NCBI GenBank assembly: GCA_948469375.1
Contig: CAOKLO010000018.1
Span: forward strand, 1 to 58,144
DNA length: 58,144 bases
Direction of reading: 5' to 3'
Origin: an uncultured bacterium
Lineage (GTDB): Bacteria > Bacillota > Clostridia > Oscillospirales > Oscillospiraceae
In this document: positions 1-58,144 of the stretch, piece by piece
How positions within the stretch are numbered: position 1 is the stretch's first letter
How the letters are laid out: the number at the start of each line of letters is the position of its first letter
Notes under the pieces: generated by a model
The model's input: only the letters and a program-made list of their open reading frames with translations
Told to the model about the DNA's origin: nothing
The model's database searches: none
Translations under genes and position numbers: made by a program

Positions 1-112
1 TTTCCAGCCATTTGCCATAGTCCCGGGCAGCTTGGCTATGCACGCGTATCAGGGCACCGTTTTTTGCGCTCCACCACTGAAAATCCCTTGTTTTTAAGGC
101 TGCTTTGTTCAC
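1..112 (-). CDS. hypothetical protein, N-terminal part only (runs off the window)
   Basis: A GTG codon at 112-110 is preceded on the minus strand by AGGAG with an 8-nt gap, and the frame stays open to the window edge (37 codons). The visible residues begin (M)NKAALKTRDFQWWSAKNGAL and are basic and aromatic; I do not recognise the family. The same small spacing and strong ribosome binding site as neighbouring real genes is the main support. A 10-bp inverted repeat lies about 45-80 bp upstream and could be its operator. Confidence 0.5.
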   Translation of the reverse strand, partial: MNKAALKTRDFQWWSAKNGALIRVHSQAARDYGKWLE

Positions 113-154
113 ACTGTTCTCTCCTTTTTCGGATTTCCCGCCGCAATGCGGCAC

Positions 155-191
155 AATTACAGTAGTAAAAACAATAATAATTACTGTAATT
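155..191. repeat. 10-bp inverted repeat, possible operator
   Basis: AATTACAGTA (155-164) and its exact reverse complement TACTGTAATT (182-191) are separated by 17 nt of AT-rich sequence. It sits upstream of the truncated minus-strand gene starting at 112 and there is no T-run beside it, so a protein-binding site is more likely than a terminator. The assignment to that gene is inference. Confidence 0.5.
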
Positions 192-289
192 CAGCTTTTT
201 TGGTCAAAAGCTCCTGATTATTTGCCTATTTTGAGAATTTCAAAACGATTTTGGATGAAAATATTTTAAAACTCAAAAATCGCGTCATG

Positions 290-396
290 TAGTATAGTTA
301 TAGCATTACTTTATAAATTCATTAGTTATCTTTTATGATAGCTCTTCTAAAGAGAGCTATCATAAAAGAAATAATCCATAAAGAAACACTATACTA
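290..396. repeat. 107-bp nested AT-rich palindrome
   Basis: The outer arms are TAGTATAGT (290-298) and ACTATACTA (388-396); the core is a perfect 17-bp inverted repeat, 329-345 against 353-369, with a 7-nt loop. The arms between them are imperfectly complementary. It lies downstream of the minus-strand gene 593-1093 and upstream of the gene starting at 112. It could be a terminator, a miniature inverted-repeat element, or the edge of a mobile element; no transposase accompanies it. Confidence 0.6.
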
Positions 397-592
397 CCGA
401 CTCCTACGTGACTTTCCAGGCTTTTTGGCCCAGCTTTTGAGGCTGGCCCAACAGCCTGGCAACTCAAGGCCATTGGATTAGGGAAAACTGTGGGGGCCCC
501 AACAAGAACGCTTCGCGTTCGCCTGGCCGTACAATGCTTTGCGCTTAAGGCCAGGGGAGCGGCCTGCTGCGGCGCATCTCTTTGGGGCGCCT
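397..592. other. gene-free GC-rich spacer with short inverted repeats
   Basis: No gene is visible. It abruptly becomes GC-rich after the AT-rich palindrome and contains GAACGC-ttc-GCGTTC (506-520) and CCTGGCC (522-528) matched by GGCCAGG (549-555), as well as an imperfect GGCCCAGC/GGCTGGCC hairpin near 428-450. These would fold as consecutive stem-loops in the 3' region of the minus-strand gene that ends at 593. Confidence 0.4.
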
Positions 593-1093
593 TTATCCGC
601 CCCAAGAGTATTGGTTCACGGGGATGACCAGCGAATTGCTATACACGTAGAATCGGTACGGGCGCAGGCCATCGTCAATTTCAATGACTTCGCCGCCGTT
701 GAATACCATGTCCGGGATGACATCACTGAGGCGGTAATCCCGCATCTTTTCAAAGAATTCCTTCGCTGAGAGGCCGAGTGTAATAACAGTTTTCACCTCA
801 TAGCGGCGGCGTTCGGGGCTGATGCACTTCCTTGGACGGGCTTCCCAGGCTTCCCGAATGAAGCAGTCCATGAAGCGGTGCCGGTCGTCGATGAAGTCAT
901 AGATGCGGCAAATTGGCGGCGAAATCAGTCTTGGACACCAATCTTTCGGATAGGCAGGCCCGGACTTTGGGAAGCGTTTTGGCTTCCGCTTGCCGGGAAA
1001 GCCGTCACAATAGTAGGTAGGGGTGAGTGACGGACCAATCTGTAGAAGATAGGAGCACTCCCGGCATCGGAACCGGGGAAAGAGTGAACGCAT
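593..1093 (-). CDS. hypothetical protein with N-terminal cysteine cluster
   Basis: The 166-residue frame starts at ATG 1093 behind GAGGTG with good spacing. Cysteines at positions 10, 13, 29 and 53 (C-x2-C then two single cysteines) suggest a small zinc-binding fold at the N terminus, followed by a basic KRKPKRFPK stretch and a mixed alpha/beta C-terminal half. I do not recognise a named family; the style is that of small accessory proteins on integrative elements. It lies about 165 nt downstream of the sigma factor gene on the same strand and may be co-transcribed with it. Function unknown. Confidence 0.6.
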   Translation of the reverse strand: MRSLFPRFRCRECSYLLQIGPSLTPTYYCDGFPGKRKPKRFPKSGPAYPKDWCPRLISPPICRIYDFIDDRHRFMDCFIREAWEARPRKCISPERRRYEVKTVITLGLSAKEFFEKMRDYRLSDVIPDMVFNGGEVIEIDDGLRPYRFYVYSNSLVIPVNQYSWGG

Positions 1094-1259
1094 GATTTTT
1101 CACCTCGAATTTAGTTTAGTTGGACAACAAAATCTGACCAATATCAAGGAACCTGGAATGCCGGACTGTGCCGCATTTGCCTTGGGGCCCAGTGAAGTAT
1201 CACTGCTCCCTTAAAGGCCCCTCCCATAATTATAGGGAAAATTGCGTTTTTTTTCGTTT

Positions 1260-1739
1260 TTACAGCGCCGTCAGCTTTTCAGAGAGCTTCTTTTTCGCCC
1301 GCCAGATGGCCTTCTGCACGGCGTCTTTCTGCATGCCGAGCATCCCGGCGATTTCTTCGGTGGTGTATCCATCCCAGAAACGGAGCAGCAGCACATCCCT
1401 GTCCCGTGGTGGGAGCTGGGAGATGGCTTCCATCACGCCCAGCCGTTCGGGATGAACCTGCGCCGTCTTCATATTGCTGACATCCAACGGCTCGCAGTGG
1501 GGCCGGCTCCGGTAGAGGTCAATGGCCCGATGCTTGGCGGTGAGAGCCACGTAGGCTTTGGTGGCGGGGGAGTCGATATCCCCCAGCTTGTCCATGTGGG
1601 GAAGCAGGTAGAGAAGCGCTTGCTGAGCGGCGTCCTCAGCGTCTGCGGGATTTTGCAGTATCTCCATGGCTATATGACACATGAGGTGCCAGTATTTTTC
1701 GAAAAGCTGTTCAGCTTTCAATTTCTGTGTTTCTAACAT
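1260..1739 (-). CDS. sigma-70 family RNA polymerase sigma factor (ECF-like)
   Basis: A 159-residue protein containing only sigma regions 2 and 4. Region 2 spans about residues 13-76 (DAEDAAQQALLYLLPHMDKL, then AKHRAIDLYR), and region 4 spans about 103-157, with LPPRDRDVLLLRFWDGYTTE followed by the helix-turn-helix EEIAGMLGMQKDAVQKAIWR. It would direct RNA polymerase to a small regulon. No anti-sigma gene is adjacent. The ATG at 1739 has no Shine-Dalgarno at normal distance: the strong AAGGAGG lies about 30 nt upstream, and an in-frame TGA three codons before the ATG excludes an upstream start. A 41-bp tandem repeat array fills its upstream region. Such sigma factors with a neighbouring Cys-rich unknown are typical of accessory islands. 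Confidence 0.85.
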   Translation of the reverse strand: MLETQKLKAEQLFEKYWHLMCHIAMEILQNPADAEDAAQQALLYLLPHMDKLGDIDSPATKAYVALTAKHRAIDLYRSRPHCEPLDVSNMKTAQVHPERLGVMEAISQLPPRDRDVLLLRFWDGYTTEEIAGMLGMQKDAVQKAIWRAKKKLSEKLTAL

Positions 1740-1794
1740 AAACTTTCACATACTTTCTTGTTGATATCTACCTCCTTTTTGATGTGGTATGGAT

Positions 1795-2026
1795 GAATTA
1801 GACGGAGATTTTGCGGCTAAATGTTGACAAACTATGAATTAAACTGAGCTTTTGCGGGTGAATATGAATAAACTGTAAATTAAGCCGAGCTTTTGCGGAT
1901 AAGTATGAACAAGTTGTGAATTAGACCGAGATTTTGCAGAAAATTTACAACAACTGGAAAAATCAGCATCAAAAGCTCGGAATAATTGCCCGCAAAATCT
2001 CGGAAAAATTATAATTAAACCGAGCT
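1795..2026 (-). repeat. 41-bp tandem repeats plus inverted copies upstream of the sigma gene
   Basis: Read on the minus strand, the core CCGCAAAAGCTCGG followed by YTTAATT occurs four times with starts exactly 41 bp apart (plus-strand unit starts 1795, 1836, 1877, 1918). The whole 41-bp unit is conserved, not just the core. Two inverted copies of the core follow (1971-1980 and 1991-2003), then one further direct copy, AATTAAACCGAGCT, at 2013-2026. A 41-bp period is close to four helical turns, so the sites would face the same side of the DNA. This resembles an iteron or operator array. Confidence 0.75.
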
Positions 2027-2417
2027 ACTATGTTGACGTTTGACGAAAAATGCACACATTGTCCGGATTATTTTGACCTCGTTTTCTCCCCAGGCGCACC
2101 CCCCGCAACCCCCTCATTTCTTCCCTTTCAGGGGGCAAACGTCCAGTTGAGAATGTTGCTCAGTAATTTCGCAAAAATCGTGCTTGTTTTCTCAAAAACA
2201 GGCCGGGATTACCAGCCGCCCGCGCCGGTTTTGTGAGGGATTTTTATGGGGATGGCGTGGGGAGTGCAGCACAAGAAGTTGGGAGAGGAGAAGGGGAGAA
2301 TTTGCAGGGGAAACCCTTGTTTTTCTGGATTTTTCAGCTATAATGCTCACGATTCCGATGCCCCCGAAGGGGGGGAGAATGAGAGAATTGGCGGGGGCTT
2401 TGCCTGGGGGTGCGCAC
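2027..2417. other. gene-free spacer between accessory region and rplL
   Basis: No convincing gene. Short open frames exist on both strands but lack ribosome binding sites or recognisable sequence. GCGCACCCCC (2094-2103) recurs inverted as GGGGGTGCGC (2406-2415), bracketing about 320 bp, and CCCCCT...AGGGGG near 2110-2136 can fold. The bracketed block could be a degenerate non-coding element or simply the edge of an insertion. Confidence 0.35.
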
Positions 2418-2456
2418 AAAAAAAGAGCCCAGGAATGGTGAATTCCTGAGCCCTTT
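2418..2456 (-). terminator. Rho-independent terminator of rplJ-rplL
   Basis: On the minus strand GGGCTCAGGAATTC pairs with the mirrored GGAATGGTG...CCTGGGCTC arm and is followed by seven T residues. It lies about 65 nt beyond the rplL stop codon, closing the ribosomal protein operon before the accessory region. Confidence 0.85.
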
Positions 2457-2520
2457 TGGGGTCATTATTGGGGTGTTGACATGTTCAAGATTCGAAAGAC
2501 GGGAACAGCAGGGGCGTGGC

Positions 2521-2895
2521 TTACTTCAGCTCCACCTTGCCGCCAGCCTCTTCCAGCTTCTTCTTGAGCTCCTCGGCCTCGTCCTTGGACACGGCCTCCT
2601 TCAGAGTCTTGGGAGTGCCCTCGACGGCAGCCTTGGCCTCGGCCAGGCCCAGACCGGTGATCTCGCGGACGGCCTTGATGACCTTGATCTTGGCGGCGGC
2701 GTCGAAGCCGGCCAGGACCACATCGAACTCAGTCTTCTCCTCAGCGGCAGGAGCAGCAGCGCCGGCGGCGGGAGCGGCCATAGCGGCGGCGGAAACGCCG
2801 AACTCCTCCTCCAGAGCCTTGACCAGGTCGTTCAGCTCCAGAACGGTAAGAGCCTTGACTTCTTCAACCAGAGCGGTGACTTTCTCGCTAGCCAT
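2521..2895 (-). CDS. rplL: 50S ribosomal protein L7/L12
   Basis: L12 forms the multi-copy stalk of the large ribosomal subunit that recruits and activates translation GTPases. The 124-residue protein has the N-terminal dimerisation helices (residues 1-45, [20 protein letters not shown]), the alanine/proline hinge (about 46-58), and the C-terminal factor-binding domain with [23 protein letters not shown] 2895 is chosen because AGGAGG sits 9 nt upstream and the family starts at this point. It follows rplJ by 63 nt and is the last gene of the operon; a terminator follows. rpoB, the usual next gene, is absent here. Confidence 0.97.
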
Positions 2896-2958
2896 GATGA
2901 AATTCCTCCTAATTGTCAAAAATGAAGTATGTTGCGTCCCATTGCGGGACAGCCGCCC

Positions 2959-3501
2959 TTACTCGGCGGCGGGGGCCTCCTCGGCAGGAGCCTCTGCGGC
3001 GGGTTCGCCGTTCTTCTCGGCAATGGCCTTGATGACCACGGCCAGACTGGTGATGGGAGCCAGCATCATGCCCAGGACCTGACCCAGCAGGGCGTCCTTG
3101 GAGGGCAGCTCAGCCAAGGCGTACACGTCGTCCAGGGGGAGGACCTTGCCGTCCATAAAGCCGGCCTTGATGTTGAAGCGGTCGCCCATCTGTTTGGCGT
3201 ACTTGTTGACGATTCGCATCGGGGCGATGGGGTCTTCCTTGGAGATGGCCATGGAAGTGGTGCCGTTGAGCACCTCGTCCAGCTCGCCCAGCTCCACGTC
3301 GTCCAGGGCGCGGCGGAGCAGGGTGTTCTTCACCACGGCGTACTCCACGCCATTCTCACGCAGCTCATGGCGCAGGGCGGTGTCCTCGGCCACGGTGATG
3401 CCCTTGTAATCCACCAGGACGCCGGAGCTGGCGGCCTTCAGGTCGTCCACCAGAGCGGCCACGATGGCCTGCTTCTCACTGAGAACCTTTGCGTTAGGCA
3501 T
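2959..3501 (-). CDS. rplJ: 50S ribosomal protein L10
   Basis: L10 anchors the L12 dimers to 23S rRNA at the stalk base and in most bacteria represses its own mRNA by binding the leader. The 180-residue protein begins MPNAKVLSEKQAIVAALVDD, has the conserved DYKGITVAEDTALRHELREN and KNTLLRRAL segments, and ends in an acidic alanine-rich tail (EAPAEEAPAAE) that is longer than in some species. ATG 3501 follows GGAGGTG. It is the first gene of the rplJ-rplL operon, with its own strong promoter and an L10-type structured leader. Confidence 0.97.
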   Translation of the reverse strand: MPNAKVLSEKQAIVAALVDDLKAASSGVLVDYKGITVAEDTALRHELRENGVEYAVVKNTLLRRALDDVELGELDEVLNGTTSMAISKEDPIAPMRIVNKYAKQMGDRFNIKAGFMDGKVLPLDDVYALAELPSKDALLGQVLGMMLAPITSLAVVIKAIAEKNGEPAAEAPAEEAPAAE

Positions 3502-3514
3502 TGTTCAAATTCAC

Positions 3515-3655
3515 CTCCGGGTAATTTATCGCGGCAGGTGATTTTTTGCTTGCACAAAAAAATCGCCGCCTTCGTGTCCACACGAAAACAGCGCAAACTT
3601 AGCGTATCGGCTGCATTCTCGGCAGGACTTACGCTTTCGCACCTGCTGTCTTTGA
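3515..3655 (-). ncRNA. L10 leader (autoregulatory 5' UTR of rplJ)
   Basis: Between the promoter and rplJ the transcript carries the hallmarks of the L10 ribosomal leader: AGACAGCAGGTGCGAAAGC near 3635-3651 and TAAGTCCTGCCGAG at 3618-3631, which pair through the CAGG/CCTG and GCGAAAGC elements. Downstream a TTCGTGT/ACACGAA hairpin and a GGCGGCGATTTTTTT segment could act as an attenuator. The consensus match is from memory of the family; a covariance-model scan would settle it. Confidence 0.75.
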
Positions 3656-3666
3656 ACACTCTTGGT

Positions 3667-3695
3667 ATTATATCGCCTGGGCCCGAATTTGTCAA
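3667..3695 (-). promoter_or_regulatory. promoter of rplJ-rplL
   Basis: Perfect -35 TTGACA (3695-3690) and -10 TATAAT (3672-3667) with a 17-bp spacer on the minus strand. Transcription would start about 160 nt before rplJ, so the whole L10 leader is transcribed. Confidence 0.9.
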
Positions 3696-3739
3696 GGGGA
3701 AACTGAAAAAAGTTTGATTTTCTGCCGAGGGAAACCGGA

Positions 3740-3768
3740 TTGACATCGAATGCCAGAGGGCTTATAGT
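3740..3768 (+). promoter_or_regulatory. promoter of the XRE regulator pair
   Basis: -35 TTGACA (3740-3745) and -10 TATAGT (3763-3768), 17-bp spacer, plus strand, divergent from the rplJ promoter 45 bp away. The expected start lies just before the palindrome at 3783. Confidence 0.8.
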
Positions 3769-3782
3769 GGGTCAAAAGCGAT

Positions 3783-3798
3783 GTCAAAACTCTTTGAC
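3783..3798. promoter_or_regulatory. palindromic operator candidate for the XRE regulator
   Basis: GTCAAA-N4-TTTGAC is a perfect palindrome placed at about +8 of the predicted transcript. Further GTCAAA/TTTGTC half-sites occur at 3772, 3814-3819 and GACAAA 3834-3839, suggesting several binding sites. Position and symmetry fit autorepression by the HTH protein encoded at 3884; this is inference. Confidence 0.55.
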
Positions 3799-3883
3799 GC
3801 CGCCCTAAGGCGGTTTGTCAACGGCCTTTGATAGACAAACGCAAGACCATTTGAGACAATAGCCCCGAAAGGAGGAGAATCCC

Positions 3884-4291
3884 ATGGAAATAGGAAGGAA
3901 GCTGAAGGAGGCGCGCCTGGGGGCGAAGCTGACCCAGGAGCAGGTGGCGGAGCGGCTGTTCGTGTCCCGGCAGACCATCTCGAATTGGGAGAATGAAAAG
4001 TCATACCCGGATGTGGTCAGCGTCATCAGGCTGTCCGACCTGTATTCCATCAGCTTGGACGAATTATTGAAGGGGGATACCAAAATGCTGGAGCATTTGG
4101 AAGAGAGCACCGACATCGTGAAGAGCAATCAAAAGCTGATTCTGGCGGTGGCTGCCAATATGGTGGTGTTTTTGGCCTGCCTGACCGCAGCGTTCTTTTT
4201 GCCGGAGAGTGTTTTCTTCATCATCTGCGTTTTCTGTCTGTCGGTGCTGAGTGTGACATATTTGCTGTATCAAATAGTGAAAAGGATATGA
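3884..4291 (+). CDS. XRE-family transcriptional regulator with C-terminal membrane anchor
   Basis: The 135-residue protein has a Cro/C1-type helix-turn-helix at residues 1-60 (LTQEQVAERLFVSRQTISNW, then ENEKSYPDVVSVIRLSDLYS) and two hydrophobic segments at about 82-104 and 107-130 that should anchor it in the membrane. Such HTH-plus-TM proteins usually regulate their own operon. ATG 3884 follows GGAGGAG. The next gene, 9 nt downstream, is a small membrane protein, so the two probably form a sensing or toxin/antitoxin-like pair. The pair is inserted on the opposite strand between rplA and rplJ, which are normally adjacent. Confidence 0.85.
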   Translation: MEIGRKLKEARLGAKLTQEQVAERLFVSRQTISNWENEKSYPDVVSVIRLSDLYSISLDELLKGDTKMLEHLEESTDIVKSNQKLILAVAANMVVFLACLTAAFFLPESVFFIICVFCLSVLSVTYLLYQIVKRI

Positions 4292-4300
4292 GGAATAAAA

Positions 4301-4642
4301 ATGGATAAATTCTACATTGTTTTCGCCGCAATAGGCGCGTCGGCACTCATTGCAGGTAGTTTTTCCTGTGTGTATCAGCTCTACAAGCTGGTGCAGGTAG
4401 ACGCGGAATGCCGGGGGCTGAAGCACCCAAAACTTTGGGGCCTGTTTGCAGCTTCGGGAAACGGACAGTCAGGGCTGATTTTATATCTGATTGGCAGGAG
4501 GAAATATCCCATTCTAGCCATGTCGGAGGAACAAGAATCGCTGATGGGAAAGCGCAAAAAACGGTTTGGGGTGGGATTGCTGTTCTTGGCAGTTGGGGCC
4601 ATCGTGTGTGTGCTGAGTATGTTTCTATCCGGACGGTTTTAA
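4301..4642 (+). CDS. small membrane protein paired with the XRE regulator
   Basis: The 113-residue protein has an N-terminal membrane segment (about 5-27), a moderately hydrophobic central stretch (45-65) and a C-terminal membrane segment (88-110) preceded by the basic cluster GKRKKR, predicting a topology with a short cytoplasmic loop. I do not recognise the family. ATG 4301 follows GAGGAA; the gene starts 9 nt after the XRE gene and ends at a strong terminator, so the two form a bicistronic unit. It may be the partner or target of the membrane-anchored regulator. Confidence 0.7.
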   Translation: MDKFYIVFAAIGASALIAGSFSCVYQLYKLVQVDAECRGLKHPKLWGLFAASGNGQSGLILYLIGRRKYPILAMSEEQESLMGKRKKRFGVGLLFLAVGAIVCVLSMFLSGRF

Positions 4643-4650
4643 GCCATGAT

Positions 4651-4683
4651 AAAAGCCGCCGACGACTGTCGGCGGCTTTTCCT
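4651..4683 (+). terminator. terminator of the XRE/membrane pair
   Basis: AAAAGCCGCCGAC-gact-GTCGGCGGCTTTT, a perfect 13-bp stem followed by T residues, 8 nt after the stop codon. Confidence 0.9.
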
Positions 4684-4723
4684 ATGTCGGTGTACTCACG
4701 CCTCGCCTGTTTGCGACGCGGTT

Positions 4724-4802
4724 CTAAGTTCTCCGACTGCGGAAAAATCCCGTCCGGAGACGTTTCGTCTCCTCCTGGGCTTTTCCTCCGCTCCGAACTT
4801 AG
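4724..4802. repeat. 79-bp nested palindrome downstream of rplA
   Basis: Three concentric inverted repeats share one axis: CTAAGTTC (4724-4731)/GAACTTAG (4795-4802), GGAAAA (4741-4746)/TTTTCC (4781-4786), and GGAGACG-ttt-CGTCTCC (4756-4772). It lies in the gap between the plus-strand terminator and the rplA stop, so it would be transcribed at the 3' end of the rplK-rplA mRNA. There is no clear T-run. It looks like a REP/BIME-like dispersed element or an mRNA-stabilising structure. Confidence 0.6.
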
Positions 4803-4830
4803 CCCGCCGCTCACGACGGCTCGGACGCTG

Positions 4831-5526
4831 TTACGCGAACTTACCGGGATTCAGCTTCACGCCGGGGCCCATGGTGGAAGCGGCGACACAGCTCTTGACG
4901 TACTGGCCCTTGGCGGCGGCGGGCTTGGCCTTGACGATGGCGCCCATCAGGGCGTTCAGGTTGTCGCCCAGCTTCTCGGGGCCGAAGGAGACCTTGCCGA
5001 TGGGGCAGTGGATGATGTTGGTCTTGTCCAGACGGTACTCCACCTTACCGGCCTTGATCTCGTTGACGGCCTGGGTTACGTTGGGGGTAACGGTGCCGGC
5101 CTTGGGGGAGGGCATCAGGCCCTTGGGGCCCAGGATCTTACCCAGACGGCCCACGGTGCCCATCATGTCGGGGGTGGCGACCACCACGTCGAAGTCGAAC
5201 CAATTCTCCTTCTGGATCTTCTCCACCATGTCCATATCGCCCACGAAGTCGGCGCCGGCGGCACGGGCCTCGTCGGCCTTGTCGCCCTTGGCGAAGACCA
5301 GCACCCGGGCGGTCTTGCCGGTGCCGTGGGGGAGGACGATGGCGCCGCGGACCTGCTGGTCGGCGTGGCGGGAGTCCACGCCCAGCTTCACGTGCAGCTC
5401 CACGGTCTCGTCGAACTTGGCGGTAGCGGTCTTAATAACCAGCTCCATGGCCTCGTTCACGTCATATTGGGCGGCGCGGTCGATGAGCTTGGCGCTGTCC
5501 ACATACTTTTTGCCTTTCTTAGCCAT
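4831..5526 (-). CDS. rplA: 50S ribosomal protein L1
   Basis: L1 forms the mobile stalk that helps release deacylated tRNA and is the classic translational repressor of the rplK-rplA mRNA. The 231-residue length and motifs such as RQ-type [40 protein letters not shown] (residues about 118-137) and [12 protein letters not shown] are typical. ATG 5526 follows GGAGGAAG. It lies 18 nt downstream of rplK. A plus-strand regulator pair separates it from rplJ, so rplJ-rplL needs its own promoter. Confidence 0.97.
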
Positions 5527-5544
5527 TGTGCTTCCTCCTTTCCC

Positions 5545-5970
5545 TTACTCTTCCACCAGCACGCCCATAGAGCGGGCGGTGCCGGCGATCATGCTCATGG
5601 CGGCCTCCAGGCTGGCGGCGTTCAGGTCGGGCATCTTGGTCTCGGCGATCTTCTGGCAGTCGGCCTTGGACAGGGTGGCCACCTTGGTCTTGTTGGGCAC
5701 GCCGGAGCCGGACTCGATGTTGCACGCCTTCTTGATGAGCACGGCGGCGGGGGGAGTCTTGGTGATGAAGGAGAAGGAGCGGTCGGCGTACACGGTGATG
5801 ACCACGGGGATGATGAGGCCCATGTCCTTCTTAGTGCGCTCGTTGAACTCCTTGGTGAAGGCGGCGATGTTTACGCCGTGCTGGCCCAGGGCGGGGCCCA
5901 CAGGGGGGGCCGGGGTTGCCTGGCCGGCGGGGATTTGCAGCTTGACATATCCAGTGATTTTCTGTGCCAT
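5545..5970 (-). CDS. rplK: 50S ribosomal protein L11
   Basis: L11 binds the GTPase-associated centre of 23S rRNA, the site of thiopeptide action. The 141-residue protein has the proline-rich N-terminal domain ([20 protein letters not shown], with [10 protein letters not shown]) and the C-terminal rRNA-binding domain ([26 protein letters not shown]). MAQKITGY at 5970 is chosen over an ATG four codons upstream because GGAGGTG is 9 nt before it and L11 proteins start there. First gene after a 196-nt hairpin-rich gap following nusG. Confidence 0.97.
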
Positions 5971-6166
5971 TTGAAACAGCACCTCCTACATGAAATGTGG
6001 TGGTGACGAAACCTCGTCGCCGCAAACGCCATATCCCTCGCTTCCGCCTTTGGCGAAAGCTCGCTCATTTTGCTGCGGCTCCTCTCCCCACGAAAGCTGA
6101 AACCGCTTTCGCGGGGACCCCATGAGGGTTCTCCCACTGGCAGGTCTCTGTCCTGCCTCTCGTTTT
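5971..6166 (-). other. intercistronic region nusG-rplK with four stem-loops
   Basis: No gene and no obvious promoter. On the minus strand it folds as consecutive hairpins: GGCAGG/CCTGCC (about 6134-6152), CCCCGCGAAAGC/GCTTTCGTGGGG (about 6086-6116), GCTTTCGCC-aaa-GGCGGAAGC (about 6040-6062) and GACGA/TCGTC near 6012-6026. None is followed by a T-run. They may be processing sites or targets for ribosomal-protein feedback. Confidence 0.5.
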
Positions 6167-6685
6167 TTAGATGGTCTCGACCTGGTCCAGGTCCAGTTCG
6201 ACGGGAGTCTCCCGACCGAACATGGAAACGACCACCCGGACCTTGCCCTTGTCGGTGTCCAGCTCCTCCACCGTGCCGATGAAGGAGGCCAGGGCGCCGT
6301 CGGTGATCTTCACGCTGTCGCCCACGGCGTAGCCCACCACCACCTCGCGCTTTTCCACGCCCAGGGCGGCGATCTCCTCGTCGGTGAGGGGGATCGCCTT
6401 GTTGGCTGCGCCCACGAAGCCCGTGACGCCCCGGATGTTGCGCACCAGGTGCCAAGTTTCGTCGGTCATGATCATCTTCACCAGCACATAGCCGGGGAAG
6501 ACCTTGCGCTCCACGGTCTTGGGGCCGTTGTCGGTGATTTCGGTGACCGTCTCCAGGGGGATGGACACCTCGGCGATGAGGTCGTGCATATTGCGGTTTT
6601 CCACAGCCTGCTCGATGGACACGGCCACGGTGTTCTCGTAGCCGGAGTAGGTGTGGGCCACGTACCATTTCAGTTCGTCCGCCAT
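6167..6685 (-). CDS. nusG: transcription termination/antitermination factor NusG
   Basis: NusG bridges RNA polymerase to Rho or the leading ribosome. The 172-residue protein contains the NGN domain (residues 1-110, KWYVAHTYSGYENTVAVSIE, then PGYVLVKM and VRNIRGVTGFVG) and the C-terminal KOW domain (about 119-172, GDSVKITDGALASFIGTVEE). MADELKWYVAH at 6685 is taken as the start since the family begins there; the reading frame upstream overlaps secE. It starts 8 nt after the secE stop, the usual secE-nusG arrangement. Confidence 0.96.
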   Translation of the reverse strand: MADELKWYVAHTYSGYENTVAVSIEQAVENRNMHDLIAEVSIPLETVTEITDNGPKTVERKVFPGYVLVKMIMTDETWHLVRNIRGVTGFVGAANKAIPLTDEEIAALGVEKREVVVGYAVGDSVKITDGALASFIGTVEELDTDKGKVRVVVSMFGRETPVELDLDQVETI

Positions 6686-6693
6686 GGCTCGCC

Positions 6694-6981
6694 TTAACCG
6701 AAGAGCTGGAGCAGAGCGTCGATCACCGCGCGGGCCAGGAAGTCGAACACCCAGATGAAGACGCCCACGATGAGGACGCACAGAATGACGATGCCCACGT
6801 TTTTGACAACGTCCTTGGCGGAGGGCCAGGTGACCTTTTTCAGCTCACCCTTCAGGTCCTTGAACCAGCGCAGGACACGGTTGGGCTTTTTCTCCTTCTT
6901 CTTCTCCTTGGGAGCCTTGGCCTTTTTTTCGGAGCTTACGGACTCCTGCGGCGCGTTGTCCCGCTTTTCCTGTTCAGACAT
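6694..6981 (-). CDS. secE: preprotein translocase subunit SecE
   Basis: SecE is the small essential subunit that clamps SecY in the membrane. The 95-residue protein has an unusually long charged N-terminal part rich in Lys/Glu (residues 1-38, KKAKAPKEKKKEKK), then the conserved amphipathic helix LRWFKDLKGELKKVTWPSAK (about 38-57) and a single membrane segment at about 63-88. It sits between rpmG and nusG as in most bacteria. ATG 6981 follows a weak AAGG-type site. Confidence 0.95.
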   Translation of the reverse strand: MSEQEKRDNAPQESVSSEKKAKAPKEKKKEKKPNRVLRWFKDLKGELKKVTWPSAKDVVKNVGIVILCVLIVGVFIWVFDFLARAVIDALLQLFG

Positions 6982-7018
6982 TTACTTTAACCCTTCTTTC
7001 CTTAGTGAGCGGCGCTCA

Positions 7019-7183
7019 TTACTTGGTTTCGGTGTGCAGAGTGTGCTTCCTGCAGAAGGGGCAGTACTTGTTGAGCTCCAGGCGCTCGGTGGTATTGCGC
7101 TTGTTCTTCTTGGTGTTGTAGTTGCGCTGCTTGCACTCGGAGCAGCGCAGAACGATCTTGACACGGTTCCCGGCTTTCGCCAT
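7019..7183 (-). CDS. rpmG: 50S ribosomal protein L33, zinc-binding form
   Basis: A 54-residue protein with [20 protein letters not shown] and [17 protein letters not shown]. The two CxxC pairs (CSEC, CPFC) identify the zinc-coordinating C+ paralogue of L33. MAKAGNR at 7183 is chosen because AAGGAGG lies a few bases upstream. It is the first gene of the rpmG-secE-nusG run, 37 nt before secE. Confidence 0.95.
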
Positions 7184-7225
7184 TCTCGGCACCTCCTTTT
7201 GAATTTGGCCCGCCCAACGAAAAAA

Positions 7226-7254
7226 CGCCGGACCGGCCTTTGCCGACTCCAGCG
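7226..7254 (-). terminator. possible attenuator in the rpmG leader
   Basis: On the minus strand CGCTGGAGTCGGC-aaa-GGCCGGTCCGGCG forms an imperfect stem followed by TTTTTT, in the roughly 200-nt leader between promoter and rpmG. A terminator in this place would make expression of rpmG-secE-nusG depend on read-through. Stem mismatches keep confidence moderate. Confidence 0.5.
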
Positions 7255-7398
7255 CCTGAAACGGGCACGGTACGCCCATCTAAAGCTACGGGGGGTCGGC
7301 CAATTGCCTCCCTGCGGTCCTCCGGGGAGGGTTCAGGGTTTTTGTGGGTATCCCGTAAAAATACGCACAAAAAGAAAGCCCTGCTCACAGGTATTGGC

Positions 7399-7427
7399 AG
7401 TATATCACACCTGCGGGGGCTTGTCAA
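7399..7427 (-). promoter_or_regulatory. promoter of rpmG-secE-nusG
   Basis: -35 TTGACA (7427-7422) and -10 TATACT (7404-7399) on the minus strand, 17-bp spacer. Its -35 box overlaps that of the divergent ruvX promoter. Confidence 0.88.
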
Positions 7428-7449
7428 GCGTTGTTTTTTCATTTATAAT
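7421..7449 (+). promoter_or_regulatory. promoter of ruvX
   Basis: -35 TTGTCA (7421-7426) and -10 TATAAT (7444-7449) on the plus strand, 17-bp spacer. The -35 shares six bases with the -35 of the minus-strand rpmG promoter. Confidence 0.8.
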
Positions 7450-7458
7450 GTGTGAAGT

Positions 7459-7485
7459 TGATTTCTGCGCACAGCGCAGAAATCA
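7459..7485. promoter_or_regulatory. 12-bp-arm palindrome at the ruvX transcription start
   Basis: TGATTTCTGCGC-aca-GCGCAGAAATCA is a perfect inverted repeat located at about +3 to +30 of the predicted ruvX transcript. With no T-run after it, it is either an operator or a 5' stabilising hairpin. Confidence 0.65.
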
Positions 7486-7512
7486 GGATTGTTGATGATT
7501 GGGGGAAGAGAA

Positions 7513-7932
7513 ATGCGCGTGATGGCCATCGACTACGGAGACGCCCGCACAGGGGTGGCGGTGTCCGACGCCGCCGGGATGCTGACGGGCTACACCACAG
7601 TCATCCAGTCACGCCAGCCTGAGGGCGTGGCGGAGGAGATCGCCAGGTTGGCAAAGGAGCGCCAAGTGGACGAGCTGGTGATGGGCTTTCCCCGGAACAT
7701 GGACGGCACCGAGGGCCCCCGGGCAGAGCTGTACCGCACCTTTGCAGCCCTGGTGGAGGAGAAAACCAGAATGCCTGTCCGGTTGTGGGACGAGCGGCGC
7801 ACCACCATTGAGGCCCACCAGATTCTCCACGCCTCGGGGAAGCGGATGAAGGCCCACAAAAAGAATGTGGACGCGGTGGCGGCCAGCCTTATTTTGGAGG
7901 GTTATCTCACTTGGCGGGCCAAAAATCCGTAA
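7513..7932 (+). CDS. ruvX: Holliday junction resolvase-like RNase (YqgF/RuvX)
   Basis: YqgF proteins have an RNase H fold and act on pre-16S rRNA 5' ends; the older name is putative Holliday junction resolvase. The protein shows AIDYGDARTGVAVSD near the N terminus, VMGFPRNMDGTEGPRA, the catalytic-loop LWDERRTT and the C-terminal KNVDAVAASLIL. ATG 7513 (139 residues) matches the family length of about 138 and follows GGGGGAAGAG; alternative TTG/ATG codons at 7489-7495 would add a few residues. Convergent with ackA. Confidence 0.93.
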   Translation: MRVMAIDYGDARTGVAVSDAAGMLTGYTTVIQSRQPEGVAEEIARLAKERQVDELVMGFPRNMDGTEGPRAELYRTFAALVEEKTRMPVRLWDERRTTIEAHQILHASGKRMKAHKKNVDAVAASLILEGYLTWRAKNP

Positions 7933-7966
7933 AAAAGCGGCGGAGCAATGCTCCGCCGCTTTTTAT
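7933..7966. terminator. bidirectional terminator between ruvX and ackA
   Basis: AAAAGCGGCGGAGC-aat-GCTCCGCCGCTTTT, a perfect stem flanked by A and T runs, serves both convergent genes. Confidence 0.92.
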
Positions 7967-7975
7967 CTGCTCTTG

Positions 7976-9172
7976 TTACTTTGCCAGCTCGGCGGTATCC
8001 AGAGCGATCATCAATTCCTCGTTGGTGGGGATGAGCAGCACCTTCACCTTGGAGTCGATGGCGGAGATAATGGCCTCCTTACCCCGGATGTTGTTGGCGT
8101 CGGCGTCCATCTTCACGCCCATGAACTCCAGCCCGGAGGCAATGTCCATGCGCTGCTGGGCGTCGTTCTCGCCTACGCCCGCAGTAAAGATGATGGCGTC
8201 CACCCCGCCCATGGCGGCGGCGTAAGCGCCGATATACTTCTTCACGCCGTAACTGAACATGTCCAGGGCCAGTTCGGCCCGCTTGTTGCCCGCGTCCCGG
8301 GCGGAGCACAGGTCCCGGAAGTCGGAGGACACGCCGGACACGCCCTGCACGCCGGACTTCTTGTTCAGCACGTTGAGCATTTCCTTGATGTCCATGCCGT
8401 GCTTGTTCATCAGGTACTCCATAACGCCCGCGTCAATGTCGCCGGACCGGGTGCCCATGGGCAGGCCCGCTAGGGGGGTAAAGCCCATGGAGGTGTCCAC
8501 GCTCTTGCCGCCGCAGACCGCTGCGATGGACGAGCCGTTGCCCAAGTGACAGGAGATGAGCTTTAAGGACTCGATGGGCTTGCCCAGCATGTCGGCGGCC
8601 CGCTGAGTGACGTAGCGGTGGCTGGTGCCGTGGAAGCCGTAGCGGCGGACCTTATCCTGCTCGTAATACTCGTAAGGCAGGGCATAGGTGTAAGCCACGG
8701 GGGGCATGGTCTGGTGGAAGGCGGTGTCAAACACGCCCACCTGTGGCACGTCGGGGCCCATGACGGCAATGCAGGCCTTGATGCCGGTGATGTTGGCGGG
8801 GTTGTGCAGAGGGGCCAGGGGGACGTTTTCCTCCAGGGCGGCCATCACCTTGTCGTCGATCTTGACGGAGCAGGCGAAGGTCTCGCCGCCGTGGACCACG
8901 CGGTGGCCCACCGCGTCGATCTCCTTCATGGAGGCGATGACGCCGCCGTTTGGATTGACCAGGGCGGTGAGCACCGCTTGAATGGCCTCGGCGTGGGTGG
9001 GCATAGACACGTCCGCCGCGTCCACGGTGGGCTTGCCCGGGGCTTTATAGGTGAATTTGCCGTCGATGCCGATGCGCTCGCACAGGCCCTTGGCCAGGAC
9101 TTCCTGGGTGTTGGTGTCCAGCAGCTGGTACTTCAGAGAAGAGCTGCCGGCATTGATGACGAGAACCTTCAT
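7976..9172 (-). CDS. ackA: acetate kinase
   Basis: Acetate kinase interconverts acetyl phosphate + ADP and acetate + ATP, the last substrate-level phosphorylation step in fermentation. The 398-residue protein begins MKVLVINAGSSSLKYQLLDT (phosphate-binding N7/S10-S12 loop) and contains VGHRVVHGGETF, GVFDTAFHQTMP, the YGFHGTSHRYV segment and the ADENINE/PHOSPHATE-type loop SCHLGNGSSIAAV with DTSMGFTPLAGLPMGTRSGD, all family signatures. ATG 9172 follows AAAGGAG. It is transcribed divergently from tmcAL. A GACCGC/GCGGTC hairpin (9281-9295) lies in its leader. Confidence 0.97.
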   Translation of the reverse strand: MKVLVINAGSSSLKYQLLDTNTQEVLAKGLCERIGIDGKFTYKAPGKPTVDAADVSMPTHAEAIQAVLTALVNPNGGVIASMKEIDAVGHRVVHGGETFACSVKIDDKVMAALEENVPLAPLHNPANITGIKACIAVMGPDVPQVGVFDTAFHQTMPPVAYTYALPYEYYEQDKVRRYGFHGTSHRYVTQRAADMLGKPIESLKLISCHLGNGSSIAAVCGGKSVDTSMGFTPLAGLPMGTRSGDIDAGVMEYLMNKHGMDIKEMLNVLNKKSGVQGVSGVSSDFRDLCSARDAGNKRAELALDMFSYGVKKYIGAYAAAMGGVDAIIFTAGVGENDAQQRMDIASGLEFMGVKMDADANNIRGKEAIISAIDSKVKVLLIPTNEELMIALDTAELAK

Positions 9173-9309
9173 GTTCCGCACTCCTTTGTTTCGGGCCCCG
9201 AACGCGGCGCCCCCTGATAATAGCTATTTACTTTGACCGGGCTTTCGTATTATAATATAAACTAGTCAAAGCGCAGAGCCGACCGCTGAGCGGTCCTATG
9301 GATGCACAT

Positions 9310-9338
9310 ATTATACTACACCGGCGGAAATACCGCAA
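9310..9338 (-). promoter_or_regulatory. promoter of ackA
   Basis: -35 TTGCGG (9338-9333), 17-bp spacer, -10 TATAAT (9315-9310) on the minus strand; the leader would be about 130 nt and contains the GACCGC/GCGGTC hairpin. Confidence 0.7.
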
Positions 9339-9353
9339 GTATTTTTCTCGTTT

Positions 9354-9378
9354 TTGACAAAAAGAGTCAGAATCTGAC
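9354..9378 (+). promoter_or_regulatory. TTGACA box and palindrome upstream of tmcAL
   Basis: TTGACA at 9354-9359 is followed by the perfect palindrome GTCAGA-a-TCTGAC (9366-9378). No good -10 is found at 17 bp, so whether this is the tmcAL promoter with an operator in the spacer or a site affecting ackA is open. Confidence 0.4.
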
Positions 9379-9449
9379 AATGTATGCCGTGCGAAGCGGC
9401 TAGAGAGAGAAGAAAGCAGGAAAAAATGGAGAAAGGAAGGGTCCGCCGA

Positions 9450-10571
9450 ATGGCAACGGCAGGCATTGTGGCTGAATATAACCCCTTTCACGCCGGGCAT
9501 GCCCTCCACGTCCGGGAGACCCGCCGCCGGTTGGAGGAGTGCGCCGTCGTCGCGGTGATGAGCGGCAACTTTGTCCAGCGGGGGGAGTGCGCCGTGCTGG
9601 ACAAATGGACCCGGGCCCGGGCGGCCCTGAAGGGGGGCGTGGACCTGGTGCTGGAGCTGCCCACGGTGTGGGCGGCCTCCTCGGCGGAGGGCTTTGCCCG
9701 GGGCGCCGCGGGCATTCTGGAGGCCGCAGGTGTGACGACCCACCTTTCCTTTGGCAGTGAATGCGGTGATGTGGATAAGCTCCGGCAGGTGGCCGCCTGC
9801 CTGGACAGTGAAATCTATCAAGCCGGACTGCGCCGCTTTTTGGATGAGGGGATGCCCTTTGCCGCCTGCCGTCAGGCGGTGGTCCGGGGGCTGCTGGGGC
9901 AGGGGTTGTCGGACTTGCTCTCCCAGCCCAATAATAACCTGGGCGTTGAGTATATCCGGGCGCTGAACGCCCTGAAAAGCCGCATTCAGCCTGTTACGGT
10001 CCACCGGAGAGGGGCGGGGCATGACGAAGGCGGCCATCCCGAGTATCCTTCCGCCTCCTTTGTGCGGGAGCGGATATGGGCGGGGGAATGGCCCGCCGAG
10101 AATCCCGCCAGCCTGACATACGGCGAACGGGGTGCGCTGGCCGTTCTTCGAGCCATGAGCGAAGGGGACTTTGCCGCCCTGCCCGACTGCGGCGAGGGGT
10201 TGTCCCAGCGGATCTTCCGGGCGGTGCGCCGGGGGCGGACGCTGGAGGAGGTCTATGATCTGGCCAAGACCAAGCGGTATGCCCACGCCCGCATCCGGCG
10301 TGCGGCGCTGTGGGGGGCGCTGGGACTGAGGGAGAGCGACCGGCCCAGCGGTCCGCCTTATATCCGGGTGTTGGGGGCCAACGCGCGGGGCAGGGAAGTG
10401 CTCCGGGAGATGAAGGCCAAGGCCGCGCTGCCCGTCGTCACCAAGCCCGCTCACGGGAAGGGGCTGCCCCTGCTGGAGTTGGAGGCCCGGTGTACGGACT
10501 TTTACCAGCTCTGCCGCCGGGAGCCCGGTCCCTGCGGGCTGGAGTGGACCACCAACCCGGTTATGCTGTAA
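9450..10571 (+). CDS. tmcAL: tRNA(Met) cytidine acetate ligase (TmcAL/YlbM family)
   Basis: TmcAL uses acetate and ATP to make N4-acetylcytidine at the wobble position of elongator tRNA-Met. The N-terminal nucleotidyltransferase fold shows GIVAEYNPFHAGHALHVRET (HxGH-type motif), MSGNFVQRGECAVLDKWTRA and ELPTVWAASSAEGFARGA; SQPNNNLGVEYIRAL and the C-terminal RRAALWGALGL segment are also conserved. ATG 9450 (373 residues) is chosen for AGGAAGGG 8 nt upstream and because family members start about four residues before GIxAEYNPFH. Head-to-head with ackA, whose product or substrate is acetate. Confidence 0.92.
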   Translation: MATAGIVAEYNPFHAGHALHVRETRRRLEECAVVAVMSGNFVQRGECAVLDKWTRARAALKGGVDLVLELPTVWAASSAEGFARGAAGILEAAGVTTHLSFGSECGDVDKLRQVAACLDSEIYQAGLRRFLDEGMPFAACRQAVVRGLLGQGLSDLLSQPNNNLGVEYIRALNALKSRIQPVTVHRRGAGHDEGGHPEYPSASFVRERIWAGEWPAENPASLTYGERGALAVLRAMSEGDFAALPDCGEGLSQRIFRAVRRGRTLEEVYDLAKTKRYAHARIRRAALWGALGLRESDRPSGPPYIRVLGANARGREVLREMKAKAALPVVTKPAHGKGLPLLELEARCTDFYQLCRREPGPCGLEWTTNPVML

Positions 10572-10599
10572 ATTCGAAACGGAAAGGAAGTTTTAATTC

Positions 10600-11817
10600 G
10601 TGCGCGCTTATGAACGTCTAATCAAATACGTTAAGGTTTATACCGAGTCCTCTCCGGACGCGGGAGCCACCCCCTCCACCCCCTGCCAGTGGGACCTGGC
10701 CCGGCTGCTGGTGGACGAGCTGAAGGAGCTGGGCCTGGAGAATCCCGGCGTAGACGAGCACTGCATCGTTACCGCCTGGCTGCCCGCCTCGCCCGGGTGT
10801 GAGAGCGCCCCCGCTCTGGGCCTGCTGGCCCATATGGACACCGCCCCGGCCTTCTCCGGGAAGAACGTCAACCCCATCGTCCATGAGAATTACGACGGCG
10901 GCGACATCGTCCTGCCCAAGGAGGGCCGGGTCATCAAGGCGGCGGACTTCCCCTTCCTGGCGGGTATGTGCGGCAAAACCATAATTACCGCCGACGGCTC
11001 CACCCTGCTGGGGGCGGACGACAAGGCGGGGGTGGCGGAGATCATGACCTTGTGCGAGCGTGTCATGGCCGAAAATCTGCCCCATGGGCGGCTGTGCATC
11101 GCCTTCACCCCCGACGAGGAGATCGGCGAGGGTCCGGATCATTTCGACGTGAAGGGCTTCGGCGCAAAATATGCCTACACCGTTGACGGCGGCGCGGCTG
11201 GGTCCATTGAGTACGAGAACTTCAACGCTGCCTCCGCCGTGGTGGACATCACCGGCGTGTCCGTCCACCCGGGCAGCGCCAAGGGGATCATGGAGAACGC
11301 CCTGCTCATCGCCCAGGAGTTCAACGCCCTGCTCCCCCCCAACGCCATTCCGGCCAAGACCGAGGGCTACCAGGGCTTTTTCCATCTGGACCGCCTGGAG
11401 GGCGCCGCCGCCCAGGCCCGGATGGAGTATATTGTCCGGGACCACGACAAGGGGGAGTTCACGGTGAAAAAGGCCCTGCTGGCCCGGGCCGCCGCCCGGA
11501 TCGAGGCGGACCATCCCACGGTTCAGGTGACGGTGACGGTGAAGGACAGCTATTACAACATGAAGGAGCAGCTGGCGGCCTGTATGCACCTGGTGGAGAA
11601 CGCCCAAAGGGCGGCGGCGCAGGCCGGGGTGACCCCAACGGTGGAGCCCATCCGGGGCGGCACCGACGGGGCGCGGCTGAGTTATATGGGCCTGCCCTGT
11701 CCCAATCTGGGCACCGGCGGCTATAACTTCCACGGGCCCCAGGAGCTGGCCTGCGTGGAGGAGATGGACGCTGTGGTGGACATGCTGGCCAATCTTGTAA
11801 CCCTTTACAGCAAATGA
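10600..11817 (+). CDS. pepT: peptidase T (tripeptide aminopeptidase)
   Basis: PepT is a cytoplasmic dinuclear-zinc M20B aminopeptidase that removes the N-terminal residue of tripeptides. The 405-residue protein carries the metal and catalytic motifs in order: AHMDTAP (H78, D80), GADDKAG (D140), PDEEIG (E173 catalytic, E174), and a later H in GGYNFHGPQE. GTG 10600 is used as start since GGAAAGGAAG is 9 nt upstream. It follows tmcAL by 28 nt and may be co-transcribed with it. Confidence 0.95.
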   Translation: MRAYERLIKYVKVYTESSPDAGATPSTPCQWDLARLLVDELKELGLENPGVDEHCIVTAWLPASPGCESAPALGLLAHMDTAPAFSGKNVNPIVHENYDGGDIVLPKEGRVIKAADFPFLAGMCGKTIITADGSTLLGADDKAGVAEIMTLCERVMAENLPHGRLCIAFTPDEEIGEGPDHFDVKGFGAKYAYTVDGGAAGSIEYENFNAASAVVDITGVSVHPGSAKGIMENALLIAQEFNALLPPNAIPAKTEGYQGFFHLDRLEGAAAQARMEYIVRDHDKGEFTVKKALLARAAARIEADHPTVQVTVTVKDSYYNMKEQLAACMHLVENAQRAAAQAGVTPTVEPIRGGTDGARLSYMGLPCPNLGTGGYNFHGPQELACVEEMDAVVDMLANLVTLYSK

Positions 11818-11890
11818 TTCACAGTTTATTGATTATTTTCCAGTCTGGATGGGGTAGAATGTCCTAAAAGCCTGCAAAGGAGGCGCTTTC

Positions 11891-12742
11891 GTGATTTACC
11901 GAAACGACCATTATGGTATCATTGACCGCTTCTGTACCAAGCATTCCCGCTTCGGCATCCCGAACCTGGCTATGTACGTGGCCATCGGACAGGCGGCGGT
12001 GGGGCTGGTGGATCTGGTTATGGGCCTGCTGCTCAAGCGGCATATTATCACCGCCTTGATGTTCTACAGCCCGTATATCCTCCGGGGCGAGGTGTGGCGG
12101 CTGTTCACCTTTATCTTCGTGCCCACCAGCACCAACCCTTTCTATCTGCTGCTGAGCTGCTACGTGATATTCTGGACGGGTCAGATGCTGGAGCGGGAGT
12201 GGGGCACCGCCAAGTTCAACCTGTTCTATCTGTGCGGCGTGCTGTGGTCCATCGTGGGCGGCATGTTTTTGGGCTCTATCAGCATCTATTACATCCACCT
12301 GTCTTTCTTCCTGGTCATCGCCACCATGTACAGCGAAATGCAGGTGCTGTTTATGCTTGTGGTGCCAGTTAAGATGAAATGGCTGGCCCTGCTGGACGTG
12401 GCGCTGATCCTGCTGAACGCGCTGGAACAGGGGTGGGTCGTCATCCTGCTGGCCATTCCCAGCTTTATCAACTACTTTATCTTTACCTGGTCCTTCTGGT
12501 CCATGAAGCTGGGCTTTGTCCGCCGCAGGGCGGACCCTCAGGTCATCAATTTCAAGCGGGCCAAGCGGCAGGCGGAGAAGAAGGCCAGGGAGACGGGCGG
12601 GTACATGCACAAGTGCGCCGTGTGCGGCCTCACCGACCAGGACGATCCCAACATGGAGTTTCGTTATTGCTCTAAGTGCGACGGCTATTACTGCTACTGT
12701 GCCAACCACATCAACAACCATATTCACATCAGGAATGACTGA
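11891..12742 (+). CDS. rhomboid-like polytopic membrane protein, probably not a protease
   Basis: The 283-residue protein starts at GTG 11891 (AAAGGAGG upstream) and has about six membrane segments between residues 25 and 215. LRGEVWRLFTFIFVP and the EREWGTAKFNLFYLCGV stretch match the L1-loop/TM2 region of rhomboid folds, but no GxSG serine motif is visible, only IHLSFF at the equivalent place. The cytoplasmic C terminus has a basic helix and a Cys/His cluster: KCAVCG, RYCSKCDGYYCYCANH, which looks like a zinc-binding module. Family members of this kind occur in Clostridia. Role unknown; a terminator follows. Confidence 0.75.
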   Translation: MIYRNDHYGIIDRFCTKHSRFGIPNLAMYVAIGQAAVGLVDLVMGLLLKRHIITALMFYSPYILRGEVWRLFTFIFVPTSTNPFYLLLSCYVIFWTGQMLEREWGTAKFNLFYLCGVLWSIVGGMFLGSISIYYIHLSFFLVIATMYSEMQVLFMLVVPVKMKWLALLDVALILLNALEQGWVVILLAIPSFINYFIFTWSFWSMKLGFVRRRADPQVINFKRAKRQAEKKARETGGYMHKCAVCGLTDQDDPNMEFRYCSKCDGYYCYCANHINNHIHIRND

Positions 12743-12747
12743 GACTA

Positions 12748-12777
12748 GGCCCTCTGCCGGCGGCAGGGGGCCCTTTT
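12748..12777 (+). terminator. terminator after the rhomboid-like gene
   Basis: GGCCC-tc-TGCC-ggc-GGCA-gg-GGGCC followed by TTTT. Confidence 0.75.
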
Positions 12778-12880
12778 ATGCTCCTTTTCGTCGAATGGAC
12801 GCACCTCTGGACCCGTCCCGCCATAGGATAGCTTGCAGACCGTCCGCAGGGCGGTCCGCGCGGGAAAGGAGCAAAGAATC

Positions 12881-13150
12881 ATGTATGAAGCATTGTGTTT
12901 GTCCGCTCTTCGGGAAGGGGAGAGCGCTTATGTAACCGAGGTAAACGCAGGGCCCGCCATGGACCGGCGGCTCACCGACCTGGGGCTGGTGCGGGGGACC
13001 CGGGTGACGTGTGTGCTGCGCAGTCCCGCCGGGGACCCCTGCGCCTATCTAATCCGGGGGGCGCTGATTGCCCTGCGCCGGACGGACGCGGATGGGGTGT
13101 CTCTGGAGCGGCAGGCCCGGACGGTCCCTGCCGGGACGGTGGCCACATGA
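12881..13150 (+). CDS. feoA: ferrous iron transport protein A
   Basis: FeoA is a small SH3-like cytoplasmic protein that supports FeoB. The 89-residue product has LREGESAYVTEV, MDRRLTDLGLVRGTRVTCVL and the C-terminal AYLIRGALIALRR strand typical of the fold. ATG 12881 follows GGAAAGGAG. Its TGA overlaps the feoB ATG by four bases (ATGA), implying translational coupling. A GACCG/CGGTC hairpin precedes the ribosome binding site. No Fur or DtxR box was identified. Confidence 0.92.
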   Translation: MYEALCLSALREGESAYVTEVNAGPAMDRRLTDLGLVRGTRVTCVLRSPAGDPCAYLIRGALIALRRTDADGVSLERQARTVPAGTVAT

Positions 13151-14964
13151 ACCGGGTGGCGCTGGCGGGCAACCCCAACGTGGGGAAGTCCACGCTGTTT
13201 AATGCGTTAACAGGGCTCAGGCAGCATACAGGAAACTGGGCGGGTAAGACGGTGGCCACTGCCCGGGGGGAGTACACATTCGAGGGGCGGGAGTACCAGC
13301 TGGTGGACCTGCCCGGCACCTACTCTCTGGCGGCCCACTCCCGGGAGGAGGCGGTGGCGAGGGACTACATCCAGAGCGGTCAGGCGGACGGGGTGGTGGT
13401 GGTGTGCGACGCCACCTGCCTGGAGCGCAACCTCATTTTGGTGCTCCAGGTGCTGGAGCTGACGGGCAAAGTGCTGGTGTGCGTCAACTTGCTGGACGAG
13501 GCGGCGCGGCTGGGGGTGGAGGTGGACCTGCCCGCCCTGTCCCAGCGGCTGGGGGTGCCCGTGGTAGGCACCGCCGGGGCCCGCCAGGACGGCCTGGAGG
13601 AGCTGAAAGCGGCCATCGCCCGGCTGGTGACGGCGGACGCCCCCGCCGCCCCCCGGCGGGAGCCCCAGGAGCGGGTGACTTTGGCGGAGCGGTACGCCGC
13701 CCAGGTGGTGCGCAGCAGAGAGGCGGGCCGCCTGCGCCGTCAGCAGCAGCTGGACCGGCTGCTGACCTCCAAAAGCACCGGGATTCCCCTGATGCTGCTG
13801 CTGTTCGGGCTGGTGGTGTGGCTGACGGTGGCGGGGGCCAACGGTCCGTCGGCGCTGCTCACCGAGCTGTTCGCCCGGCTGGGGGACGTGCTGGAGGGCT
13901 GGCTGGCCGCCGCCCCTGCGTGGTTGTCCGGCCTGCTGCTGGACGGGGTGTACCGAGTGACCGCCTGGGTGGTGGCGGTGATGCTGCCCCCCATGGCCAT
14001 CTTTTTTCCCCTGTTCACCCTGCTGGAGGACCTGGGCTATCTGCCCCGGGTGGCCTTCGTCATGGATCACGCCTTTCAGAAGTGCCGGACCTGCGGGAAG
14101 CAGTGCCTCACCATGTGCATGTCCCTGGGCTGCAATGCCTGCGGCGTCACCGGGTGCCGCATCATCGACAGCCCCCGGGAGCGGCTCATCGCCATTCTGA
14201 CCTCCTCCCTGGTGCCCTGCAACGGCAAATTTCCCACCCTCATCGCCCTCATTACCCTGTTTTTTGTGGGGGGACGCTCCGGCCTGCTGGCCTCTGTGGA
14301 GGGTGCGGCGCTGCTGCTGGGCACCCTGGTGCTGGGCGTGGCGGGGACGCTGGCCTGCTCCCGGCTTTTGTCCGCAACGGTCTTAAAGGGAATGCCCTCC
14401 TCCTTCGCCCTGGAGCTGCCCCCCTTCCGCAAGCCCCGGGTGGGGGAGGTCATCGTCCGCTCGGTGCTGGACCGGACCCTGTTTGTGCTGGGCCGGGCGG
14501 TGGCGGTGGCGGCCCCGGCGGGAGCTGTCATCTGGCTGATGGGTAATCTCACAGTGGGGGATATCACCCTTCTGGCTCACTGCACCGGCTTCCTGGACCC
14601 ATTTGCCCGGCTGTTTGGGCTGGACGGGGTAATTCTGATGGCCTTCATCCTGGGCTGGCCCGCCAATGAGATCGTCCTGCCGGTGATGCTCATGGCATAC
14701 TTAGCGTCCGGGAGCCTGGTGGAGTTCAGCGACTTGACCGCCCTGGGCCAGCTGCTGACCCAGCACGGCTGGACCTGGCTGACGGCGGTGTGCACCATGC
14801 TGTTCTCCCTGTTCCACTGGCCCTGTTCCACAACCTGCCTGACCATATACAAGGAGACAGGCAGCGTGGGGTGGACGGCGCTGGCGGTGGCTCTGCCCAC
14901 GGCGCTGGGGCTGGGGCTGTGTTTGGCTGTGGCAGCGGCGGCACGGGTGTTGGGGCTGGCATAG
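13147..14964 (+). CDS. feoB: ferrous iron transporter B
   Basis: FeoB imports Fe2+ through a membrane domain governed by an N-terminal G domain. G1 is GNPNVGKST (residues 8-16), G3 DLPGTY (54-59), G4 NLLD (114-117). The membrane part starts near residue 215 and has two gate repeats. The first gate region reads CGKQCLTMCMSLGCNACG, with many cysteines in place of the proteobacterial GCNVP motif; this is the Clostridia-type variant. At 605 residues it is shorter than the roughly 770-residue E. coli protein. ATG 13147 overlaps feoA. A hairpin terminator follows. Confidence 0.95.
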   Translation: MNRVALAGNPNVGKSTLFNALTGLRQHTGNWAGKTVATARGEYTFEGREYQLVDLPGTYSLAAHSREEAVARDYIQSGQADGVVVVCDATCLERNLILVLQVLELTGKVLVCVNLLDEAARLGVEVDLPALSQRLGVPVVGTAGARQDGLEELKAAIARLVTADAPAAPRREPQERVTLAERYAAQVVRSREAGRLRRQQQLDRLLTSKSTGIPLMLLLFGLVVWLTVAGANGPSALLTELFARLGDVLEGWLAAAPAWLSGLLLDGVYRVTAWVVAVMLPPMAIFFPLFTLLEDLGYLPRVAFVMDHAFQKCRTCGKQCLTMCMSLGCNACGVTGCRIIDSPRERLIAILTSSLVPCNGKFPTLIALITLFFVGGRSGLLASVEGAALLLGTLVLGVAGTLACSRLLSATVLKGMPSSFALELPPFRKPRVGEVIVRSVLDRTLFVLGRAVAVAAPAGAVIWLMGNLTVGDITLLAHCTGFLDPFARLFGLDGVILMAFILGWPANEIVLPVMLMAYLASGSLVEFSDLTALGQLLTQHGWTWLTAVCTMLFSLFHWPCSTTCLTIYKETGSVGWTALAVALPTALGLGLCLAVAAAARVLGLA

Positions 14965-15000
14965 AGGAAAGCGGCTGGTTTTGACACCAGCCGCCTTCCT
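14965..15000 (+). terminator. hairpin terminator after feoB
   Basis: AGGAAAGCGGCTGG pairs with CCAGCCGCCTTCCT through a small loop; the following bases are TATTTAAG, so the U-tract is weak. It lies between the convergent feoB and the gene ending at 15017. Confidence 0.65.
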
Positions 15001-15016
15001 ATTTAAGCCATTGATT

Positions 15017-16438
15017 TTATTTTTCCAGGGGCAGCTTGTTCTGCTCCTCTGTCTGGGCCCATAGCTGCATGGCCACCACCAGGATAAAGGTGGCCACTGC
15101 CGGCGACACCAAAGCATGGCCTGCGACGATGGAGATGCCGAAGCCCACCAGAGAGCAGTACAGGGCGGTACAGTAGCTGAGGCTGGACATGCGCTGTCCG
15201 ATACGCCGGAAGAACTGGACCACCGCATAGACTAGAAAAGCCAGATAGGGCCCATAATACAATGCAAAGCCGACAATTCCGTGGCGGATGAGGACGGCAA
15301 GCGGGTCCATTTCCACCATAAAGTACACCTCGCGGCTGTAGGCGTCGGCGTTGGCGTAGCCAATGCCCAGCAGCTTTGCGACGACGCCCCCCTCGGTATA
15401 CACCTGAACGGAGGGAGAGGCGCTGATAAACCGCCGGCTGAGAACCTGGTCCACCCGCTTCAGCGTGGGGTTGGCCTTGATGAGCTCATACAGCCAAGTG
15501 CCGTCGGCGGCCCGTTCGATTTCCTCGCCCCAGGAGGCCAAGGTGATCTCCGGCTCGTTGTCCAGCAGCGGGCCGTAAATGTTGTCCAGATAGCTTTGGA
15601 GAGGGGAGTTGAAGTATCGGAAGACCACCATCAGCAGCATGAAGGCCATAGCGGCGGCCTGGATCTTGTGCTTTTTGGAGGGCTCCCGAATCAATGTGAC
15701 GAGCTGCCAGACAAAGGCGGCGGCGCAGTACAGCGCGATGGCGCCAAAGACGATCTTGGTGCCCAGGAAGTTGGCGCTGTAGGCCACCGCGCCCATGGCC
15801 AAGAGGGCCGGAACCGCCTTCCACCAGGTTTTTTTGGTGACGGTGGGTAGGACCTGGAGGCAGTACCAGACGGTGAAGGGAGCGGTGAGGGCCATGACGC
15901 ACCCCACCTCGTTGGCGGCGTAGAACCAGCCCCGGAAGCCGTAGCCGGAGTTGCCGTAGGACACGAAGCTTGTTCCAGTGAGCACGGCAACGGGAATAAC
16001 GCTGGCGTAAAGCCCGCCGGCCCAGGCGATGGCCTCGGCGGCGACCAGATAGCCGTACTGCCGGTACACCGACCAAAGGAAAATGAGCACGAAGGGGGCG
16101 AAGAAGGTCTTGACCACCTCCCGCACGTTGCCGACGCACAAGGACAGCCCGCCCACGGTGAACATATACACCATGAACAGCGCCAGATAACCCACCAAAG
16201 CTCCGGTGTAGATCATCCACCGCTTTTTTCCCGGGAAATCGCTGACAAACACCGCGTAGAGGAAGGCCAGCGCTACCACTAAGGCGCGGACCACCACGCC
16301 CACGGTAACGGAGTGGCCGGCCTGGGCGCCCAGCCCGGTGAGCACGTCGATCAGAGGCTGGCAGAGAATGTAAACGGTCAGGAGTATGGGCAGCCGGACC
16401 CGGGAGGCCTCCTGGAGCTTGGCGCGTAAATTCGACAT
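15017..16438 (-). CDS. O-antigen ligase/polymerase-like polytopic membrane protein
   Basis: The 473-residue protein has about eleven membrane segments and one large extracytoplasmic region at about residues 290-370 (DNIYGPLLDNEPEITLASWG, then SRRFISASPSVQVYTEGGVV), the arrangement seen in the O-antigen ligase/Wzy superfamily that transfers or polymerises lipid-linked glycans. ATG 16438 has only a weak AAAGG site. It stands alone, without glycosyltransferase neighbours, with its own promoter. Assignment rests on topology and general resemblance, not on a catalytic motif. Confidence 0.65.
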   Translation of the reverse strand: MSNLRAKLQEASRVRLPILLTVYILCQPLIDVLTGLGAQAGHSVTVGVVVRALVVALAFLYAVFVSDFPGKKRWMIYTGALVGYLALFMVYMFTVGGLSLCVGNVREVVKTFFAPFVLIFLWSVYRQYGYLVAAEAIAWAGGLYASVIPVAVLTGTSFVSYGNSGYGFRGWFYAANEVGCVMALTAPFTVWYCLQVLPTVTKKTWWKAVPALLAMGAVAYSANFLGTKIVFGAIALYCAAAFVWQLVTLIREPSKKHKIQAAAMAFMLLMVVFRYFNSPLQSYLDNIYGPLLDNEPEITLASWGEEIERAADGTWLYELIKANPTLKRVDQVLSRRFISASPSVQVYTEGGVVAKLLGIGYANADAYSREVYFMVEMDPLAVLIRHGIVGFALYYGPYLAFLVYAVVQFFRRIGQRMSSLSYCTALYCSLVGFGISIVAGHALVSPAVATFILVVAMQLWAQTEEQNKLPLEK

Positions 16439-16511
16439 AAAAACACCTTTTCAAGCATGGACGGCCTTAGAGAGACCGTCCAGATTAATTTTATAACGGC
16501 TCAATCAGTAT

Positions 16512-16540
16512 AGTATAGCGTGGCGGATTTTGCAATAAAG
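16512..16540 (-). promoter_or_regulatory. promoter of the O-antigen-ligase-like gene
   Basis: -35 TTGCAA and -10 TATACT with a 17-bp spacer on the minus strand, about 75 nt before the start codon; a GGACGG/CCGTCC hairpin lies in the leader (about 16461-16483). Confidence 0.65.
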
Positions 16541-16597
16541 AATGTCTCAAAAGAATGTTAACATTTTGCAAAGATGGGCTGAGTGTCCGCCAATGGG

Positions 16598-16626
16598 AAC
16601 GCCCTCCCCGGAAAGGGGAAGGCGTT
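16598..16626 (-). terminator. hairpin downstream of metK
   Basis: GAACGCCTTCCCC and GGGGAGGGCGTTC form a stem of about 12 bp just beyond the metK stop, but it lacks a T-run, so it may act as an mRNA 3' end stabiliser rather than a classic terminator. Confidence 0.5.
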
Positions 16627-16649
16627 CTCTAAGTTTGGAATGATGTAAA

Positions 16650-17831
<1,182 letters not shown>

Positions 17832-17874
17832 AATTTGTGTTTCTCCTTTCTTTCAATGAGACGGAAAGAGGCTG

Positions 17875-17905
17875 AAAAAGCCCCCGCCGGAACTCGGCGG
17901 GGGCA
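17875..17905 (-). terminator. riboswitch-controlled terminator of metK
   Basis: GCCCCCGCCG-agtt-CCGGCGGGGGC followed by TTTTT on the minus strand, directly downstream of the S-box aptamer. Confidence 0.92.
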
Positions 17906-17921
17906 GGATGGTTCAGTTCTC

Positions 17922-18011
17922 TCCTCATCTTGCGTTTCCGCCGGACTTGGCACCTTGCGTTGCAGGTTGCCGTGGCTTCATCGGGCCGGTCCCTCCACCA
18001 CTCTTGATAAG
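17922..18011 (-). ncRNA. SAM-I (S-box) riboswitch
   Basis: On the minus strand the consensus elements appear in order: CTTATCAAGAG, GGTGGAGGGA, GGCCCGATGAAGCC, CGGCAACC, AAGGTGCCAAGTCC, and closing GATGAG that pairs with CTTATC as P1. Upstream is a promoter and downstream a terminator and metK, the classic arrangement for SAM-dependent transcription termination. Confidence 0.96.
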
Positions 18012-18035
18012 GGTTATTCAGTTGTTTACTGTGCT

Positions 18036-18063
18036 ATTATACCATGCTGTACTTCGCTGTCAA
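18036..18063 (-). promoter_or_regulatory. promoter of metK
   Basis: -35 TTGACA (18063-18058), 16-bp spacer, -10 TATAAT (18041-18036) on the minus strand; the start falls just before the riboswitch. Confidence 0.85.
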
Positions 18064-18092
18064 TAGGAAATTGAAAAAAAGCAAAATTTTCC

Positions 18093-19475
18093 TCACGTCT
18101 CCTGGGTGCGGAGGGGCAGGATATCCCGCCGGTATACCCGGCGCATGAACCCGGCGCACAGAGTGGCGGAAAACAATTCCGCAATCGGGAAGGCAAACCA
18201 CACCGCTTCCAGCCCGCGAATCCGGGAGAGCAGGAAAGCCACGGGCAGCAACACCACCAGCTGACGCACCAGGGAGGTGGTCAGGCTGAGCACGCCGTGG
18301 TCCAGGGCCTGAAACACCGAACCGCATATAATGCCGAAGCCCGCCAGCAGCCAGCTGAAGGAGATGGTGCGCAGGGCAGATATGCCAATGGTAAGCAGGT
18401 TTCCCGCCGCGTCCTCCTCCGAGCGGAACATATCCAGCAGCGGGCCGGGAACAAGCTGGAACACTGTGAAACCGACAGCCATTAAAATGGTGGCGTACAT
18501 AATGGCCAGCTTGACGGTTTTGATAATCCGGTCCGGCTTGCGTGCGCCGTAGTTGTAGGCCACGATGGGCACCATGCCGTTGCACAAGCCGAACACCGGC
18601 ATAAAGAAGAAGGACTGGAGCTTGAAGTAGATGCCGAACACCGCCGTGGCTGTATCGGTAAAGGCAATGAGGATCTGATTCATGCCGAACACCATCACCG
18701 AACCGATGGACTGCATGACGATGCCGGGCAGGCCCACGCTGTAGATCTCCCGAATGGTCTGGCCGTGGGGACGGAAGCCCTTGAAAGACATGGTCACCTC
18801 GGGATTGCGGGTGGCGTTGAAGAAGATGGACACGCAGCAGCCCAGCATTTGGCCGATGACGGTGGCCAGAGCGGCCCCCGCCACCTCCATTTTGGGGAAG
18901 GGGCCCAGGCCGAAGATGAGGATGGGGTCCAGAATGATATTGGTGATGGCGCCCACCGCCTGGGCGATCATGGTGTAGAAGGTCTGGCCGGTAGCCTGGA
19001 GCAACCGCTCCATGAGCACCGCGAAGAACAGGCCCACGCTCAGACTGCACACAATGGTCAGGTAGTCGGAGCCATAGCTGATGATGCCGGGGATGTCGGT
19101 CTGGACGGTGTAGAACAGCCGGGAGCAGGTGAGCCCCAGCACCACAAACACCAGGCAGCTCAGCGCCATCAGAAAGACGCCGTTTACCGCCGTCCGGTTC
19201 ACCTTTTCTCTGTCGCCCTGGCCCAGGCTCCGGGCCAGCAGGGCGTTGACGCCCACGGCGGTTCCCACGCTGACGGCGATCATCAGGTTCTGCACCGGGA
19301 AGGCTAAGGATACTGCGTTCAGCGCGTCCTGGCTGAGCTGAGACACAAAATAACTGTCCACCACGTTGTAAAAGGCTTGGACCAGCATGGAGATCATGAT
19401 AGGGATGGCCATGTTGAGAAGAAGCTGGTTTACCGGCATGACGCCCATTTTATTTTCACCTTCGGGCCGTTGCAC
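18093..19475 (-). CDS. MATE-family multidrug/cation antiporter
   Basis: The 460-residue protein has twelve predicted membrane segments in two homologous halves with typical MATE sequence: MGVMPVNQLLLNMAIPIMIS, VQAFYNVVDSYFVSQLS, FPVQNLMIAVSVGTAVG, and PIVAYNYGARKPDRI in the second half. These proteins export drugs or metabolites in exchange for Na+ or H+. GTG 19475 is used as start because AAGGAGGAA lies 6 nt before it; the ATG nine codons later has no such site. It has its own promoter and a hairpin-containing leader. Substrate not predictable. Confidence 0.93.
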   Translation of the reverse strand: MQRPEGENKMGVMPVNQLLLNMAIPIMISMLVQAFYNVVDSYFVSQLSQDALNAVSLAFPVQNLMIAVSVGTAVGVNALLARSLGQGDREKVNRTAVNGVFLMALSCLVFVVLGLTCSRLFYTVQTDIPGIISYGSDYLTIVCSLSVGLFFAVLMERLLQATGQTFYTMIAQAVGAITNIILDPILIFGLGPFPKMEVAGAALATVIGQMLGCCVSIFFNATRNPEVTMSFKGFRPHGQTIREIYSVGLPGIVMQSIGSVMVFGMNQILIAFTDTATAVFGIYFKLQSFFFMPVFGLCNGMVPIVAYNYGARKPDRIIKTVKLAIMYATILMAVGFTVFQLVPGPLLDMFRSEEDAAGNLLTIGISALRTISFSWLLAGFGIICGSVFQALDHGVLSLTTSLVRQLVVLLPVAFLLSRIRGLEAVWFAFPIAELFSATLCAGFMRRVYRRDILPLRTQET

Positions 19476-19548
19476 TTAAAGTTCCTCCTTTTCTGAAACG
19501 GAACAGGGTTCCGCCCGCGTCATTTCGCGGCGATTGTTGTGTCGGACC

Positions 19549-19577
19549 ATTATAGAGGAAGCAAATTTTATTGTCAA
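19549..19577 (-). promoter_or_regulatory. promoter of the first MATE gene
   Basis: -35 TTGACA (19577-19572), 17-bp spacer, -10 TATAAT (19554-19549). The leader of about 65 nt can form CGGAAC-cct-GTTCCG just before the Shine-Dalgarno. Confidence 0.85.
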
Positions 19578-19671
19578 TGGGGGAGGAGGTGTTTTGTCGC
19601 ATTTTTACAGTTTGCGGCGACATTTAGCAGAAATGGACACCTAAACCTCCAAATATTACCCTGTTAAATCC

Positions 19672-19700
19672 TTGACGCAGGGGTGGGAAAAAGGTATGAT
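19672..19700 (+). promoter_or_regulatory. promoter of the FucO-like dehydrogenase
   Basis: -35 TTGACG (19672-19677), 17-bp spacer, -10 TATGAT (19695-19700). No clear Rex or CcpA site was recognised. Confidence 0.75.
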
Positions 19701-19757
19701 AATCATAAGGACTCAAAACTAGGAAATTTACAGGTATATTACAGGAGGTAGATTCCA

Positions 19758-20903
19758 ATGGCTGTCAATCGTTTCGTACTCAACGGCATTTCCTATCACG
19801 GCAAGGGCGCCATTCAGGAGATCCCCGGCATTGTCTCCGCCAGGGGCGTTAAGAAGGCGTTCATCGCCTCCGACCCAGATCTGGTGAAGTTCGGCATCAC
19901 CAAGAAGGTCACCGACCTGCTGGACGCCAACGGCATGGCTTATGAAGTCTATTCCGACATCAAGCCCAACCCCACCATTGAAAACGTGAAGTCCGGCGTG
20001 GAGGCCTATAAGAAGTCCGGCGCGGACTATATGATTACCATCGGCGGCGGCTCCTCCATGGACACCGGCAAGGCCATCGGCATCATCATCACCAATCCGG
20101 AGTTCGCCGACGTGCGCTCGCTGGAGGGCGTGGCCCCCACCAAGAACCGCACCGTGTACACCATTGCCGTTCCCACCACCGCCGGCACCGCCGCCGAGGC
20201 CACCATCAACTACGTCATCACCGACGTGGAGAAGAAGCGTAAGTTCGTGTGCGTGGATGTGAACGACATCCCCGACGTGGCCATTGTGGACCCGGATATG
20301 ATGTCCACCATGCCCAAGAGCCTCACCGCCGCCACCGGCATGGACGCTTTGACCCACGCCATTGAGGGCTACACCACCGCTGCTGCCTGGGAGCTGGCCG
20401 ACTGCCTGAACCTGGAGGCCATCAAGCTCATCGCCGCCAACCTGCGCAAGGCCGTGAACAACGACCCCGAGGGCCGGGAGGCTATGGCTCTGGGCCAGTT
20501 CGTCACCGGCATGGCCTTCTCCAACGTGGGCTTGGGCATTGCCCATTCCATGGCCCACACCCTGGGCGCGGTGTACGACACTCCCCACGGCGTGGCCTGC
20601 GCCATGATGCTGCCCATCGTCATGGAGTTCAACCAGGACGCCACCGGCGACAAGTTCCAGCACATCGCCGAGGCCATGGGTGTGGACACCGCCGGCATGG
20701 ACCAGGCCGCCTACCGCAAGGCAGCCATCGACGCGGTGCGCCAGCTGTCTGTGGACGTGGGCATTCCCACCAAGCTGGAGGCCATGAAGGAGGAGGACCT
20801 GGAGTTCCTGGCCCAGTCCGCCGCCGCCGACGCCTGCGCCCCCGGCAATCCCAAGGCCGCCTCTGTGGAGGACTTCAAGGCGCTGTTCCGCAAGATCATG
20901 TAA
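19758..20903 (+). CDS. fucO: iron-dependent alcohol dehydrogenase, FucO-like (lactaldehyde reductase)
   Basis: Group III dehydrogenases reduce aldehydes with NAD(P)H; FucO reduces lactaldehyde to 1,2-propanediol. The 381-residue protein has the dinucleotide motif GGGSSMDTGKAIGI and iron ligands D196, H200, H263 and H277 (MDALTHAIEGY, IAHSMAH, DTPHG), the same spacing as E. coli FucO. Long stretches such as NPEFADVRSLEG and NYVITD also match FucO. No fucose genes are adjacent, so the physiological substrate could be another short aldehyde. The strong AGGAGG, good promoter and optimal codon use suggest high expression. Confidence 0.9.
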   Translation: MAVNRFVLNGISYHGKGAIQEIPGIVSARGVKKAFIASDPDLVKFGITKKVTDLLDANGMAYEVYSDIKPNPTIENVKSGVEAYKKSGADYMITIGGGSSMDTGKAIGIIITNPEFADVRSLEGVAPTKNRTVYTIAVPTTAGTAAEATINYVITDVEKKRKFVCVDVNDIPDVAIVDPDMMSTMPKSLTAATGMDALTHAIEGYTTAAAWELADCLNLEAIKLIAANLRKAVNNDPEGREAMALGQFVTGMAFSNVGLGIAHSMAHTLGAVYDTPHGVACAMMLPIVMEFNQDATGDKFQHIAEAMGVDTAGMDQAAYRKAAIDAVRQLSVDVGIPTKLEAMKEEDLEFLAQSAAADACAPGNPKAASVEDFKALFRKIM

Positions 20904-20921
20904 TTTCCTCGCTGCAAATTG

Positions 20922-20954
20922 CAGGGGGCGGGCCTGGACCCGCCCCCTGTTTTG
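20922..20954 (+). terminator. terminator of the FucO-like gene
   Basis: CAGGGGGCGGG-cctgga-CCCGCCCCCTG followed by TTTT. Confidence 0.9.
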
Positions 20955-20986
20955 CGGCACGGCTGGAAATCTTAAGAAATTAGGGA

Positions 20987-21015
20987 TTGACAATCTGTTT
21001 CCGGCGTACTATACT
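20987..21015 (+). promoter_or_regulatory. promoter of the leader peptide/ABC exporter transcript
   Basis: -35 TTGACA (20987-20992), 17-bp spacer, -10 TATACT (21010-21015). The transcript begins about 30 nt before the leader peptide start. Confidence 0.88.
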
Positions 21016-21054
21016 TGTCACTGCTATAAAATGCTACGAAGGGAGGCGCGCACC

Positions 21055-21156
21055 ATGCTGAATATCCGGTTTGAGTTTATCGTTGAGAGTGGAGTTAACA
21101 CCACTGTGAATCACAGGGGGCAGCGGGGATATTTGCGCGCCTGGGGGATGGGATAG
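21055..21156 (+). CDS. 33-residue leader peptide upstream of the ABC exporter
   Basis: ATG 21055 is preceded by GGGAGG at 8 nt and the frame ends at TAG 21156. The peptide begins MLNIRFEFIVESGVNTTVNH and ends RGYLRAWGMG. I do not recognise it as a functional protein. It sits between a strong promoter and a terminator hairpin (21187-21217), and the exporter genes follow the hairpin, so it is best explained as a leader peptide whose translation controls read-through. Its ribosome binding site region GGCGCGCA (21045-21052) can pair with TGCGCGCC (21134-21141) near its own 3' end. Confidence 0.75.
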   Translation: MLNIRFEFIVESGVNTTVNHRGQRGYLRAWGMG

Positions 21157-21217
21157 ATTTCTCCTCCTGTCGTTTTTCGGCTTGCGGCGTCCCTCTGTCC
21201 AGAGGGATGCTTTTTTT
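21143..21217 (+). promoter_or_regulatory. candidate transcription attenuator (antiterminator/terminator)
   Basis: The terminator is GCGTCCCTCT (21187-21196)-gtcc-AGAGGGATGC (21201-21210) followed by seven T. The 5' arm can alternatively pair as CGTCCCTC (21188-21195) with GGGGGATG (21143-21150), which lies in the last codons of the leader peptide. A ribosome that completes the leader would cover 21143-21150 and permit the terminator; a ribosome stalled earlier would free it and favour read-through. Pairings are visible; the mechanism is inferred from B. subtilis bmrB-type attenuation. Confidence 0.65.
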
Positions 21218-21257
21218 GCGTCTATCGCAGGCAGTATGCCGCGGGAAAGGAGAATTC

Positions 21258-23099
21258 ATGGAATCACAGGCAAAGCTGTCCGCACAGGAAAAGCTGGATA
21301 TGGTTCTGCGCCATTTGCGGGGAAACTGGGGCTTTTTCGTGGGGGCAATCCTTCTGGCGTATCTGAACACCATCTGCAATGCCGTCATTCCCCAGATCAT
21401 CAGCGTGACCGTGGACTCGGTGCTGGGGGCCAAGGAGCCGGACCTGCCCGGCTTTCTCACGGCCCTGCTGCCCCTGGAGCTCCTCCGGGAGGACTCCTGG
21501 ACGGCCCTGTGGATCGCGGCGGGGGCGGTGGTGCTGGCTGCGGCGGTGCGGGGCGTGTGCATCTACGGAATGAGGATCAACCTGGCAAAGGGCTCGGAGG
21601 GCTTTGTGAAAAAGCTGCGGGACAACCTGTATGGCCACATCCAGCGCCTGAGCTTTCAATGGCACACCGCCCACGCCACCGGCGACATTATCCAGCGGTG
21701 CACCTCCGACGTGGAGGTCATCCGGACCTTCGTGTGCAACCAGCTGATGGAGGTGCTGCGCACTGTGTTTCTGGTGGCGCTGTACACGGGCATTATGCTG
21801 ATGATGAACTGGAAGCTCGCCCTGGTGTCCCTGGTTTTTATCCCCATTACAGGGCTGGCGTCGGGGGTGTTTTACGGGAAAATTTCCACCCGGTTTCAGG
21901 TGGCCGACGAGGCGGAGGGGGCGCTGACCACCTGTGCCCAGGAGAATCTCACCGGCGTGCGGGTGGTCCGGGCCTTTGGCCGAGAGCGGTTTGAGATTGA
22001 CCGCTTCGCCCAGAAAAATGACCGCTTTTCCGAGCTTTGGGTGGAGTTGGGCAAGGTGCTCAGCGTGTATTGGGCCTCGGGGGTGCTGCTGGTCTGCCTC
22101 CAGATCATGTCGGTCATCGTGGCCGGGACGGTGGCGGCGGTCAACGGAAGCATCACCCTGGGCGATTTCCAGGCCTTTGTCATCTATAACAGCGCTATGG
22201 CGTGGCCGGTGCGCTCCCTGGGACGGGTGCTGTCCGAAATGAGCAAGGCGGGGGTGTCCATGGACCGTGTGGGCTACATCCTGAAGGCCCCGGAGGAATC
22301 CGACAGGCCGGAGGCGGAGAACGTCAGGCTGAGCGGAGACATCGTGTTCGACCACGTCACCTTTGGCTATGAGGGACAGAAGGTGCTGAACGACGTGTCC
22401 TTTACCATTCCCTGGGGGAGCACCTTTGCCATTTTGGGGGGCACGGGCTCGGGCAAATCCACCCTGGTCCACCTGCTGGACCGCCTTTATGACCTGGACG
22501 GTGGGCAGGGGACCATCACCATCGGCGGGGTGGATATCCGGGACATCCGGCGGGAAGACCTGCGCCGTCAGATCGGCCTGGTGCTCCAGGAGCCCTTTCT
22601 GTTTTCCCAGACCATCCGGGAGAACATCGCCGCCACCCGGCCCGGGACTCCGGAGGAGGAGCTGCGCCAATGCGCGGAAACCGCCTGCGTGGACGAGGCC
22701 ATCGCGGACCTGCCCAATGGATACGAGACGGTGGTGGGCGAGCGGGGGGTGACCCTGTCCGGCGGGCAGAAGCAGCGGGTGGCCATTGCCCGGATGCTGC
22801 TGCAAAACGCCCCGGTTATGGTATTTGACGACTCTTTGTCCGCAGTGGACGCAGAGACGGACGCGAAAATCCGCGCCGCCCTAAAGGAGCGTATGTCCCA
22901 AGCCACGGTTATTTTGATCTCCCACCGGGTGACGACGCTGATGCAGGCGGACCGTATCCTGGTGCTGGACAAGGGCCGGGCGGCGGACGTGGGAACTCAC
23001 GCCGAGCTGATTGCCCGTCCTGGCATTTACAAAGAGATTTATGACATTCAAATGAGCAGCGACGACAGGGCGATGGTGAAGGAAGGAGGGGACGCCTGA
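21258..23099 (+). CDS. ABC multidrug exporter half-transporter, BmrC-like (degenerate ATPase site)
   Basis: A 613-residue TMD-NBD half transporter with six membrane helices in residues 30-330 and an ATPase domain from about 345. Walker A is GGTGSGKST, the signature LSGGQ is intact, but Walker B reads VMVFDDSLSAVD: the catalytic glutamate is replaced by D525. That replacement is the mark of the asymmetric partner in heterodimeric exporters (BmrC, TM287). ATG 21258 follows AAAGGAG. The stop overlaps the next gene's ATG by one base, so the two are coupled and form the heterodimer. Probably exports hydrophobic drugs; expression appears attenuator-controlled. Confidence 0.92.
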   Translation: MESQAKLSAQEKLDMVLRHLRGNWGFFVGAILLAYLNTICNAVIPQIISVTVDSVLGAKEPDLPGFLTALLPLELLREDSWTALWIAAGAVVLAAAVRGVCIYGMRINLAKGSEGFVKKLRDNLYGHIQRLSFQWHTAHATGDIIQRCTSDVEVIRTFVCNQLMEVLRTVFLVALYTGIMLMMNWKLALVSLVFIPITGLASGVFYGKISTRFQVADEAEGALTTCAQENLTGVRVVRAFGRERFEIDRFAQKNDRFSELWVELGKVLSVYWASGVLLVCLQIMSVIVAGTVAAVNGSITLGDFQAFVIYNSAMAWPVRSLGRVLSEMSKAGVSMDRVGYILKAPEESDRPEAENVRLSGDIVFDHVTFGYEGQKVLNDVSFTIPWGSTFAILGGTGSGKSTLVHLLDRLYDLDGGQGTITIGGVDIRDIRREDLRRQIGLVLQEPFLFSQTIRENIAATRPGTPEEELRQCAETACVDEAIADLPNGYETVVGERGVTLSGGQKQRVAIARMLLQNAPVMVFDDSLSAVDAETDAKIRAALKERMSQATVILISHRVTTLMQADRILVLDKGRAADVGTHAELIARPGIYKEIYDIQMSSDDRAMVKEGGDA

Positions 23100-24928
23100 T
23101 GGCCGCCTTTGACGAAAAGGAATACACACAGGCCTTTGACTGGTCCATTTGGAAACGTCTGTTCCCAATTTTAAGCCGCTTCAAGCGGTATTTTATCGGA
23201 ATGATTGGAACCGCCGCCGTTTCCGACCTGGTGGACGCGGCGATGCCCCTGTTCCAGATGTACGCCATCGCCCACTTTATTGAGGTTGGCGCCTTGGACG
23301 GGCTGGTCCCCTTTGCAGTGTGCTACGGGGCAGTGATTTTGCTCCAAAGCGTCCTGGTGGTGGTGAGCACGCGTTATACCATGAAGATCGAGATGTATCT
23401 GGGCCGGGACCTGCGCCGGGAGCTGTTCGAGCACCTCCAAATCCTGTCCATATCCTTTTACAACGTTACCCCGGTGGGCTACCTGCTCACCCGGGTGACC
23501 AACGACACCAACCGCATCGCGGGCAATCTGGCCTGGGGACTGCTGGATGTGGTGGACGTGGTGTTCTATGTGACCAGTACCTTTGTCCTCATGCTGACGC
23601 TCAACTGGCAGCTTGCCCTGGTGGTTATGCTGGTGGTGCCCTTTGTGGCGGTGCTCACCGTGTATTTTCAGCCCCGCATCCTCCACTGGACCCGGAAGGT
23701 GCGCAAGATCAACTCCAAAATCACCGGAGCCTTCAACGAGGGCATCACCGGGGCAAAAACCTCCAAAACCCTGGTCATTGAGGACCAAAGCATTCGGAAT
23801 TTCAAGGACCTGACGGAAAACATGAACCGCTCCGCCGTCCGGGCGGCCCGGCTCAACGGGGTGTATATCCCGGTGACGCTGTTTTTCTCCACCCTGACGG
23901 TGGCCATCGTGCTGCTGCGGGGCGGCCGGCTGGTGGAGGAGCAGGTGATGGCTATCGCCACGCTGTCCGTGTTCATCACCTACGCCATGGGCATTTTTGA
24001 GCCCATCCAGAACCTGGCCGGCAACCTGGCGGAGTTCATCGCGGTACAGGCTTCCATCGAGCGGGTCACCGGCCTGCTGGAGGAGGAGCCCCAGATCACC
24101 GATACGCCTGAGGTGACGGAGAAATTTGGCGACTCCTTTAATCCAAGGCGGGAGAACTGGGAGCCGCTGGAGGGAGAGATCGAATTCAAGGACGTGACCT
24201 TCCGCTATCCCGACGGTGGGGACAACGTGCTGGAGCATTTCAACCTGCGCATACCCGCCGGGACCACCGTGGCCATCGTGGGGGAGACGGGAGCGGGCAA
24301 ATCCACCCTGGTCAACCTGGCCTGCCGCTTTTTCGAGCCCACCGAGGGCCAAATTCTGATTGACGGCCGGGACTACCGGGAGCGCAGCCAGCTTTGGCTT
24401 CACTCCAACATCGGCTACGTGCTGCAAAGCCCCCACCTGTTTTCCGGCTCAGTGCGGGAAAACATCCGCTACGGACGGCTGGATGCCACGGACGAGGAGA
24501 TCGAAGCGGCGGCAAGGGCCGTATCGGCGGACAAGGTGGTGGCCAAGTTGGAGCAGGGCTGGGACAGCGACGTGGGCGAGGAGGGCGACCGCCTGTCCAT
24601 GGGGGAGAAGCAGCTGATTTCCTTCGCCCGGGCGGTGCTGGCCGACCCGCGTATTTTTGTGCTGGACGAGGCCACCTCCTCCATCGACACCCAGACCGAG
24701 CAGGATATCCAGAACGCCATCGACCATCTTCTGCGGGACCGCACGTCGTTTTTGATTGCCCACCGCCTGTCCACCATCCGCAAGGCGGATATGATCCTGG
24801 TGGTGCGGGACGGAAAAATCGTGGAGCAGGGCACCCATCTGTCCCTGCTGAAAAAGCGGGGGTACTATCACGACCTGTACAGCAGGCAGTTTGCCGAGGA
24901 GAACGCGGCAAAGGTGTTTGGCGCCTGA
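23099..24928 (+). CDS. ABC multidrug exporter half-transporter, BmrD-like (catalytic ATPase site)
   Basis: The 609-residue partner has six membrane helices (about 20-320) and an NBD with Walker A GETGAGKST and canonical Walker B FVLDEATSSID (E524). Its signature is LSMGE (499-503) instead of LSGGQ. Combined with the first subunit, this gives one normal and one degenerate nucleotide site, exactly the heterodimeric ABC exporter pattern. It carries an insertion before the NBD (TEKFGDSFNPRRENWEPLEG). ATG overlaps the upstream TGA (TGATG). A terminator follows. Confidence 0.93.
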   Translation: MAAFDEKEYTQAFDWSIWKRLFPILSRFKRYFIGMIGTAAVSDLVDAAMPLFQMYAIAHFIEVGALDGLVPFAVCYGAVILLQSVLVVVSTRYTMKIEMYLGRDLRRELFEHLQILSISFYNVTPVGYLLTRVTNDTNRIAGNLAWGLLDVVDVVFYVTSTFVLMLTLNWQLALVVMLVVPFVAVLTVYFQPRILHWTRKVRKINSKITGAFNEGITGAKTSKTLVIEDQSIRNFKDLTENMNRSAVRAARLNGVYIPVTLFFSTLTVAIVLLRGGRLVEEQVMAIATLSVFITYAMGIFEPIQNLAGNLAEFIAVQASIERVTGLLEEEPQITDTPEVTEKFGDSFNPRRENWEPLEGEIEFKDVTFRYPDGGDNVLEHFNLRIPAGTTVAIVGETGAGKSTLVNLACRFFEPTEGQILIDGRDYRERSQLWLHSNIGYVLQSPHLFSGSVRENIRYGRLDATDEEIEAAARAVSADKVVAKLEQGWDSDVGEEGDRLSMGEKQLISFARAVLADPRIFVLDEATSSIDTQTEQDIQNAIDHLLRDRTSFLIAHRLSTIRKADMILVVRDGKIVEQGTHLSLLKKRGYYHDLYSRQFAEENAAKVFGA

Positions 24929-24944
24929 TTTCGACACGAAAAAA

Positions 24945-24971
24945 GAGCCTGCCGCAGCCTGCGGCAGGCTC
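24945..24971. terminator. bidirectional terminator between ABC exporter and the coiled-coil gene
   Basis: GAGCCTGCCGCA-gcc-TGCGGCAGGCTC, a perfect 12-bp stem flanked by AAAAAA on the left (a T-run for the minus-strand gene) and TCTATTT on the right. Confidence 0.88.
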
Positions 24972-24983
24972 TCTATTTGATTC

Positions 24984-25736
24984 CTATGCTTCCACATTCA
25001 CCTGGGGGGCCTCTACCGGAGCGGACACATCCACAGCCGCCAGCTGAGTGCCCACAGAATAGCCCTGGACGGCGACGCCCATGGAGGTCTGCGCGGCGGT
25101 GCCCAGCTGCTCCGCCTGGGCCTTCAGCTCCATTTTGGTGGCGGTGAGCTGGTCGGCCTGACGGTTGGCGATGTCGGTTTCCCGGAAATATCCCGACTCC
25201 CGAACGGCCCGCATGGACTGGGCCTTGCGCAGCTCCTGCTGGATGCGCTGGGCCTCCCTGCGCTTTTTCTCCCGAAGCATTCGCTTCTGCCGGGCCCGGG
25301 CCAGCTGCTCCTTGTTCAGCTCCAGCTTTTTCTTGCCGGCCCGGGTCACCGCCTTTTTCAGCTGGCTGATGGCGGCCTTGATCTGGTCGGCGTGGTCTGG
25401 GTCGGACCGCTGGGCGGCCTCCAGCTGGGAGATGCGGCGGCGGGCGTAGCCCGCGGCGGAGCTGGCCTGCCCCTGTGTGCGGGCGCGGCTGATTCGGGCG
25501 TATGCCTCCAGCGGCGCATCGCCGTACCGGGGGGTGACCTTGGCCAGCTTGAATTTTTCCCGCTGGGCGTCCACTTTTTCCTTGGCGTCCTGAATCATCT
25601 CGGTGAGCGTGGTCCGGCTCTCCTCCTGTTTTTTCATGGACTGCGCCAGCAGTTCGCTGTATCTGCCCTCGGTCTGGTCTGCCATGGACGGATCCTCGTG
25701 GGTGATACTGGAAGCGGCGACAGGTTGGATATCCAT
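24984..25736 (-). CDS. hypothetical coiled-coil protein
   Basis: A 250-residue, highly charged protein with predicted long helices: residues about 25-60 (MKKQEESRTTLTEMIQDAKE) and 95-185, the latter very rich in Lys/Arg/Gln (KKRREAQRIQQELRKAQSMR). The ends are alanine/valine-rich and low in charge. There is no signal peptide or membrane segment, and I do not recognise the family. ATG 25736 follows GGGGGG. It stands alone between the ABC exporter (convergent) and a MATE gene. It could be a structural or nucleic-acid-binding protein, but nothing here proves that. Confidence 0.6.
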   Translation of the reverse strand: MDIQPVAASSITHEDPSMADQTEGRYSELLAQSMKKQEESRTTLTEMIQDAKEKVDAQREKFKLAKVTPRYGDAPLEAYARISRARTQGQASSAAGYARRRISQLEAAQRSDPDHADQIKAAISQLKKAVTRAGKKKLELNKEQLARARQKRMLREKKRREAQRIQQELRKAQSMRAVRESGYFRETDIANRQADQLTATKMELKAQAEQLGTAAQTSMGVAVQGYSVGTQLAAVDVSAPVEAPQVNVEA

Positions 25737-25808
25737 ATCTAGCCCCCCATTTTAATCCCTTTGCCTATATATCGGCCAAATCCAGGAAAAAGGAAAGAGG
25801 GAAACAGA

Positions 25809-27200
25809 TTATTTTTTTCCGGCCTGGGGCTTCAGCGGCGTGCCCTCCCGGGACATCCGCCGGAACAGGTAAATCAGTATGGCTACGGCGGCGATGGCTA
25901 GCACTACCTCGGCCACGGTCTGGGCGCTGGCCAGACCGTAGAGGGGGTCAAGATAGTTGAGCAGGTAAAGGGCGGGGATTTCCAGAATGATTTTACGCAG
26001 AATGGCGAACAGCAGGGCATATTGGCCCAGGCCGCAGGCCTGAAACACGCCCACCGCCAGGAAATCCAGGCAGAGGAAGGGCTGGGCGATGCACATGCGT
26101 CGCAGGAACCGGGAGCCATAGGCCACCACGGCCTCGGTTTTCATGAACATACCGATCAGCGCACTGGAGCCGAAGAAGTAGCCCGCAGATACCGCGACCG
26201 AGAAGGCCAGGGTGATCTTTTCCGTGAAGATAACGGATTTTTTCAGCCGTTCGCAGTTGCCGCTGCCGTAGTTGTAGCTCACCATGGGCATCAGGCCCTG
26301 GGACATGCCCAGAGCGATGTACATGGGGATCATGTTGATTTTATAGGAGATGCCCATGGCGGCGATGGCGTCCGGCCCGAAAACGGCGGTGAAGTTGTTG
26401 AGTACCGTCATGCCGGTGACATTTAGCAGATTTTGGATGGAGGCGGGAATGCCTACGCCGAACACGCCGTGGACCAGTTCCCGGCGGGGCCGGGCCATGG
26501 CGGGCTGGAGGCAGACGAAGGTCTTTCCCCGCCGGACAAACAGCAGCACGAAGAAATAGAAGCAGGCCACGCAGTTGGACAGGAAGGTGGCCAGTCCCGC
26601 CCCCGCCGCTCCCATGTTCAAGCCCCAGGGGAGGATGAAAATGGGGTCCAGCACGATGTTCAGCGCACAGCCGCTCATGGTGCCGATGCTGGCGTGGAGG
26701 GTGGCCCCCTCCGAGCGAACCAGATAGGCCATGACCACGTTCAGGATGGCGGGGGCGGCCCCGCAGGTGACGGTCCAGCGCATGTATTCCAGGGTGGCCC
26801 GGGTGGTATCCGCGTCCGCCCCCAGCAGCACCAGCAGAGGGGCGCGGAACAGGGTGGTAAAAATAGAGAACAGAACGCCGCAGATCAGTGCGCAGTAGAA
26901 GCCGAAGGCGGAGCTGCGCCGTACCGTGTCGTAATCCTTTGCTCCCAGGGCCCGGCTCATCATGCTGCTCGAGCCCACACCGAACAGGTTGTTGACCGCG
27001 TTGAAGGCCAGCAGCACCGGCGCGGCCAGGGTGACGGCGGAGTTTTGAATGGGGTCTTGGAGCATCCCGACAAAATAGGTGTCGGCCAGGTTGTAAAGCA
27101 CCATCACAAGCGAGCTGAGCACGGTGGGGATGGACAGGGTGAGCACTGCCTTGGGGATAGGCATCCGTTCAAAAAGCTCCGCCTTCTGTGTGTTTTCCAT
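25809..27200 (-). CDS. MATE-family efflux transporter (second copy)
   Basis: A 463-residue protein with twelve membrane segments and MATE motifs: SIPTVLSSLVMVLYNLADTY, GVGSSSMMSRALG, GCALNIVLDPIFI and MPMVSYNYGSGN. It differs clearly from the MATE protein at 18093-19475, so it is a paralogue of another subgroup rather than a recent duplicate. MENTQKAELFERMPIPK at 27200 is chosen as start (GAGGGAAC upstream); an in-frame upstream codon exists but lacks a site. A TATAAT-like -10 lies near 27240. Substrate unknown. Confidence 0.92.
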   Translation of the reverse strand: MENTQKAELFERMPIPKAVLTLSIPTVLSSLVMVLYNLADTYFVGMLQDPIQNSAVTLAAPVLLAFNAVNNLFGVGSSSMMSRALGAKDYDTVRRSSAFGFYCALICGVLFSIFTTLFRAPLLVLLGADADTTRATLEYMRWTVTCGAAPAILNVVMAYLVRSEGATLHASIGTMSGCALNIVLDPIFILPWGLNMGAAGAGLATFLSNCVACFYFFVLLFVRRGKTFVCLQPAMARPRRELVHGVFGVGIPASIQNLLNVTGMTVLNNFTAVFGPDAIAAMGISYKINMIPMYIALGMSQGLMPMVSYNYGSGNCERLKKSVIFTEKITLAFSVAVSAGYFFGSSALIGMFMKTEAVVAYGSRFLRRMCIAQPFLCLDFLAVGVFQACGLGQYALLFAILRKIILEIPALYLLNYLDPLYGLASAQTVAEVVLAIAAVAILIYLFRRMSREGTPLKPQAGKK

Positions 27201-27313
27201 AAGGTTCCCTCGATTTCGTGAAATAATCTTAAAATTCATTATAACACGAACCATTGGGAAAGGAAACCGATATTTTGAACAAAAAAGCGGCCTTCCTCAC
27301 GAAAAAAAGCCGT

Positions 27314-28204
27314 TCAGTCCGGTTCCGGGAAGCGGAGGACCATGAACAACCGACCCTCCTCATACCGGGCGGCGATGGTCCCGCCCATCCGCTCGGTGAG
27401 TGAGCGGGCGATGGACAGCCCCAGACCGGTGGAGTGGCGGGCGGTTTCCACGGTGTAGAACCGGTCGAACAGCCGCCCTACCTGTACCTCGTCCAGCCCG
27501 GCCGCGGCGTTGGACAGGGTGAGGGTGCCGTCCAGCTCCAAAACCACGTCCAGATCCCCGCCGCTGTATTTCAGGGCGTTGTTCAGCAGGTTGCCCAGCA
27601 CCCGGGACAGGGCGGCGCGGTCCAGATTCCGCGTCACACGCTGATCCGGCAGGGATATGCGGGGGGTCACGCCGCCCTCTGTCAGCGCCCCATAAAAGGA
27701 GGCCACGGCCTCCTCCACCGCGGCGTTCAGGTCCACCGGCTTCAGGGCGGGGACCTCCTCGCTGCTGGCGGCCACCGAGTAGCGCAAAAGCTCTTCCGTC
27801 AGCAGCTTCATGGCCTCGGCCCGATCGGCAATGAGGGCTAGAGAGCGCTCCAGCGACCGCGTTTTCTCGCCCCGCTCCAGCAGCTCCAGATAGCCGCAGA
27901 TGGCGGTCAGCGGGGTGCGCAGGTCGTGGGAGATGTTGGTGACGGCCTCCTTCAGCTCCCGGTCGCCGTTTTCGTACCGCTGGCGCTGACGGCGCAGCTC
28001 CTTGAGCTGGACGTTCAGCGCCGCGGCCAGCCTGCGGGCATGGGGGTCTCGGGAGGAGAGGAAGATGGGGTTGTTGGTGTCGGAGGAGAGGCGCTCCCCC
28101 AGCTGACGGCTGATCTCGTCCAGGCTGGTTTGGAGCAGGCGCAGCCGAATGGACTGCACCGCAGCAGCGGCGGCCAGTACAAAGCACAGCAGCCAGGGGA
28201 GCAT
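27314..28204 (-). CDS. sensor histidine kinase of the antimicrobial-peptide cluster
   Basis: A 296-residue kinase with one N-terminal membrane segment (1-18) and no extracellular domain, the intramembrane-sensing style of bacteriocin/bacitracin responders. The HisKA phosphoacceptor is H93 in TNISHDLRTPLTAICGYLEL; the N box is NLLNNALKYSGGDL and the G2 region GLGLSIARSLTERMGG. The G1 region is short and diverged. It is the last gene of the minus-strand unit ABC ATPase, permease, permease, kinase, starting 12 nt after the second permease. Expected partner: the response regulator at 31188-31850. Confidence 0.9.
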   Translation of the reverse strand: MLPWLLCFVLAAAAAVQSIRLRLLQTSLDEISRQLGERLSSDTNNPIFLSSRDPHARRLAAALNVQLKELRRQRQRYENGDRELKEAVTNISHDLRTPLTAICGYLELLERGEKTRSLERSLALIADRAEAMKLLTEELLRYSVAASSEEVPALKPVDLNAAVEEAVASFYGALTEGGVTPRISLPDQRVTRNLDRAALSRVLGNLLNNALKYSGGDLDVVLELDGTLTLSNAAAGLDEVQVGRLFDRFYTVETARHSTGLGLSIARSLTERMGGTIAARYEEGRLFMVLRFPEPD

Positions 28205-28216
28205 AGGTTCACCTCA

Positions 28217-29005
28217 TTATTTCAGGTCTTTTTTGCGGAACAGGAGGATGCCCGCGCCGGTGGACAGGGTGGCGACGGCCAGGGCCTGTGCCGCCAGCGT
28301 ACCCGGAGCAATCCGGTCGGAATACTGGGAGACAAACGCCGCCTGCCCGCCGGGGAGCCACTGGGAGAACAGGGTGTGCCAGATTAGCGCGGGTCCGTTC
28401 AGCGGCCAGCCGGCCGGGTCCTGCCAGTGGAGGACCATGGCGGTTTCGCTGCGCTGGCCCAGGAAAACCAGCGCAGCCGCCAGCAAGACGATTGCCGCCG
28501 CTCCGCCCGCCCTGCCCTGGACGTTCATACCGAGAAGGGTGAACAGAGCGCTGTAGGAGGCCACGGCGGCCAGCCCCACCAGCAGCCACACCGCCGTCTC
28601 CCCGGTGGTGCGGGGATATTCCAGTACGCCGGAATCATGGAACAAAACCCAGTCCAGTCCCCAGGTGGGCAGGATGTAGGCCGCGCAGAGCAAAAACGCC
28701 GCCGCCGTGTGGTCGATGAGGTTCGTCAGGTAGACGGCGGGGCGGGCCGCACCCACGGTCAGCTTGTTGCGCATGGCCCCGCCGTCAAATTCGGCGGCGT
28801 TGGACGCGCAGCAATAGACCGCCAGAACAAAGGGAATCAATTCTAGAAAGTGGAAGGGCGGGAAGTAGGACGAACCACCGTTGTCCAGCGTCCGCTCCAG
28901 GGCGGACACGCGGGTGAGACCGTAAAGGAGCATAACTGCCATGCCGCCCCAGAGCACCCGGTTTTGCCGGAACCGCAGGAAGTTGGCCGACAACAAATTT
29001 CTCAT
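28217..29005 (-). CDS. ABC-2-type permease, LanG/CprC-like
   Basis: A 262-residue protein with six predicted membrane helices. It begins MRNLLSANFLRFRQNRVLWG, clearly homologous to the start of the preceding permease (MTKLLSANLLRLRKSMLFWG), as expected for a permease pair of the LanE/LanG type. AEFDGGAMRNKLTVG is the conserved loop after the second helix. Starts 8 nt after the upstream permease. With the ATPase it should form an exporter protecting against lantibiotics or related cationic peptides; this is inferred from gene order. Confidence 0.82.
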   Translation of the reverse strand: MRNLLSANFLRFRQNRVLWGGMAVMLLYGLTRVSALERTLDNGGSSYFPPFHFLELIPFVLAVYCCASNAAEFDGGAMRNKLTVGAARPAVYLTNLIDHTAAAFLLCAAYILPTWGLDWVLFHDSGVLEYPRTTGETAVWLLVGLAAVASYSALFTLLGMNVQGRAGGAAAIVLLAAALVFLGQRSETAMVLHWQDPAGWPLNGPALIWHTLFSQWLPGGQAAFVSQYSDRIAPGTLAAQALAVATLSTGAGILLFRKKDLK

Positions 29006-29013
29006 GCGACCAC

Positions 29014-29853
29014 CTATTTCAAATCCTTCCGCCGGAACAGCGCCGCGCCGGCCCCGGTGGATACTGTAAGGATGATCAGCGAGTATGCCGCCAGCAGCGC
29101 CGGGTTTTCCACGCTCATGTCACCGTACTGGATGGACTGGCACCCGGGGAGGAAGTCGTACAGGAACTGGTATATCTCCCGCTCCAACCCCCGTGGGTAC
29201 TGGGGGTTTGGCTCCGGTTCTTCCTCTACGACCTGTCCATCGTCGGCGATGGAATATTCACGCAGAAATTCCGGGGCACTGAGCCGCGAGCTGATATAGA
29301 CGCCTGCGAACAGCAGGAGAAACACACCTAAAATGCACACCACCGCCGATGCGGCCTTGCGGGCGCACAGCATGGCTACAAAGGTATACAGCGCAGAGAA
29401 CGCTGCCGACAACACCAACGTCCCCAGCATAAGAAGCGCACACTGGGCTGCGGTCAGCCGGACGCCATTGAGCAAGGGCACACCGAGGGCCAGCACCGCC
29501 AGGATATAGGCCGCACAGAATGCGAGGGAGGAGGCTGCAGCGGTGATGAGGTTGGCGAAGTAGATGGACAGGCGGGAGTGCCCCACCACCATTTTGTTTC
29601 GGATAGCCCCATCACTGTACTCTATGCCGAAAAACATGGGAACGAATAACGCCGTCACAATGCCGATCAGCAGGCCATGGCGGAAAAGCACCTCATCCAA
29701 ATAAGAGAGCTGGCCGAACTCGGCATAGGCGATCTGTTCCCAATAGCGCTGGAGGGTGAAGCCCGCCCCTAACAGGAGCATCAAAATGAGACAGCCCCAG
29801 AACAGCATACTTTTTCTCAACCGCAGGAGGTTGGCGCTCAGCAGCTTAGTCAT
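29014..29853 (-). CDS. ABC-2-type permease, LanE/CprB-like
   Basis: A 279-residue membrane protein with six helices; FFGIEYSDGAIRNKMVVGHS is the conserved ABC-2 loop and matches the corresponding loop of the second permease. An extracytoplasmic region of about 45 residues (SSRLSAPEFLREYSIADDGQ onward) separates helices five and six. ATG 29853 overlaps the ATPase stop by eight bases and follows GGGAGG, so translation is coupled. Part of the peptide-exporter unit. Confidence 0.83.
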   Translation of the reverse strand: MTKLLSANLLRLRKSMLFWGCLILMLLLGAGFTLQRYWEQIAYAEFGQLSYLDEVLFRHGLLIGIVTALFVPMFFGIEYSDGAIRNKMVVGHSRLSIYFANLITAAASSLAFCAAYILAVLALGVPLLNGVRLTAAQCALLMLGTLVLSAAFSALYTFVAMLCARKAASAVVCILGVFLLLFAGVYISSRLSAPEFLREYSIADDGQVVEEEPEPNPQYPRGLEREIYQFLYDFLPGCQSIQYGDMSVENPALLAAYSLIILTVSTGAGAALFRRKDLK

Positions 29854-30760
29854 GGGAAGCACCTCCCACCAAATTGACGAAGTAGCTCTCCAGGCTTTCG
29901 TCCCGCTCTTGGGCGCTGAGCAGCTCGCAGCCCTCAGCGTCCAGCGCCCGGCTGAGCTGGGAGATGTTCACCTGGGCATACACATCCGCCTGGCCGTCAT
30001 CCAGAATCTTGTAGTCCACTCCCATCTGGTCCAGCACCCTCGCCAAGGCCCGGGTGTCGGTGACCGCTACCCGCAGGCACTTGCGGCAGGCGGCCTCCAG
30101 TTCCCGGGCGGACAGCTCCTTGACGATGCGCCCCGAGTCGATAAAGCCGTAATGGGTAGCCAGCTTGGACAGCTCGTCCAGAATGTGGGAGGAGATGAGC
30201 ACTGTGATGCGCCGCTCCCGGTTCAGCTTCAAGATCAACTCCCGAATCTCAATGATGCCCTGGGGGTCCAGGCCGTTCACCGGCTCGTCCAGCACAAGGA
30301 AGTCCGGGTCCCCCGCCAGCGCCACCGCAATGCCCAGGCGCTGCTTCATGCCCAGGGAGAAATTGCGGGCCTTTTTCTTCTCCGTGTCCTCCAGGCCCAC
30401 CAGCTTTAACAGATCCGGGATGCCGCCGTCGGAAGGCACGCCCAGCACCCGGAACTGCTCTTTCAGGTTGTCCTCGGCGGTGAGATCCAAATAGATGGAC
30501 GGGGTTTCCACCACCGCGCCCATGCGGCGGCGGACCTTGGCGATGCCTTTTTGCTTGCTATCGGCGCCGTACAGGGCGTAGGTGCCCGCTGTGGGGGCCT
30601 GCAAGCCGCAGATGAGCCGGATGAGGGTGGTCTTGCCAGCGCCGTTGCGGCCCACAAAGCCGTAAATGCTGCCCTTGGGCACGTGCATGGTCAATCCGTC
30701 CAGGGCCTTGAAGTCTTTGTAATGCTTGGACAGGCCCTGGGTGACAAGTACATATTCCAT
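29846..30760 (-). CDS. ABC transporter ATPase, LanF/BcrA/CprA-like
   Basis: A 304-residue ATPase: Walker A GRNGAGKTT, Q-loop in GAVVETPSIYLDLTAEDNLK, signature FSLGMKQRL, Walker B DFLVLDEPVNGLD, and H-loop in VLISSHILDELS. The sequence around the Q-loop and the C-terminal extension of about 80 residues are typical of the bacitracin/lantibiotic immunity group (BcrA, LanF). ATG 30760 follows GGAGGC. It is the first gene of the exporter unit; four 12-bp-spaced boxes lie upstream, suggesting control by the neighbouring response regulator. Confidence 0.92.
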   Translation of the reverse strand: MEYVLVTQGLSKHYKDFKALDGLTMHVPKGSIYGFVGRNGAGKTTLIRLICGLQAPTAGTYALYGADSKQKGIAKVRRRMGAVVETPSIYLDLTAEDNLKEQFRVLGVPSDGGIPDLLKLVGLEDTEKKKARNFSLGMKQRLGIAVALAGDPDFLVLDEPVNGLDPQGIIEIRELILKLNRERRITVLISSHILDELSKLATHYGFIDSGRIVKELSARELEAACRKCLRVAVTDTRALARVLDQMGVDYKILDDGQADVYAQVNISQLSRALDAEGCELLSAQERDESLESYFVNLVGGASHD

Positions 30761-30790
30761 AAAAATGCCTCCGTTTTCAAGATTGCCAAT

Positions 30791-30837
30791 GTAGGGGCGC
30801 ACATGGTGCGCCCACACGCCGGACACACACGTGTGGG
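30791..30837. repeat. GTAGGGGCG-type palindromic repeat in the exporter leader
   Basis: GTAGGGGCGCAC-atg-GTGCGCCC is followed directly by CCCACACG...CGTGTGGG (30811-30818/30830-30837), giving two hairpins. The GTAGGGGCG opening resembles short dispersed palindromes common in many bacteria. It lies between the box array and the ATPase gene, so it is in the mRNA leader. Confidence 0.5.
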
Positions 30838-30861
30838 CCCTTGCGACAATCTGATCCTATC

Positions 30862-30907
30862 AGAAAACGGTCAAGAAAGCGGTTAAGGAAACCGTTCAGA
30901 AATGGTT
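30862..30907 (-). promoter_or_regulatory. four response-regulator-type boxes at 12-bp spacing
   Basis: On the plus strand AGAAAACGGT (30862), AGAAAGCGGT (30874), AGGAAACCGT (30886) and AGAAATGGTT (30898) start exactly 12 bp apart. They precede the ATPase gene by about 100 nt. Tandem half-sites near one helical turn apart are how OmpR-family regulators bind, and such a regulator is encoded two genes upstream. Confidence 0.65.
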
Positions 30908-30914
30908 GAGATTT

Positions 30915-31178
30915 TCAGCCCTGCCCCTTGAGGCAGTCGCTGAATGCTTTCAGCTCCTGTTTTGCATCGTTGGGGAGGCTGTTAAATTCCACGTTCCGAA
31001 TGGCCCCCTCCAGGGCGTACAGGTGCACCAGGCAAATCTGGGGATACAGGGTTTTCAGTCGGAAAAACGCCTCCTTAGCGCCTGCCTCCATCAGCTTGTC
31101 CGGCGTGTCGATGCCAACGGCGGTGAGCTTTCGCGCCATTTCCTTACCGATATTCGTCATGGATGTCAATTCCGTCAT
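30915..31178 (-). CDS. TfoX C-terminal-domain protein
   Basis: An 87-residue protein equal to the C-terminal domain of TfoX/Sxy: LTSMTNIGKEMARKLTAVGI, DTPDKLMEAGAKEAFFRL, YPQICLVHLYALEGAIRNVE. The domain has helix-hairpin-helix character and in competence regulators follows a separate N-terminal domain; here it is alone. ATG 31178 follows GGAGGAAG and starts 9 nt after the response regulator stop, so the two are co-transcribed. Its job in a peptide-resistance locus is unknown. Confidence 0.88.
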   Translation of the reverse strand: MTELTSMTNIGKEMARKLTAVGIDTPDKLMEAGAKEAFFRLKTLYPQICLVHLYALEGAIRNVEFNSLPNDAKQELKAFSDCLKGQG

Positions 31179-31187
31179 AGCTTCCTC

Positions 31188-31850
31188 CTACAGTTCCCTC
31201 ATTTTAAAGCCAATGCCCCACACGGATTCGATGCAGTCCCCCGCCCCGGCGTCCCGCAGCTTTTTCCGCAGGTTGCTCATATGGGTTTTCAGGGAACTCT
31301 CCGTACAGTCCGGGGTGTCCCGGGAGATGCGGTCCAGCAGGGCGGACTTGGTAACCACCTGGACGGGATTTGCCATCAGCAGCTTCAAAATGGCATATTC
31401 CGTCCGGGTCAGCCGCACGTCTTCCCCATCTACACGCACCGAGCGGGCGTCCGGGTCCAGCCGCAGGTTTTGGAAGGTGAAGGCGTCTCCCTCCCGGACC
31501 GGGCTCTCCCGCAGCCGCACCGCCACCCGGGCCAGCAGCTCTCGCAGGACGAAGGGCTTGGTCACGTAATCAGCAGCGCCGCCCAGCAGGAGGGAGGTCT
31601 TGCTGTCCACGTCCGCCCTGGCGCTGACCACGATGACGGGGATGCCCGCCAGACGGGGCAGCACCTCCTCTCCGGACAGGCCTGGGAGCATCAGGTCCAG
31701 CAGGGCTAGGTCGGGCTGAGTGCGGTCCAAGGCCAGCACCGCCTCGGTGCCGGAATAGGCCCGGCTCACCCGGTAGCCCTCGGCCTCCAGCGCCTCGTGG
31801 AGAAGGTTTCCAATGTGGATGTCATCGTCGATGACTAGGATGTGCCTCAT
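31188..31850 (-). CDS. OmpR-family response regulator of the peptide-exporter cluster
   Basis: A 220-residue regulator: receiver domain (1-115) with acidic DDD at 8-10, phosphoacceptor D52 in ALLDLMLPGLSG, and K in YVTKPF; C-terminal winged helix (about 125-220) ending KKLRDAGAGDCIESVWGIGF. ATG 31850 is chosen as the start of MRHILVIDDD; the frame is open further upstream but has no homology there. Own promoter TTGCAC/TATAAT. Partner kinase lies at the far end of the cluster, separated by the ATPase and permeases. Confidence 0.94.
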   Translation of the reverse strand: MRHILVIDDDIHIGNLLHEALEAEGYRVSRAYSGTEAVLALDRTQPDLALLDLMLPGLSGEEVLPRLAGIPVIVVSARADVDSKTSLLLGGAADYVTKPFVLRELLARVAVRLRESPVREGDAFTFQNLRLDPDARSVRVDGEDVRLTRTEYAILKLLMANPVQVVTKSALLDRISRDTPDCTESSLKTHMSNLRKKLRDAGAGDCIESVWGIGFKMREL

Positions 31851-31881
31851 GCTGTCCGCCTCATTTCCGCGTATTGGTTCT

Positions 31882-31910
31882 ATTATACGGTGGACAGGGG
31901 AGGGGTGCAA
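31882..31910 (-). promoter_or_regulatory. promoter of the response regulator
   Basis: -35 TTGCAC (31910-31905), 17-bp spacer, -10 TATAAT (31887-31882), minus strand. Confidence 0.82.
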
Positions 31911-31937
31911 GGAAAAAGAGTTGAAGAAATTCTTAAA

Positions 31938-31966
31938 TTGCCAAACAGCTGGAAATGGTGTAAAAT
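31938..31966 (+). promoter_or_regulatory. promoter of the FlK-like thioesterase
   Basis: -35 TTGCCA (31938-31943), 17-bp spacer, -10 TAAAAT (31961-31966). Confidence 0.65.
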
Positions 31967-31997
31967 AAGTGTACCCAGAAAATACGGAGGAATTGCC

Positions 31998-32390
31998 ATG
32001 TCTGTTGAAATTGGAATGAAGGGCCGCGCCGAAACCGTGGTCGTACAGGAGAACACCGCGCAGGCGGTGGGCTCCGGGCTGGTGCCTGTGTTTGGCACGC
32101 CGTATATGATTGCCCTGATGGAAAACGCTGCCATGGAGGCGATACAGGCCGCTCTGGCGGCGGACGAGGGCACGGTGGGAACCTGCCTGGACGTGACCCA
32201 CGACGCCGCCACCCCCATTGGCATGAAGGTGTGGGCGGAGGCGGAGGTCACCGCGGTGGAGGGCCGCAAGCTGACCTTTGCGGTGTCCGCCTATGACGAG
32301 GCGGGGAAGGTCGGCGGAGGAACACATGAGCGCTTTATCATCAATCCGGAGAAGTTCCTGGCCCGTGTCCAGGCGAAGCTGAATCAATGA
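31998..32390 (+). CDS. hotdog-fold thioesterase, FlK-like
   Basis: A 130-residue single hotdog domain. T34, E42 and H68 (VFGTPYMIALMENAAMEAIQ, then TCLDVTHDAATPIG) reproduce the catalytic Thr-Glu-His triad of fluoroacetyl-CoA thioesterase FlK with identical spacing (8 and 26 residues). In ordinary anaerobes the substrate is probably a small acyl-CoA rather than fluoroacetyl-CoA. ATG 31998 follows GGAGG and its terminator follows directly, so it is monocistronic and divergent from the response regulator. Confidence 0.88.
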   Translation: MSVEIGMKGRAETVVVQENTAQAVGSGLVPVFGTPYMIALMENAAMEAIQAALAADEGTVGTCLDVTHDAATPIGMKVWAEAEVTAVEGRKLTFAVSAYDEAGKVGGGTHERFIINPEKFLARVQAKLNQ

Positions 32391-32400
32391 AATGAAAGAC

Positions 32401-32432
32401 GAAAAATTCTCGGTGTGAGCCGGGAATTTTTT
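32401..32432 (+). terminator. terminator of the thioesterase gene
   Basis: AAAAATTCTCGG-tgtgag-CCGGGAATTTTTT; the T-run merges with the -35 TTGACA of the csoR promoter. Confidence 0.85.
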
Positions 32433-32433
32433 G

Positions 32434-32489
32434 TTGACAAAAGCCCAGCGATATGATAGGATATAGACACTCCCCCCCAGGGGGGTATC
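32434..32489 (+). promoter_or_regulatory. csoR-copA promoter with CsoR operator
   Basis: -35 TTGACA (32434-32439), 17-bp spacer, -10 TAGGAT (32457-32462). Just downstream ACTCCCCCCCAGGGGGGTAT (32470-32489) is a G-tract/C-tract dyad of the kind bound by copper-sensing CsoR repressors. Its location over the start site fits repression relieved by Cu(I). Confidence 0.88.
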
Positions 32490-32511
32490 TAACAGGTGAG
32501 GAGGGATGCCC

Positions 32512-32772
32512 ATGATGGCCGACCAGAAAACGGTGCTGAGGCTGCTCAAGACCGCCCGGGGTCAGATCGACGGTATCATAAAAATGGTGGAGGAGGACCG
32601 CTACTGCATGGACATCTCCCAGCAGGTCACCGCCGCCGACGCCATGCTGAGGCGGGTGAACAAGGAAATCTTGACCGCCCACCTGAAGCACTGTGTGGAA
32701 AATGCCGAGAGCGGCCAGGAGCGGTCGGATAAGATTGACGAATTGGTGAACGCTCTGGGGAAAATACTATAA
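32512..32772 (+). CDS. csoR: copper-sensing transcriptional repressor CsoR
   Basis: CsoR is an all-helical tetramer that leaves its operator when it binds Cu(I). The 86-residue protein keeps the Cys-His-Cys copper ligands in DRYCMDISQQ and HLKHCVENA. Three ATGs occur close together; ATG 32506 touches GAGGAGGG, so the one at 32512 (or 32515) is at the right distance. It is followed 30 nt later by copA. Confidence 0.93.
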   Translation: MMADQKTVLRLLKTARGQIDGIIKMVEEDRYCMDISQQVTAADAMLRRVNKEILTAHLKHCVENAESGQERSDKIDELVNALGKIL

Positions 32773-32802
32773 AGATGTGTTTTTAAGTGAGGTGAAACCG
32801 AG

Positions 32803-35343
32803 ATGAAACAAAAATTTACCGTCACCGGCATGACCTGCTCCGCCTGCTCCGCCCATGTGGACAAGGCGGTGCGTCGATTGGACGGTGTGTGTGAGGTCAA
32901 CGTCAACCTGCTGGGCGGGTCCATGACGGTGGATTGGGATGGAGCGCTGACGCCGGAGCAGATTGTGTCCGCCGTGGAGAAGGCGGGGTATGGAGCGTCC
33001 CTGCCCGCCGCAGCGGGCCGGAGCGCGGCCCAGGCCAAGCCCGCTGTGAGCGCCATGGAGGACGATCTGAAGAACATGAAGGCCCGGCTAATCTCGTCCT
33101 TTGTGTTCCTCATCCCTCTGTTCTACCTGTCCATGGGGCACATGATGGGCTGGCCCATCCCCCACTTTTTCCATGGAGCGGAGAATGCCATGACCTTTGC
33201 CCTCACGCTGTTCCTGCTGACGGCGCCCATCATGGTCATCAACCAGAAGTATTACCGGGTGGGCTTCAAGACACTGTTCCACCTCTCGCCCAACATGGAC
33301 TCGCTGATTGCTGTGGGCTCCGCCGCCGCTGTGGTGTACGGGATAGCCGCCCTCTACTGCATTGGCTGGGGTCTGGGCCACGGCGATACGGCTTTGGTGG
33401 AGCACTACTCCATGGACCTCTATTTCGAGTCCGCGGGCATGATCCTGACCCTCATCACCCTGGGCAAGTACCTGGAGACCCGTTCCAAGGGCAAGACGGG
33501 CCAGGCCATCGCCCGGCTTATGGACTTGACGCCGAAAACCGCCACCGTCCTCCGGGATGGGGGAGAGGTGGAGGTGGAGGTCCCCGTGGAGCAAGTCCAG
33601 GCGGGCGACCTGGTGCTGGTGCGGCCCGGCGGGTCCGTGCCGGTGGACGGTGTGGTGGTGAAGGGCGCGTCCTCGGTGGACGAGTCCGCCCTTACTGGTG
33701 AATCCATCCCGGTGGACAAGGGCCCCGGTGACACGGTGATTTCCGCCTCCATCAACAAGTCCGGCGTGCTGACCCTCCGGGCCACCCGGGTGGGGGAGGA
33801 CACCACCCTGGCCCAGATGATCCGGCTGGTGGACGAGGCGGCTTCGTCGAAAGCCCCCATTGCCAAGCTGGCGGATAAGGTAGCGGGCGTGTTCGTCCCC
33901 GTGGTCATGGCCATCGCGCTGGTCACAGCGGTGATTTGGATGATCGCCACCGGCTCCGTGGAGCGGGCTCTTACCTCCGGCGTGGCGGTACTGGTGATTT
34001 CCTGCCCCTGTGCGCTGGGGCTTGCCACTCCGGTGGCTATCATGGTGGGCACCGGAAAGGGCGCGGAACACGGCATTCTGGTGAAATCTGCGGAGGGTCT
34101 GGAAAACCTGCGCTCCGTCACCACCGTCGTGCTGGACAAAACGGGCACTGTCACCGAGGGCAAGCCCCGTGTCACCGATCTGTATCCTTTAGGACAGACC
34201 ACTACTGAGGAGCTTTTGTGTGTAGCGGCTTCTTTGGAAAAGCCCTCTGAGCACCCCTTGGGAGCGGCCATCGTGGAGGAAGCGGCCAACCGCAATATCC
34301 CCCTATGCGCGGTAGAAGAATTCCAGGCCATCCACGGAAAGGGCGTCCGAGGGTCCATCCAGGGTTCGGATTTTCTGGCGGGCAACGCCGCCATGCTGGC
34401 GGACGCCAAGGTGGACCTGGGCCAGGATGCTATGATTGCCGACGAGCTGGCTAAGCAGGGCAAAACGCCGCTGTTCTTTGTGGAGGACGGCAAGCCCATC
34501 GGCATCATTGCCGTGGCGGATACGGTGAAGGCTTCCAGCAAAGCTGCCATCGAGGCCTTCCAGAGGCTGGGACTAAAGGTGGTTATGCTCACCGGCGACA
34601 ACAAGCGCACCGCTGAGGCCATCGGCAGGGAACTGGGTCTGACTGAAGTGGTTTCCGAGGTGCTCCCCACCGATAAGGAGCGGCAGATCGCCGCCCTCCA
34701 GGAGCGGGGAGAGAAGGTCGCCATGGTGGGCGACGGCATCAACGACGCCCCGGCCCTGGCCCGTGCCGACGTGGGCCTTGCCATCGGTGCGGGGACGGAC
34801 GTAGCCATTGAGAGCGCCGACATCGTGCTGATGAAATCCGACCTGGTAGACGCCGTGACGGCGGTGGAGCTGTCCCGGGCTACTATCCGCAACGTGAAGC
34901 AAAACCTGTTCTGGGCGTTTTTCTATAACGTCGTCTGCATCCCTGTAGCGGCAGGCGTGCTGGCCATTTGGGGCGGGCCCCAGCTCAGCCCCATGCTGGG
35001 CGCGGCGGCCATGAGCTTTAGTTCGGTGTGTGTAGTGACCAACGCCCTGCGCCTGCGGTTCTTCAAGCCTAACATTCCATCTCATGCAGAAGTGAAAACC
35101 GGCGGAGCACCCGCCGTTGAAGTGAAAGGAGAGCAAAAAGTTATGGAAAAGAAAGTTGTCATTGAGGGCATGATGTGCCAGCACTGCCGCGCCCACGTGG
35201 ACAAGGCGCTGAACGGCATTCCCGGCGCCACCGCCACTGTGGACCTGGACACCAAAACCGCCGTGGTCACCGGCGACGTATCCGACGACGCCATCCGCGC
35301 CGCCGTGGAGGAGGCTGGGTATCAGGTGGTCAGCATTGCGTAA
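32803..35343 (+). CDS. copA: copper-translocating P-type ATPase with fused C-terminal CopZ domain
   Basis: The 846-residue P1B ATPase exports Cu(I). N-terminal metal-binding domain (1-68) has GMTCSACSAHVD; the CPC transport motif lies near residue 400 (ISCPCALGLATP), the phosphorylation site DKTGT near 445, and GDGINDAPALA near 642. Unusually a second HMA domain with GMMCQHCRAHVDKAL forms the C terminus (781-846), whereas extra HMA domains normally sit at the N terminus. The junction contains AAAGGAGAGC and an in-frame ATG at 35143, as if a separate copZ gene had been fused. A dispersed repeat with hairpin follows the stop by four bases. Confidence 0.96.
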   Translation: MKQKFTVTGMTCSACSAHVDKAVRRLDGVCEVNVNLLGGSMTVDWDGALTPEQIVSAVEKAGYGASLPAAAGRSAAQAKPAVSAMEDDLKNMKARLISSFVFLIPLFYLSMGHMMGWPIPHFFHGAENAMTFALTLFLLTAPIMVINQKYYRVGFKTLFHLSPNMDSLIAVGSAAAVVYGIAALYCIGWGLGHGDTALVEHYSMDLYFESAGMILTLITLGKYLETRSKGKTGQAIARLMDLTPKTATVLRDGGEVEVEVPVEQVQAGDLVLVRPGGSVPVDGVVVKGASSVDESALTGESIPVDKGPGDTVISASINKSGVLTLRATRVGEDTTLAQMIRLVDEAASSKAPIAKLADKVAGVFVPVVMAIALVTAVIWMIATGSVERALTSGVAVLVISCPCALGLATPVAIMVGTGKGAEHGILVKSAEGLENLRSVTTVVLDKTGTVTEGKPRVTDLYPLGQTTTEELLCVAASLEKPSEHPLGAAIVEEAANRNIPLCAVEEFQAIHGKGVRGSIQGSDFLAGNAAMLADAKVDLGQDAMIADELAKQGKTPLFFVEDGKPIGIIAVADTVKASSKAAIEAFQRLGLKVVMLTGDNKRTAEAIGRELGLTEVVSEVLPTDKERQIAALQERGEKVAMVGDGINDAPALARADVGLAIGAGTDVAIESADIVLMKSDLVDAVTAVELSRATIRNVKQNLFWAFFYNVVCIPVAAGVLAIWGGPQLSPMLGAAAMSFSSVCVVTNALRLRFFKPNIPSHAEVKTGGAPAVEVKGEQKVMEKKVVIEGMMCQHCRAHVDKALNGIPGATATVDLDTKTAVVTGDVSDDAIRAAVEEAGYQVVSIA
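35143..35343 (+). CDS. candidate internal start: free CopZ-like chaperone within copA
   Basis: ATG 35143 is in frame with copA and is preceded at a suitable distance by AAAGGAGAGC. Initiation there would release a 66-residue protein beginning MEKKVVIEGMMCQHCRAHVD, the exact length and domain limits of a CopZ chaperone. The preceding 20 residues of copA are linker-like. Whether both forms are made is inference; the signal is the intact ribosome binding site inside the gene. Confidence 0.5.
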   Translation: MEKKVVIEGMMCQHCRAHVDKALNGIPGATATVDLDTKTAVVTGDVSDDAIRAAVEEAGYQVVSIA

Positions 35344-35346
35344 GGG

Positions 35347-35436
35347 AGTTCCTTTTTCTTGAAAGAAAAAGGAACCGAAAAAGAACTTTTAGTTCGCTGC
35401 GATCGGGGCACTCCTCCAAGGTTTGCGCCCGGTAAC
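35347..35436 (+). repeat. dispersed ~90-bp repeat, copy 1 (3' end of copA)
   Basis: Hairpin GTTCCTTTTTCTT-gaa-AGAAAAAGGAAC, then AAAAAGAACTTTTAG, about 25 variable bases, then CAAGGTTTGCGCCCGGTAAC. Three further copies with the same order and spacing occur at 42571-42660, 46359-46456 and 46508-46601. Confidence 0.8.
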
Positions 35437-35448
35437 GGAGGAAAAGCG

Positions 35449-35475
35449 CCGGCGCGGTCATTTTGACCGCGCCGG
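35449..35475. terminator. bidirectional terminator between copA and the gene ending at 35481
   Basis: CCGGCGCGGTCA-ttt-TGACCGCGCCGG, a perfect 12-bp stem with AAATTTT on the right and CGCTTTTCC on the minus-strand side. Confidence 0.85.
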
Positions 35476-35480
35476 AAATT

Positions 35481-35933
35481 TTATGGGATAAAATTGACGA
35501 TGCCATAAATCAGGTGGCAGAGGGTGAAACCGCCCGCAGAAATGACGGCGGTGATATTTTTCCGCGTTAGCGCATATAACAGGAGCGCTCCGCACGGGGC
35601 AAGGCACAAGTCAAGAATTATGATGGCGCTTGTGATTCCGGTATAATAGATGGCCCATCCGGTAAAATACAGGCCAACACATACGGCGATACTGATTTGA
35701 TAACCTCGTTTTGGCCTGCCTTGTGTGATATTGACCACCCCGCACAGCGCCGCTACCGTGATGGTTTGAAGTACTTGAGCGAACATATCTATCACCGGTG
35801 TGACGGATTCCGCCCGCAAAATGTCGTTAGGCGCGGGAACCGCGAACCACACGAAATTTGGCGTCATGATAAGCAGAAACAGTCCCAGCGCCCACGGGTC
35901 AAAGCCCAGCCGGTAATTTTTCAAGTCCGACAT
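35481..35933 (-). CDS. hypothetical four-helix membrane protein
   Basis: A 150-residue protein with four or five hydrophobic segments (about 17-35, 50-70, 82-105, 108-125, 130-148) and little else; it begins MSDLKNYRLGFDPWALGLFL. I do not recognise a family. It overlaps the upstream acetyltransferase gene by 13 bases and has no ribosome binding site of its own, implying translational coupling. Last gene of the rluA-GNAT unit before a strong terminator. Confidence 0.65.
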   Translation of the reverse strand: MSDLKNYRLGFDPWALGLFLLIMTPNFVWFAVPAPNDILRAESVTPVIDMFAQVLQTITVAALCGVVNITQGRPKRGYQISIAVCVGLYFTGWAIYYTGITSAIIILDLCLAPCGALLLYALTRKNITAVISAGGFTLCHLIYGIVNFIP

Positions 35934-36394
35934 GATGCGTGCCAATGGCGGATATAGATTCGAGACGGCTCCTCCTGGCCGTCTCCCTGGGCCATGCAGA
36001 AGAACTCCCAGCCGTACCGCTCATAAAAGGAGGGGTGGTCGGTCAGCAGGTAAAGCGTATCAATGCCAAATCCGGACATATCCTCACAGACATGGTTCAG
36101 CAATTTCCCTGCAATGCCCTGACAACGGTATTTTTCCTCGATATAAACCGCGCACACGTTAGGGGAGAGGTCCTTCCGGTTGTGAAAGTCATTTTCGATC
36201 ACGCCCAGCCCGCCGATGATTTCCCTGCCGCTCACAGCCGCGTACCACTGCGGCGCCGGTCCTCCGCATTTGACACACTGCGCCATGCTCTCCTGATAGG
36301 CATCCAAAGGTACGCCCCATTTGGCATGGAACCACTTCGCCGCCGTATCCAGCAGTTCGGCGTGCTCCCGCAGTTTCAGAATTTCAAAAGCCAA
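35921..36394 (-). CDS. GNAT-family N-acetyltransferase
   Basis: A 157-residue acetyltransferase: IIGGLGVIENDFHNR (beta strands 2-4), AVYIEEKYRCQGIAGKLLNH (acetyl-CoA pyrophosphate-binding loop RCQGIAG) and LYLLTDHPSFYERYGWEFFC (strand 5 and the YER motif). TTG 36394 is the start, with AGGAG nine bases upstream overlapping the rluA stop codon. The N-terminal KWGVPLDAYQESMAQCVK resembles aminoglycoside-6'-type and related small GNATs, but the substrate cannot be told. Second gene of the rluA operon. Confidence 0.88.
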   Translation of the reverse strand: MAFEILKLREHAELLDTAAKWFHAKWGVPLDAYQESMAQCVKCGGPAPQWYAAVSGREIIGGLGVIENDFHNRKDLSPNVCAVYIEEKYRCQGIAGKLLNHVCEDMSGFGIDTLYLLTDHPSFYERYGWEFFCMAQGDGQEEPSRIYIRHWHASCRT

Positions 36395-36400
36395 TCCTGG

Positions 36401-37363
36401 TCACTCCTTTGGAAAATATTCCCCCACAAAATCCACGCTTTTCACCGTCCATTCCCGACCGTTTAGGTGTTCCAAACACCCCGCGTCAGTGGTGAACGCA
36501 AACCGCAGCTTGTAGGAGTAAAGCGCCTGGAATTTCCGGTCAAACCGCTTATCGTCCCGCTCCCGCCCATACTTGCCGTCGCCCAACAAAGGATGCCCGG
36601 CGGAGGCGAACTGGGCGCGGATCTGATGGGTCCGCCCGGTGATGAGGTCGCATTCCACGAGAGAAAGCCCGTTTCGTGTTTCCAGCGTTTTATACAGTGT
36701 TACCGCCGTTTTTCCGCCGGGCACGGGTTTGTCGAACACCTTCACTTGGGCCTTGCCCTCATCCTTCAAGATGTACCCCTTGAGCTGTCCCTCCCTGGGT
36801 TTCATAGTGCCGTGGACCACGCACAGATACAGCTTTTGCAGCTCCCGGTCCCGTATTTTCTGGTTCATCACCCGCAGGGCCTCGGCGGTTTTAGCGGCGA
36901 TGACGATGCCCCCGGTGTTGCGGTCGATGCGGTTGCACAGAGCGGGGGCAAAAGAGTTCTCCCAATAGGGCGACCACTCCTTTTTCTGGTACAGATAAGC
37001 CTGGACATGAGTGATGAGGGTGTTGACCCGCTCCTGCTCGTCTGGATGGACCACCATGCCGGAGTGCTTGTTCAGCAGCATGATGTGCTCATCCTCGTAT
37101 AAAATGTCCAGTTGAGGCTTAAAAACGGACAAGAATGCGTTTTCACGAGTCGGTTTCTCAAAGAATTCGTCGTTGATGTACAGCTGGAGCACATCTCCCT
37201 TTTGGAGCCGCACATCCCGCCTGGAGCCCTTGCCATTGACCTTTACCCGTTTGAGGCGGATGTATTTCTGTGCCAGCGGGGCGGGGAGGAGGGGCAGGGT
37301 CTTGGCAATCCAGCGGTCCAGCCGCTGGCCCGCGTCGTTGGGGCTGATGGTAAACTCCTTCAA
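36401..37363 (-). CDS. RluA-family pseudouridine synthase
   Basis: The 320-residue enzyme has an N-terminal S4-like RNA-binding domain (1-65, RLDRWIAKTLPLLP, RLKRVKVNGKGSRRDVRLQK) and the RluA catalytic domain with the active-site aspartate in CNRIDRNTGGIVIAAKT and the GRTHQIRAQFASAGHPLLGD motif. It isomerises uridines in rRNA, probably 23S. TTG 37363 is the start, preceded by GAGGAGG. It has its own promoter (TTGCCT/TAGAAT) and leads an operon with the GNAT and membrane genes. Confidence 0.95.
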   Translation of the reverse strand: MKEFTISPNDAGQRLDRWIAKTLPLLPAPLAQKYIRLKRVKVNGKGSRRDVRLQKGDVLQLYINDEFFEKPTRENAFLSVFKPQLDILYEDEHIMLLNKHSGMVVHPDEQERVNTLITHVQAYLYQKKEWSPYWENSFAPALCNRIDRNTGGIVIAAKTAEALRVMNQKIRDRELQKLYLCVVHGTMKPREGQLKGYILKDEGKAQVKVFDKPVPGGKTAVTLYKTLETRNGLSLVECDLITGRTHQIRAQFASAGHPLLGDGKYGRERDDKRFDRKFQALYSYKLRFAFTTDAGCLEHLNGREWTVKSVDFVGEYFPKE

Positions 37364-37401
37364 AATATGCGCCTCCTCTAAAATGCTTCAAGTCTCCGGC
37401 C

Positions 37402-37430
37402 ATTCTATCAGAAAACGGCGTAAAAGGCAA
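37402..37430 (-). promoter_or_regulatory. promoter of the rluA operon
   Basis: -35 TTGCCT (37430-37425), 17-bp spacer, -10 TAGAAT (37407-37402). The -35 overlaps the U-tract of the upstream terminator. Confidence 0.72.
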
Positions 37431-37456
37431 GAGAGCGCGGCAGATGCCGCGCTCTC
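37431..37456 (-). terminator. terminator of the Vat-like acetyltransferase gene
   Basis: GAGAGCGCGGCA/TGCCGCGCTCTC, a perfect 12-bp stem, followed on the minus strand by TTGCCTTTT. Confidence 0.82.
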
Positions 37457-37464
37457 CGTTTGTA

Positions 37465-38091
37465 TTATGCCAGATGGTCAATGTCTCCGGACTGGATTGC
37501 CGTTAAATGATCGGCAATGCGCTGGGTGGGCCAGTCCCACCATTTCAGCTTCAGCAGTCGTTCGATCACATCGCCGCTGAACCGTTTGCGGATGGGCTTG
37601 GCCGGAACCCCGCCCACGATGGTATAGGGCGGCACGTCGCGGGTCACCACGGCCCGGGCGCCGACAATGGCCCCGTCGCCGATGGTCACGCCTGCCAGGA
37701 TGACGGCCTCGTAGCCAATCCACACGTCGTTGCCCAACACAATATCTCCGTGGTTGTCCCAGGCCTTCGGGATGTCCTCCACAGGCAGGTCCCACTCCTC
37801 GAAAAAGATGGGGAACGGGTAGGTGGACAGACTGCCCAAGGCGTGGTTGGCGCTGTTGAACAAAAACCTTGCGCCGCAGGCGATGGAGCAGAACTTACCG
37901 ATCACCAGCCGTTCGTGGTTGATGGGGTAGTGATAGAGCACATTATTTCGCTGAAAGTCCCTGGGATCATGGACAAAATCGTCATAGGTGCTGCACTCGC
38001 CCACGACGATGGAGGGGTCAGTCACCACATTTTGCAGGTATACGGTGCTGTGCCCCTGGGAGCGCGGATAAATTTTCCATTGCGGGATCAT
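37465..38091 (-). CDS. Vat/CatB-like xenobiotic O-acetyltransferase
   Basis: A 208-residue left-handed beta-helix acetyltransferase. LYHYPIN, LVIGKFCSIACGARFLFNSA, the NH in SANHALGSLSTYPFPIFFEE (catalytic histidine), NDVWIGYEAVILAGVTIGDG and GGVPAKPIRKRFS, and the C-terminal LKLKWWDWP closely follow streptogramin A acetyltransferases (Vat) and CatB-type enzymes; the length also fits. ATG 38091 follows AGGAGG. It may inactivate streptogramin A, chloramphenicol or a natural compound; chromosomal homologues of unknown substrate are common, so resistance is not proven. Confidence 0.88.
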   Translation of the reverse strand: MIPQWKIYPRSQGHSTVYLQNVVTDPSIVVGECSTYDDFVHDPRDFQRNNVLYHYPINHERLVIGKFCSIACGARFLFNSANHALGSLSTYPFPIFFEEWDLPVEDIPKAWDNHGDIVLGNDVWIGYEAVILAGVTIGDGAIVGARAVVTRDVPPYTIVGGVPAKPIRKRFSGDVIERLLKLKWWDWPTQRIADHLTAIQSGDIDHLA

Positions 38092-38222
38092 CTGATAACC
38101 TCCTGAAATCGTTTTGCTTTGTGACGATCCCGCATAAGACAATGCAGCGCTTCACGCATACCACCTCGGTCGGAAAGGATGGCACAAGTATAGCACGAAA
38201 CCCCGCCCCATTCAAGCATTCC

Positions 38223-38936
38223 TTAGAGCTCCTGACGCTCTTGTTCCTCCCTCATCTGCCGGTGCAGGCATTCCAGCGCATCGGACAGCCCGCCCAGATG
38301 GTCGATGATGCCCATTTCCACCGCCTCGGTGCCGTAGATGACGCTGCCAACATCGGCGGCCATCTCGCCGGTGTTCAGCATCAGGTGCTCGAAGTCCTCT
38401 CGGCTGATGCGGCTGTTTCGGGTGACAAAGTCACAAATGCGGTCCTGTATGCGTTCAAAGTAGTGAAAGGTCTGGCTCACCCCAATGACAAGCCCGTTGA
38501 GCCGCACGGGATGGATGGTCATGGCCCCGGAGGGCACGATGAAGGACTCCTTCGCCGCCACTGCCAGCGGCACGCCGATGGAGTGTCCGCCCCCCAGCAC
38601 TAGGGACACAGTGGGCTTGCGCATCCCGGAGATCATCTCCGCGATGGCCAGTCCCGCCTCGATGTCGCCTCCCATGGTGTTGAGCAGGATGAGCAGGCCG
38701 TCCGTCTCGTCGCTCTCCTCCAAGCTGGCCAGAAAGGGGAGAATGTGCTCATATTTGGTGGTTTTGGCCCCGGAGCGTTCCTCCTGGTGGCCCTCGATGG
38801 TGCCTACGATGGTCAGAGTGTGGATGGTGCCGTCCTTTGTTTTGACAGTGCTGGAGCCCATGTCTACGATTTGCTGCTGGAGTTCATTTTGCTCCTCGCT
38901 GTCGCCGTTTTCTATCGGTTTGGTCTCCTCGGTCAT
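38223..38936 (-). CDS. tepA: ClpP-like serine peptidase TepA
   Basis: The 237-residue protein belongs to the ClpP superfamily TepA group, soluble peptidases associated with protein secretion and signal-peptide turnover. The fold signature LLILLNTMGGDIEAGLAIAE is followed by the nucleophile S119 in GGGHSIGVPLA and H142 in MTIHPVRLNG. The N-terminal 30 residues are acidic and probably disordered. ATG 38936 is preceded by AAAGGGGG, but that sequence is the 3' arm of the terminator of the upstream gene, leaving no room for a separate promoter. Confidence 0.9.
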   Translation of the reverse strand: MTEETKPIENGDSEEQNELQQQIVDMGSSTVKTKDGTIHTLTIVGTIEGHQEERSGAKTTKYEHILPFLASLEESDETDGLLILLNTMGGDIEAGLAIAEMISGMRKPTVSLVLGGGHSIGVPLAVAAKESFIVPSGAMTIHPVRLNGLVIGVSQTFHYFERIQDRICDFVTRNSRISREDFEHLMLNTGEMAADVGSVIYGTEAVEMGIIDHLGGLSDALECLHRQMREEQERQEL

Positions 38937-38938
38937 GG

Positions 38939-38982
38939 AAAAACCCCCTTTTGCGGTAGCTTTTCCGCAAAAGGGGGTTTTT
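38939..38982 (-). terminator. terminator of the M18 peptidase operon containing the tepA Shine-Dalgarno
   Basis: Perfect 18-bp stem (38939-38956/38965-38982) with an 8-nt loop and a TTTTT end on each strand. On the minus strand its 3' arm holds AAAGGGGG, seven bases before the tepA ATG. Confidence 0.92.
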
Positions 38983-38987
38983 ATCCG

Positions 38988-40391
38988 TTACGCCATATAA
39001 ACGGCTTTGCAGGCGGAATAGGTCATGTAGCAGTCCAGCTTGGACACGGTCTCAAAGGGGGCGTGCATACTCAGCACAGGGACGCCGGCGTCCAGCGTGT
39101 CGATGTTGCGGTTGGCCATATAGCAGGCCACAGTGCCGCCGCCGCCCTTGTCGGCCGCGCCCAGCTCCGCCATCTGCCACAAGATACCCTTGTCGTCCAG
39201 CAGGCGGCGGACATAGGCCACCAGCTCGGCGCCGGCGTCGGAGGCGCCGCTCTTGCCCCGGGCGCCAGTGTACTTGCACAGCCCCACGCCATAGTTCACC
39301 CGGGCGGAGTTGTTCTTCTCGTACACGTCGGCAAAGTTGGGGTCGAAAGCCGCCGTCACGTCGGTGGACAGGCAGAAGGACTTCTCCAGGCACACCCGCA
39401 GGGGCACCCGCTGGGTGGCGCATAGGTCGCCCACAAAGGTGTCAAAGAAAGCGGACTGCATCCCGGACACGCCCTCGGAGCCAATTTCCTCCTTGTCCGC
39501 CAGCACGCATACGGCGGTGCGGCAGGGCACGCCCTCCAGGTCAAGCAGGGCCTTTAGCCCGGCGTAGCCGCACACCCGGTCGTCGTGGCCGTAGGCCCCG
39601 ATGAGGGAGCGGTCGAAGCCAATGTCCACCGCGTTGAAGGCGGGCACCGCCTCGATCTCGGCGGAGATGAAATCCGCCTCCCGGATGCCGTAGTGGTCAT
39701 ACAGCATTTTCATCACGGCCAGCTTTACCCGGTCGCTGCCGTCGTCGCCCTTCAAGGGACGGCTGCCCACCAGAATGTTCAGGCTCTCGGCGGGAATGGC
39801 CTCGCCCAGGGGCTTTTTGGACTGCTCCGCCCCCAAATGGGGGAGCAGGTCGTCGATGGTGAACAGGGGGTCGCCGGGGTGGGAGCCCACCGCCACGTTG
39901 ACGATAGACCCATCCTTCATAGCTACCACGCCCCGTAGCTCCAGGGGGATGGTCACCCACTGGTACTTGCGAATGCCGCCATAATAGTGGGTTTTGAAAA
40001 AGGCCAGCTCGCTGTCCTCGTACAGCGGGGTGGGCTTCAGGTCCAGCCGGGGGCTGTCAATGTGGGAGGCGGTCATGGACACGCCCTGGTCCAGCGGCAT
40101 GGAGCCAAGAACGGCCAGGTAGACGGCCCTCCCCCGGTTCACCCGGTACACCTTGGAGCCGGGGTGCAGCTCCATGCCCCGCTCAAAGGGGACAAAGCCC
40201 GCAGCCTCGGCCAGCTCCAGCGTGTAGTCTACGCAGGTGCGCTCGGTTTTACCCCGGTCCAGAAAGAGCTTATAACCCTCGCAATAGTCAAAAATGGCCC
40301 GCTCCGTGGACTCGTCCACCACGTCCCAGCCGTTCTTTTTCTGAGTCAGTAGCGCCTCCCGCAGCTGCTGACCCGCAGTTTTTTCTTCCAT
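38988..40391 (-). CDS. M18-family aminopeptidase
   Basis: A 467-residue zinc aminopeptidase of the M18 (aspartyl aminopeptidase/ApeB) family. Metal and catalytic motifs in order: TASHIDSPRLDLKP (H of site 1), GAYGHDDRVCGYAG (bridging D), VLADKEEIGSEGVSGMQSAF (catalytic and metal Glu), DAGAEL, and the C-terminal VLSMHAPFETVSKLDCYMTY (metal His). It trims N-terminal residues from peptides in the cytoplasm. ATG 40391 follows AAGGAGGATA, one base after the coaE stop, so it is coupled to coaE. Confidence 0.94.
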   Translation of the reverse strand: MEEKTAGQQLREALLTQKKNGWDVVDESTERAIFDYCEGYKLFLDRGKTERTCVDYTLELAEAAGFVPFERGMELHPGSKVYRVNRGRAVYLAVLGSMPLDQGVSMTASHIDSPRLDLKPTPLYEDSELAFFKTHYYGGIRKYQWVTIPLELRGVVAMKDGSIVNVAVGSHPGDPLFTIDDLLPHLGAEQSKKPLGEAIPAESLNILVGSRPLKGDDGSDRVKLAVMKMLYDHYGIREADFISAEIEAVPAFNAVDIGFDRSLIGAYGHDDRVCGYAGLKALLDLEGVPCRTAVCVLADKEEIGSEGVSGMQSAFFDTFVGDLCATQRVPLRVCLEKSFCLSTDVTAAFDPNFADVYEKNNSARVNYGVGLCKYTGARGKSGASDAGAELVAYVRRLLDDKGILWQMAELGAADKGGGGTVACYMANRNIDTLDAGVPVLSMHAPFETVSKLDCYMTYSACKAVYMA

Positions 40392-40392
40392 G

Positions 40393-40998
40393 TCAGATAT
40401 CCTCCTTGACAATGATATGCTCAAACAATGCCCGCGCCTTGGCCTCAAAGGCCGCCCGGCTCCCGTCGTTGCGCAGGGTATAGGTACAGTGCGCCTCAAA
40501 CCAGGCGTCCGGCTTCTGGGCCGCCACCCGGGCCCTGGCATAGTCCTCCGAGATGTTTTCCCGGGCCATGATGCGGCGCACCCGGACTTCCTCGGCTGCG
40601 GTGACCGCCACGGTGACGTCGCACAGCCCGCCCGTCCCGCTCTCCAGCAGGGCGATGGCGTCCAGGGCGATGGTGGGGCGGTCTTTGGCCCAGGCCTCGG
40701 CGATCATGTGCTTCAATTCGTCCATGACGTATCGGTGGGTGATGGCGTTCAGGTCGGCCAGCGCGGCCTGGTCTCCGAATACAATAGCACCAAACGCCTT
40801 CCGGCGCAAGCCGCCATTTTCATCAAAAATTTCGCCGCCGAAGCGGGTTTTCAGCTCATTTTGCATGGATACGCTGGTGCGCAGCAGGCTGTGATACACC
40901 GCGTCGCAGTCCACGACGGCCCCACCCATATCCTCCAGCACACTCAGCACGGTGGTTTTGCCCGCCCCGGTGGGACCGGTGATACCGATGACGGTCAT
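40393..40998 (-). CDS. coaE: dephospho-CoA kinase
   Basis: CoaE phosphorylates the ribose 3'-OH of dephospho-CoA, the last step of CoA synthesis. The 201-residue P-loop kinase starts MTVIGITGPTGAGKTTVLSV and has VVDCDAVYHSLL, AIVFGDQAALADLNAITHRY, and the lid-region arginines in RRIMARENISEDYARARVAA. The ATG overlaps the tsaC stop (ATGA). It is the fourth gene of a tightly packed operon. Confidence 0.95.
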   Translation of the reverse strand: MTVIGITGPTGAGKTTVLSVLEDMGGAVVDCDAVYHSLLRTSVSMQNELKTRFGGEIFDENGGLRRKAFGAIVFGDQAALADLNAITHRYVMDELKHMIAEAWAKDRPTIALDAIALLESGTGGLCDVTVAVTAAEEVRVRRIMARENISEDYARARVAAQKPDAWFEAHCTYTLRNDGSRAAFEAKARALFEHIIVKEDI

Positions 40999-41624
40999 GC
41001 CTCCACCTCCCGACCCAGGACCTCCTCAATGCGTTCCCGGCTCAGCCCGCCCTGGCGCAGAATGCGGTAGGGCGCGGCGGTCAGGTCCAGGATGGTGGAC
41101 TCCGCGCCTACGGTGCAGGGACCGCCGTCCAGCACGGCGTCGATGCGCCCGCCCAGCTGGGCCAGCACATCCTGAGCCGACTTGGGGCTGGGCTGTCCCG
41201 ACAGGTTGGCGGAAGGACAGGCCAGCGGTCTGCCCAGCGCTTTGATGACGGCCAGCGTATCTGGGTGGTCGGGGCAACGCACCCCCTGGGTTTCGCCCCC
41301 GGCAGGGACGATGGAGGGCAGAGAGCCGCTCCCCCGCAGAATCATGGTCAGCGGCCCCGGCCAGAAGGCGTCCGCCAATTGATACGCGTCCCCCGGGATG
41401 TCCCGGCACACGCGCTCCACCATGTCCATACCGTCCACCAGCACGTTCAGCGGCTTGGTTTCGGGACGGCCCTTGGCGCCGTAGTTGGCCTGGACGGCCT
41501 TCTCCTGGGTGGCGTCGGAGGCAAGGCCGTATACCGTCTCGGTGGGGACGGCCACCAGCCGGCCCTGTCGAAGCAGTTCCGCCGCCCGGGCCGTATCATG
41601 ATGGGTTAATGTCTGGGTAGTCAT
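40995..41624 (-). CDS. tsaC: threonylcarbamoyl-AMP synthase (Sua5/YciO/YrdC)
   Basis: The enzyme makes threonylcarbamoyl-AMP for t6A37 modification of ANN-decoding tRNAs. The 209-residue YrdC domain has LRQGRLVAVPTETVYGLASD, YGAKGRPETKPLNVLV (KxR...K/S motif), FWPGPLTMIL, GVRCPDHPDTLAVI, and ACPSANLSGQPSPKSAQDV. It lacks the C-terminal Sua5 domain, so it is the short TsaC type. ATG 41624 is chosen on homology and the upstream AAAGGCGG. Overlaps both neighbours by ATGA junctions. Confidence 0.94.
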   Translation of the reverse strand: MTTQTLTHHDTARAAELLRQGRLVAVPTETVYGLASDATQEKAVQANYGAKGRPETKPLNVLVDGMDMVERVCRDIPGDAYQLADAFWPGPLTMILRGSGSLPSIVPAGGETQGVRCPDHPDTLAVIKALGRPLACPSANLSGQPSPKSAQDVLAQLGGRIDAVLDGGPCTVGAESTILDLTAAPYRILRQGGLSRERIEEVLGREVEA

Positions 41625-41890
41625 TTCCCGCCGCCTTTCTTCCTCCTCCGGTGAATTTCCATTCCGACTGCCCCGGCCAAAGCGCCCAGCGCCGGGACGG
41701 CATACAGCGCTCCGGCGAGAAACCATTTGAACTGCCGCTCCTTCAGGCGGTCCGGAGCCAGATAGTCCCACATGTCCGGGGCGGTCCGCGCAACGTCAAA
41801 GCGGCAGATGGACACTACTGTAAAAAAGCCGAAAACCGCCCAAAGCACAAGCTCTGCCGACAGGAACAGACCGCGTTTCATGGGGCTCAT
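41621..41890 (-). CDS. small two-helix membrane protein
   Basis: An 89-residue protein with membrane segments at about 8-28 and 57-78, a cytoplasmic-type basic end (HRRRKKGGGK) and a middle segment FDVARTAPDMWDYLAPDRLK. I do not recognise it. Both ends overlap neighbouring genes through ATGA junctions (gph upstream, tsaC downstream), so it is firmly part of the operon. Confidence 0.72.
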   Translation of the reverse strand: MSPMKRGLFLSAELVLWAVFGFFTVVSICRFDVARTAPDMWDYLAPDRLKERQFKWFLAGALYAVPALGALAGAVGMEIHRRRKKGGGK

Positions 41891-42534
41891 TTTTGTATCA
41901 ATGGGAGCAGCTGCGCGGGGCGCTCAATGACATGATCCGCCCCCGCGTTCTCCAGCTCATCCCGGTCCCGGAAGCCCCACAGCACCCCACACACCGTCAG
42001 CCCGCCGTTTTTGCCCGTGAGCACGTCCACATCGCTGTCGCCGACAAACAGGGTGGTTTCAGTTTTTGCGCCGAGCTTTGCCATCAGTGCGTGGAGCAGG
42101 GTGGGGTCGGGCTTCAGCGGCGCGTCGGGGAGCGCCCCCTGCACCGCATCGAATATACCGGGAAAATAACCCTCCACCACCGGTCCGGCCAAGGCGTGGG
42201 CCTTGTTGGACAGCACCGCCATGTGAACTCCCGCGTCCTTTAACGCCGCCAGCAGCTCCGGTATACCAGGGTAGGGGGCGGTTTTGTCCTCTTTATGGTC
42301 GTTGTAATAGGCGGAAAACTCTGCCAGAGCCCCGGCCAGCTCGTCCGCGCTCAACCCCTCCGGAGCAAACCGCTCCACCAGCTTGGGGATGCCATTGCCC
42401 ACCATGTACTTGAACTCGTCCACCGTGTGGGCGGGCCAGCCGTGGGCCTGACAGACGTGGTTGCCTGCGTCCGCCAGGTCGTCGATGGTGTTCAAAAGTG
42501 TGCCGTCTAAATCAAAGATAACATGAGTATACAT
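41887..42534 (-). CDS. gph: HAD-superfamily phosphoglycolate phosphatase-like hydrolase
   Basis: A 215-residue HAD phosphatase with motif I FDLDGTLLNT (nucleophile and acid Asp), a helical cap (about 18-80), motif II VLSNKAH, motif III lysine in PLKPDPTLL, and motif IV VGDSDVDVLTG. These features fit phosphoglycolate phosphatase, though related HADs such as PpaX are possible. First gene of the operon gph-membrane-tsaC-coaE-peptidase. Its upstream region is occupied by a dispersed repeat, which supplies a TATAAA-like -10. Confidence 0.88.
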   Translation of the reverse strand: MYTHVIFDLDGTLLNTIDDLADAGNHVCQAHGWPAHTVDEFKYMVGNGIPKLVERFAPEGLSADELAGALAEFSAYYNDHKEDKTAPYPGIPELLAALKDAGVHMAVLSNKAHALAGPVVEGYFPGIFDAVQGALPDAPLKPDPTLLHALMAKLGAKTETTLFVGDSDVDVLTGKNGGLTVCGVLWGFRDRDELENAGADHVIERPAQLLPLIQK

Positions 42535-42570
42535 AATTGCAAGCTCTTTTCCAATTTATAGTTCGTTCTT

Positions 42571-42660
42571 GTCGCCGAGAGAATACTTTGCGCATAGAAT
42601 CACTACGGTAACGAGCTAAAAGTTCTTTTTGCCTCCTTTTTCTTACAAGAAAAAGGAGCT
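42571..42660 (-). repeat. dispersed ~90-bp repeat, copy 2 (3' end of prfA)
   Basis: Read on the minus strand: AGCTCCTTTTTCTT-gta-AGAAAAAGGAG, AAAAAGAACTTTTAG, about 25 bases, CAAAGTATTCTCTCGGCGAC. The hairpin begins inside the prfA stop codon. Confidence 0.8.
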
Positions 42661-43717
42661 ACCCCCGTTCGGCCAGCTGCTCCGCCTGACGGGCGGTGGT
42701 GAGGGCGTCGATAATCTCGTCCAGGTCCCCGTCCATCACCGCGTCCAGCTTGTACAGCGTTAGCCCCACCCGGTGGTCGGTTAACCGCCCCTGGGGGAAG
42801 TTGTAGGTGCGGATGCGCTCGTTGCGCATACCCGAGCCCACCTGACTGCGGCGGTTCTCACCGTACTCGGACCGAATGCGCTCCTGCTCCCGGTCGTAGA
42901 GGATGGAGGCCAAAAGACGCATAGCCTTTTCCCGGTTCTGAAATTGAGAGCGCTCCTGCTGGCACTCCACCACGGTGCCCGTGGGCTTGTGAATGAGCCG
43001 CACGGCGGAGGAGGTCTTATTGATATGTTGTCCCCCCGCCCCAGAGGAGCGGAACACCTGCATCTCCACGTCGGCGGGGTTGATTTCCACGTCTACGGTC
43101 TCCATCTCAGGCAGTACCGCCACGGTGACGGTGGAGGTGTGCACCCGCCCGCCGGACTCGGTCTCCGGCACCCGCTGGACCCGGTGGACGCCGCTCTCAA
43201 ATTTCATCCGGGACCAGGCGCCGTCCCCCTCGATGGTGAAGGAGATTTCTTTGACGCCACCTAATTCCGTCTCGTTGGCGGAGTTGACCTCCACCTTCCA
43301 GCCCCGGGCCTCGGCGTACATGGTGTACATCCGGGTGAGGGAGTGGGCGAACAGGGCGGACTCCTCGCCGCCCACCCCGGCCCGGATCTCCATGATGACG
43401 TTCTTACCGTCGTTGGGATCGCGAGGGAGAAGCAGGATCTTGATCTCATGCTCCAGTCGCTCGATGTCCGACCTGGCCTGGGCCAGCTCCTGCTGGGCCA
43501 GCTCCTTCATCTCCGGGTCGGAGAGCAGCTCCTCCGCCCCGGCCAGGTCGCTCCGGGCCCTGCACAGCGCCCGGTAGGCGGCGACCAGTGGCTCTAGCTC
43601 CTTCTGCTCCCGGTTGAGCCGGGACACCAGCTCGGGGTTGCTGTAGGTCTCGTTGGCGCCCAGTCGGGCCTCCAGCTCCTGGTAGCGCAGCTCAATGTTT
43701 TTCAGGTTGTCTGTCAT
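42659..43717 (-). CDS. prfA: peptide chain release factor 1
   Basis: RF1 releases peptides at UAG and UAA codons. The 352-residue protein has the peptidyl-hydrolysis motif GGQ in [20 protein letters not shown], preceded by the codon-recognition domain with EFNS-like [20 protein letters not shown] (PxT-region) and the N-terminal helical domain. Length fits the family. It is third in a minus-strand unit behind the ABC-F and YdcF genes (18 nt gap to YdcF). Its usual partner prmC is not adjacent. Confidence 0.96.
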
Positions 43718-43735
43718 GTAGTCACCTATTTCTGT

Positions 43736-44422
43736 TTACCAGCTGAAATTGAAATCCCGGTCAAAAAGAAAGGACTTCACCAGCGCCAGCGGTTCCCGGA
43801 AGAACATCTGCACCCGGGAGGGAGTGTGGCTCACCGGCGCGGGCAGCGTGGTCACGTTGTCAAGCCTTCCCGTGGCCCGCTCCCACAGCATGAGAATGCG
43901 GGCGAGGTGGAAATCGCTGGACACCAGCACATAGCTGTTGGTATCAGCAGCAGCAGCGGACGCCAGGGGGGTGATGTCGGGCATAAGAAGGCCGAGGGTG
44001 TTCCGGACGTTTTGATGGGTGTTTCGAGACTGATCTTCCCTGAGAACATGTTCTCCGTCCACCCCATGGGCGGTGAGGTAGTCATACATGCACTGGGCCT
44101 CGGAGATGTGCTCGTCGTCCCCCTTGCCGCCGGACACCACGATGCGGATATCCGGGTGCTCCTCCCAGTAGGCCAGGGCGGTGTCCAGCCGGTCCCGGAG
44201 CAGGATGGACGGCCCGTCCGGCTTCACCTGACAGCCAAAAATGACCATCACTGTCCGCTCAGGGTCCGCCTGGGCAGTCCAGCCCTGAGCGCCCCGGCAG
44301 ATGATAAGCTCCAGCGCCCCAAAGGCCAGCGCTCCGGCAATGAGAAGAACCAGCAGGGCGGTCAGCCAAGGCTTCTTTTTTCGCTGGGGGCTGTTGCCCC
44401 GGTATGGGCGGTATTTCTTCAT
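43736..44422 (-). CDS. YdcF/ElyC/SanA-family membrane protein (DUF218)
   Basis: A 228-residue protein with a basic N terminus, one membrane helix (about 20-42) and a DUF218 domain outside: MVIFGCQVKPDGPSILLRDR, DIRIVVSGGKGDDEHISEAQ, EDQSRNTHQNVRN and YVLVSSDFHLARILM, the conserved SxxT/N and SDxxHxxR signatures. Members affect envelope integrity, but the chemistry is not established. It sits 3 nt after the ABC-F gene and 18 nt before prfA. Confidence 0.85.
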   Translation of the reverse strand: MKKYRPYRGNSPQRKKKPWLTALLVLLIAGALAFGALELIICRGAQGWTAQADPERTVMVIFGCQVKPDGPSILLRDRLDTALAYWEEHPDIRIVVSGGKGDDEHISEAQCMYDYLTAHGVDGEHVLREDQSRNTHQNVRNTLGLLMPDITPLASAAAADTNSYVLVSSDFHLARILMLWERATGRLDNVTTLPAPVSHTPSRVQMFFREPLALVKSFLFDRDFNFSW

Positions 44423-44425
44423 GAC

Positions 44426-46336
44426 TTACCCCTTGGCCTCCTCCAGCTTTGCCGCCAGCCGCTCCCACTCCGCGTAGAGATGGGCCAGCTCGTCCTCCAC
44501 CGCCTCCCGCTTCTTGTACACGTCCTGGAGCTTGAGATAGTCGGACGCGGCGTCCTCCGCCTCCTGAGCCAGCTCGTCCAGCAGGACCTCCGCCTTTTCC
44601 ACCGCCCGCTCGGCGGCGCGGACCTGCTTTTCCAGCTCCTTGGTGCCGCCGGGGCGTTTTGGCCTCAGCTTGTCCTCCTTGGGCTTTTCCGGTTCCACAG
44701 CGGCGGGCTTAGCGTTTTTCAGCTGCTCCTGCCGCGCCCGGAAGGCCCGGAACTCACGGTAGGAGCCTCGAAAATCAGTAATCTGTCCGTTTTCCAGCAT
44801 CCAAATCCGGGTGGCAAACTTTTCAATGAAATAACGGTCGTGGGAGACGAACAGCAGGTTGCCGCCGTATTCCTCCACCGCCTCCTCGATCCACTCCCGG
44901 GAGTCGATGTCCAGGTGGTTGGTGGGCTCGTCCAGAATGAGCAGGTTGATCCGGCTGTCCATGAGCATACACAGCCGCAGCCGGGACTGCTCCCCGCCGG
45001 ACAGAGCGGACACTTCCTTAAATACGTCCTCTCCCCGGAACTTGAAGGAGGCCAGCCGGTCCCGGGCCTCCTGGGTGGTGCAGTTTTGGGCGTACAGCAT
45101 GGTGTCCACCAAGTTCCGGTCAGGCCGGTCAAAGTGGATGATCTGGGGCAGGTAGCCGATGCGGATGGAGGGCCCCAGGTAGATGGACCCGGCGTCCGGC
45201 GTCTCCTCGCCCATGAGGATTTTGATGAAGGTGGACTTGCCTGTGCCGTTGTCGCCCAGCAGGGCGATACGTTCCCCACCCGTCACGTCCAAATTGATGT
45301 GGTCGAACAGGGTGCGCTCCCCGAAGGATTTGGACAGGTCCGTCACCACCAGAGCCTCGTCCCCGTGGAACTCCTTTTCTCCAAACCGGGTGACCAGCTT
45401 CTTTTCCTTAGTGGGCTTGTCCGTGGTGCGCATACGCTCAATGCGGCGCTCCATGTTGATGGCCCGTTTGTACTGCTTGTCGTTGCCCTTGAAGGCCCAC
45501 AGGCGCATCTGCTCCGCAGCGGCCTCCAGCTGGCTGATCTTTGCCTGCTCCTTCTCGTACTGCTTCAGGCGCTCCTGATACCGCCGCTCCTTTTCCTCCA
45601 CATAGAAGGAGTAGCTGCCGGAGTAGAGCTCCGCCTTGCCCTCCTGGATCTCGGCGACCCGCTTCACCGCCTTGTCCAAAAACCAGCGGTCATGGGAGAT
45701 GGCCAGCACCGTGCCCTTGAACCGCTCCAGATAGCCCTCCAGCCATTCGGTGGCGTTCAGGTCCAGGTGGTTGGTGGGTTCGTCCAGCAACAGGATGTCG
45801 GTGTCCTCCAAAATGAGCCGGGCCAGGTTGATTCGGGTCTTTTCCCCACCGGACAGGGCGTCAAAGGGGCGTGAGCGCATATCAGCCCCGATGCCCAGAC
45901 CGTTGCAGACTTTATTGAGGCGGGTTTCCGTGTCGTAGCCGCCCCCCAGTTCAAAGGCAGCGGTAAGCTTATCGTACCGGGCCAGCACCTGGGGGTCGAC
46001 GTTTTCGCCCATCTGGGCGGCCAGCGCTGTCAACTCCTCCTCCATGGCATGGAGGGGGGCAAACGCGGTGTCCAGCACATCCCGGACGGTGTAACCCTCC
46101 GGGTAAACGGGAATCTGGGAAATGAGCCCCAGCCGTTTCCCAGGGGCGATGGCAATGGTTCCCTCATCCGGGCGGACCTGCCCTGTCATCATGCGGAAAA
46201 TGGTGGTCTTGCCAGCGCCGTTGCGGCCCAGCAGACCCACCCGCTCTCCCTCCTCCACCTGGAGGGAAAAGCCGTCTAAAATCCGTTTGCCGACCTCAAA
46301 CTCCTTGACAAGGCCGGTCAGCTGTATATCAATCAT
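44426..46336 (-). CDS. ABC-F family ATP-binding protein
   Basis: A 636-residue soluble protein with two ABC domains and no membrane part. Walker A motifs GRNGAGKTT and GDNGTGKST; signatures LSGGEKTRI and LSGGEQSRL; Walker B LLLDEPTNHLDL and LILDEPTNHLDI; a linker of about 80 residues rich in Lys/Glu/Arg between them, and a C-terminal coiled coil (about 545-636). ABC-F proteins act at the ribosomal E site as translation factors or antibiotic protection proteins. The C-terminal coil suggests the Uup/YdiF type rather than a resistance type. ATG 46336 follows AAGGAG. Confidence 0.93.
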   Translation of the reverse strand: MIDIQLTGLVKEFEVGKRILDGFSLQVEEGERVGLLGRNGAGKTTIFRMMTGQVRPDEGTIAIAPGKRLGLISQIPVYPEGYTVRDVLDTAFAPLHAMEEELTALAAQMGENVDPQVLARYDKLTAAFELGGGYDTETRLNKVCNGLGIGADMRSRPFDALSGGEKTRINLARLILEDTDILLLDEPTNHLDLNATEWLEGYLERFKGTVLAISHDRWFLDKAVKRVAEIQEGKAELYSGSYSFYVEEKERRYQERLKQYEKEQAKISQLEAAAEQMRLWAFKGNDKQYKRAINMERRIERMRTTDKPTKEKKLVTRFGEKEFHGDEALVVTDLSKSFGERTLFDHINLDVTGGERIALLGDNGTGKSTFIKILMGEETPDAGSIYLGPSIRIGYLPQIIHFDRPDRNLVDTMLYAQNCTTQEARDRLASFKFRGEDVFKEVSALSGGEQSRLRLCMLMDSRINLLILDEPTNHLDIDSREWIEEAVEEYGGNLLFVSHDRYFIEKFATRIWMLENGQITDFRGSYREFRAFRARQEQLKNAKPAAVEPEKPKEDKLRPKRPGGTKELEKQVRAAERAVEKAEVLLDELAQEAEDAASDYLKLQDVYKKREAVEDELAHLYAEWERLAAKLEEAKG

Positions 46337-46358
46337 TGGTAGTCGTTCTCCTTAAGAG

Positions 46359-46456
46359 GTTCCTTCCTTTTCCTTTGGAAAGAGAAAAGGAAACAAAAAA
46401 AGAAACTTTTGATTCGTTTCTATTGCGGCAGACGTCCAAAGTATTGCGCCGGCTAC
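46359..46456 (+). repeat. dispersed ~90-bp repeat, copy 3
   Basis: TTCCTTTTC...GAAAAGGAA hairpin (46364-46392), AAAAAGAAACTTTTGATTCG, about 20 bases, CAAAGTATTGCGCCGGCTAC. It points toward copy 4 across 51 bp, and the pair forms a large inverted repeat (46359-46601) upstream of the ABC-F gene. Confidence 0.75.
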
Positions 46457-46507
46457 AATAAGAAGTCAAATATAAAATGTTTTTATTCTTAATGACTTTG
46501 GCGGTTC

Positions 46508-46601
46508 GTAGTCGTGCGCACACTTTACAGGACTGATATCGGGACGAAGCGGTCTAAAAGTTCTTTTTGGACACCTTTTCTTTCAAGAAAAAGTGTCATT
46601 C
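46508..46601 (-). repeat. dispersed ~90-bp repeat, copy 4 (3' end of murF)
   Basis: Minus strand: GACACTTTTTCTT-gaa-AGAAAAGGTGTC, AAAAAGAACTTTTAGACCG, about 25 bases, TAAAGTGTGCGCACGACTAC. The hairpin starts inside the murF stop codon. Inside the gap to copy 3, AAGTCA and TGACTT are also inverted. Confidence 0.8.
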
Positions 46602-47987
46602 CGGCACGTTTTCCAGCAGAAAATCCACGATTTTCTCGAATGCCATGGAGCGGGAAGCTTTGACCAGGATGGTCACTCCCGCCCGGACCTCCCGGGACAG
46701 GGCGTTTTTGGCCGCGTCCAGGGTGGGGAACCAGTCCGCCTGCTCCAGTCCCGCGTCACGGGCCCCCTCGGCGATGAACCGGGCCAGGTCGCCCACGGCG
46801 ATGAGCCGGTCCGTCCCGGACTGGGCGAAGTAGCTGCCCACCGCCCGGTGGAACTGCTCGGAGCCGGGTCCCAGCTCCTTCATGTCGCCCACCACCGCCA
46901 CCTTGCGGCGCCGGGCGGCGGCGTCCCCCAGCACGGCGGCGGCGGCCCGCATGGATTGGGGATTGGCGTTGTATGCGTCGTTTAGGATCACGATGTCGCC
47001 CTTGCAGCGGACGATATTCATCCTCATTTTGGTGGGCAGGAAAGCTTCGATGCCCCGGACGATCTCGTCTGGAGCCATGCCCAGCGCCTCGCCCACGGCG
47101 GCGGCCATGAGGGTGGGGTAGATCATGTGCCGCCCCAGGGCGGGGATATTGGCCTGGAACTGGCTGCGGGGGGTTTTGACCCGGCAGCTCAGATGGGCCG
47201 CACCGTCGCTGTTCAGGTCGCAGGCGGCGTAATCCAGCCCGCTGCCGCTGCCCACGAACAGGGTGCGCTGGGGCAGGGCGCCCCGCAGGGTGGACAGCAT
47301 GGGGTCGTCGCCGTTGAGGACGGCCAGGCCGTCTGGCTTCAAATAGGGGAAAATCTCGCACTTGGCCTTGAAAATATTCTCCCGGCTGCCCAGGTTTTCA
47401 ATGTGGGCGTCGCCGATGTTGGTGATGAGGGCCATATCGGGCTCCACCAGCCTGCCCAGATAGTCGATCTCCCCGGCGTGGTCCATGCCCATCTCCACCA
47501 CGCACACCTGATGCCGCTTCTCCAGCTTCAGCAGGGTGAGGGGCACACCGATGTCGTTGTTGAAGTTGCCCTCCGTCTTGTGGACGCAGAACTTGGCCCC
47601 CAGCACCGCCGCCGTCATGTCCTTTGTGGTGGTCTTGCCCACCGAGCCGGTGATGGCAACGAAGGGGATGGGGAAGAGCCGCTTATAGTACCGGGCCAGC
47701 TCCCACAGGGCGCGCTGGGTGGAGCGCACCTTGATGTAGAATTTACCGGGCAGGTAGCTCTCCCGCTCCCGGGCGGTGAGGCATCCCGCCGCCCCCGCCT
47801 CCAGGGCGAAGTTAATGAAGGAGTGGCCGTCGAACCGCTCCCCCTCCAGGGGGATGAACAGACAGCCCGGCTCGATCCTCCGGCTGTCGGTGCTGACCTC
47901 AGTGGCGGCGGCGTCCAAGTCCTGAAAGTCTCCCAGCAGGGTTCCGTTAACTGCTTCCAGCAGCTGTCTCAGTGTCAGTGCCTCCAT
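46596..47987 (-). CDS. murF: UDP-MurNAc-tripeptide D-alanyl-D-alanine ligase
   Basis: MurF adds D-Ala-D-Ala to the UDP-MurNAc tripeptide in the cytoplasm. The 463-residue protein has the N-terminal Mur domain (STDSRRIEPGCLFIPLEGER), the ATP-binding GSVGKTTTKDMTAAVL, EMGMDHAGEIDYLGRLVEPD, NIGDAHIENLGSRENI, and the C-terminal NDAYNANPQSMRAA motif with the NPxS signature. It follows ddl by 38 nt on the same strand, so the two enzymes making and using D-Ala-D-Ala are co-transcribed. Confidence 0.96.
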   Translation of the reverse strand: MEALTLRQLLEAVNGTLLGDFQDLDAAATEVSTDSRRIEPGCLFIPLEGERFDGHSFINFALEAGAAGCLTARERESYLPGKFYIKVRSTQRALWELARYYKRLFPIPFVAITGSVGKTTTKDMTAAVLGAKFCVHKTEGNFNNDIGVPLTLLKLEKRHQVCVVEMGMDHAGEIDYLGRLVEPDMALITNIGDAHIENLGSRENIFKAKCEIFPYLKPDGLAVLNGDDPMLSTLRGALPQRTLFVGSGSGLDYAACDLNSDGAAHLSCRVKTPRSQFQANIPALGRHMIYPTLMAAAVGEALGMAPDEIVRGIEAFLPTKMRMNIVRCKGDIVILNDAYNANPQSMRAAAAVLGDAAARRRKVAVVGDMKELGPGSEQFHRAVGSYFAQSGTDRLIAVGDLARFIAEGARDAGLEQADWFPTLDAAKNALSREVRAGVTILVKASRSMAFEKIVDFLLENVPE

Positions 47988-48025
47988 AATGATGGCGCTC
48001 CTCTCCTGAATCTCTCTTTTTACGG

Positions 48026-49072
48026 TTATGCTCCGGCCTTGCGGGCGGCCAGAGACGCCTCAATGATCCGCTCGCACAGCTCACCGTAACCGATGCCAAC
48101 CGCCGCCGCCTCCTGGGGAAGCAGGCTGGTGGGGGTCATGCCGGGCAGGGTGTTGATTTCCAAAAACCAGGGCGTGCCGTCCTCCGTGACCATGAAGTCG
48201 GCCCGGGAATACACAGACAGCCCCAGGGCGTGGAACACAGTCAGCGCGGCTTCGCCCAGCCGCTTCTCCCATTCGGAGGGGATAGGGGCGGGGGTGATCT
48301 CCTCCGCTGCGCCGGGCTGATACTTGTTTTCGTAGTCATAAAAGCCGGTTTTGGGGATGATTTCGATGGAGGGCAGGGCCCGGTCCTCCAAAATGCCCAC
48401 CTGGATCTCCCGTCCGGCTATGTATTGCTCCACCACGCACACGCCGCCGAAAGCCAGACCGTCCGTCAGTGCGGCGGACAGCGCCTCCTTGTCGTGGACA
48501 ATGGACACGCCGATGGAGGAGCCGGAGGCCACCGGCTTGACCACGCAGGGCAGCTCCAGCCGCCGGGTGAGGGCGGGGATGTCGTCCGCACCGTAACGAA
48601 CCAGCTCCCATTTAGGGGTGACCACCCCCAAAGGGGCGACGATGCGCTTGGTCAGGTCCTTATCCATGGCGATGGCGCTGCCCAGATAGCCCGCCCCGGT
48701 GTAAGGGATGCCCAGAAGGTCCAGCGCGGCCTGGACCCGGCCGTCCTCGCCGCAGGCGCCGTGGAGGGCCAGGAACACCACGTCGGCCAGGCGGCACAAA
48801 TCCAGCACGCCGGGGCCGAACTGGCCGTTGACGCCCTCCAGGCGGGAGGACTTCACTTGCTCCAGATCGGGGGCCTGACGGTCGATTTTTGTCAGCTCCA
48901 CGGGGATGGGGGTGCGGAACAGGGACTGGGGGGCTTCCTGCGTACCCAGATACATATCGATAAAGGCGACCTCATGCCCCCGCTCCCGCAGGGCGGCGCA
49001 CACCTTGCACCCGCTGGACAGGGAAACGTTGCGCTCGCCGCTGAGCCCGCCGGCCAGAACCAAGATTTTCAT
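48026..49072 (-). CDS. ddl: D-alanine--D-alanine ligase
   Basis: Ddl joins two D-alanines for peptidoglycan. The 348-residue ATP-grasp enzyme shows VLAGGLSGERNVSLSSG, LHGACGEDGRVQAALDLLGI, GSSIGVSIV, TGFYDYENKYQPG and FLEINTLPGMTPTSLLP. The FYDYxxKY motif marks a D-Ala-D-Ala enzyme, not a D-lactate or D-serine ligase of vancomycin resistance. ATG 49072 follows AAGGAG. Own promoter at 49127-49155; murF follows. Confidence 0.96.
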   Translation of the reverse strand: MKILVLAGGLSGERNVSLSSGCKVCAALRERGHEVAFIDMYLGTQEAPQSLFRTPIPVELTKIDRQAPDLEQVKSSRLEGVNGQFGPGVLDLCRLADVVFLALHGACGEDGRVQAALDLLGIPYTGAGYLGSAIAMDKDLTKRIVAPLGVVTPKWELVRYGADDIPALTRRLELPCVVKPVASGSSIGVSIVHDKEALSAALTDGLAFGGVCVVEQYIAGREIQVGILEDRALPSIEIIPKTGFYDYENKYQPGAAEEITPAPIPSEWEKRLGEAALTVFHALGLSVYSRADFMVTEDGTPWFLEINTLPGMTPTSLLPQEAAAVGIGYGELCERIIEASLAARKAGA

Positions 49073-49126
49073 AGCATAGCTCCTTACTGTTTGCCTATTC
49101 TACTCCTATTTTATGCTTGAATGTAA

Positions 49127-49155
49127 ATTATACCACAACCAAACGGGAGAAACAA
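49127..49155 (-). promoter_or_regulatory. promoter of ddl-murF
   Basis: -35 TTGTTT (49155-49150), 17-bp spacer, -10 TATAAT (49132-49127), minus strand. Confidence 0.72.
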
Positions 49156-49175
49156 GAGGCAACAGGCAAGATAAA

Positions 49176-49196
49176 GCCCCCGCAGTCCGCGGGGGC
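49176..49196 (-). terminator. terminator of the DUF421-DUF4363 pair
   Basis: GCCCCCGC/GCGGGGGC with a 5-nt loop, followed by TTTAT on the minus strand, 20 nt beyond the stop at 49217. Confidence 0.8.
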
Positions 49197-49216
49197 CCTT
49201 TTGGGCGCAGTCTCCC

Positions 49217-49603
49217 TCATAGTATATTCGTCAGCGTAGGAAATTCCGCTTCCACCAAGAGCCCCAGCTGGGTGAGCAGCCGGGCGTTGACGGCGGCGTA
49301 TTCGGCGGGCTGCTGTTCGCCGCCCTCCAAAAAGGCCAGAGCCTCGTCCATGGAGATTTGAATGGCGTCGGTGTCGGCGTGGCGCAGGGTGATGTGGAGA
49401 TAACTTTCGTGGTCCATCCAGCGGCTGCGGGCCTCGTGGGTGAGGCGGGCGGCCTCCTCCCAGTTTTCCTGCTCCACCTGCTCCTGGGCCTTTGTGAGCA
49501 GGGCGGTGAGCTGGCCGGCGAAATCGTTCAGGTGCCAGATATGCAGCCCGGACAGGGCTGCCAGCAGGGCGATCAGCGCCGCAGAAACATACAGCCGTTT
49601 CAT
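49217..49603 (-). CDS. DUF4363 protein, partner of DUF421
   Basis: A 128-residue protein with an N-terminal signal anchor (about 4-22) and an extracytoplasmic helical domain: EEAARLTHEARSRWMDHESY, LHITLRHADTDAIQISMDEA, EYAAVNARLLTQLGLLVEAE. The W-x-H-E and DA-I-x-MDEA patterns are those of DUF4363. Its ATG overlaps the DUF421 stop (ATGA), and DUF421-DUF4363 pairs recur in Clostridia, some linked to sporulation. Exact role unknown. Confidence 0.85.
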   Translation of the reverse strand: MKRLYVSAALIALLAALSGLHIWHLNDFAGQLTALLTKAQEQVEQENWEEAARLTHEARSRWMDHESYLHITLRHADTDAIQISMDEALAFLEGGEQQPAEYAAVNARLLTQLGLLVEAEFPTLTNIL

Positions 49604-50283
49604 TTTCCAGCCTCCTTTTTGGGTACGCAGTAGGTATTGCCGCCCTCGTCCACGGTGAGCAGAAAAGCCTGCCGGGGGGAGTGGAGGCCGTGGGCGGCCA
49701 ACTGCTTTTCCAGCCAGTTGGTCTCATAGCCCGCGCCCTTCAGGTTGTGCTCCAGTAGATGCCCGTCGCTGATGAGCACCACGGGAAGTCCGGCCTCCTG
49801 GACCGCTATTCCCATATGTGCGGCGGTGACGGGCTTTTCAGCGGCAAAGGGGAGCACGGACAGCTGGCCGTTGGTCTCCAGCAGGGCGAACTTGATGGAT
49901 TTGAAATCGGCGTAGCCCTGTATGCGCAGCTCCTCCATCAGCTCGTCCAGGGTGAGTCGGTTCTTTTTCAGCTCCGCCTCGATCACCAGGCCGTTTTCCA
50001 CGATGATGGAGGGCTTCCCGCACAGCAGGGCCCGGAACGCGATGGACCGGGTGCACAACACGGAGATGATGGAGGACAGGGCCAGCAGCACCACGATGGG
50101 GATGAGCCCGGACAGCAGGGGAATGCCGTTGTCCTGCATGGGGACGGAGGCCAGATCGGCGATGATGAGGGTGAGTACCAGCTCGGAGGGTTCCAGCTCG
50201 CCGATCTGATGCTTGCCCAGCAGGCGGATGCCCGCAATGATGAACAGATAGAGCACAACAGTGCGTATGAGTACCACGAACAT
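49600..50283 (-). CDS. YetF-family membrane protein (DUF421)
   Basis: A 227-residue protein with three N-terminal membrane helices (about 3-22, 32-50, 56-78) and a cytoplasmic/extracytoplasmic DUF421 domain: RLLGKHQIGELEPSELVLTL, GKPSIIVENGLVIEAELKKN, RLTLDELMEELRIQGYADFK, and EAGLPVVLISDGHLLEHNLK. These match YetF/YdfS-type proteins. ATG 50283 follows AGGAGG. First of a two-gene operon with the DUF4363 gene. Confidence 0.9.
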   Translation of the reverse strand: MFVVLIRTVVLYLFIIAGIRLLGKHQIGELEPSELVLTLIIADLASVPMQDNGIPLLSGLIPIVVLLALSSIISVLCTRSIAFRALLCGKPSIIVENGLVIEAELKKNRLTLDELMEELRIQGYADFKSIKFALLETNGQLSVLPFAAEKPVTAAHMGIAVQEAGLPVVLISDGHLLEHNLKGAGYETNWLEKQLAAHGLHSPRQAFLLTVDEGGNTYCVPKKEAGK

Positions 50284-50413
50284 ATGAAAACCTCCTGTGA
50301 GTTGAGGGTAAACGGCCGCTTGAACATTTTGCCCTTGAGATGGGGCAGATATGCCCACAGTTTGTCCAAAACTCCGATTTTCATCAGGAAGCCAAAAAGA
50401 AAACGAGATTTTC

Positions 50414-50442
50414 TTGATTTTTGGGGGTGAGGTCAGTAAAAT
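50414..50442 (+). promoter_or_regulatory. promoter of carAB
   Basis: -35 TTGATT (50414-50419), 17-bp spacer, -10 TAAAAT (50437-50442). The leader is only about 25 nt, leaving no room for a pyrimidine attenuator. Confidence 0.65.
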
Positions 50443-50474
50443 AGACGGAGTAAAATGGAAGGTGGGATACAGGC

Positions 50475-51557
50475 TTGAAAGCGACTTTGATCTTGGCCAA
50501 CGGCGCAGTGTTCCGGGGGGACGCCATCGGCGCCATGGGGGACCGTGTGTGTGAAATGGTGTTCAACACCTCCATGACCGGCTATCAGGAGATTTTGACC
50601 GACCCCTCTTACGCCGGACAGGGCGTGGTGATGTCCTATCCCTTGATGGGCAACTACGGCGCGAACCACGAGGACAACGAGTCCGCCCGGCCCTGGGCGG
50701 AGGCGCTGGTGGTCCGCCATTTGTCCCCGGTGGGCAGCAATTTCCGCTGTGAGGACAGTCTGGGCAACTATTTGCGTGAACATGATATTGTGGGCATTGA
50801 GGGTGTAGACACCCGTGCCCTGACAAAGCTTCTCCGCAGTCAAGGAACCATGAACGGCATGATTACCTGTGCGGAGCATTTTCATGTCCGGGAGGTCATG
50901 GACAAGCTGGCGGCCTACCGGGTGTCCGGCACCGTGGAGCGGGTGACCCGGGCTTCTGCGGAGGTGTTCCCGGCGCTGGACGGGCAGAAGCTCCGGGTGG
51001 CCCTGATGGACTACGGCGTCAAGCAGAACATGATCGAGTGCCTGCGCAAGCGTGGGTGCGAGGTGACGGTATTTCCGGCACACACTCCGGCGAAGGACAT
51101 TTTGGGCGGCGGCTTTGACGGGGTGATGCTGTCCAACGGCCCCGGCGACCCGGCGGACAATGTGGACATCATTCAGGAGGTCCGGGCGCTGTACGAGTCG
51201 GATATTCCCATCTTTGCCGTGTGCCTGGGGCACCAGCTGCTGGCCCTGGCCACAGGGGCGAAAACCCACAAAATGGTGTTCGGCCACCGGGGCGGCAACC
51301 ACCCGGTGAAGGATTTGGAGGCGGGCCGCTGCTTCATCACCAGCCAGAACCACGGCTATGTGGTGGACGCTGACAGCGTGGACCTCGCTGTGGCCCAGGT
51401 GTCCCATGTCAACGTGAACGACAACACGGTGGAGGGACTGAAATACAAGCGTCCCAACTGCTTTACCGTCCAGTTCCACCCGGAGGCCAGCCCCGGCCCG
51501 GAGGACACGGAATACCTGTTTGACCGCTTCATTGCTTCTATGGGAGGTGACCGGTAA
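50475..51557 (+). CDS. carA: carbamoyl-phosphate synthase small (glutaminase) subunit
   Basis: CarA hydrolyses glutamine and channels ammonia to CarB, feeding pyrimidine and arginine synthesis. The 360-residue protein has the N-terminal domain ([31 protein letters not shown]) and the class I amidotransferase domain with nucleophile in [15 protein letters not shown] and the [14 protein letters not shown] His-Glu pair. TTG 50475 is the start, preceded by GGAAGGTGGG. Its TAA overlaps the carB ATG (TAATG). Confidence 0.97.
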
Positions 51558-54500
51558 TGCCGAAGGATACGAATATCAAAAAGGTTTTGGTGCTGGGCTC
51601 CGGGCCTATCGTCATCGGCCAGGCCGCCGAGTTCGACTACGCCGGCACCCAGGCCTGCCGCGCTCTGAAAGAGGAGGGCGTGGAGGTGGTTCTGGTCAAC
51701 TCCAACCCCGCCACCATCATGACGGATAAGGATATTGCCGACCACGTCTATATCGAGCCGCTGAATGTGGACAGCGTGACCCAGATCATACAGATGGAGC
51801 ATCCCGACTCGGTGCTGCCCACCTTGGGTGGGCAGACGGGCCTGAATTTGGCCATGGCGCTCCATGAGAACGGGACCTTGGAAAAGTATGGCGTACGTCT
51901 GCTGGGCACCAGTCCCGAATCCATCCATAAGGCGGAGGACCGCCAGGGGTTCAAGGACTGCATGGAGTCCATCGGCCAGCCCTGCGTCACCTCCGACGTG
52001 GTGGAGAGCGTGGACGCCGCCGTGGCCTTCGCCGAGCAGATTGGCTATCCGGTGATTGTCCGGCCCGCTTACACCCTGGGGGGCACCGGAGGCGGCATCG
52101 CTTATGACGAGCCCTCTTTGCGGGAGATTGCCGACCGGGGGATTCACCTTTCCCGGGTGGGCCAGGTGCTCATCGAGCGGTGCATCGCCGGGTGGAAGGA
52201 AATTGAGTTCGAGGTCATGCGGGACTCCGCCGGGAACGTCATCCAGATCTGCTCCATGGAGAATCTGGACCCGGTGGGCGTGCACACCGGCGACTCCATC
52301 GTGGTGGCCCCCACCCAGACTCTGGCAAACCGGGAGTATCAAATGCTGCGCTCCGCCGCCCTGGACATCATCACCGCCCTGGGCATCGAGGGCGGCTGTA
52401 ACTGCCAGTTTGCCCTGAATCCGGATTCTTATGAGTACGCGGTCATTGAGGTCAACCCCCGTGTGAGCCGCTCCTCCGCCCTGGCTTCCAAAGCCACGGG
52501 CTATCCCATCGCCAAGGTGGCGGCAAAAATCGCGCTGGGCTATACGTTGGACGAAATTCCTAACGCCGTCACCGGCAAGACAACGGCCTGCTTCGAGCCG
52601 ACGCTGGATTACTGCGTGCTGAAGATCCCCCGCCTGCCCTTCGACAAGTTCACCACCGCCAGCCGCACCCTGGGCACCCAGATGAAGGCCACCGGCGAGG
52701 TGATGGCCATCGCCAACTCTTTTGAGGGAGCGCTGATGAAGGCCATCCGCTCCCTGGAGCTGAACGTGCGCGCCCTGCGCCTGCCCAAGCTGGACGAATA
52801 CTACACCGACGAGATCGAGGACCTGCTGGTGAACGTGGACGACGAGCGCCTGTTCGTGGTGGCGGAGGCCATCCGGCGGGGCGTGTCGCCCAGGAAAATC
52901 AACTCCATCACCCGGATGGACATTTGGTTCCTGAACCGGTTCAAAAACATTATTGACATGGAGCAGACCCTTATCATGTGTAAGGGGGAACCGGACGTTG
53001 ACACGCTGCGGAAGGCCAAGGAGATGTGCTTTGCCGATAGCTACATCGGCTGGCTGTGCGGCATGGAGCAAAAGGATGTGAAGGCCCTGCGGGAGCGCTA
53101 CGGCATCGTGCCCTCCTTCAAAATGGTGGACACCTGCGCCGCCGAGTTTGACGCGGAGACGCCTTACTATTACTCCTCCTACGACGGGGAGAACGAGGCG
53201 GACACCGGAGACTCCGGCAGGAAAAAGGTGCTGGTTCTGGGTTCCGGTCCCATCCGCATTGGCCAGGGCATCGAGTTCGACTATTGCTCCGTCCACTCCG
53301 TGTGGGCGCTGAAGCGGCTGGGATACGAGACCATCATCGTCAACAACAACCCGGAGACCGTATCCACCGACTTCGATGTGGCGGATAAGCTGTATTTCGA
53401 GCCTCTCACCGCCGAGGACGTGCAGAACATCGTGGAGCAGGAAAAGCCCTGGGGGGCGGTGGTCCAGTTTGGCGGGCAGACCGCCATCAAGCTGGCCAAG
53501 GCCCTCACCGAGATGGGCGTGCCCATCCTGGGCACCTCCTCCGACGGCGTGGACGCCGCCGAGGATCGGGAGCGGTTTGACGAGGTTTTGAACCAGTGCC
53601 ACATCCCCCGCGCCAAGGGCCAGACGGTGTTCACCGCCGAGGAGGCTTTGCGCGCGGCCAACGAGATCGGCTATCCCGTGCTGGTGCGGCCCTCCTACGT
53701 GCTGGGCGGGCAGGGGATGGAGATCGCCTACAACGACCGCAACATCACCGACTTCATGCGCATCATCAACCTGACGGTCCAGGAGCACCCCATCCTCATC
53801 GACAAGTACCTCATGGGCCGGGAGGTGGAGGTGGACGGTGTGTTCGACGGGGAGGATCTGCTCATTCCCGGCATCATGGAGCACGTGGAGCGGGCCGGGG
53901 TCCACTCCGGGGACTCCATCTCCGTCTATCCCTCCATCCATGTGGAGGATAAGCACAAAATGACCATTGAGCGCTATACCCACGACCTGGCAAAGGCCCT
54001 GGGAGTTATCGGGCTTATCAACATTCAGTTTATCATCTACGACGACAAGGTGTATGTTATTGAGGTGAACCCCCGTTCCTCCCGTACCATTCCCTATATC
54101 TCCAAGGTGACCGGCGTGCCCATTATCGACCTGGCCACCAAGGTGATGCTGGGCCAGAGGCTGAAGGATTTGGGCTACGGCACGGGCATCTATAAGGAGG
54201 CGGACTATTTCGCGGTGAAAATGCCCGTGTTCTCCTTCGAGAAGCTGGCCGACGTGGACACCGGCCTGGGCCCGGAGATGAAATCCACCGGCGAGGTGCT
54301 GGGCATCGCCGAGTCCTTCCCCCAGGCGCTGCTCAAGGCGTTCAAGGGGGCCAATATGCGGGCCCCCAAGAAGGGCGGGCGCATCATTCTCACGGTGAAC
54401 GACGAGGACAAGGGGGAGGCCTCCGGCATCGCCCGGGGCTTTGCCGACTTGGGCGTGGAGATCCTGGCCACCGAGGGCACCTGCCGGTTCCTGGAAAAGG

Positions 54501-54766
54501 CGGGCGTGCCCTGCACTCCGGTGACCCGGGTGTCCGAGCGCCACCCCAATATCATGGACATGCTGGCCTCCGGCACCATCGACCTGGTCATCAACACCCC
54601 CACCCGGGGCAGGAAGCAGGACACCGACGGCTTTAAGATCCGCCGGGCCGCCGTGGAGCACTCCGTGGGCTGTGTCACCGCAATCGACACCGCCCGGGCC
54701 CTGCTCACCGCCCGCCAGCAGGGCAGGAGCCGGGATTTGCAGGCCATCGATATTACAACGATTTGA
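51557..54766 (+). CDS. carB: carbamoyl-phosphate synthase large subunit
   Basis: The 1069-residue enzyme makes carbamoyl phosphate from bicarbonate, ammonia and two ATP. Two homologous ATP-grasp halves are visible, each beginning with a GSGPI motif ([20 protein letters not shown] at about 11-30 and [20 protein letters not shown] near 560), and the C-terminal allosteric MGS-like domain (about 935-1069). Length is that of the family. Translationally coupled to carA. The gene has a very long antisense open frame, which is only a codon-bias shadow. Confidence 0.98.
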
Positions 54767-54786
54767 GAGATTAGGAGGAGAACGCT

Positions 54787-55452
54787 ATGCGCCGTCGTGT
54801 TCCGCTGCGCTTTGATATCTGGCTCACCCTGCTGATCGCCTTCGTCATCAGCCTGGGGACGACGAAGCTCACCGAACTCATCGTCCCCAGCCTGTATGAG
54901 CAGCACGTGGAGGACCACACCGTGGCCGACGGCGACATCGGCGGCAAGGCGGGGGCGGAGGTGTTCCGAGCCCGGAGCGTGGACGATCTGCTGGCCCACG
55001 ACACCTTCACCATCCTGTCCGACGGCATCGAGTACTGCAACCGGGGGGGCGGCTACTACGGCAACCATTACATGAACGCCGTCACCCTGCCTTCCGGGGA
55101 GCTGGTGGCCGCCGTGATCAACTCGGACAGCGTGCAGAGCGAGGGAGACTACTTCTCCGGGGTGAACACGCTGCCCGTGGGCCGGGTGGTGTTCGAGGAC
55201 CTGGAGAGCAGCGCGAGCTTCCTGCGCCAGATCGAGTACAGCGAGCCCTTGAGCCGCCATGACTTTTACATCGACATGCTGGGCACGGGGGGCAAGGTCC
55301 AGGAGGTGGACTATGTCGAGAGGTGGACCGGAACGGTCCAGGCGGTCACCATCCTGGTGTGCTTCCCCCTCATCCACTCTCTGGGGGCCAAGCTGGGGCT
55401 GTTCCCCTTCTTCTTTGTCCCCAAAAAGGAGCGGGAAAGCGAGTGGGAGTAA
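54787..55452 (+). CDS. hypothetical membrane protein downstream of carB
   Basis: A 221-residue protein with a membrane helix at about 10-33 and a second near the C terminus (about 182-205), enclosing an extracytoplasmic domain of about 145 residues: AEVFRARSVDDLLAHDTFTI, GGGYYGNHYMNAVTLPSGEL, VAAVINSDSVQSEGDYFSGV. The tail ends FVPKKERESEWE. I do not recognise it. ATG 54787 follows AGGAGG and lies 20 nt after carB without a terminator, so read-through from carAB is likely. Confidence 0.72.
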   Translation: MRRRVPLRFDIWLTLLIAFVISLGTTKLTELIVPSLYEQHVEDHTVADGDIGGKAGAEVFRARSVDDLLAHDTFTILSDGIEYCNRGGGYYGNHYMNAVTLPSGELVAAVINSDSVQSEGDYFSGVNTLPVGRVVFEDLESSASFLRQIEYSEPLSRHDFYIDMLGTGGKVQEVDYVERWTGTVQAVTILVCFPLIHSLGAKLGLFPFFFVPKKERESEWE

Positions 55453-55510
55453 GGGCCGTCCGGAAAGACGGTGCGCAATTCAAAAATAAGAAAGAAAGGA
55501 AGCAAGGACT

Positions 55511-56107
55511 GTGAAAGCATCTGATAAAGTGAAGAAAATCAACTATGCGTATTTACTGGGGTATATTTTCATTCCCCTGATAGCCGCCGCGGTGAGCGTT
55601 GCCATTGGTTATTTCTTTTTCCGCGACGGCGGCACAGGCGCGGTCGTGTGCTTTGCCGCAATACCATTTGCGGCTGTGCTCTGGTGGATTTTTGCCGGAA
55701 GGAATATCTACAAGCTGGGCAAGAATCGGATGATTAAGCAGCTGGACGAGATGGGCATCGACCGCCGCCAGATTTTTTACAGCGACGGCTGTGTGGTGTC
55801 CCTGGACATGGAAAAAGGGAAAATCGGCCTGCTGTTTTTCTGGAATCCCTTCGCGGTCCAGGTGGCGCCTGCAAGCCGGGTGACCCGGGCGTGGACGGAC
55901 GATGGGGCCGCTGGTCCGGGCATTATGCGGGGCACCGGCCGGGTGAGCTTTTTGTTTGAGATCGACGGTATCAGAATTCGGGTGAATACCTTCATCTCCA
56001 ACCAGCGCTGGAAGATGAACGACCAGCGGGTGCTGGAGGGAATTTCCAAGGCGGACCTGTGGGTTGAGGTGCTGGACCGGGCCCGGCAGCAGGGAGCGGG
56101 TGCGTGA
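55511..56107 (+). CDS. hypothetical two-helix membrane protein
   Basis: A 198-residue protein starting at GTG 55511 (AAAGGAAG upstream). Membrane segments at about 12-33 and 42-63 are followed by a cytoplasmic domain: IDRRQIFYSDGCVVSLDMEK, GKIGLLFFWNPFAVQVAPAS, RVSFLFEIDGIRIRVNTFIS. The soluble part has alternating strands like a pleckstrin-type or bacterial PH-like domain, but that is only an impression. Second of three unknowns between carB and guaA. Confidence 0.68.
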   Translation: MKASDKVKKINYAYLLGYIFIPLIAAAVSVAIGYFFFRDGGTGAVVCFAAIPFAAVLWWIFAGRNIYKLGKNRMIKQLDEMGIDRRQIFYSDGCVVSLDMEKGKIGLLFFWNPFAVQVAPASRVTRAWTDDGAAGPGIMRGTGRVSFLFEIDGIRIRVNTFISNQRWKMNDQRVLEGISKADLWVEVLDRARQQGAGA

Positions 56108-56108
56108 C

Positions 56109-56459
56109 ATGGGATTGATCGACAAGTGGCTGAGGAAGTACCAGTACGACTGGTGCAGGGACTGCAAGCGGGGGATGGAAAAGACCCGCAAGCAGCTGTT
56201 TGCCCTGCCCGGAATGACGGTGGGGCACTATGTGGAGCACAAGGACGCGGCCTACTATAAGCGGGCGCTGCGGATTGTAGAGAAGAAAGCGGATATCCCG
56301 CCGGGCATGTATGCCTGCGGAGCCATCCAGTACCGCTGCCCGGAATGCGGGAAAAAGGTCACTGTGCTGGACCCTTTCCTCCCGGTGCGGGACGAGGAGA
56401 AGCACGAGGGAAATGTGATATTTGAGCAGGGAGAGCTGGACGATTTTTTGTGGTATTGA
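56109..56459 (+). CDS. small zinc-ribbon-like hypothetical protein
   Basis: A 116-residue cytoplasmic protein beginning MGLIDKWLRKYQYDWCRDCK. Two CxxC-type pairs, WCRDC near residues 16-19 and YRCPECGKKV near 78-87, should bind zinc. The C terminus is acidic (EGNVIFEQGELDDFLWY). It starts one base after the upstream stop, with GGGAGCGG as a weak site, so it is coupled to the membrane protein gene. Function unknown. Confidence 0.7.
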   Translation: MGLIDKWLRKYQYDWCRDCKRGMEKTRKQLFALPGMTVGHYVEHKDAAYYKRALRIVEKKADIPPGMYACGAIQYRCPECGKKVTVLDPFLPVRDEEKHEGNVIFEQGELDDFLWY

Positions 56460-56486
56460 GAGAGAAAGCAAAGGAGTTGAGCATTT

Positions 56487-58028
56487 ATGAGCCATCAGCT
56501 TGTGATCGTGCTGGACTTTGGCGGACAGTACAACCAGCTCATCGCCCGGCGGGTGCGGGAGTGCGGGGTGTACTGTGAGGTCAAGCCCTATACCACCTCT
56601 TTGGCTGATTTGAGGGCCATGAATCCCATCGGGATCATCTTCACCGGGGGGCCGAATTCCGTCTATTTGGAGGAGTCCCCCCATGTGGACCCGGACATTT
56701 TCACTTGGGGCGTGCCCATTCTGGGCATCTGCTACGGCTGTCAGCTGATGGCCCACACGCTGGGGGGACGGGTGACCGCCGCCCAGGAGGATTCCGCCCG
56801 TGAGTATGGCAAAACAGAAACCTGGTTTGAGACGGCGTGCAGGCTGTTCAAGGGCCTGCCCAGCGCCGGTATCACCTGGATGAGCCACGGGGACTATATG
56901 GAGAAGGTGCCCGAGGGGTTTGCGCTGGTGGCCCGCAGCGGGGCTTGTCCCAACGTGGCCATCGCCGACGAGGCGCGGGGCTTTTACGGCGTGCAGTTCC
57001 ACCCCGAGGTGAACCACACGGAGCACGGCGTCGATATGATTCGCAATTTTCTATATGAAGTGTGCCGCGCTGCCGGGGATTGGACCATGGAGGACTACAA
57101 GCGCTCGGCGGTGAAGGCCCTGCGGGAAAAGGTGGGGGACGGCAGAGTGCTGCTGGCCCTCAGCGGCGGGGTGGATTCCTCCGTGGCGGCGGCCCTGCTG
57201 GCCGAGGCGGTGGGGGAGCAGCTCACCTGCGTGTTTGTGGACCACGGTCTCATGCGGAAGAACGAGGGAGACGAGGTGGAGGCTGCGTTCTCCAAGTGGG
57301 CCATGAACTTCATCCGGGTGGACGCGGAGGTGCGGTTCCTGGCCAAACTGGCCGGTGTGGATGAGCCGGAGCGGAAGCGGAAGATCATCGGCGAGGAATT
57401 CATCCGGGTGTTTGAGGAAGAGGCCAAAAAGGTGGGGGCCGTGGACTATCTGGCTCAGGGCACCATCTACCCAGACGTCATCGAATCCGGAGCGGGGAAC
57501 GCCGCCGTCATCAAGAGCCACCACAATGTGGGCGGCCTGCCGGACTATGTGGATTTCAAGGAGATTGTGGAGCCGCTGCGGCTGTTGTTCAAGGACGAGG
57601 TGCGCCAGCTGGGCCGGGAGCTGGGCCTGCCGGAATATCTGGTCATGCGCCAGCCCTTCCCGGGGCCGGGACTGGCTATCCGGGTGATCGGCGACGTCAC
57701 GAAAGAAAAGCTGGACCTGCTTCGGGAGGCGGACGCCATTTTCCGGGAAGAGATGGCCCGCACAGGCGAGGAGCGGCGTTTGAGCCAGTTTTTCGCCGCC
57801 CTGACCAATATGCGCTCGGTAGGGGTGATGGGAGACGGCCGGACATACGACTACGCCATCGCCCTGCGGGCGGTGGTCACCGACGATTTCATGACGGCGG
57901 ATTGGGCGCGCATCCCCTATGAGCTGCTGGACCGGGTGAGCGTGCGCATTGTCAACGAGGTGAAGGGGGTCAACCGGGTGCTGTACGATATCACCTCCAA
58001 GCCCCCGGCGACGGTGGAATTTGAGTGA
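56487..58028 (+). CDS. guaA: GMP synthase (glutamine-hydrolysing)
   Basis: GuaA converts XMP to GMP using glutamine and ATP. The 513-residue protein has the N-terminal amidotransferase domain ([20 protein letters not shown]; nucleophile in [23 protein letters not shown]), the ATP pyrophosphatase P-loop [16 protein letters not shown], and the dimerisation domain ending [20 protein letters not shown] 56487 follows AAAGGAG. A strong terminator follows. Its 3' end is a known integration hot spot in other bacteria, but nothing mobile is visible before the window ends. Confidence 0.98.
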
Positions 58029-58094
58029 GTTTTTTTGTCGTAGGGCAATGTGATTTATCCTGTGCAGGGCACTAAACATCAGCCTCCGACATAG

Positions 58095-58136
58095 AAAAAT
58101 AAGACCTTGCGTCTCACGGCGCAGGGTCTTATTTTT
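58095..58136 (+). terminator. terminator of guaA
   Basis: AAAAATAAGACCTTGCG-tctcacgg-CGCAGGGTCTTATTTTT, about 17 bp of stem; the A and T runs make it usable in both directions. Confidence 0.88.
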
Positions 58137-58144
58137 GTCCTTCG

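Follow-up and report, generated by a model that had tools for sequence, protein, structure and literature searches.

The window, i.e., the whole 58,144-nucleotide stretch of DNA analyzed here, originates from an uncultured, gut-type bacterium of the Oscillospiraceae and carries two ABC exporter genes preceded by a promoter, a short leader open reading frame (ORF) with its own Shine–Dalgarno (SD) sequence, and an intrinsic terminator (Table 1). These elements had been described in a sequence-only reading of the locus, and the consensus promoter, the 33-codon leader frame with a strong SD, and the exporter genes after the terminator are present as described there. The terminator, which was regarded as a perfect 10-bp stem with seven T, indeed has the 10-bp stem and the seven T, although one G-U pair in the stem means that it is not strictly perfect. 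It is located 30 nt downstream of the leader stop codon. The ATG at 21258 was taken as the exporter start because a longer frame from 21207 would start within the terminator. Boxes resembling those of the promoter were also observed by eye upstream of many relatives.

Table 1. Features of the leader region and the exporter genes in the window.
Feature	Position	Strand	Remarks
Sigma-A-type promoter TTGACA-17-TATACT	20987..21015	+	11/12 consensus positions
Leader SD AAGGGAGG	21039..21046	+	Overlaps P1 5′ arm
P1 5′ arm AGGCGCGCA, putative anti-antiterminator	21044..21052	+	Overlaps leader SD; folding, swap test
Leader ORF, 33 codons + TAG, peptide MLNIRFEFIVESGVNTTVNHRGQRGYLRAWGMG	21055..21156	+	ORF scan and reading of 20500-21700
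Predicted antiterminator 5′ strand GGGGATATTTGCGCGCC	21125..21141	+	GCGCGCC common with P1; folding, swap test
P1 3′ arm TGCGCGCCT	21134..21142	+	Within leader codons L-R-A; folding, swap test
P2 hairpin	21143..21167 (21143-21153 with 21158-21167)	+	Spans leader stop codon, inside antiterminator
Predicted antiterminator 3′ strand GGCTTGCGGCGTCCCT	21179..21194	+	Overlaps terminator 5′ arm; folding, swap test
Intrinsic terminator	21187..21217	+	10-bp stem (21187-21196 with 21201-21210), 4-nt loop, seven T
Exporter SD AAAGGAG	21246..21252	+	Read in sequence
ABC exporter half 1, 613 aa, BmrC/YheI-like	21258..23099	+	Walker B end FDD, signature LSGGQKQR
ABC exporter half 2, 609 aa, BmrD/YheH- and TM_0288-like	23099..24928	+	Walker B end LDE, signature LSMGEKQL

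Both exporter halves are ABC proteins with a membrane and an ATPase domain in accordance with Pfam. Among bacterial solved structures, half 1 scores best against BmrC/YheI, and half 2 has TM_0288 and BmrD/YheH among its highest-ranking matches; the best scores overall for both halves are those of eukaryotic P-glycoprotein-type proteins, and the close solved bacterial relatives carry the names of multidrug exporters. None of the 25 NCBIfam models listed for either half reached its cut-off. In heterodimeric ABC exporters, an FDD Walker B end and an LSMGE signature are expected of one degenerate ATP site, and the FDD of half 1 and the LSMGE of half 2 appear to fit such a site, as expected. Judged from these similarities, the operon product is likely a BmrCD-like heterodimeric ABC exporter of the multidrug kind.

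An exporter orthologue (at least 66% identity over the matched part) was found in 32 of 42 same-genus genomes. A covariance model of the leader (R1), built from 22 leaders of which 20 are same-genus and match by construction, detected the leader in 32 of the 42 genomes, 30 of these being among the 32 exporter-holding ones. In one further genome (G003), the leader is present by eye and sub-threshold for R1. Leader and exporter lie on separate contigs in G030, a contig begins within the exporter gene in G018, and the leader is close to a contig end in G016 and G024, whose assemblies have no exporter orthologue. Among named genomes, 6 of 37 loci (L047-L052) were used, with L031-L046 (mostly contigs already included) and L053-L067 (identity 33% or less) omitted; the leader is present in five of these six more distant loci (L047, L048, L049, L051, and L052), and none was found in the 400 nt examined upstream of the sixth (L050), whose exporter is 67% identical. 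The working set thus comprises 33 leaders, the window's and those of 32 relatives, taken from 36 exporter upstream regions after leaving out L026, which is truncated by its contig, and two regions in which no leader was found, L022 (with 73 nt of contig) and L050. Of the 35 upstream regions examined, 33 have an SD-led ORF, which is 24-56 codons long.

Beyond the working set, a DNA pattern search within the genus gave 30 matches in 28 of 42 genomes, 25 of which were judged to be this leader, the remaining 5 being other sequence. The same search of 300 family genomes gave matches in 70, which, read by eye, are mostly chance-like and lie within genes. Clear exceptions comprise the window and G007, exporter leaders in G370 and G272, and methionine-rich leaders in G283, G194, G257, G306, and G055. 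R1 matched 36 of the 300 family genomes at E ≤0.1, two of them same-genus, and 15 loci were inspected (14 outside the genus and one weak same-genus match): seven lie before exporter orthologues (66-71%), one before another ABC exporter, one before a metN-like gene, and two before other genes with a leader-like ORF, the architecture being absent from the other four (L134, L135, L138, and L140). Among 15 more distant exporter homologues (43-54%), L233 and L238 each combine an SD-led ORF with a terminator and a sequence complementary to the SD. The MFE structure of L238 contains an antiterminator-like fold instead of the SD pairing, and folding of L233 revealed no extended antiterminator. L230 is doubtful, and no convincing leader was found at the other 12.

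A conserved pairing within the leader, termed P1, links the leader SD to the last leader codons. The sequence-only reading had noted that the leader ribosome binding site can pair near the stop codon, and this has held up: the SD:TGCGCGCC pairing comprises 9 bp, is contained in the MFE structure of the window RNA, and reaches 6 or more expected pairs in 20 of 33 leaders and in 0 of 330 shuffles. In the ribosome-placement model without a ribosome, at least 6 expected P1 pairs are formed in 24 of 33 leaders (4.1 in the window). The partner of the SD is GCGCGCC, and on the 22-row alignment (A1), in which GGAG at columns 8-11 of the SD is invariant, 97.5% of P1 cells pair, including 9 double-change cells. 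In the swap test, which compares a leader's own pairing partners with swapped ones, P1 gives z −6.1, with 0 of 5000 permutations as good (20 clade representatives, which correct incompletely for kinship). Furthermore, the SD variant GGCGCAC shows at least five state changes on the exporter tree, gains and losses not being distinguished, and all eight rows with this variant, among the 31 counted, have the matching GTGCGCC with the partner T; two further rows place T opposite G. L048 and L051, which have a different register, were excluded from this count. L010 has a different double change, GGCGTGC with GCACGCC. A sign test on the five independent P1 pairs can reach p 0.0625 at best. Because the affected codon reads R, C, or H among these leaders, the pairing and not the peptide is what has been kept.

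A second element, P2, is a hairpin spanning the leader stop codon with GGGGGATGGG as its 5′ arm. P2 reaches 5 or more pairs in 29 of 33 leaders compared with 118 of 330 shuffles, and its swap test gives z −5.0 (0 of 5000 permutations as good; same 20 representatives and same incomplete kinship correction). When transcripts ending at the terminator loop were folded with the SD region hidden, an antiterminator was obtained, GGGGATATTTGCGCGCC:GGCTTGCGGCGTCCCT, which encloses P2. Its cells on A1 pair in 83.7% of cases, compared with at most 53.0% after sliding. No column-covariation measure on the 22 rows was clearly above shuffles, and support for the antiterminator was therefore sought in the wider leader set, in which the swap test gives z −3.6 (2 of 2000 permutations as good); with the 20 clade representatives, kinship being incompletely corrected, the antiterminator gives z −3.9 (1 of 5000 as good) and the terminator, as a positive control, z −6.6. 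In the window, predicted folding energies are −25.8 kcal/mol for the antiterminator plus P2 and −16.5 kcal/mol for the isolated terminator hairpin. Since P1 and the antiterminator both need GCGCGCC, P1 would act as an anti-antiterminator.

A different antiterminator had been proposed in the sequence-only reading, in which GGGGGATG at the leader end pairs with CGTCCCTC in the terminator 5′ arm. This duplex is possible in the window (8 pairs, two of them G-U; −13.9 kcal/mol) and is not conserved: swapped partners are as good in 1218 of 2000 permutations (z +0.3), GGGGGATG against the terminator arm alone gives 385 of 5000 (z −1.4), and at least 5 pairs are formed in the folding model in only 1 of 33 leaders. 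The bases of GGGGGATG instead form P2, where own partners beat swapped ones. Antitermination through this pairing is thus very improbable. Of the two pairings expected to covary among relatives, the one at the SD is borne out, and GGGGGATG:CGTCCCTC is not (1951 of 5000 permutations as good with 20 representatives, z −0.3).

The leader peptide itself is barely conserved. Length differences among relatives are multiples of three, and the middle of the leader is weakly constrained (17 of 49 single changes synonymous in 10 pairs, 22% expected, p = 0.026). This slight synonymous enrichment, together with the strong SD and the promoter, would be in keeping with a gene for a small functional protein followed by an ordinary terminator, the exporter being expressed independently; however, the peptides diverge strongly between clades with the pairings kept, and the leader mostly tracks the exporter across genomes, so that we give this explanation almost no credence. 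The 33 leaders contain no codon run for one amino acid, the commonest residue being V at 9.6% of 581 positions, and no R/K-X-R/K (+X+) arrest motif common to the 33 peptides was found by eye; with the peptide so variable, no known arrest motif names the inducer. Codon 4 starts with A in 30 of 33 leaders. Among the window's long ORFs with a preceding SD, used as a rough background in which false frames are included, 8 of 45 do so. Thr occupies residue 4 in 16 of the 33 leader peptides. The leader peptide of cat-86 is MVKTD. As the rows are related, the codon-4 and Thr biases are only a lead.

Taken together, the BmrCD-like exporter is probably preceded by a ribosome-mediated transcription attenuator in which three RNA structures compete, as judged from sequence comparison and folding models. 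When no ribosome is present, or once one has translated the leader normally and been released, P1 would occupy GCGCGCC and the terminator would form. A ribosome stalled in the early leader would cover the SD and block P1, so that the antiterminator would be completed ahead of the terminator and the exporter transcribed. Under this three-state model, masking the SD should cause readthrough and masking GGGGATATTTG should cause termination, and the GGGGAT strand of the antiterminator would be needed for induction. In the ribosome-placement model, the antiterminator (at least 5 expected pairs) is formed in 3 of 33 leaders without a ribosome and in 31 of 33 with the P site at codon 8; when the sequence preceding the terminator arm is shuffled, it appears in 101 of 330 cases. 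The exceptions are L029 and L030, with little antiterminator even under a ribosome at codon 8, and L027, L047, and L051, whose antiterminator forms even in the ribosome-free model. In the case of the window, a ribosome near codons 8-10 is required by the model, as codons 2-6 and 12 give 0.4-2.0 pairs. Late stalls should not induce, because a ribosome waiting at the stop codon would itself occupy the antiterminator strand. In typical ribosome footprints, a terminating ribosome reaches upstream of the stop codon; the P1 arm ends 12 nt upstream of the stop in 21 of 33 leaders, and thus a terminating ribosome should cover part of this arm.

Control could alternatively be exerted on exporter translation, if the post-stop pyrimidine tract TTTCTCCTCC were to pair with the exporter SD in read-through transcripts. 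Such complementarity was seen by eye in L001, L002, L004, and L008, but it was not seen in L007, L011, and L012, in which P2 is kept, and any CT-rich tract can pair with purine-rich SDs; this mechanism is therefore considered improbable.

Related systems offer points of comparison. In trp/his-type amino-acid attenuators, competing pairings are set by ribosome position, as proposed here; these attenuators have a regulatory codon run, whereas the exporter leaders described here have none. Many attenuator candidates are reported before ABC transporters, one of them before a lactobacilli multidrug export operon (PMC2965389). In vmlR of Bacillus subtilis, the upstream ORF (uORF) is likewise within an anti-antiterminator hairpin, and a drug-stalled ribosome favors the antiterminator so that the terminator is avoided (PMC9226507). 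The same elements are found here, namely an SD-led ORF, a terminator between the ORF and the gene, an antiterminator overlapping the terminator, and an anti-antiterminator that overlaps the antiterminator and contains the ORF, the latter two by prediction and swap test. By contrast, the vmlR uORF has few codons (MIN) and precedes a gene for an ABC-F factor, compared with 24-56 codons and a BmrCD-like exporter here, and the stop-codon hairpin nested in the antiterminator sets the present leaders apart from vmlR as far as descriptions, rather than an RNA alignment, allow. The bmrB-bmrCD system of B. subtilis likewise comprises a translated leader ORF, a terminator, a proposed antiterminator, and a homologous heterodimeric exporter, and is induced by ribosome-targeting drugs (PMC4191407); the exporter here is of the BmrC/BmrD type, the best-scoring solved bacterial structures including YheI for half 1 and YheH for half 2. 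The bmrB terminator is inside the bmrB coding sequence (PMC4191407, leader sequences compared by description), whereas that of the window (21187-21217) lies after the leader stop (21156), outside the leader coding sequence. Clostridioides difficile cplR (PMC10201436) and Listeria hflXr/rli80 (PMC6310831) are also Gram-positive systems with a short uORF and alternative terminator and antiterminator, although each controls a different gene; in cplR, the uORF encodes MRI and the terminator stem additionally masks the SD of the gene (PMC10201436), and the hflXr uORF has 14 codons with RLR (PMC6310831). By analogy, the switching logic would equal that of vmlR, and the function would resemble that of bmrB-bmrCD.

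Ribosome-targeting drugs, or other compounds slowing early elongation, are the most likely inducers by analogy, because the leaders have no single-codon run and would control a BmrCD-like exporter. Among these, ribosome drugs would be the likeliest on account of the exporter type and of the vmlR and bmrB precedents. In Escherichia coli toiL, several drug classes can be sensed by one uORF (PMC12121999).

A methionine-related counterpart was encountered among the R1 matches. L132 lies upstream of a metN-like gene and comprises the leader MRNCYGMMMDRMGMMRMPTSPRACFPVVTR with an SD:GCGCGCC pairing; the downstream gene encodes an ABC ATPase with a NIL domain (Pfam) according to a protein-family scan that also covered MATE and metK genes, and its best NCBIfam model is MetN at 358 bits, below the cut-off of 499.7. 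Of 22 metN-like loci from 60 genomes, 10 are preceded by a Met-rich leader, defined as an upstream ORF that is SD-led and has 5 or more Met, compared with 2 of 1100 shuffles; of the 35 exporter upstream regions, none has such an ORF. Two of the 10 Met-rich leaders (L146, which is at the L132 locus, and L162) contain an exact SD complement of at least 7 nt, two more have only a 6-nt one, and 6 have none of at least 6 nt. L148 forms P1 in its MFE structure with G-U pairs, so that SD pairing is found in 3 of the 10 in all. Folding predicts an antiterminator for L148 and a partial one for L132. A Met-containing leader, metL, before metNIQ has been published for Streptomyces lividans; among the literature matches listed, nothing was found on such a leader beyond S. 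lividans. The metL gene is reported to be leaderless and to have no typical terminator, and the Met-rich leaders of this study are nearer to the metL kind, before a methionine importer, than the exporter leaders are (PMC8079986).

As modeled, the Met-rich leaders fit methionine-starvation attenuation and, homology to the exporter leaders aside, are consistent with a stall-sensing chassis. Their position before metN-like genes is as a stall sensor would predict, and the three with SD pairing imply that the design is not tied to drugs. Together with the variable leader sequences, this could mean that the exporter leader senses a general translation slowdown caused by amino-acid or tRNA shortage or endogenous stress, with a metabolite or peptide as exporter cargo; this is unlikely, as the exporter leaders have no dominant amino acid and the close bacterial relatives of solved structure bear the names of multidrug exporters. 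A broader proposal is that the Oscillospiraceae possess a recurrent chassis, composed of an SD-anchored anti-antiterminator and a stop-codon hairpin with an exchangeable frame, in which neutral, rapidly changing frames would act as broad stall (drug) sensors for ABC exporters and Met-rich frames as sensors of methionine starvation for metNI. We put this forward tentatively and with some doubt, its likelihood being reduced because SD pairing is found in only 3 of the 10 Met-rich leaders.

The attenuator class assigned to the locus in the sequence-only reading is supported by the conserved leader ORF, P1, the antiterminator, and the terminator. Rfam release 15 contains no family reaching the gathering score over the leader (two sub-threshold matches, E 0.86 and 1.5), and no title or abstract start among the literature matches listed describes it. 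The leader is thus regarded as a conserved example of a known attenuator type and an SD-anchored RNA without an Rfam entry, with a well-supported architecture and an inducer that we infer. The compensated changes pinpoint the bases to alter, and the three-state model is directly testable by reporter. The exporter leaders and the Met-rich metN leaders constitute a natural experiment in which the RNA switch can be told apart from the signal that the ORF senses; if the chassis proposal is true, the coding sequence would be a plug-in sensor and the RNA the conserved part. If the attenuator reading is true, a well-conserved attenuator family outside Rfam release 15 would control a likely multidrug exporter in uncultured Oscillospiraceae.

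The exporter region is flanked on each side by a MATE efflux transporter gene, and a SAM riboswitch precedes the S-adenosylmethionine synthetase gene.

Other genes and elements in the window
Feature	Position	Strand	Basis
S-adenosylmethionine synthetase gene	16650-17831	minus	Pfam
SAM riboswitch	17922-18013	minus	RF00162, 77.7 bits
MATE efflux transporter gene	18093-19475	minus	Pfam MatE; NCBIfam TIGR00797 above cut-off
MATE efflux transporter gene	25809-27254	minus	Pfam MatE; NCBIfam TIGR00797 above cut-off

Within the exporter leader region, at 21201-21226 of the window and in relatives, the bases that follow the T run (GCGTC) are able to pair with the 3' arm of the terminator, and this match between true partners was equalled in 13 of 2000 partner permutations. 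Furthermore, the first base of leader codon 4 (21064-21066 in the window) is A in 30 of the 33 leaders, compared with 8 of 45 long ORFs in the window, and residue 4 is Thr in 16 of the 33 leaders. Two units of promoter, leader, and terminator stand in tandem before the same exporter at two loci, L141 (genome G040) and L142 (G023); the leader of the upstream unit in G040 is MDFNKIIEVKLLYKDESKIENSGLLGYLCLCGLK. At two further loci, L145 (G030) and L144 (G024), the same foreign sequence follows the leader near the expected exporter start, which by eye resembles a transposable element at L145, and the exporter of G030 lies on a different contig from this leader.

Leader-like ORFs with complementarity to their Shine-Dalgarno sequence also precede exporter homologues of only 44-45% identity at L238 (G043) and L233 (G074), where the terminators are unrelated in sequence and the predicted folds match the switch of Shine-Dalgarno pairing, antiterminator, and terminator only in part. 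Shine-Dalgarno-led, leader-like ORFs with a terminator are additionally found before another ABC exporter at L136 (G371; tblastn to the window exporter), a gene judged by eye to be response-regulator-like at L139 (G047), and some gene at L130 (G297).

Upstream of metN-like genes, Met-rich leader ORFs, defined as Shine-Dalgarno-led ORFs with at least 5 Met, were found at 10 of 22 loci from 60 genomes (L146-L150 and L158-L162; 6-12 Met each), as against 2 of 1100 shuffles. The Shine-Dalgarno pairing is also present in three of these leaders (L146, L148, and L162). The Met-rich ORFs look like a methionine leader-peptide attenuator of Oscillospirales.
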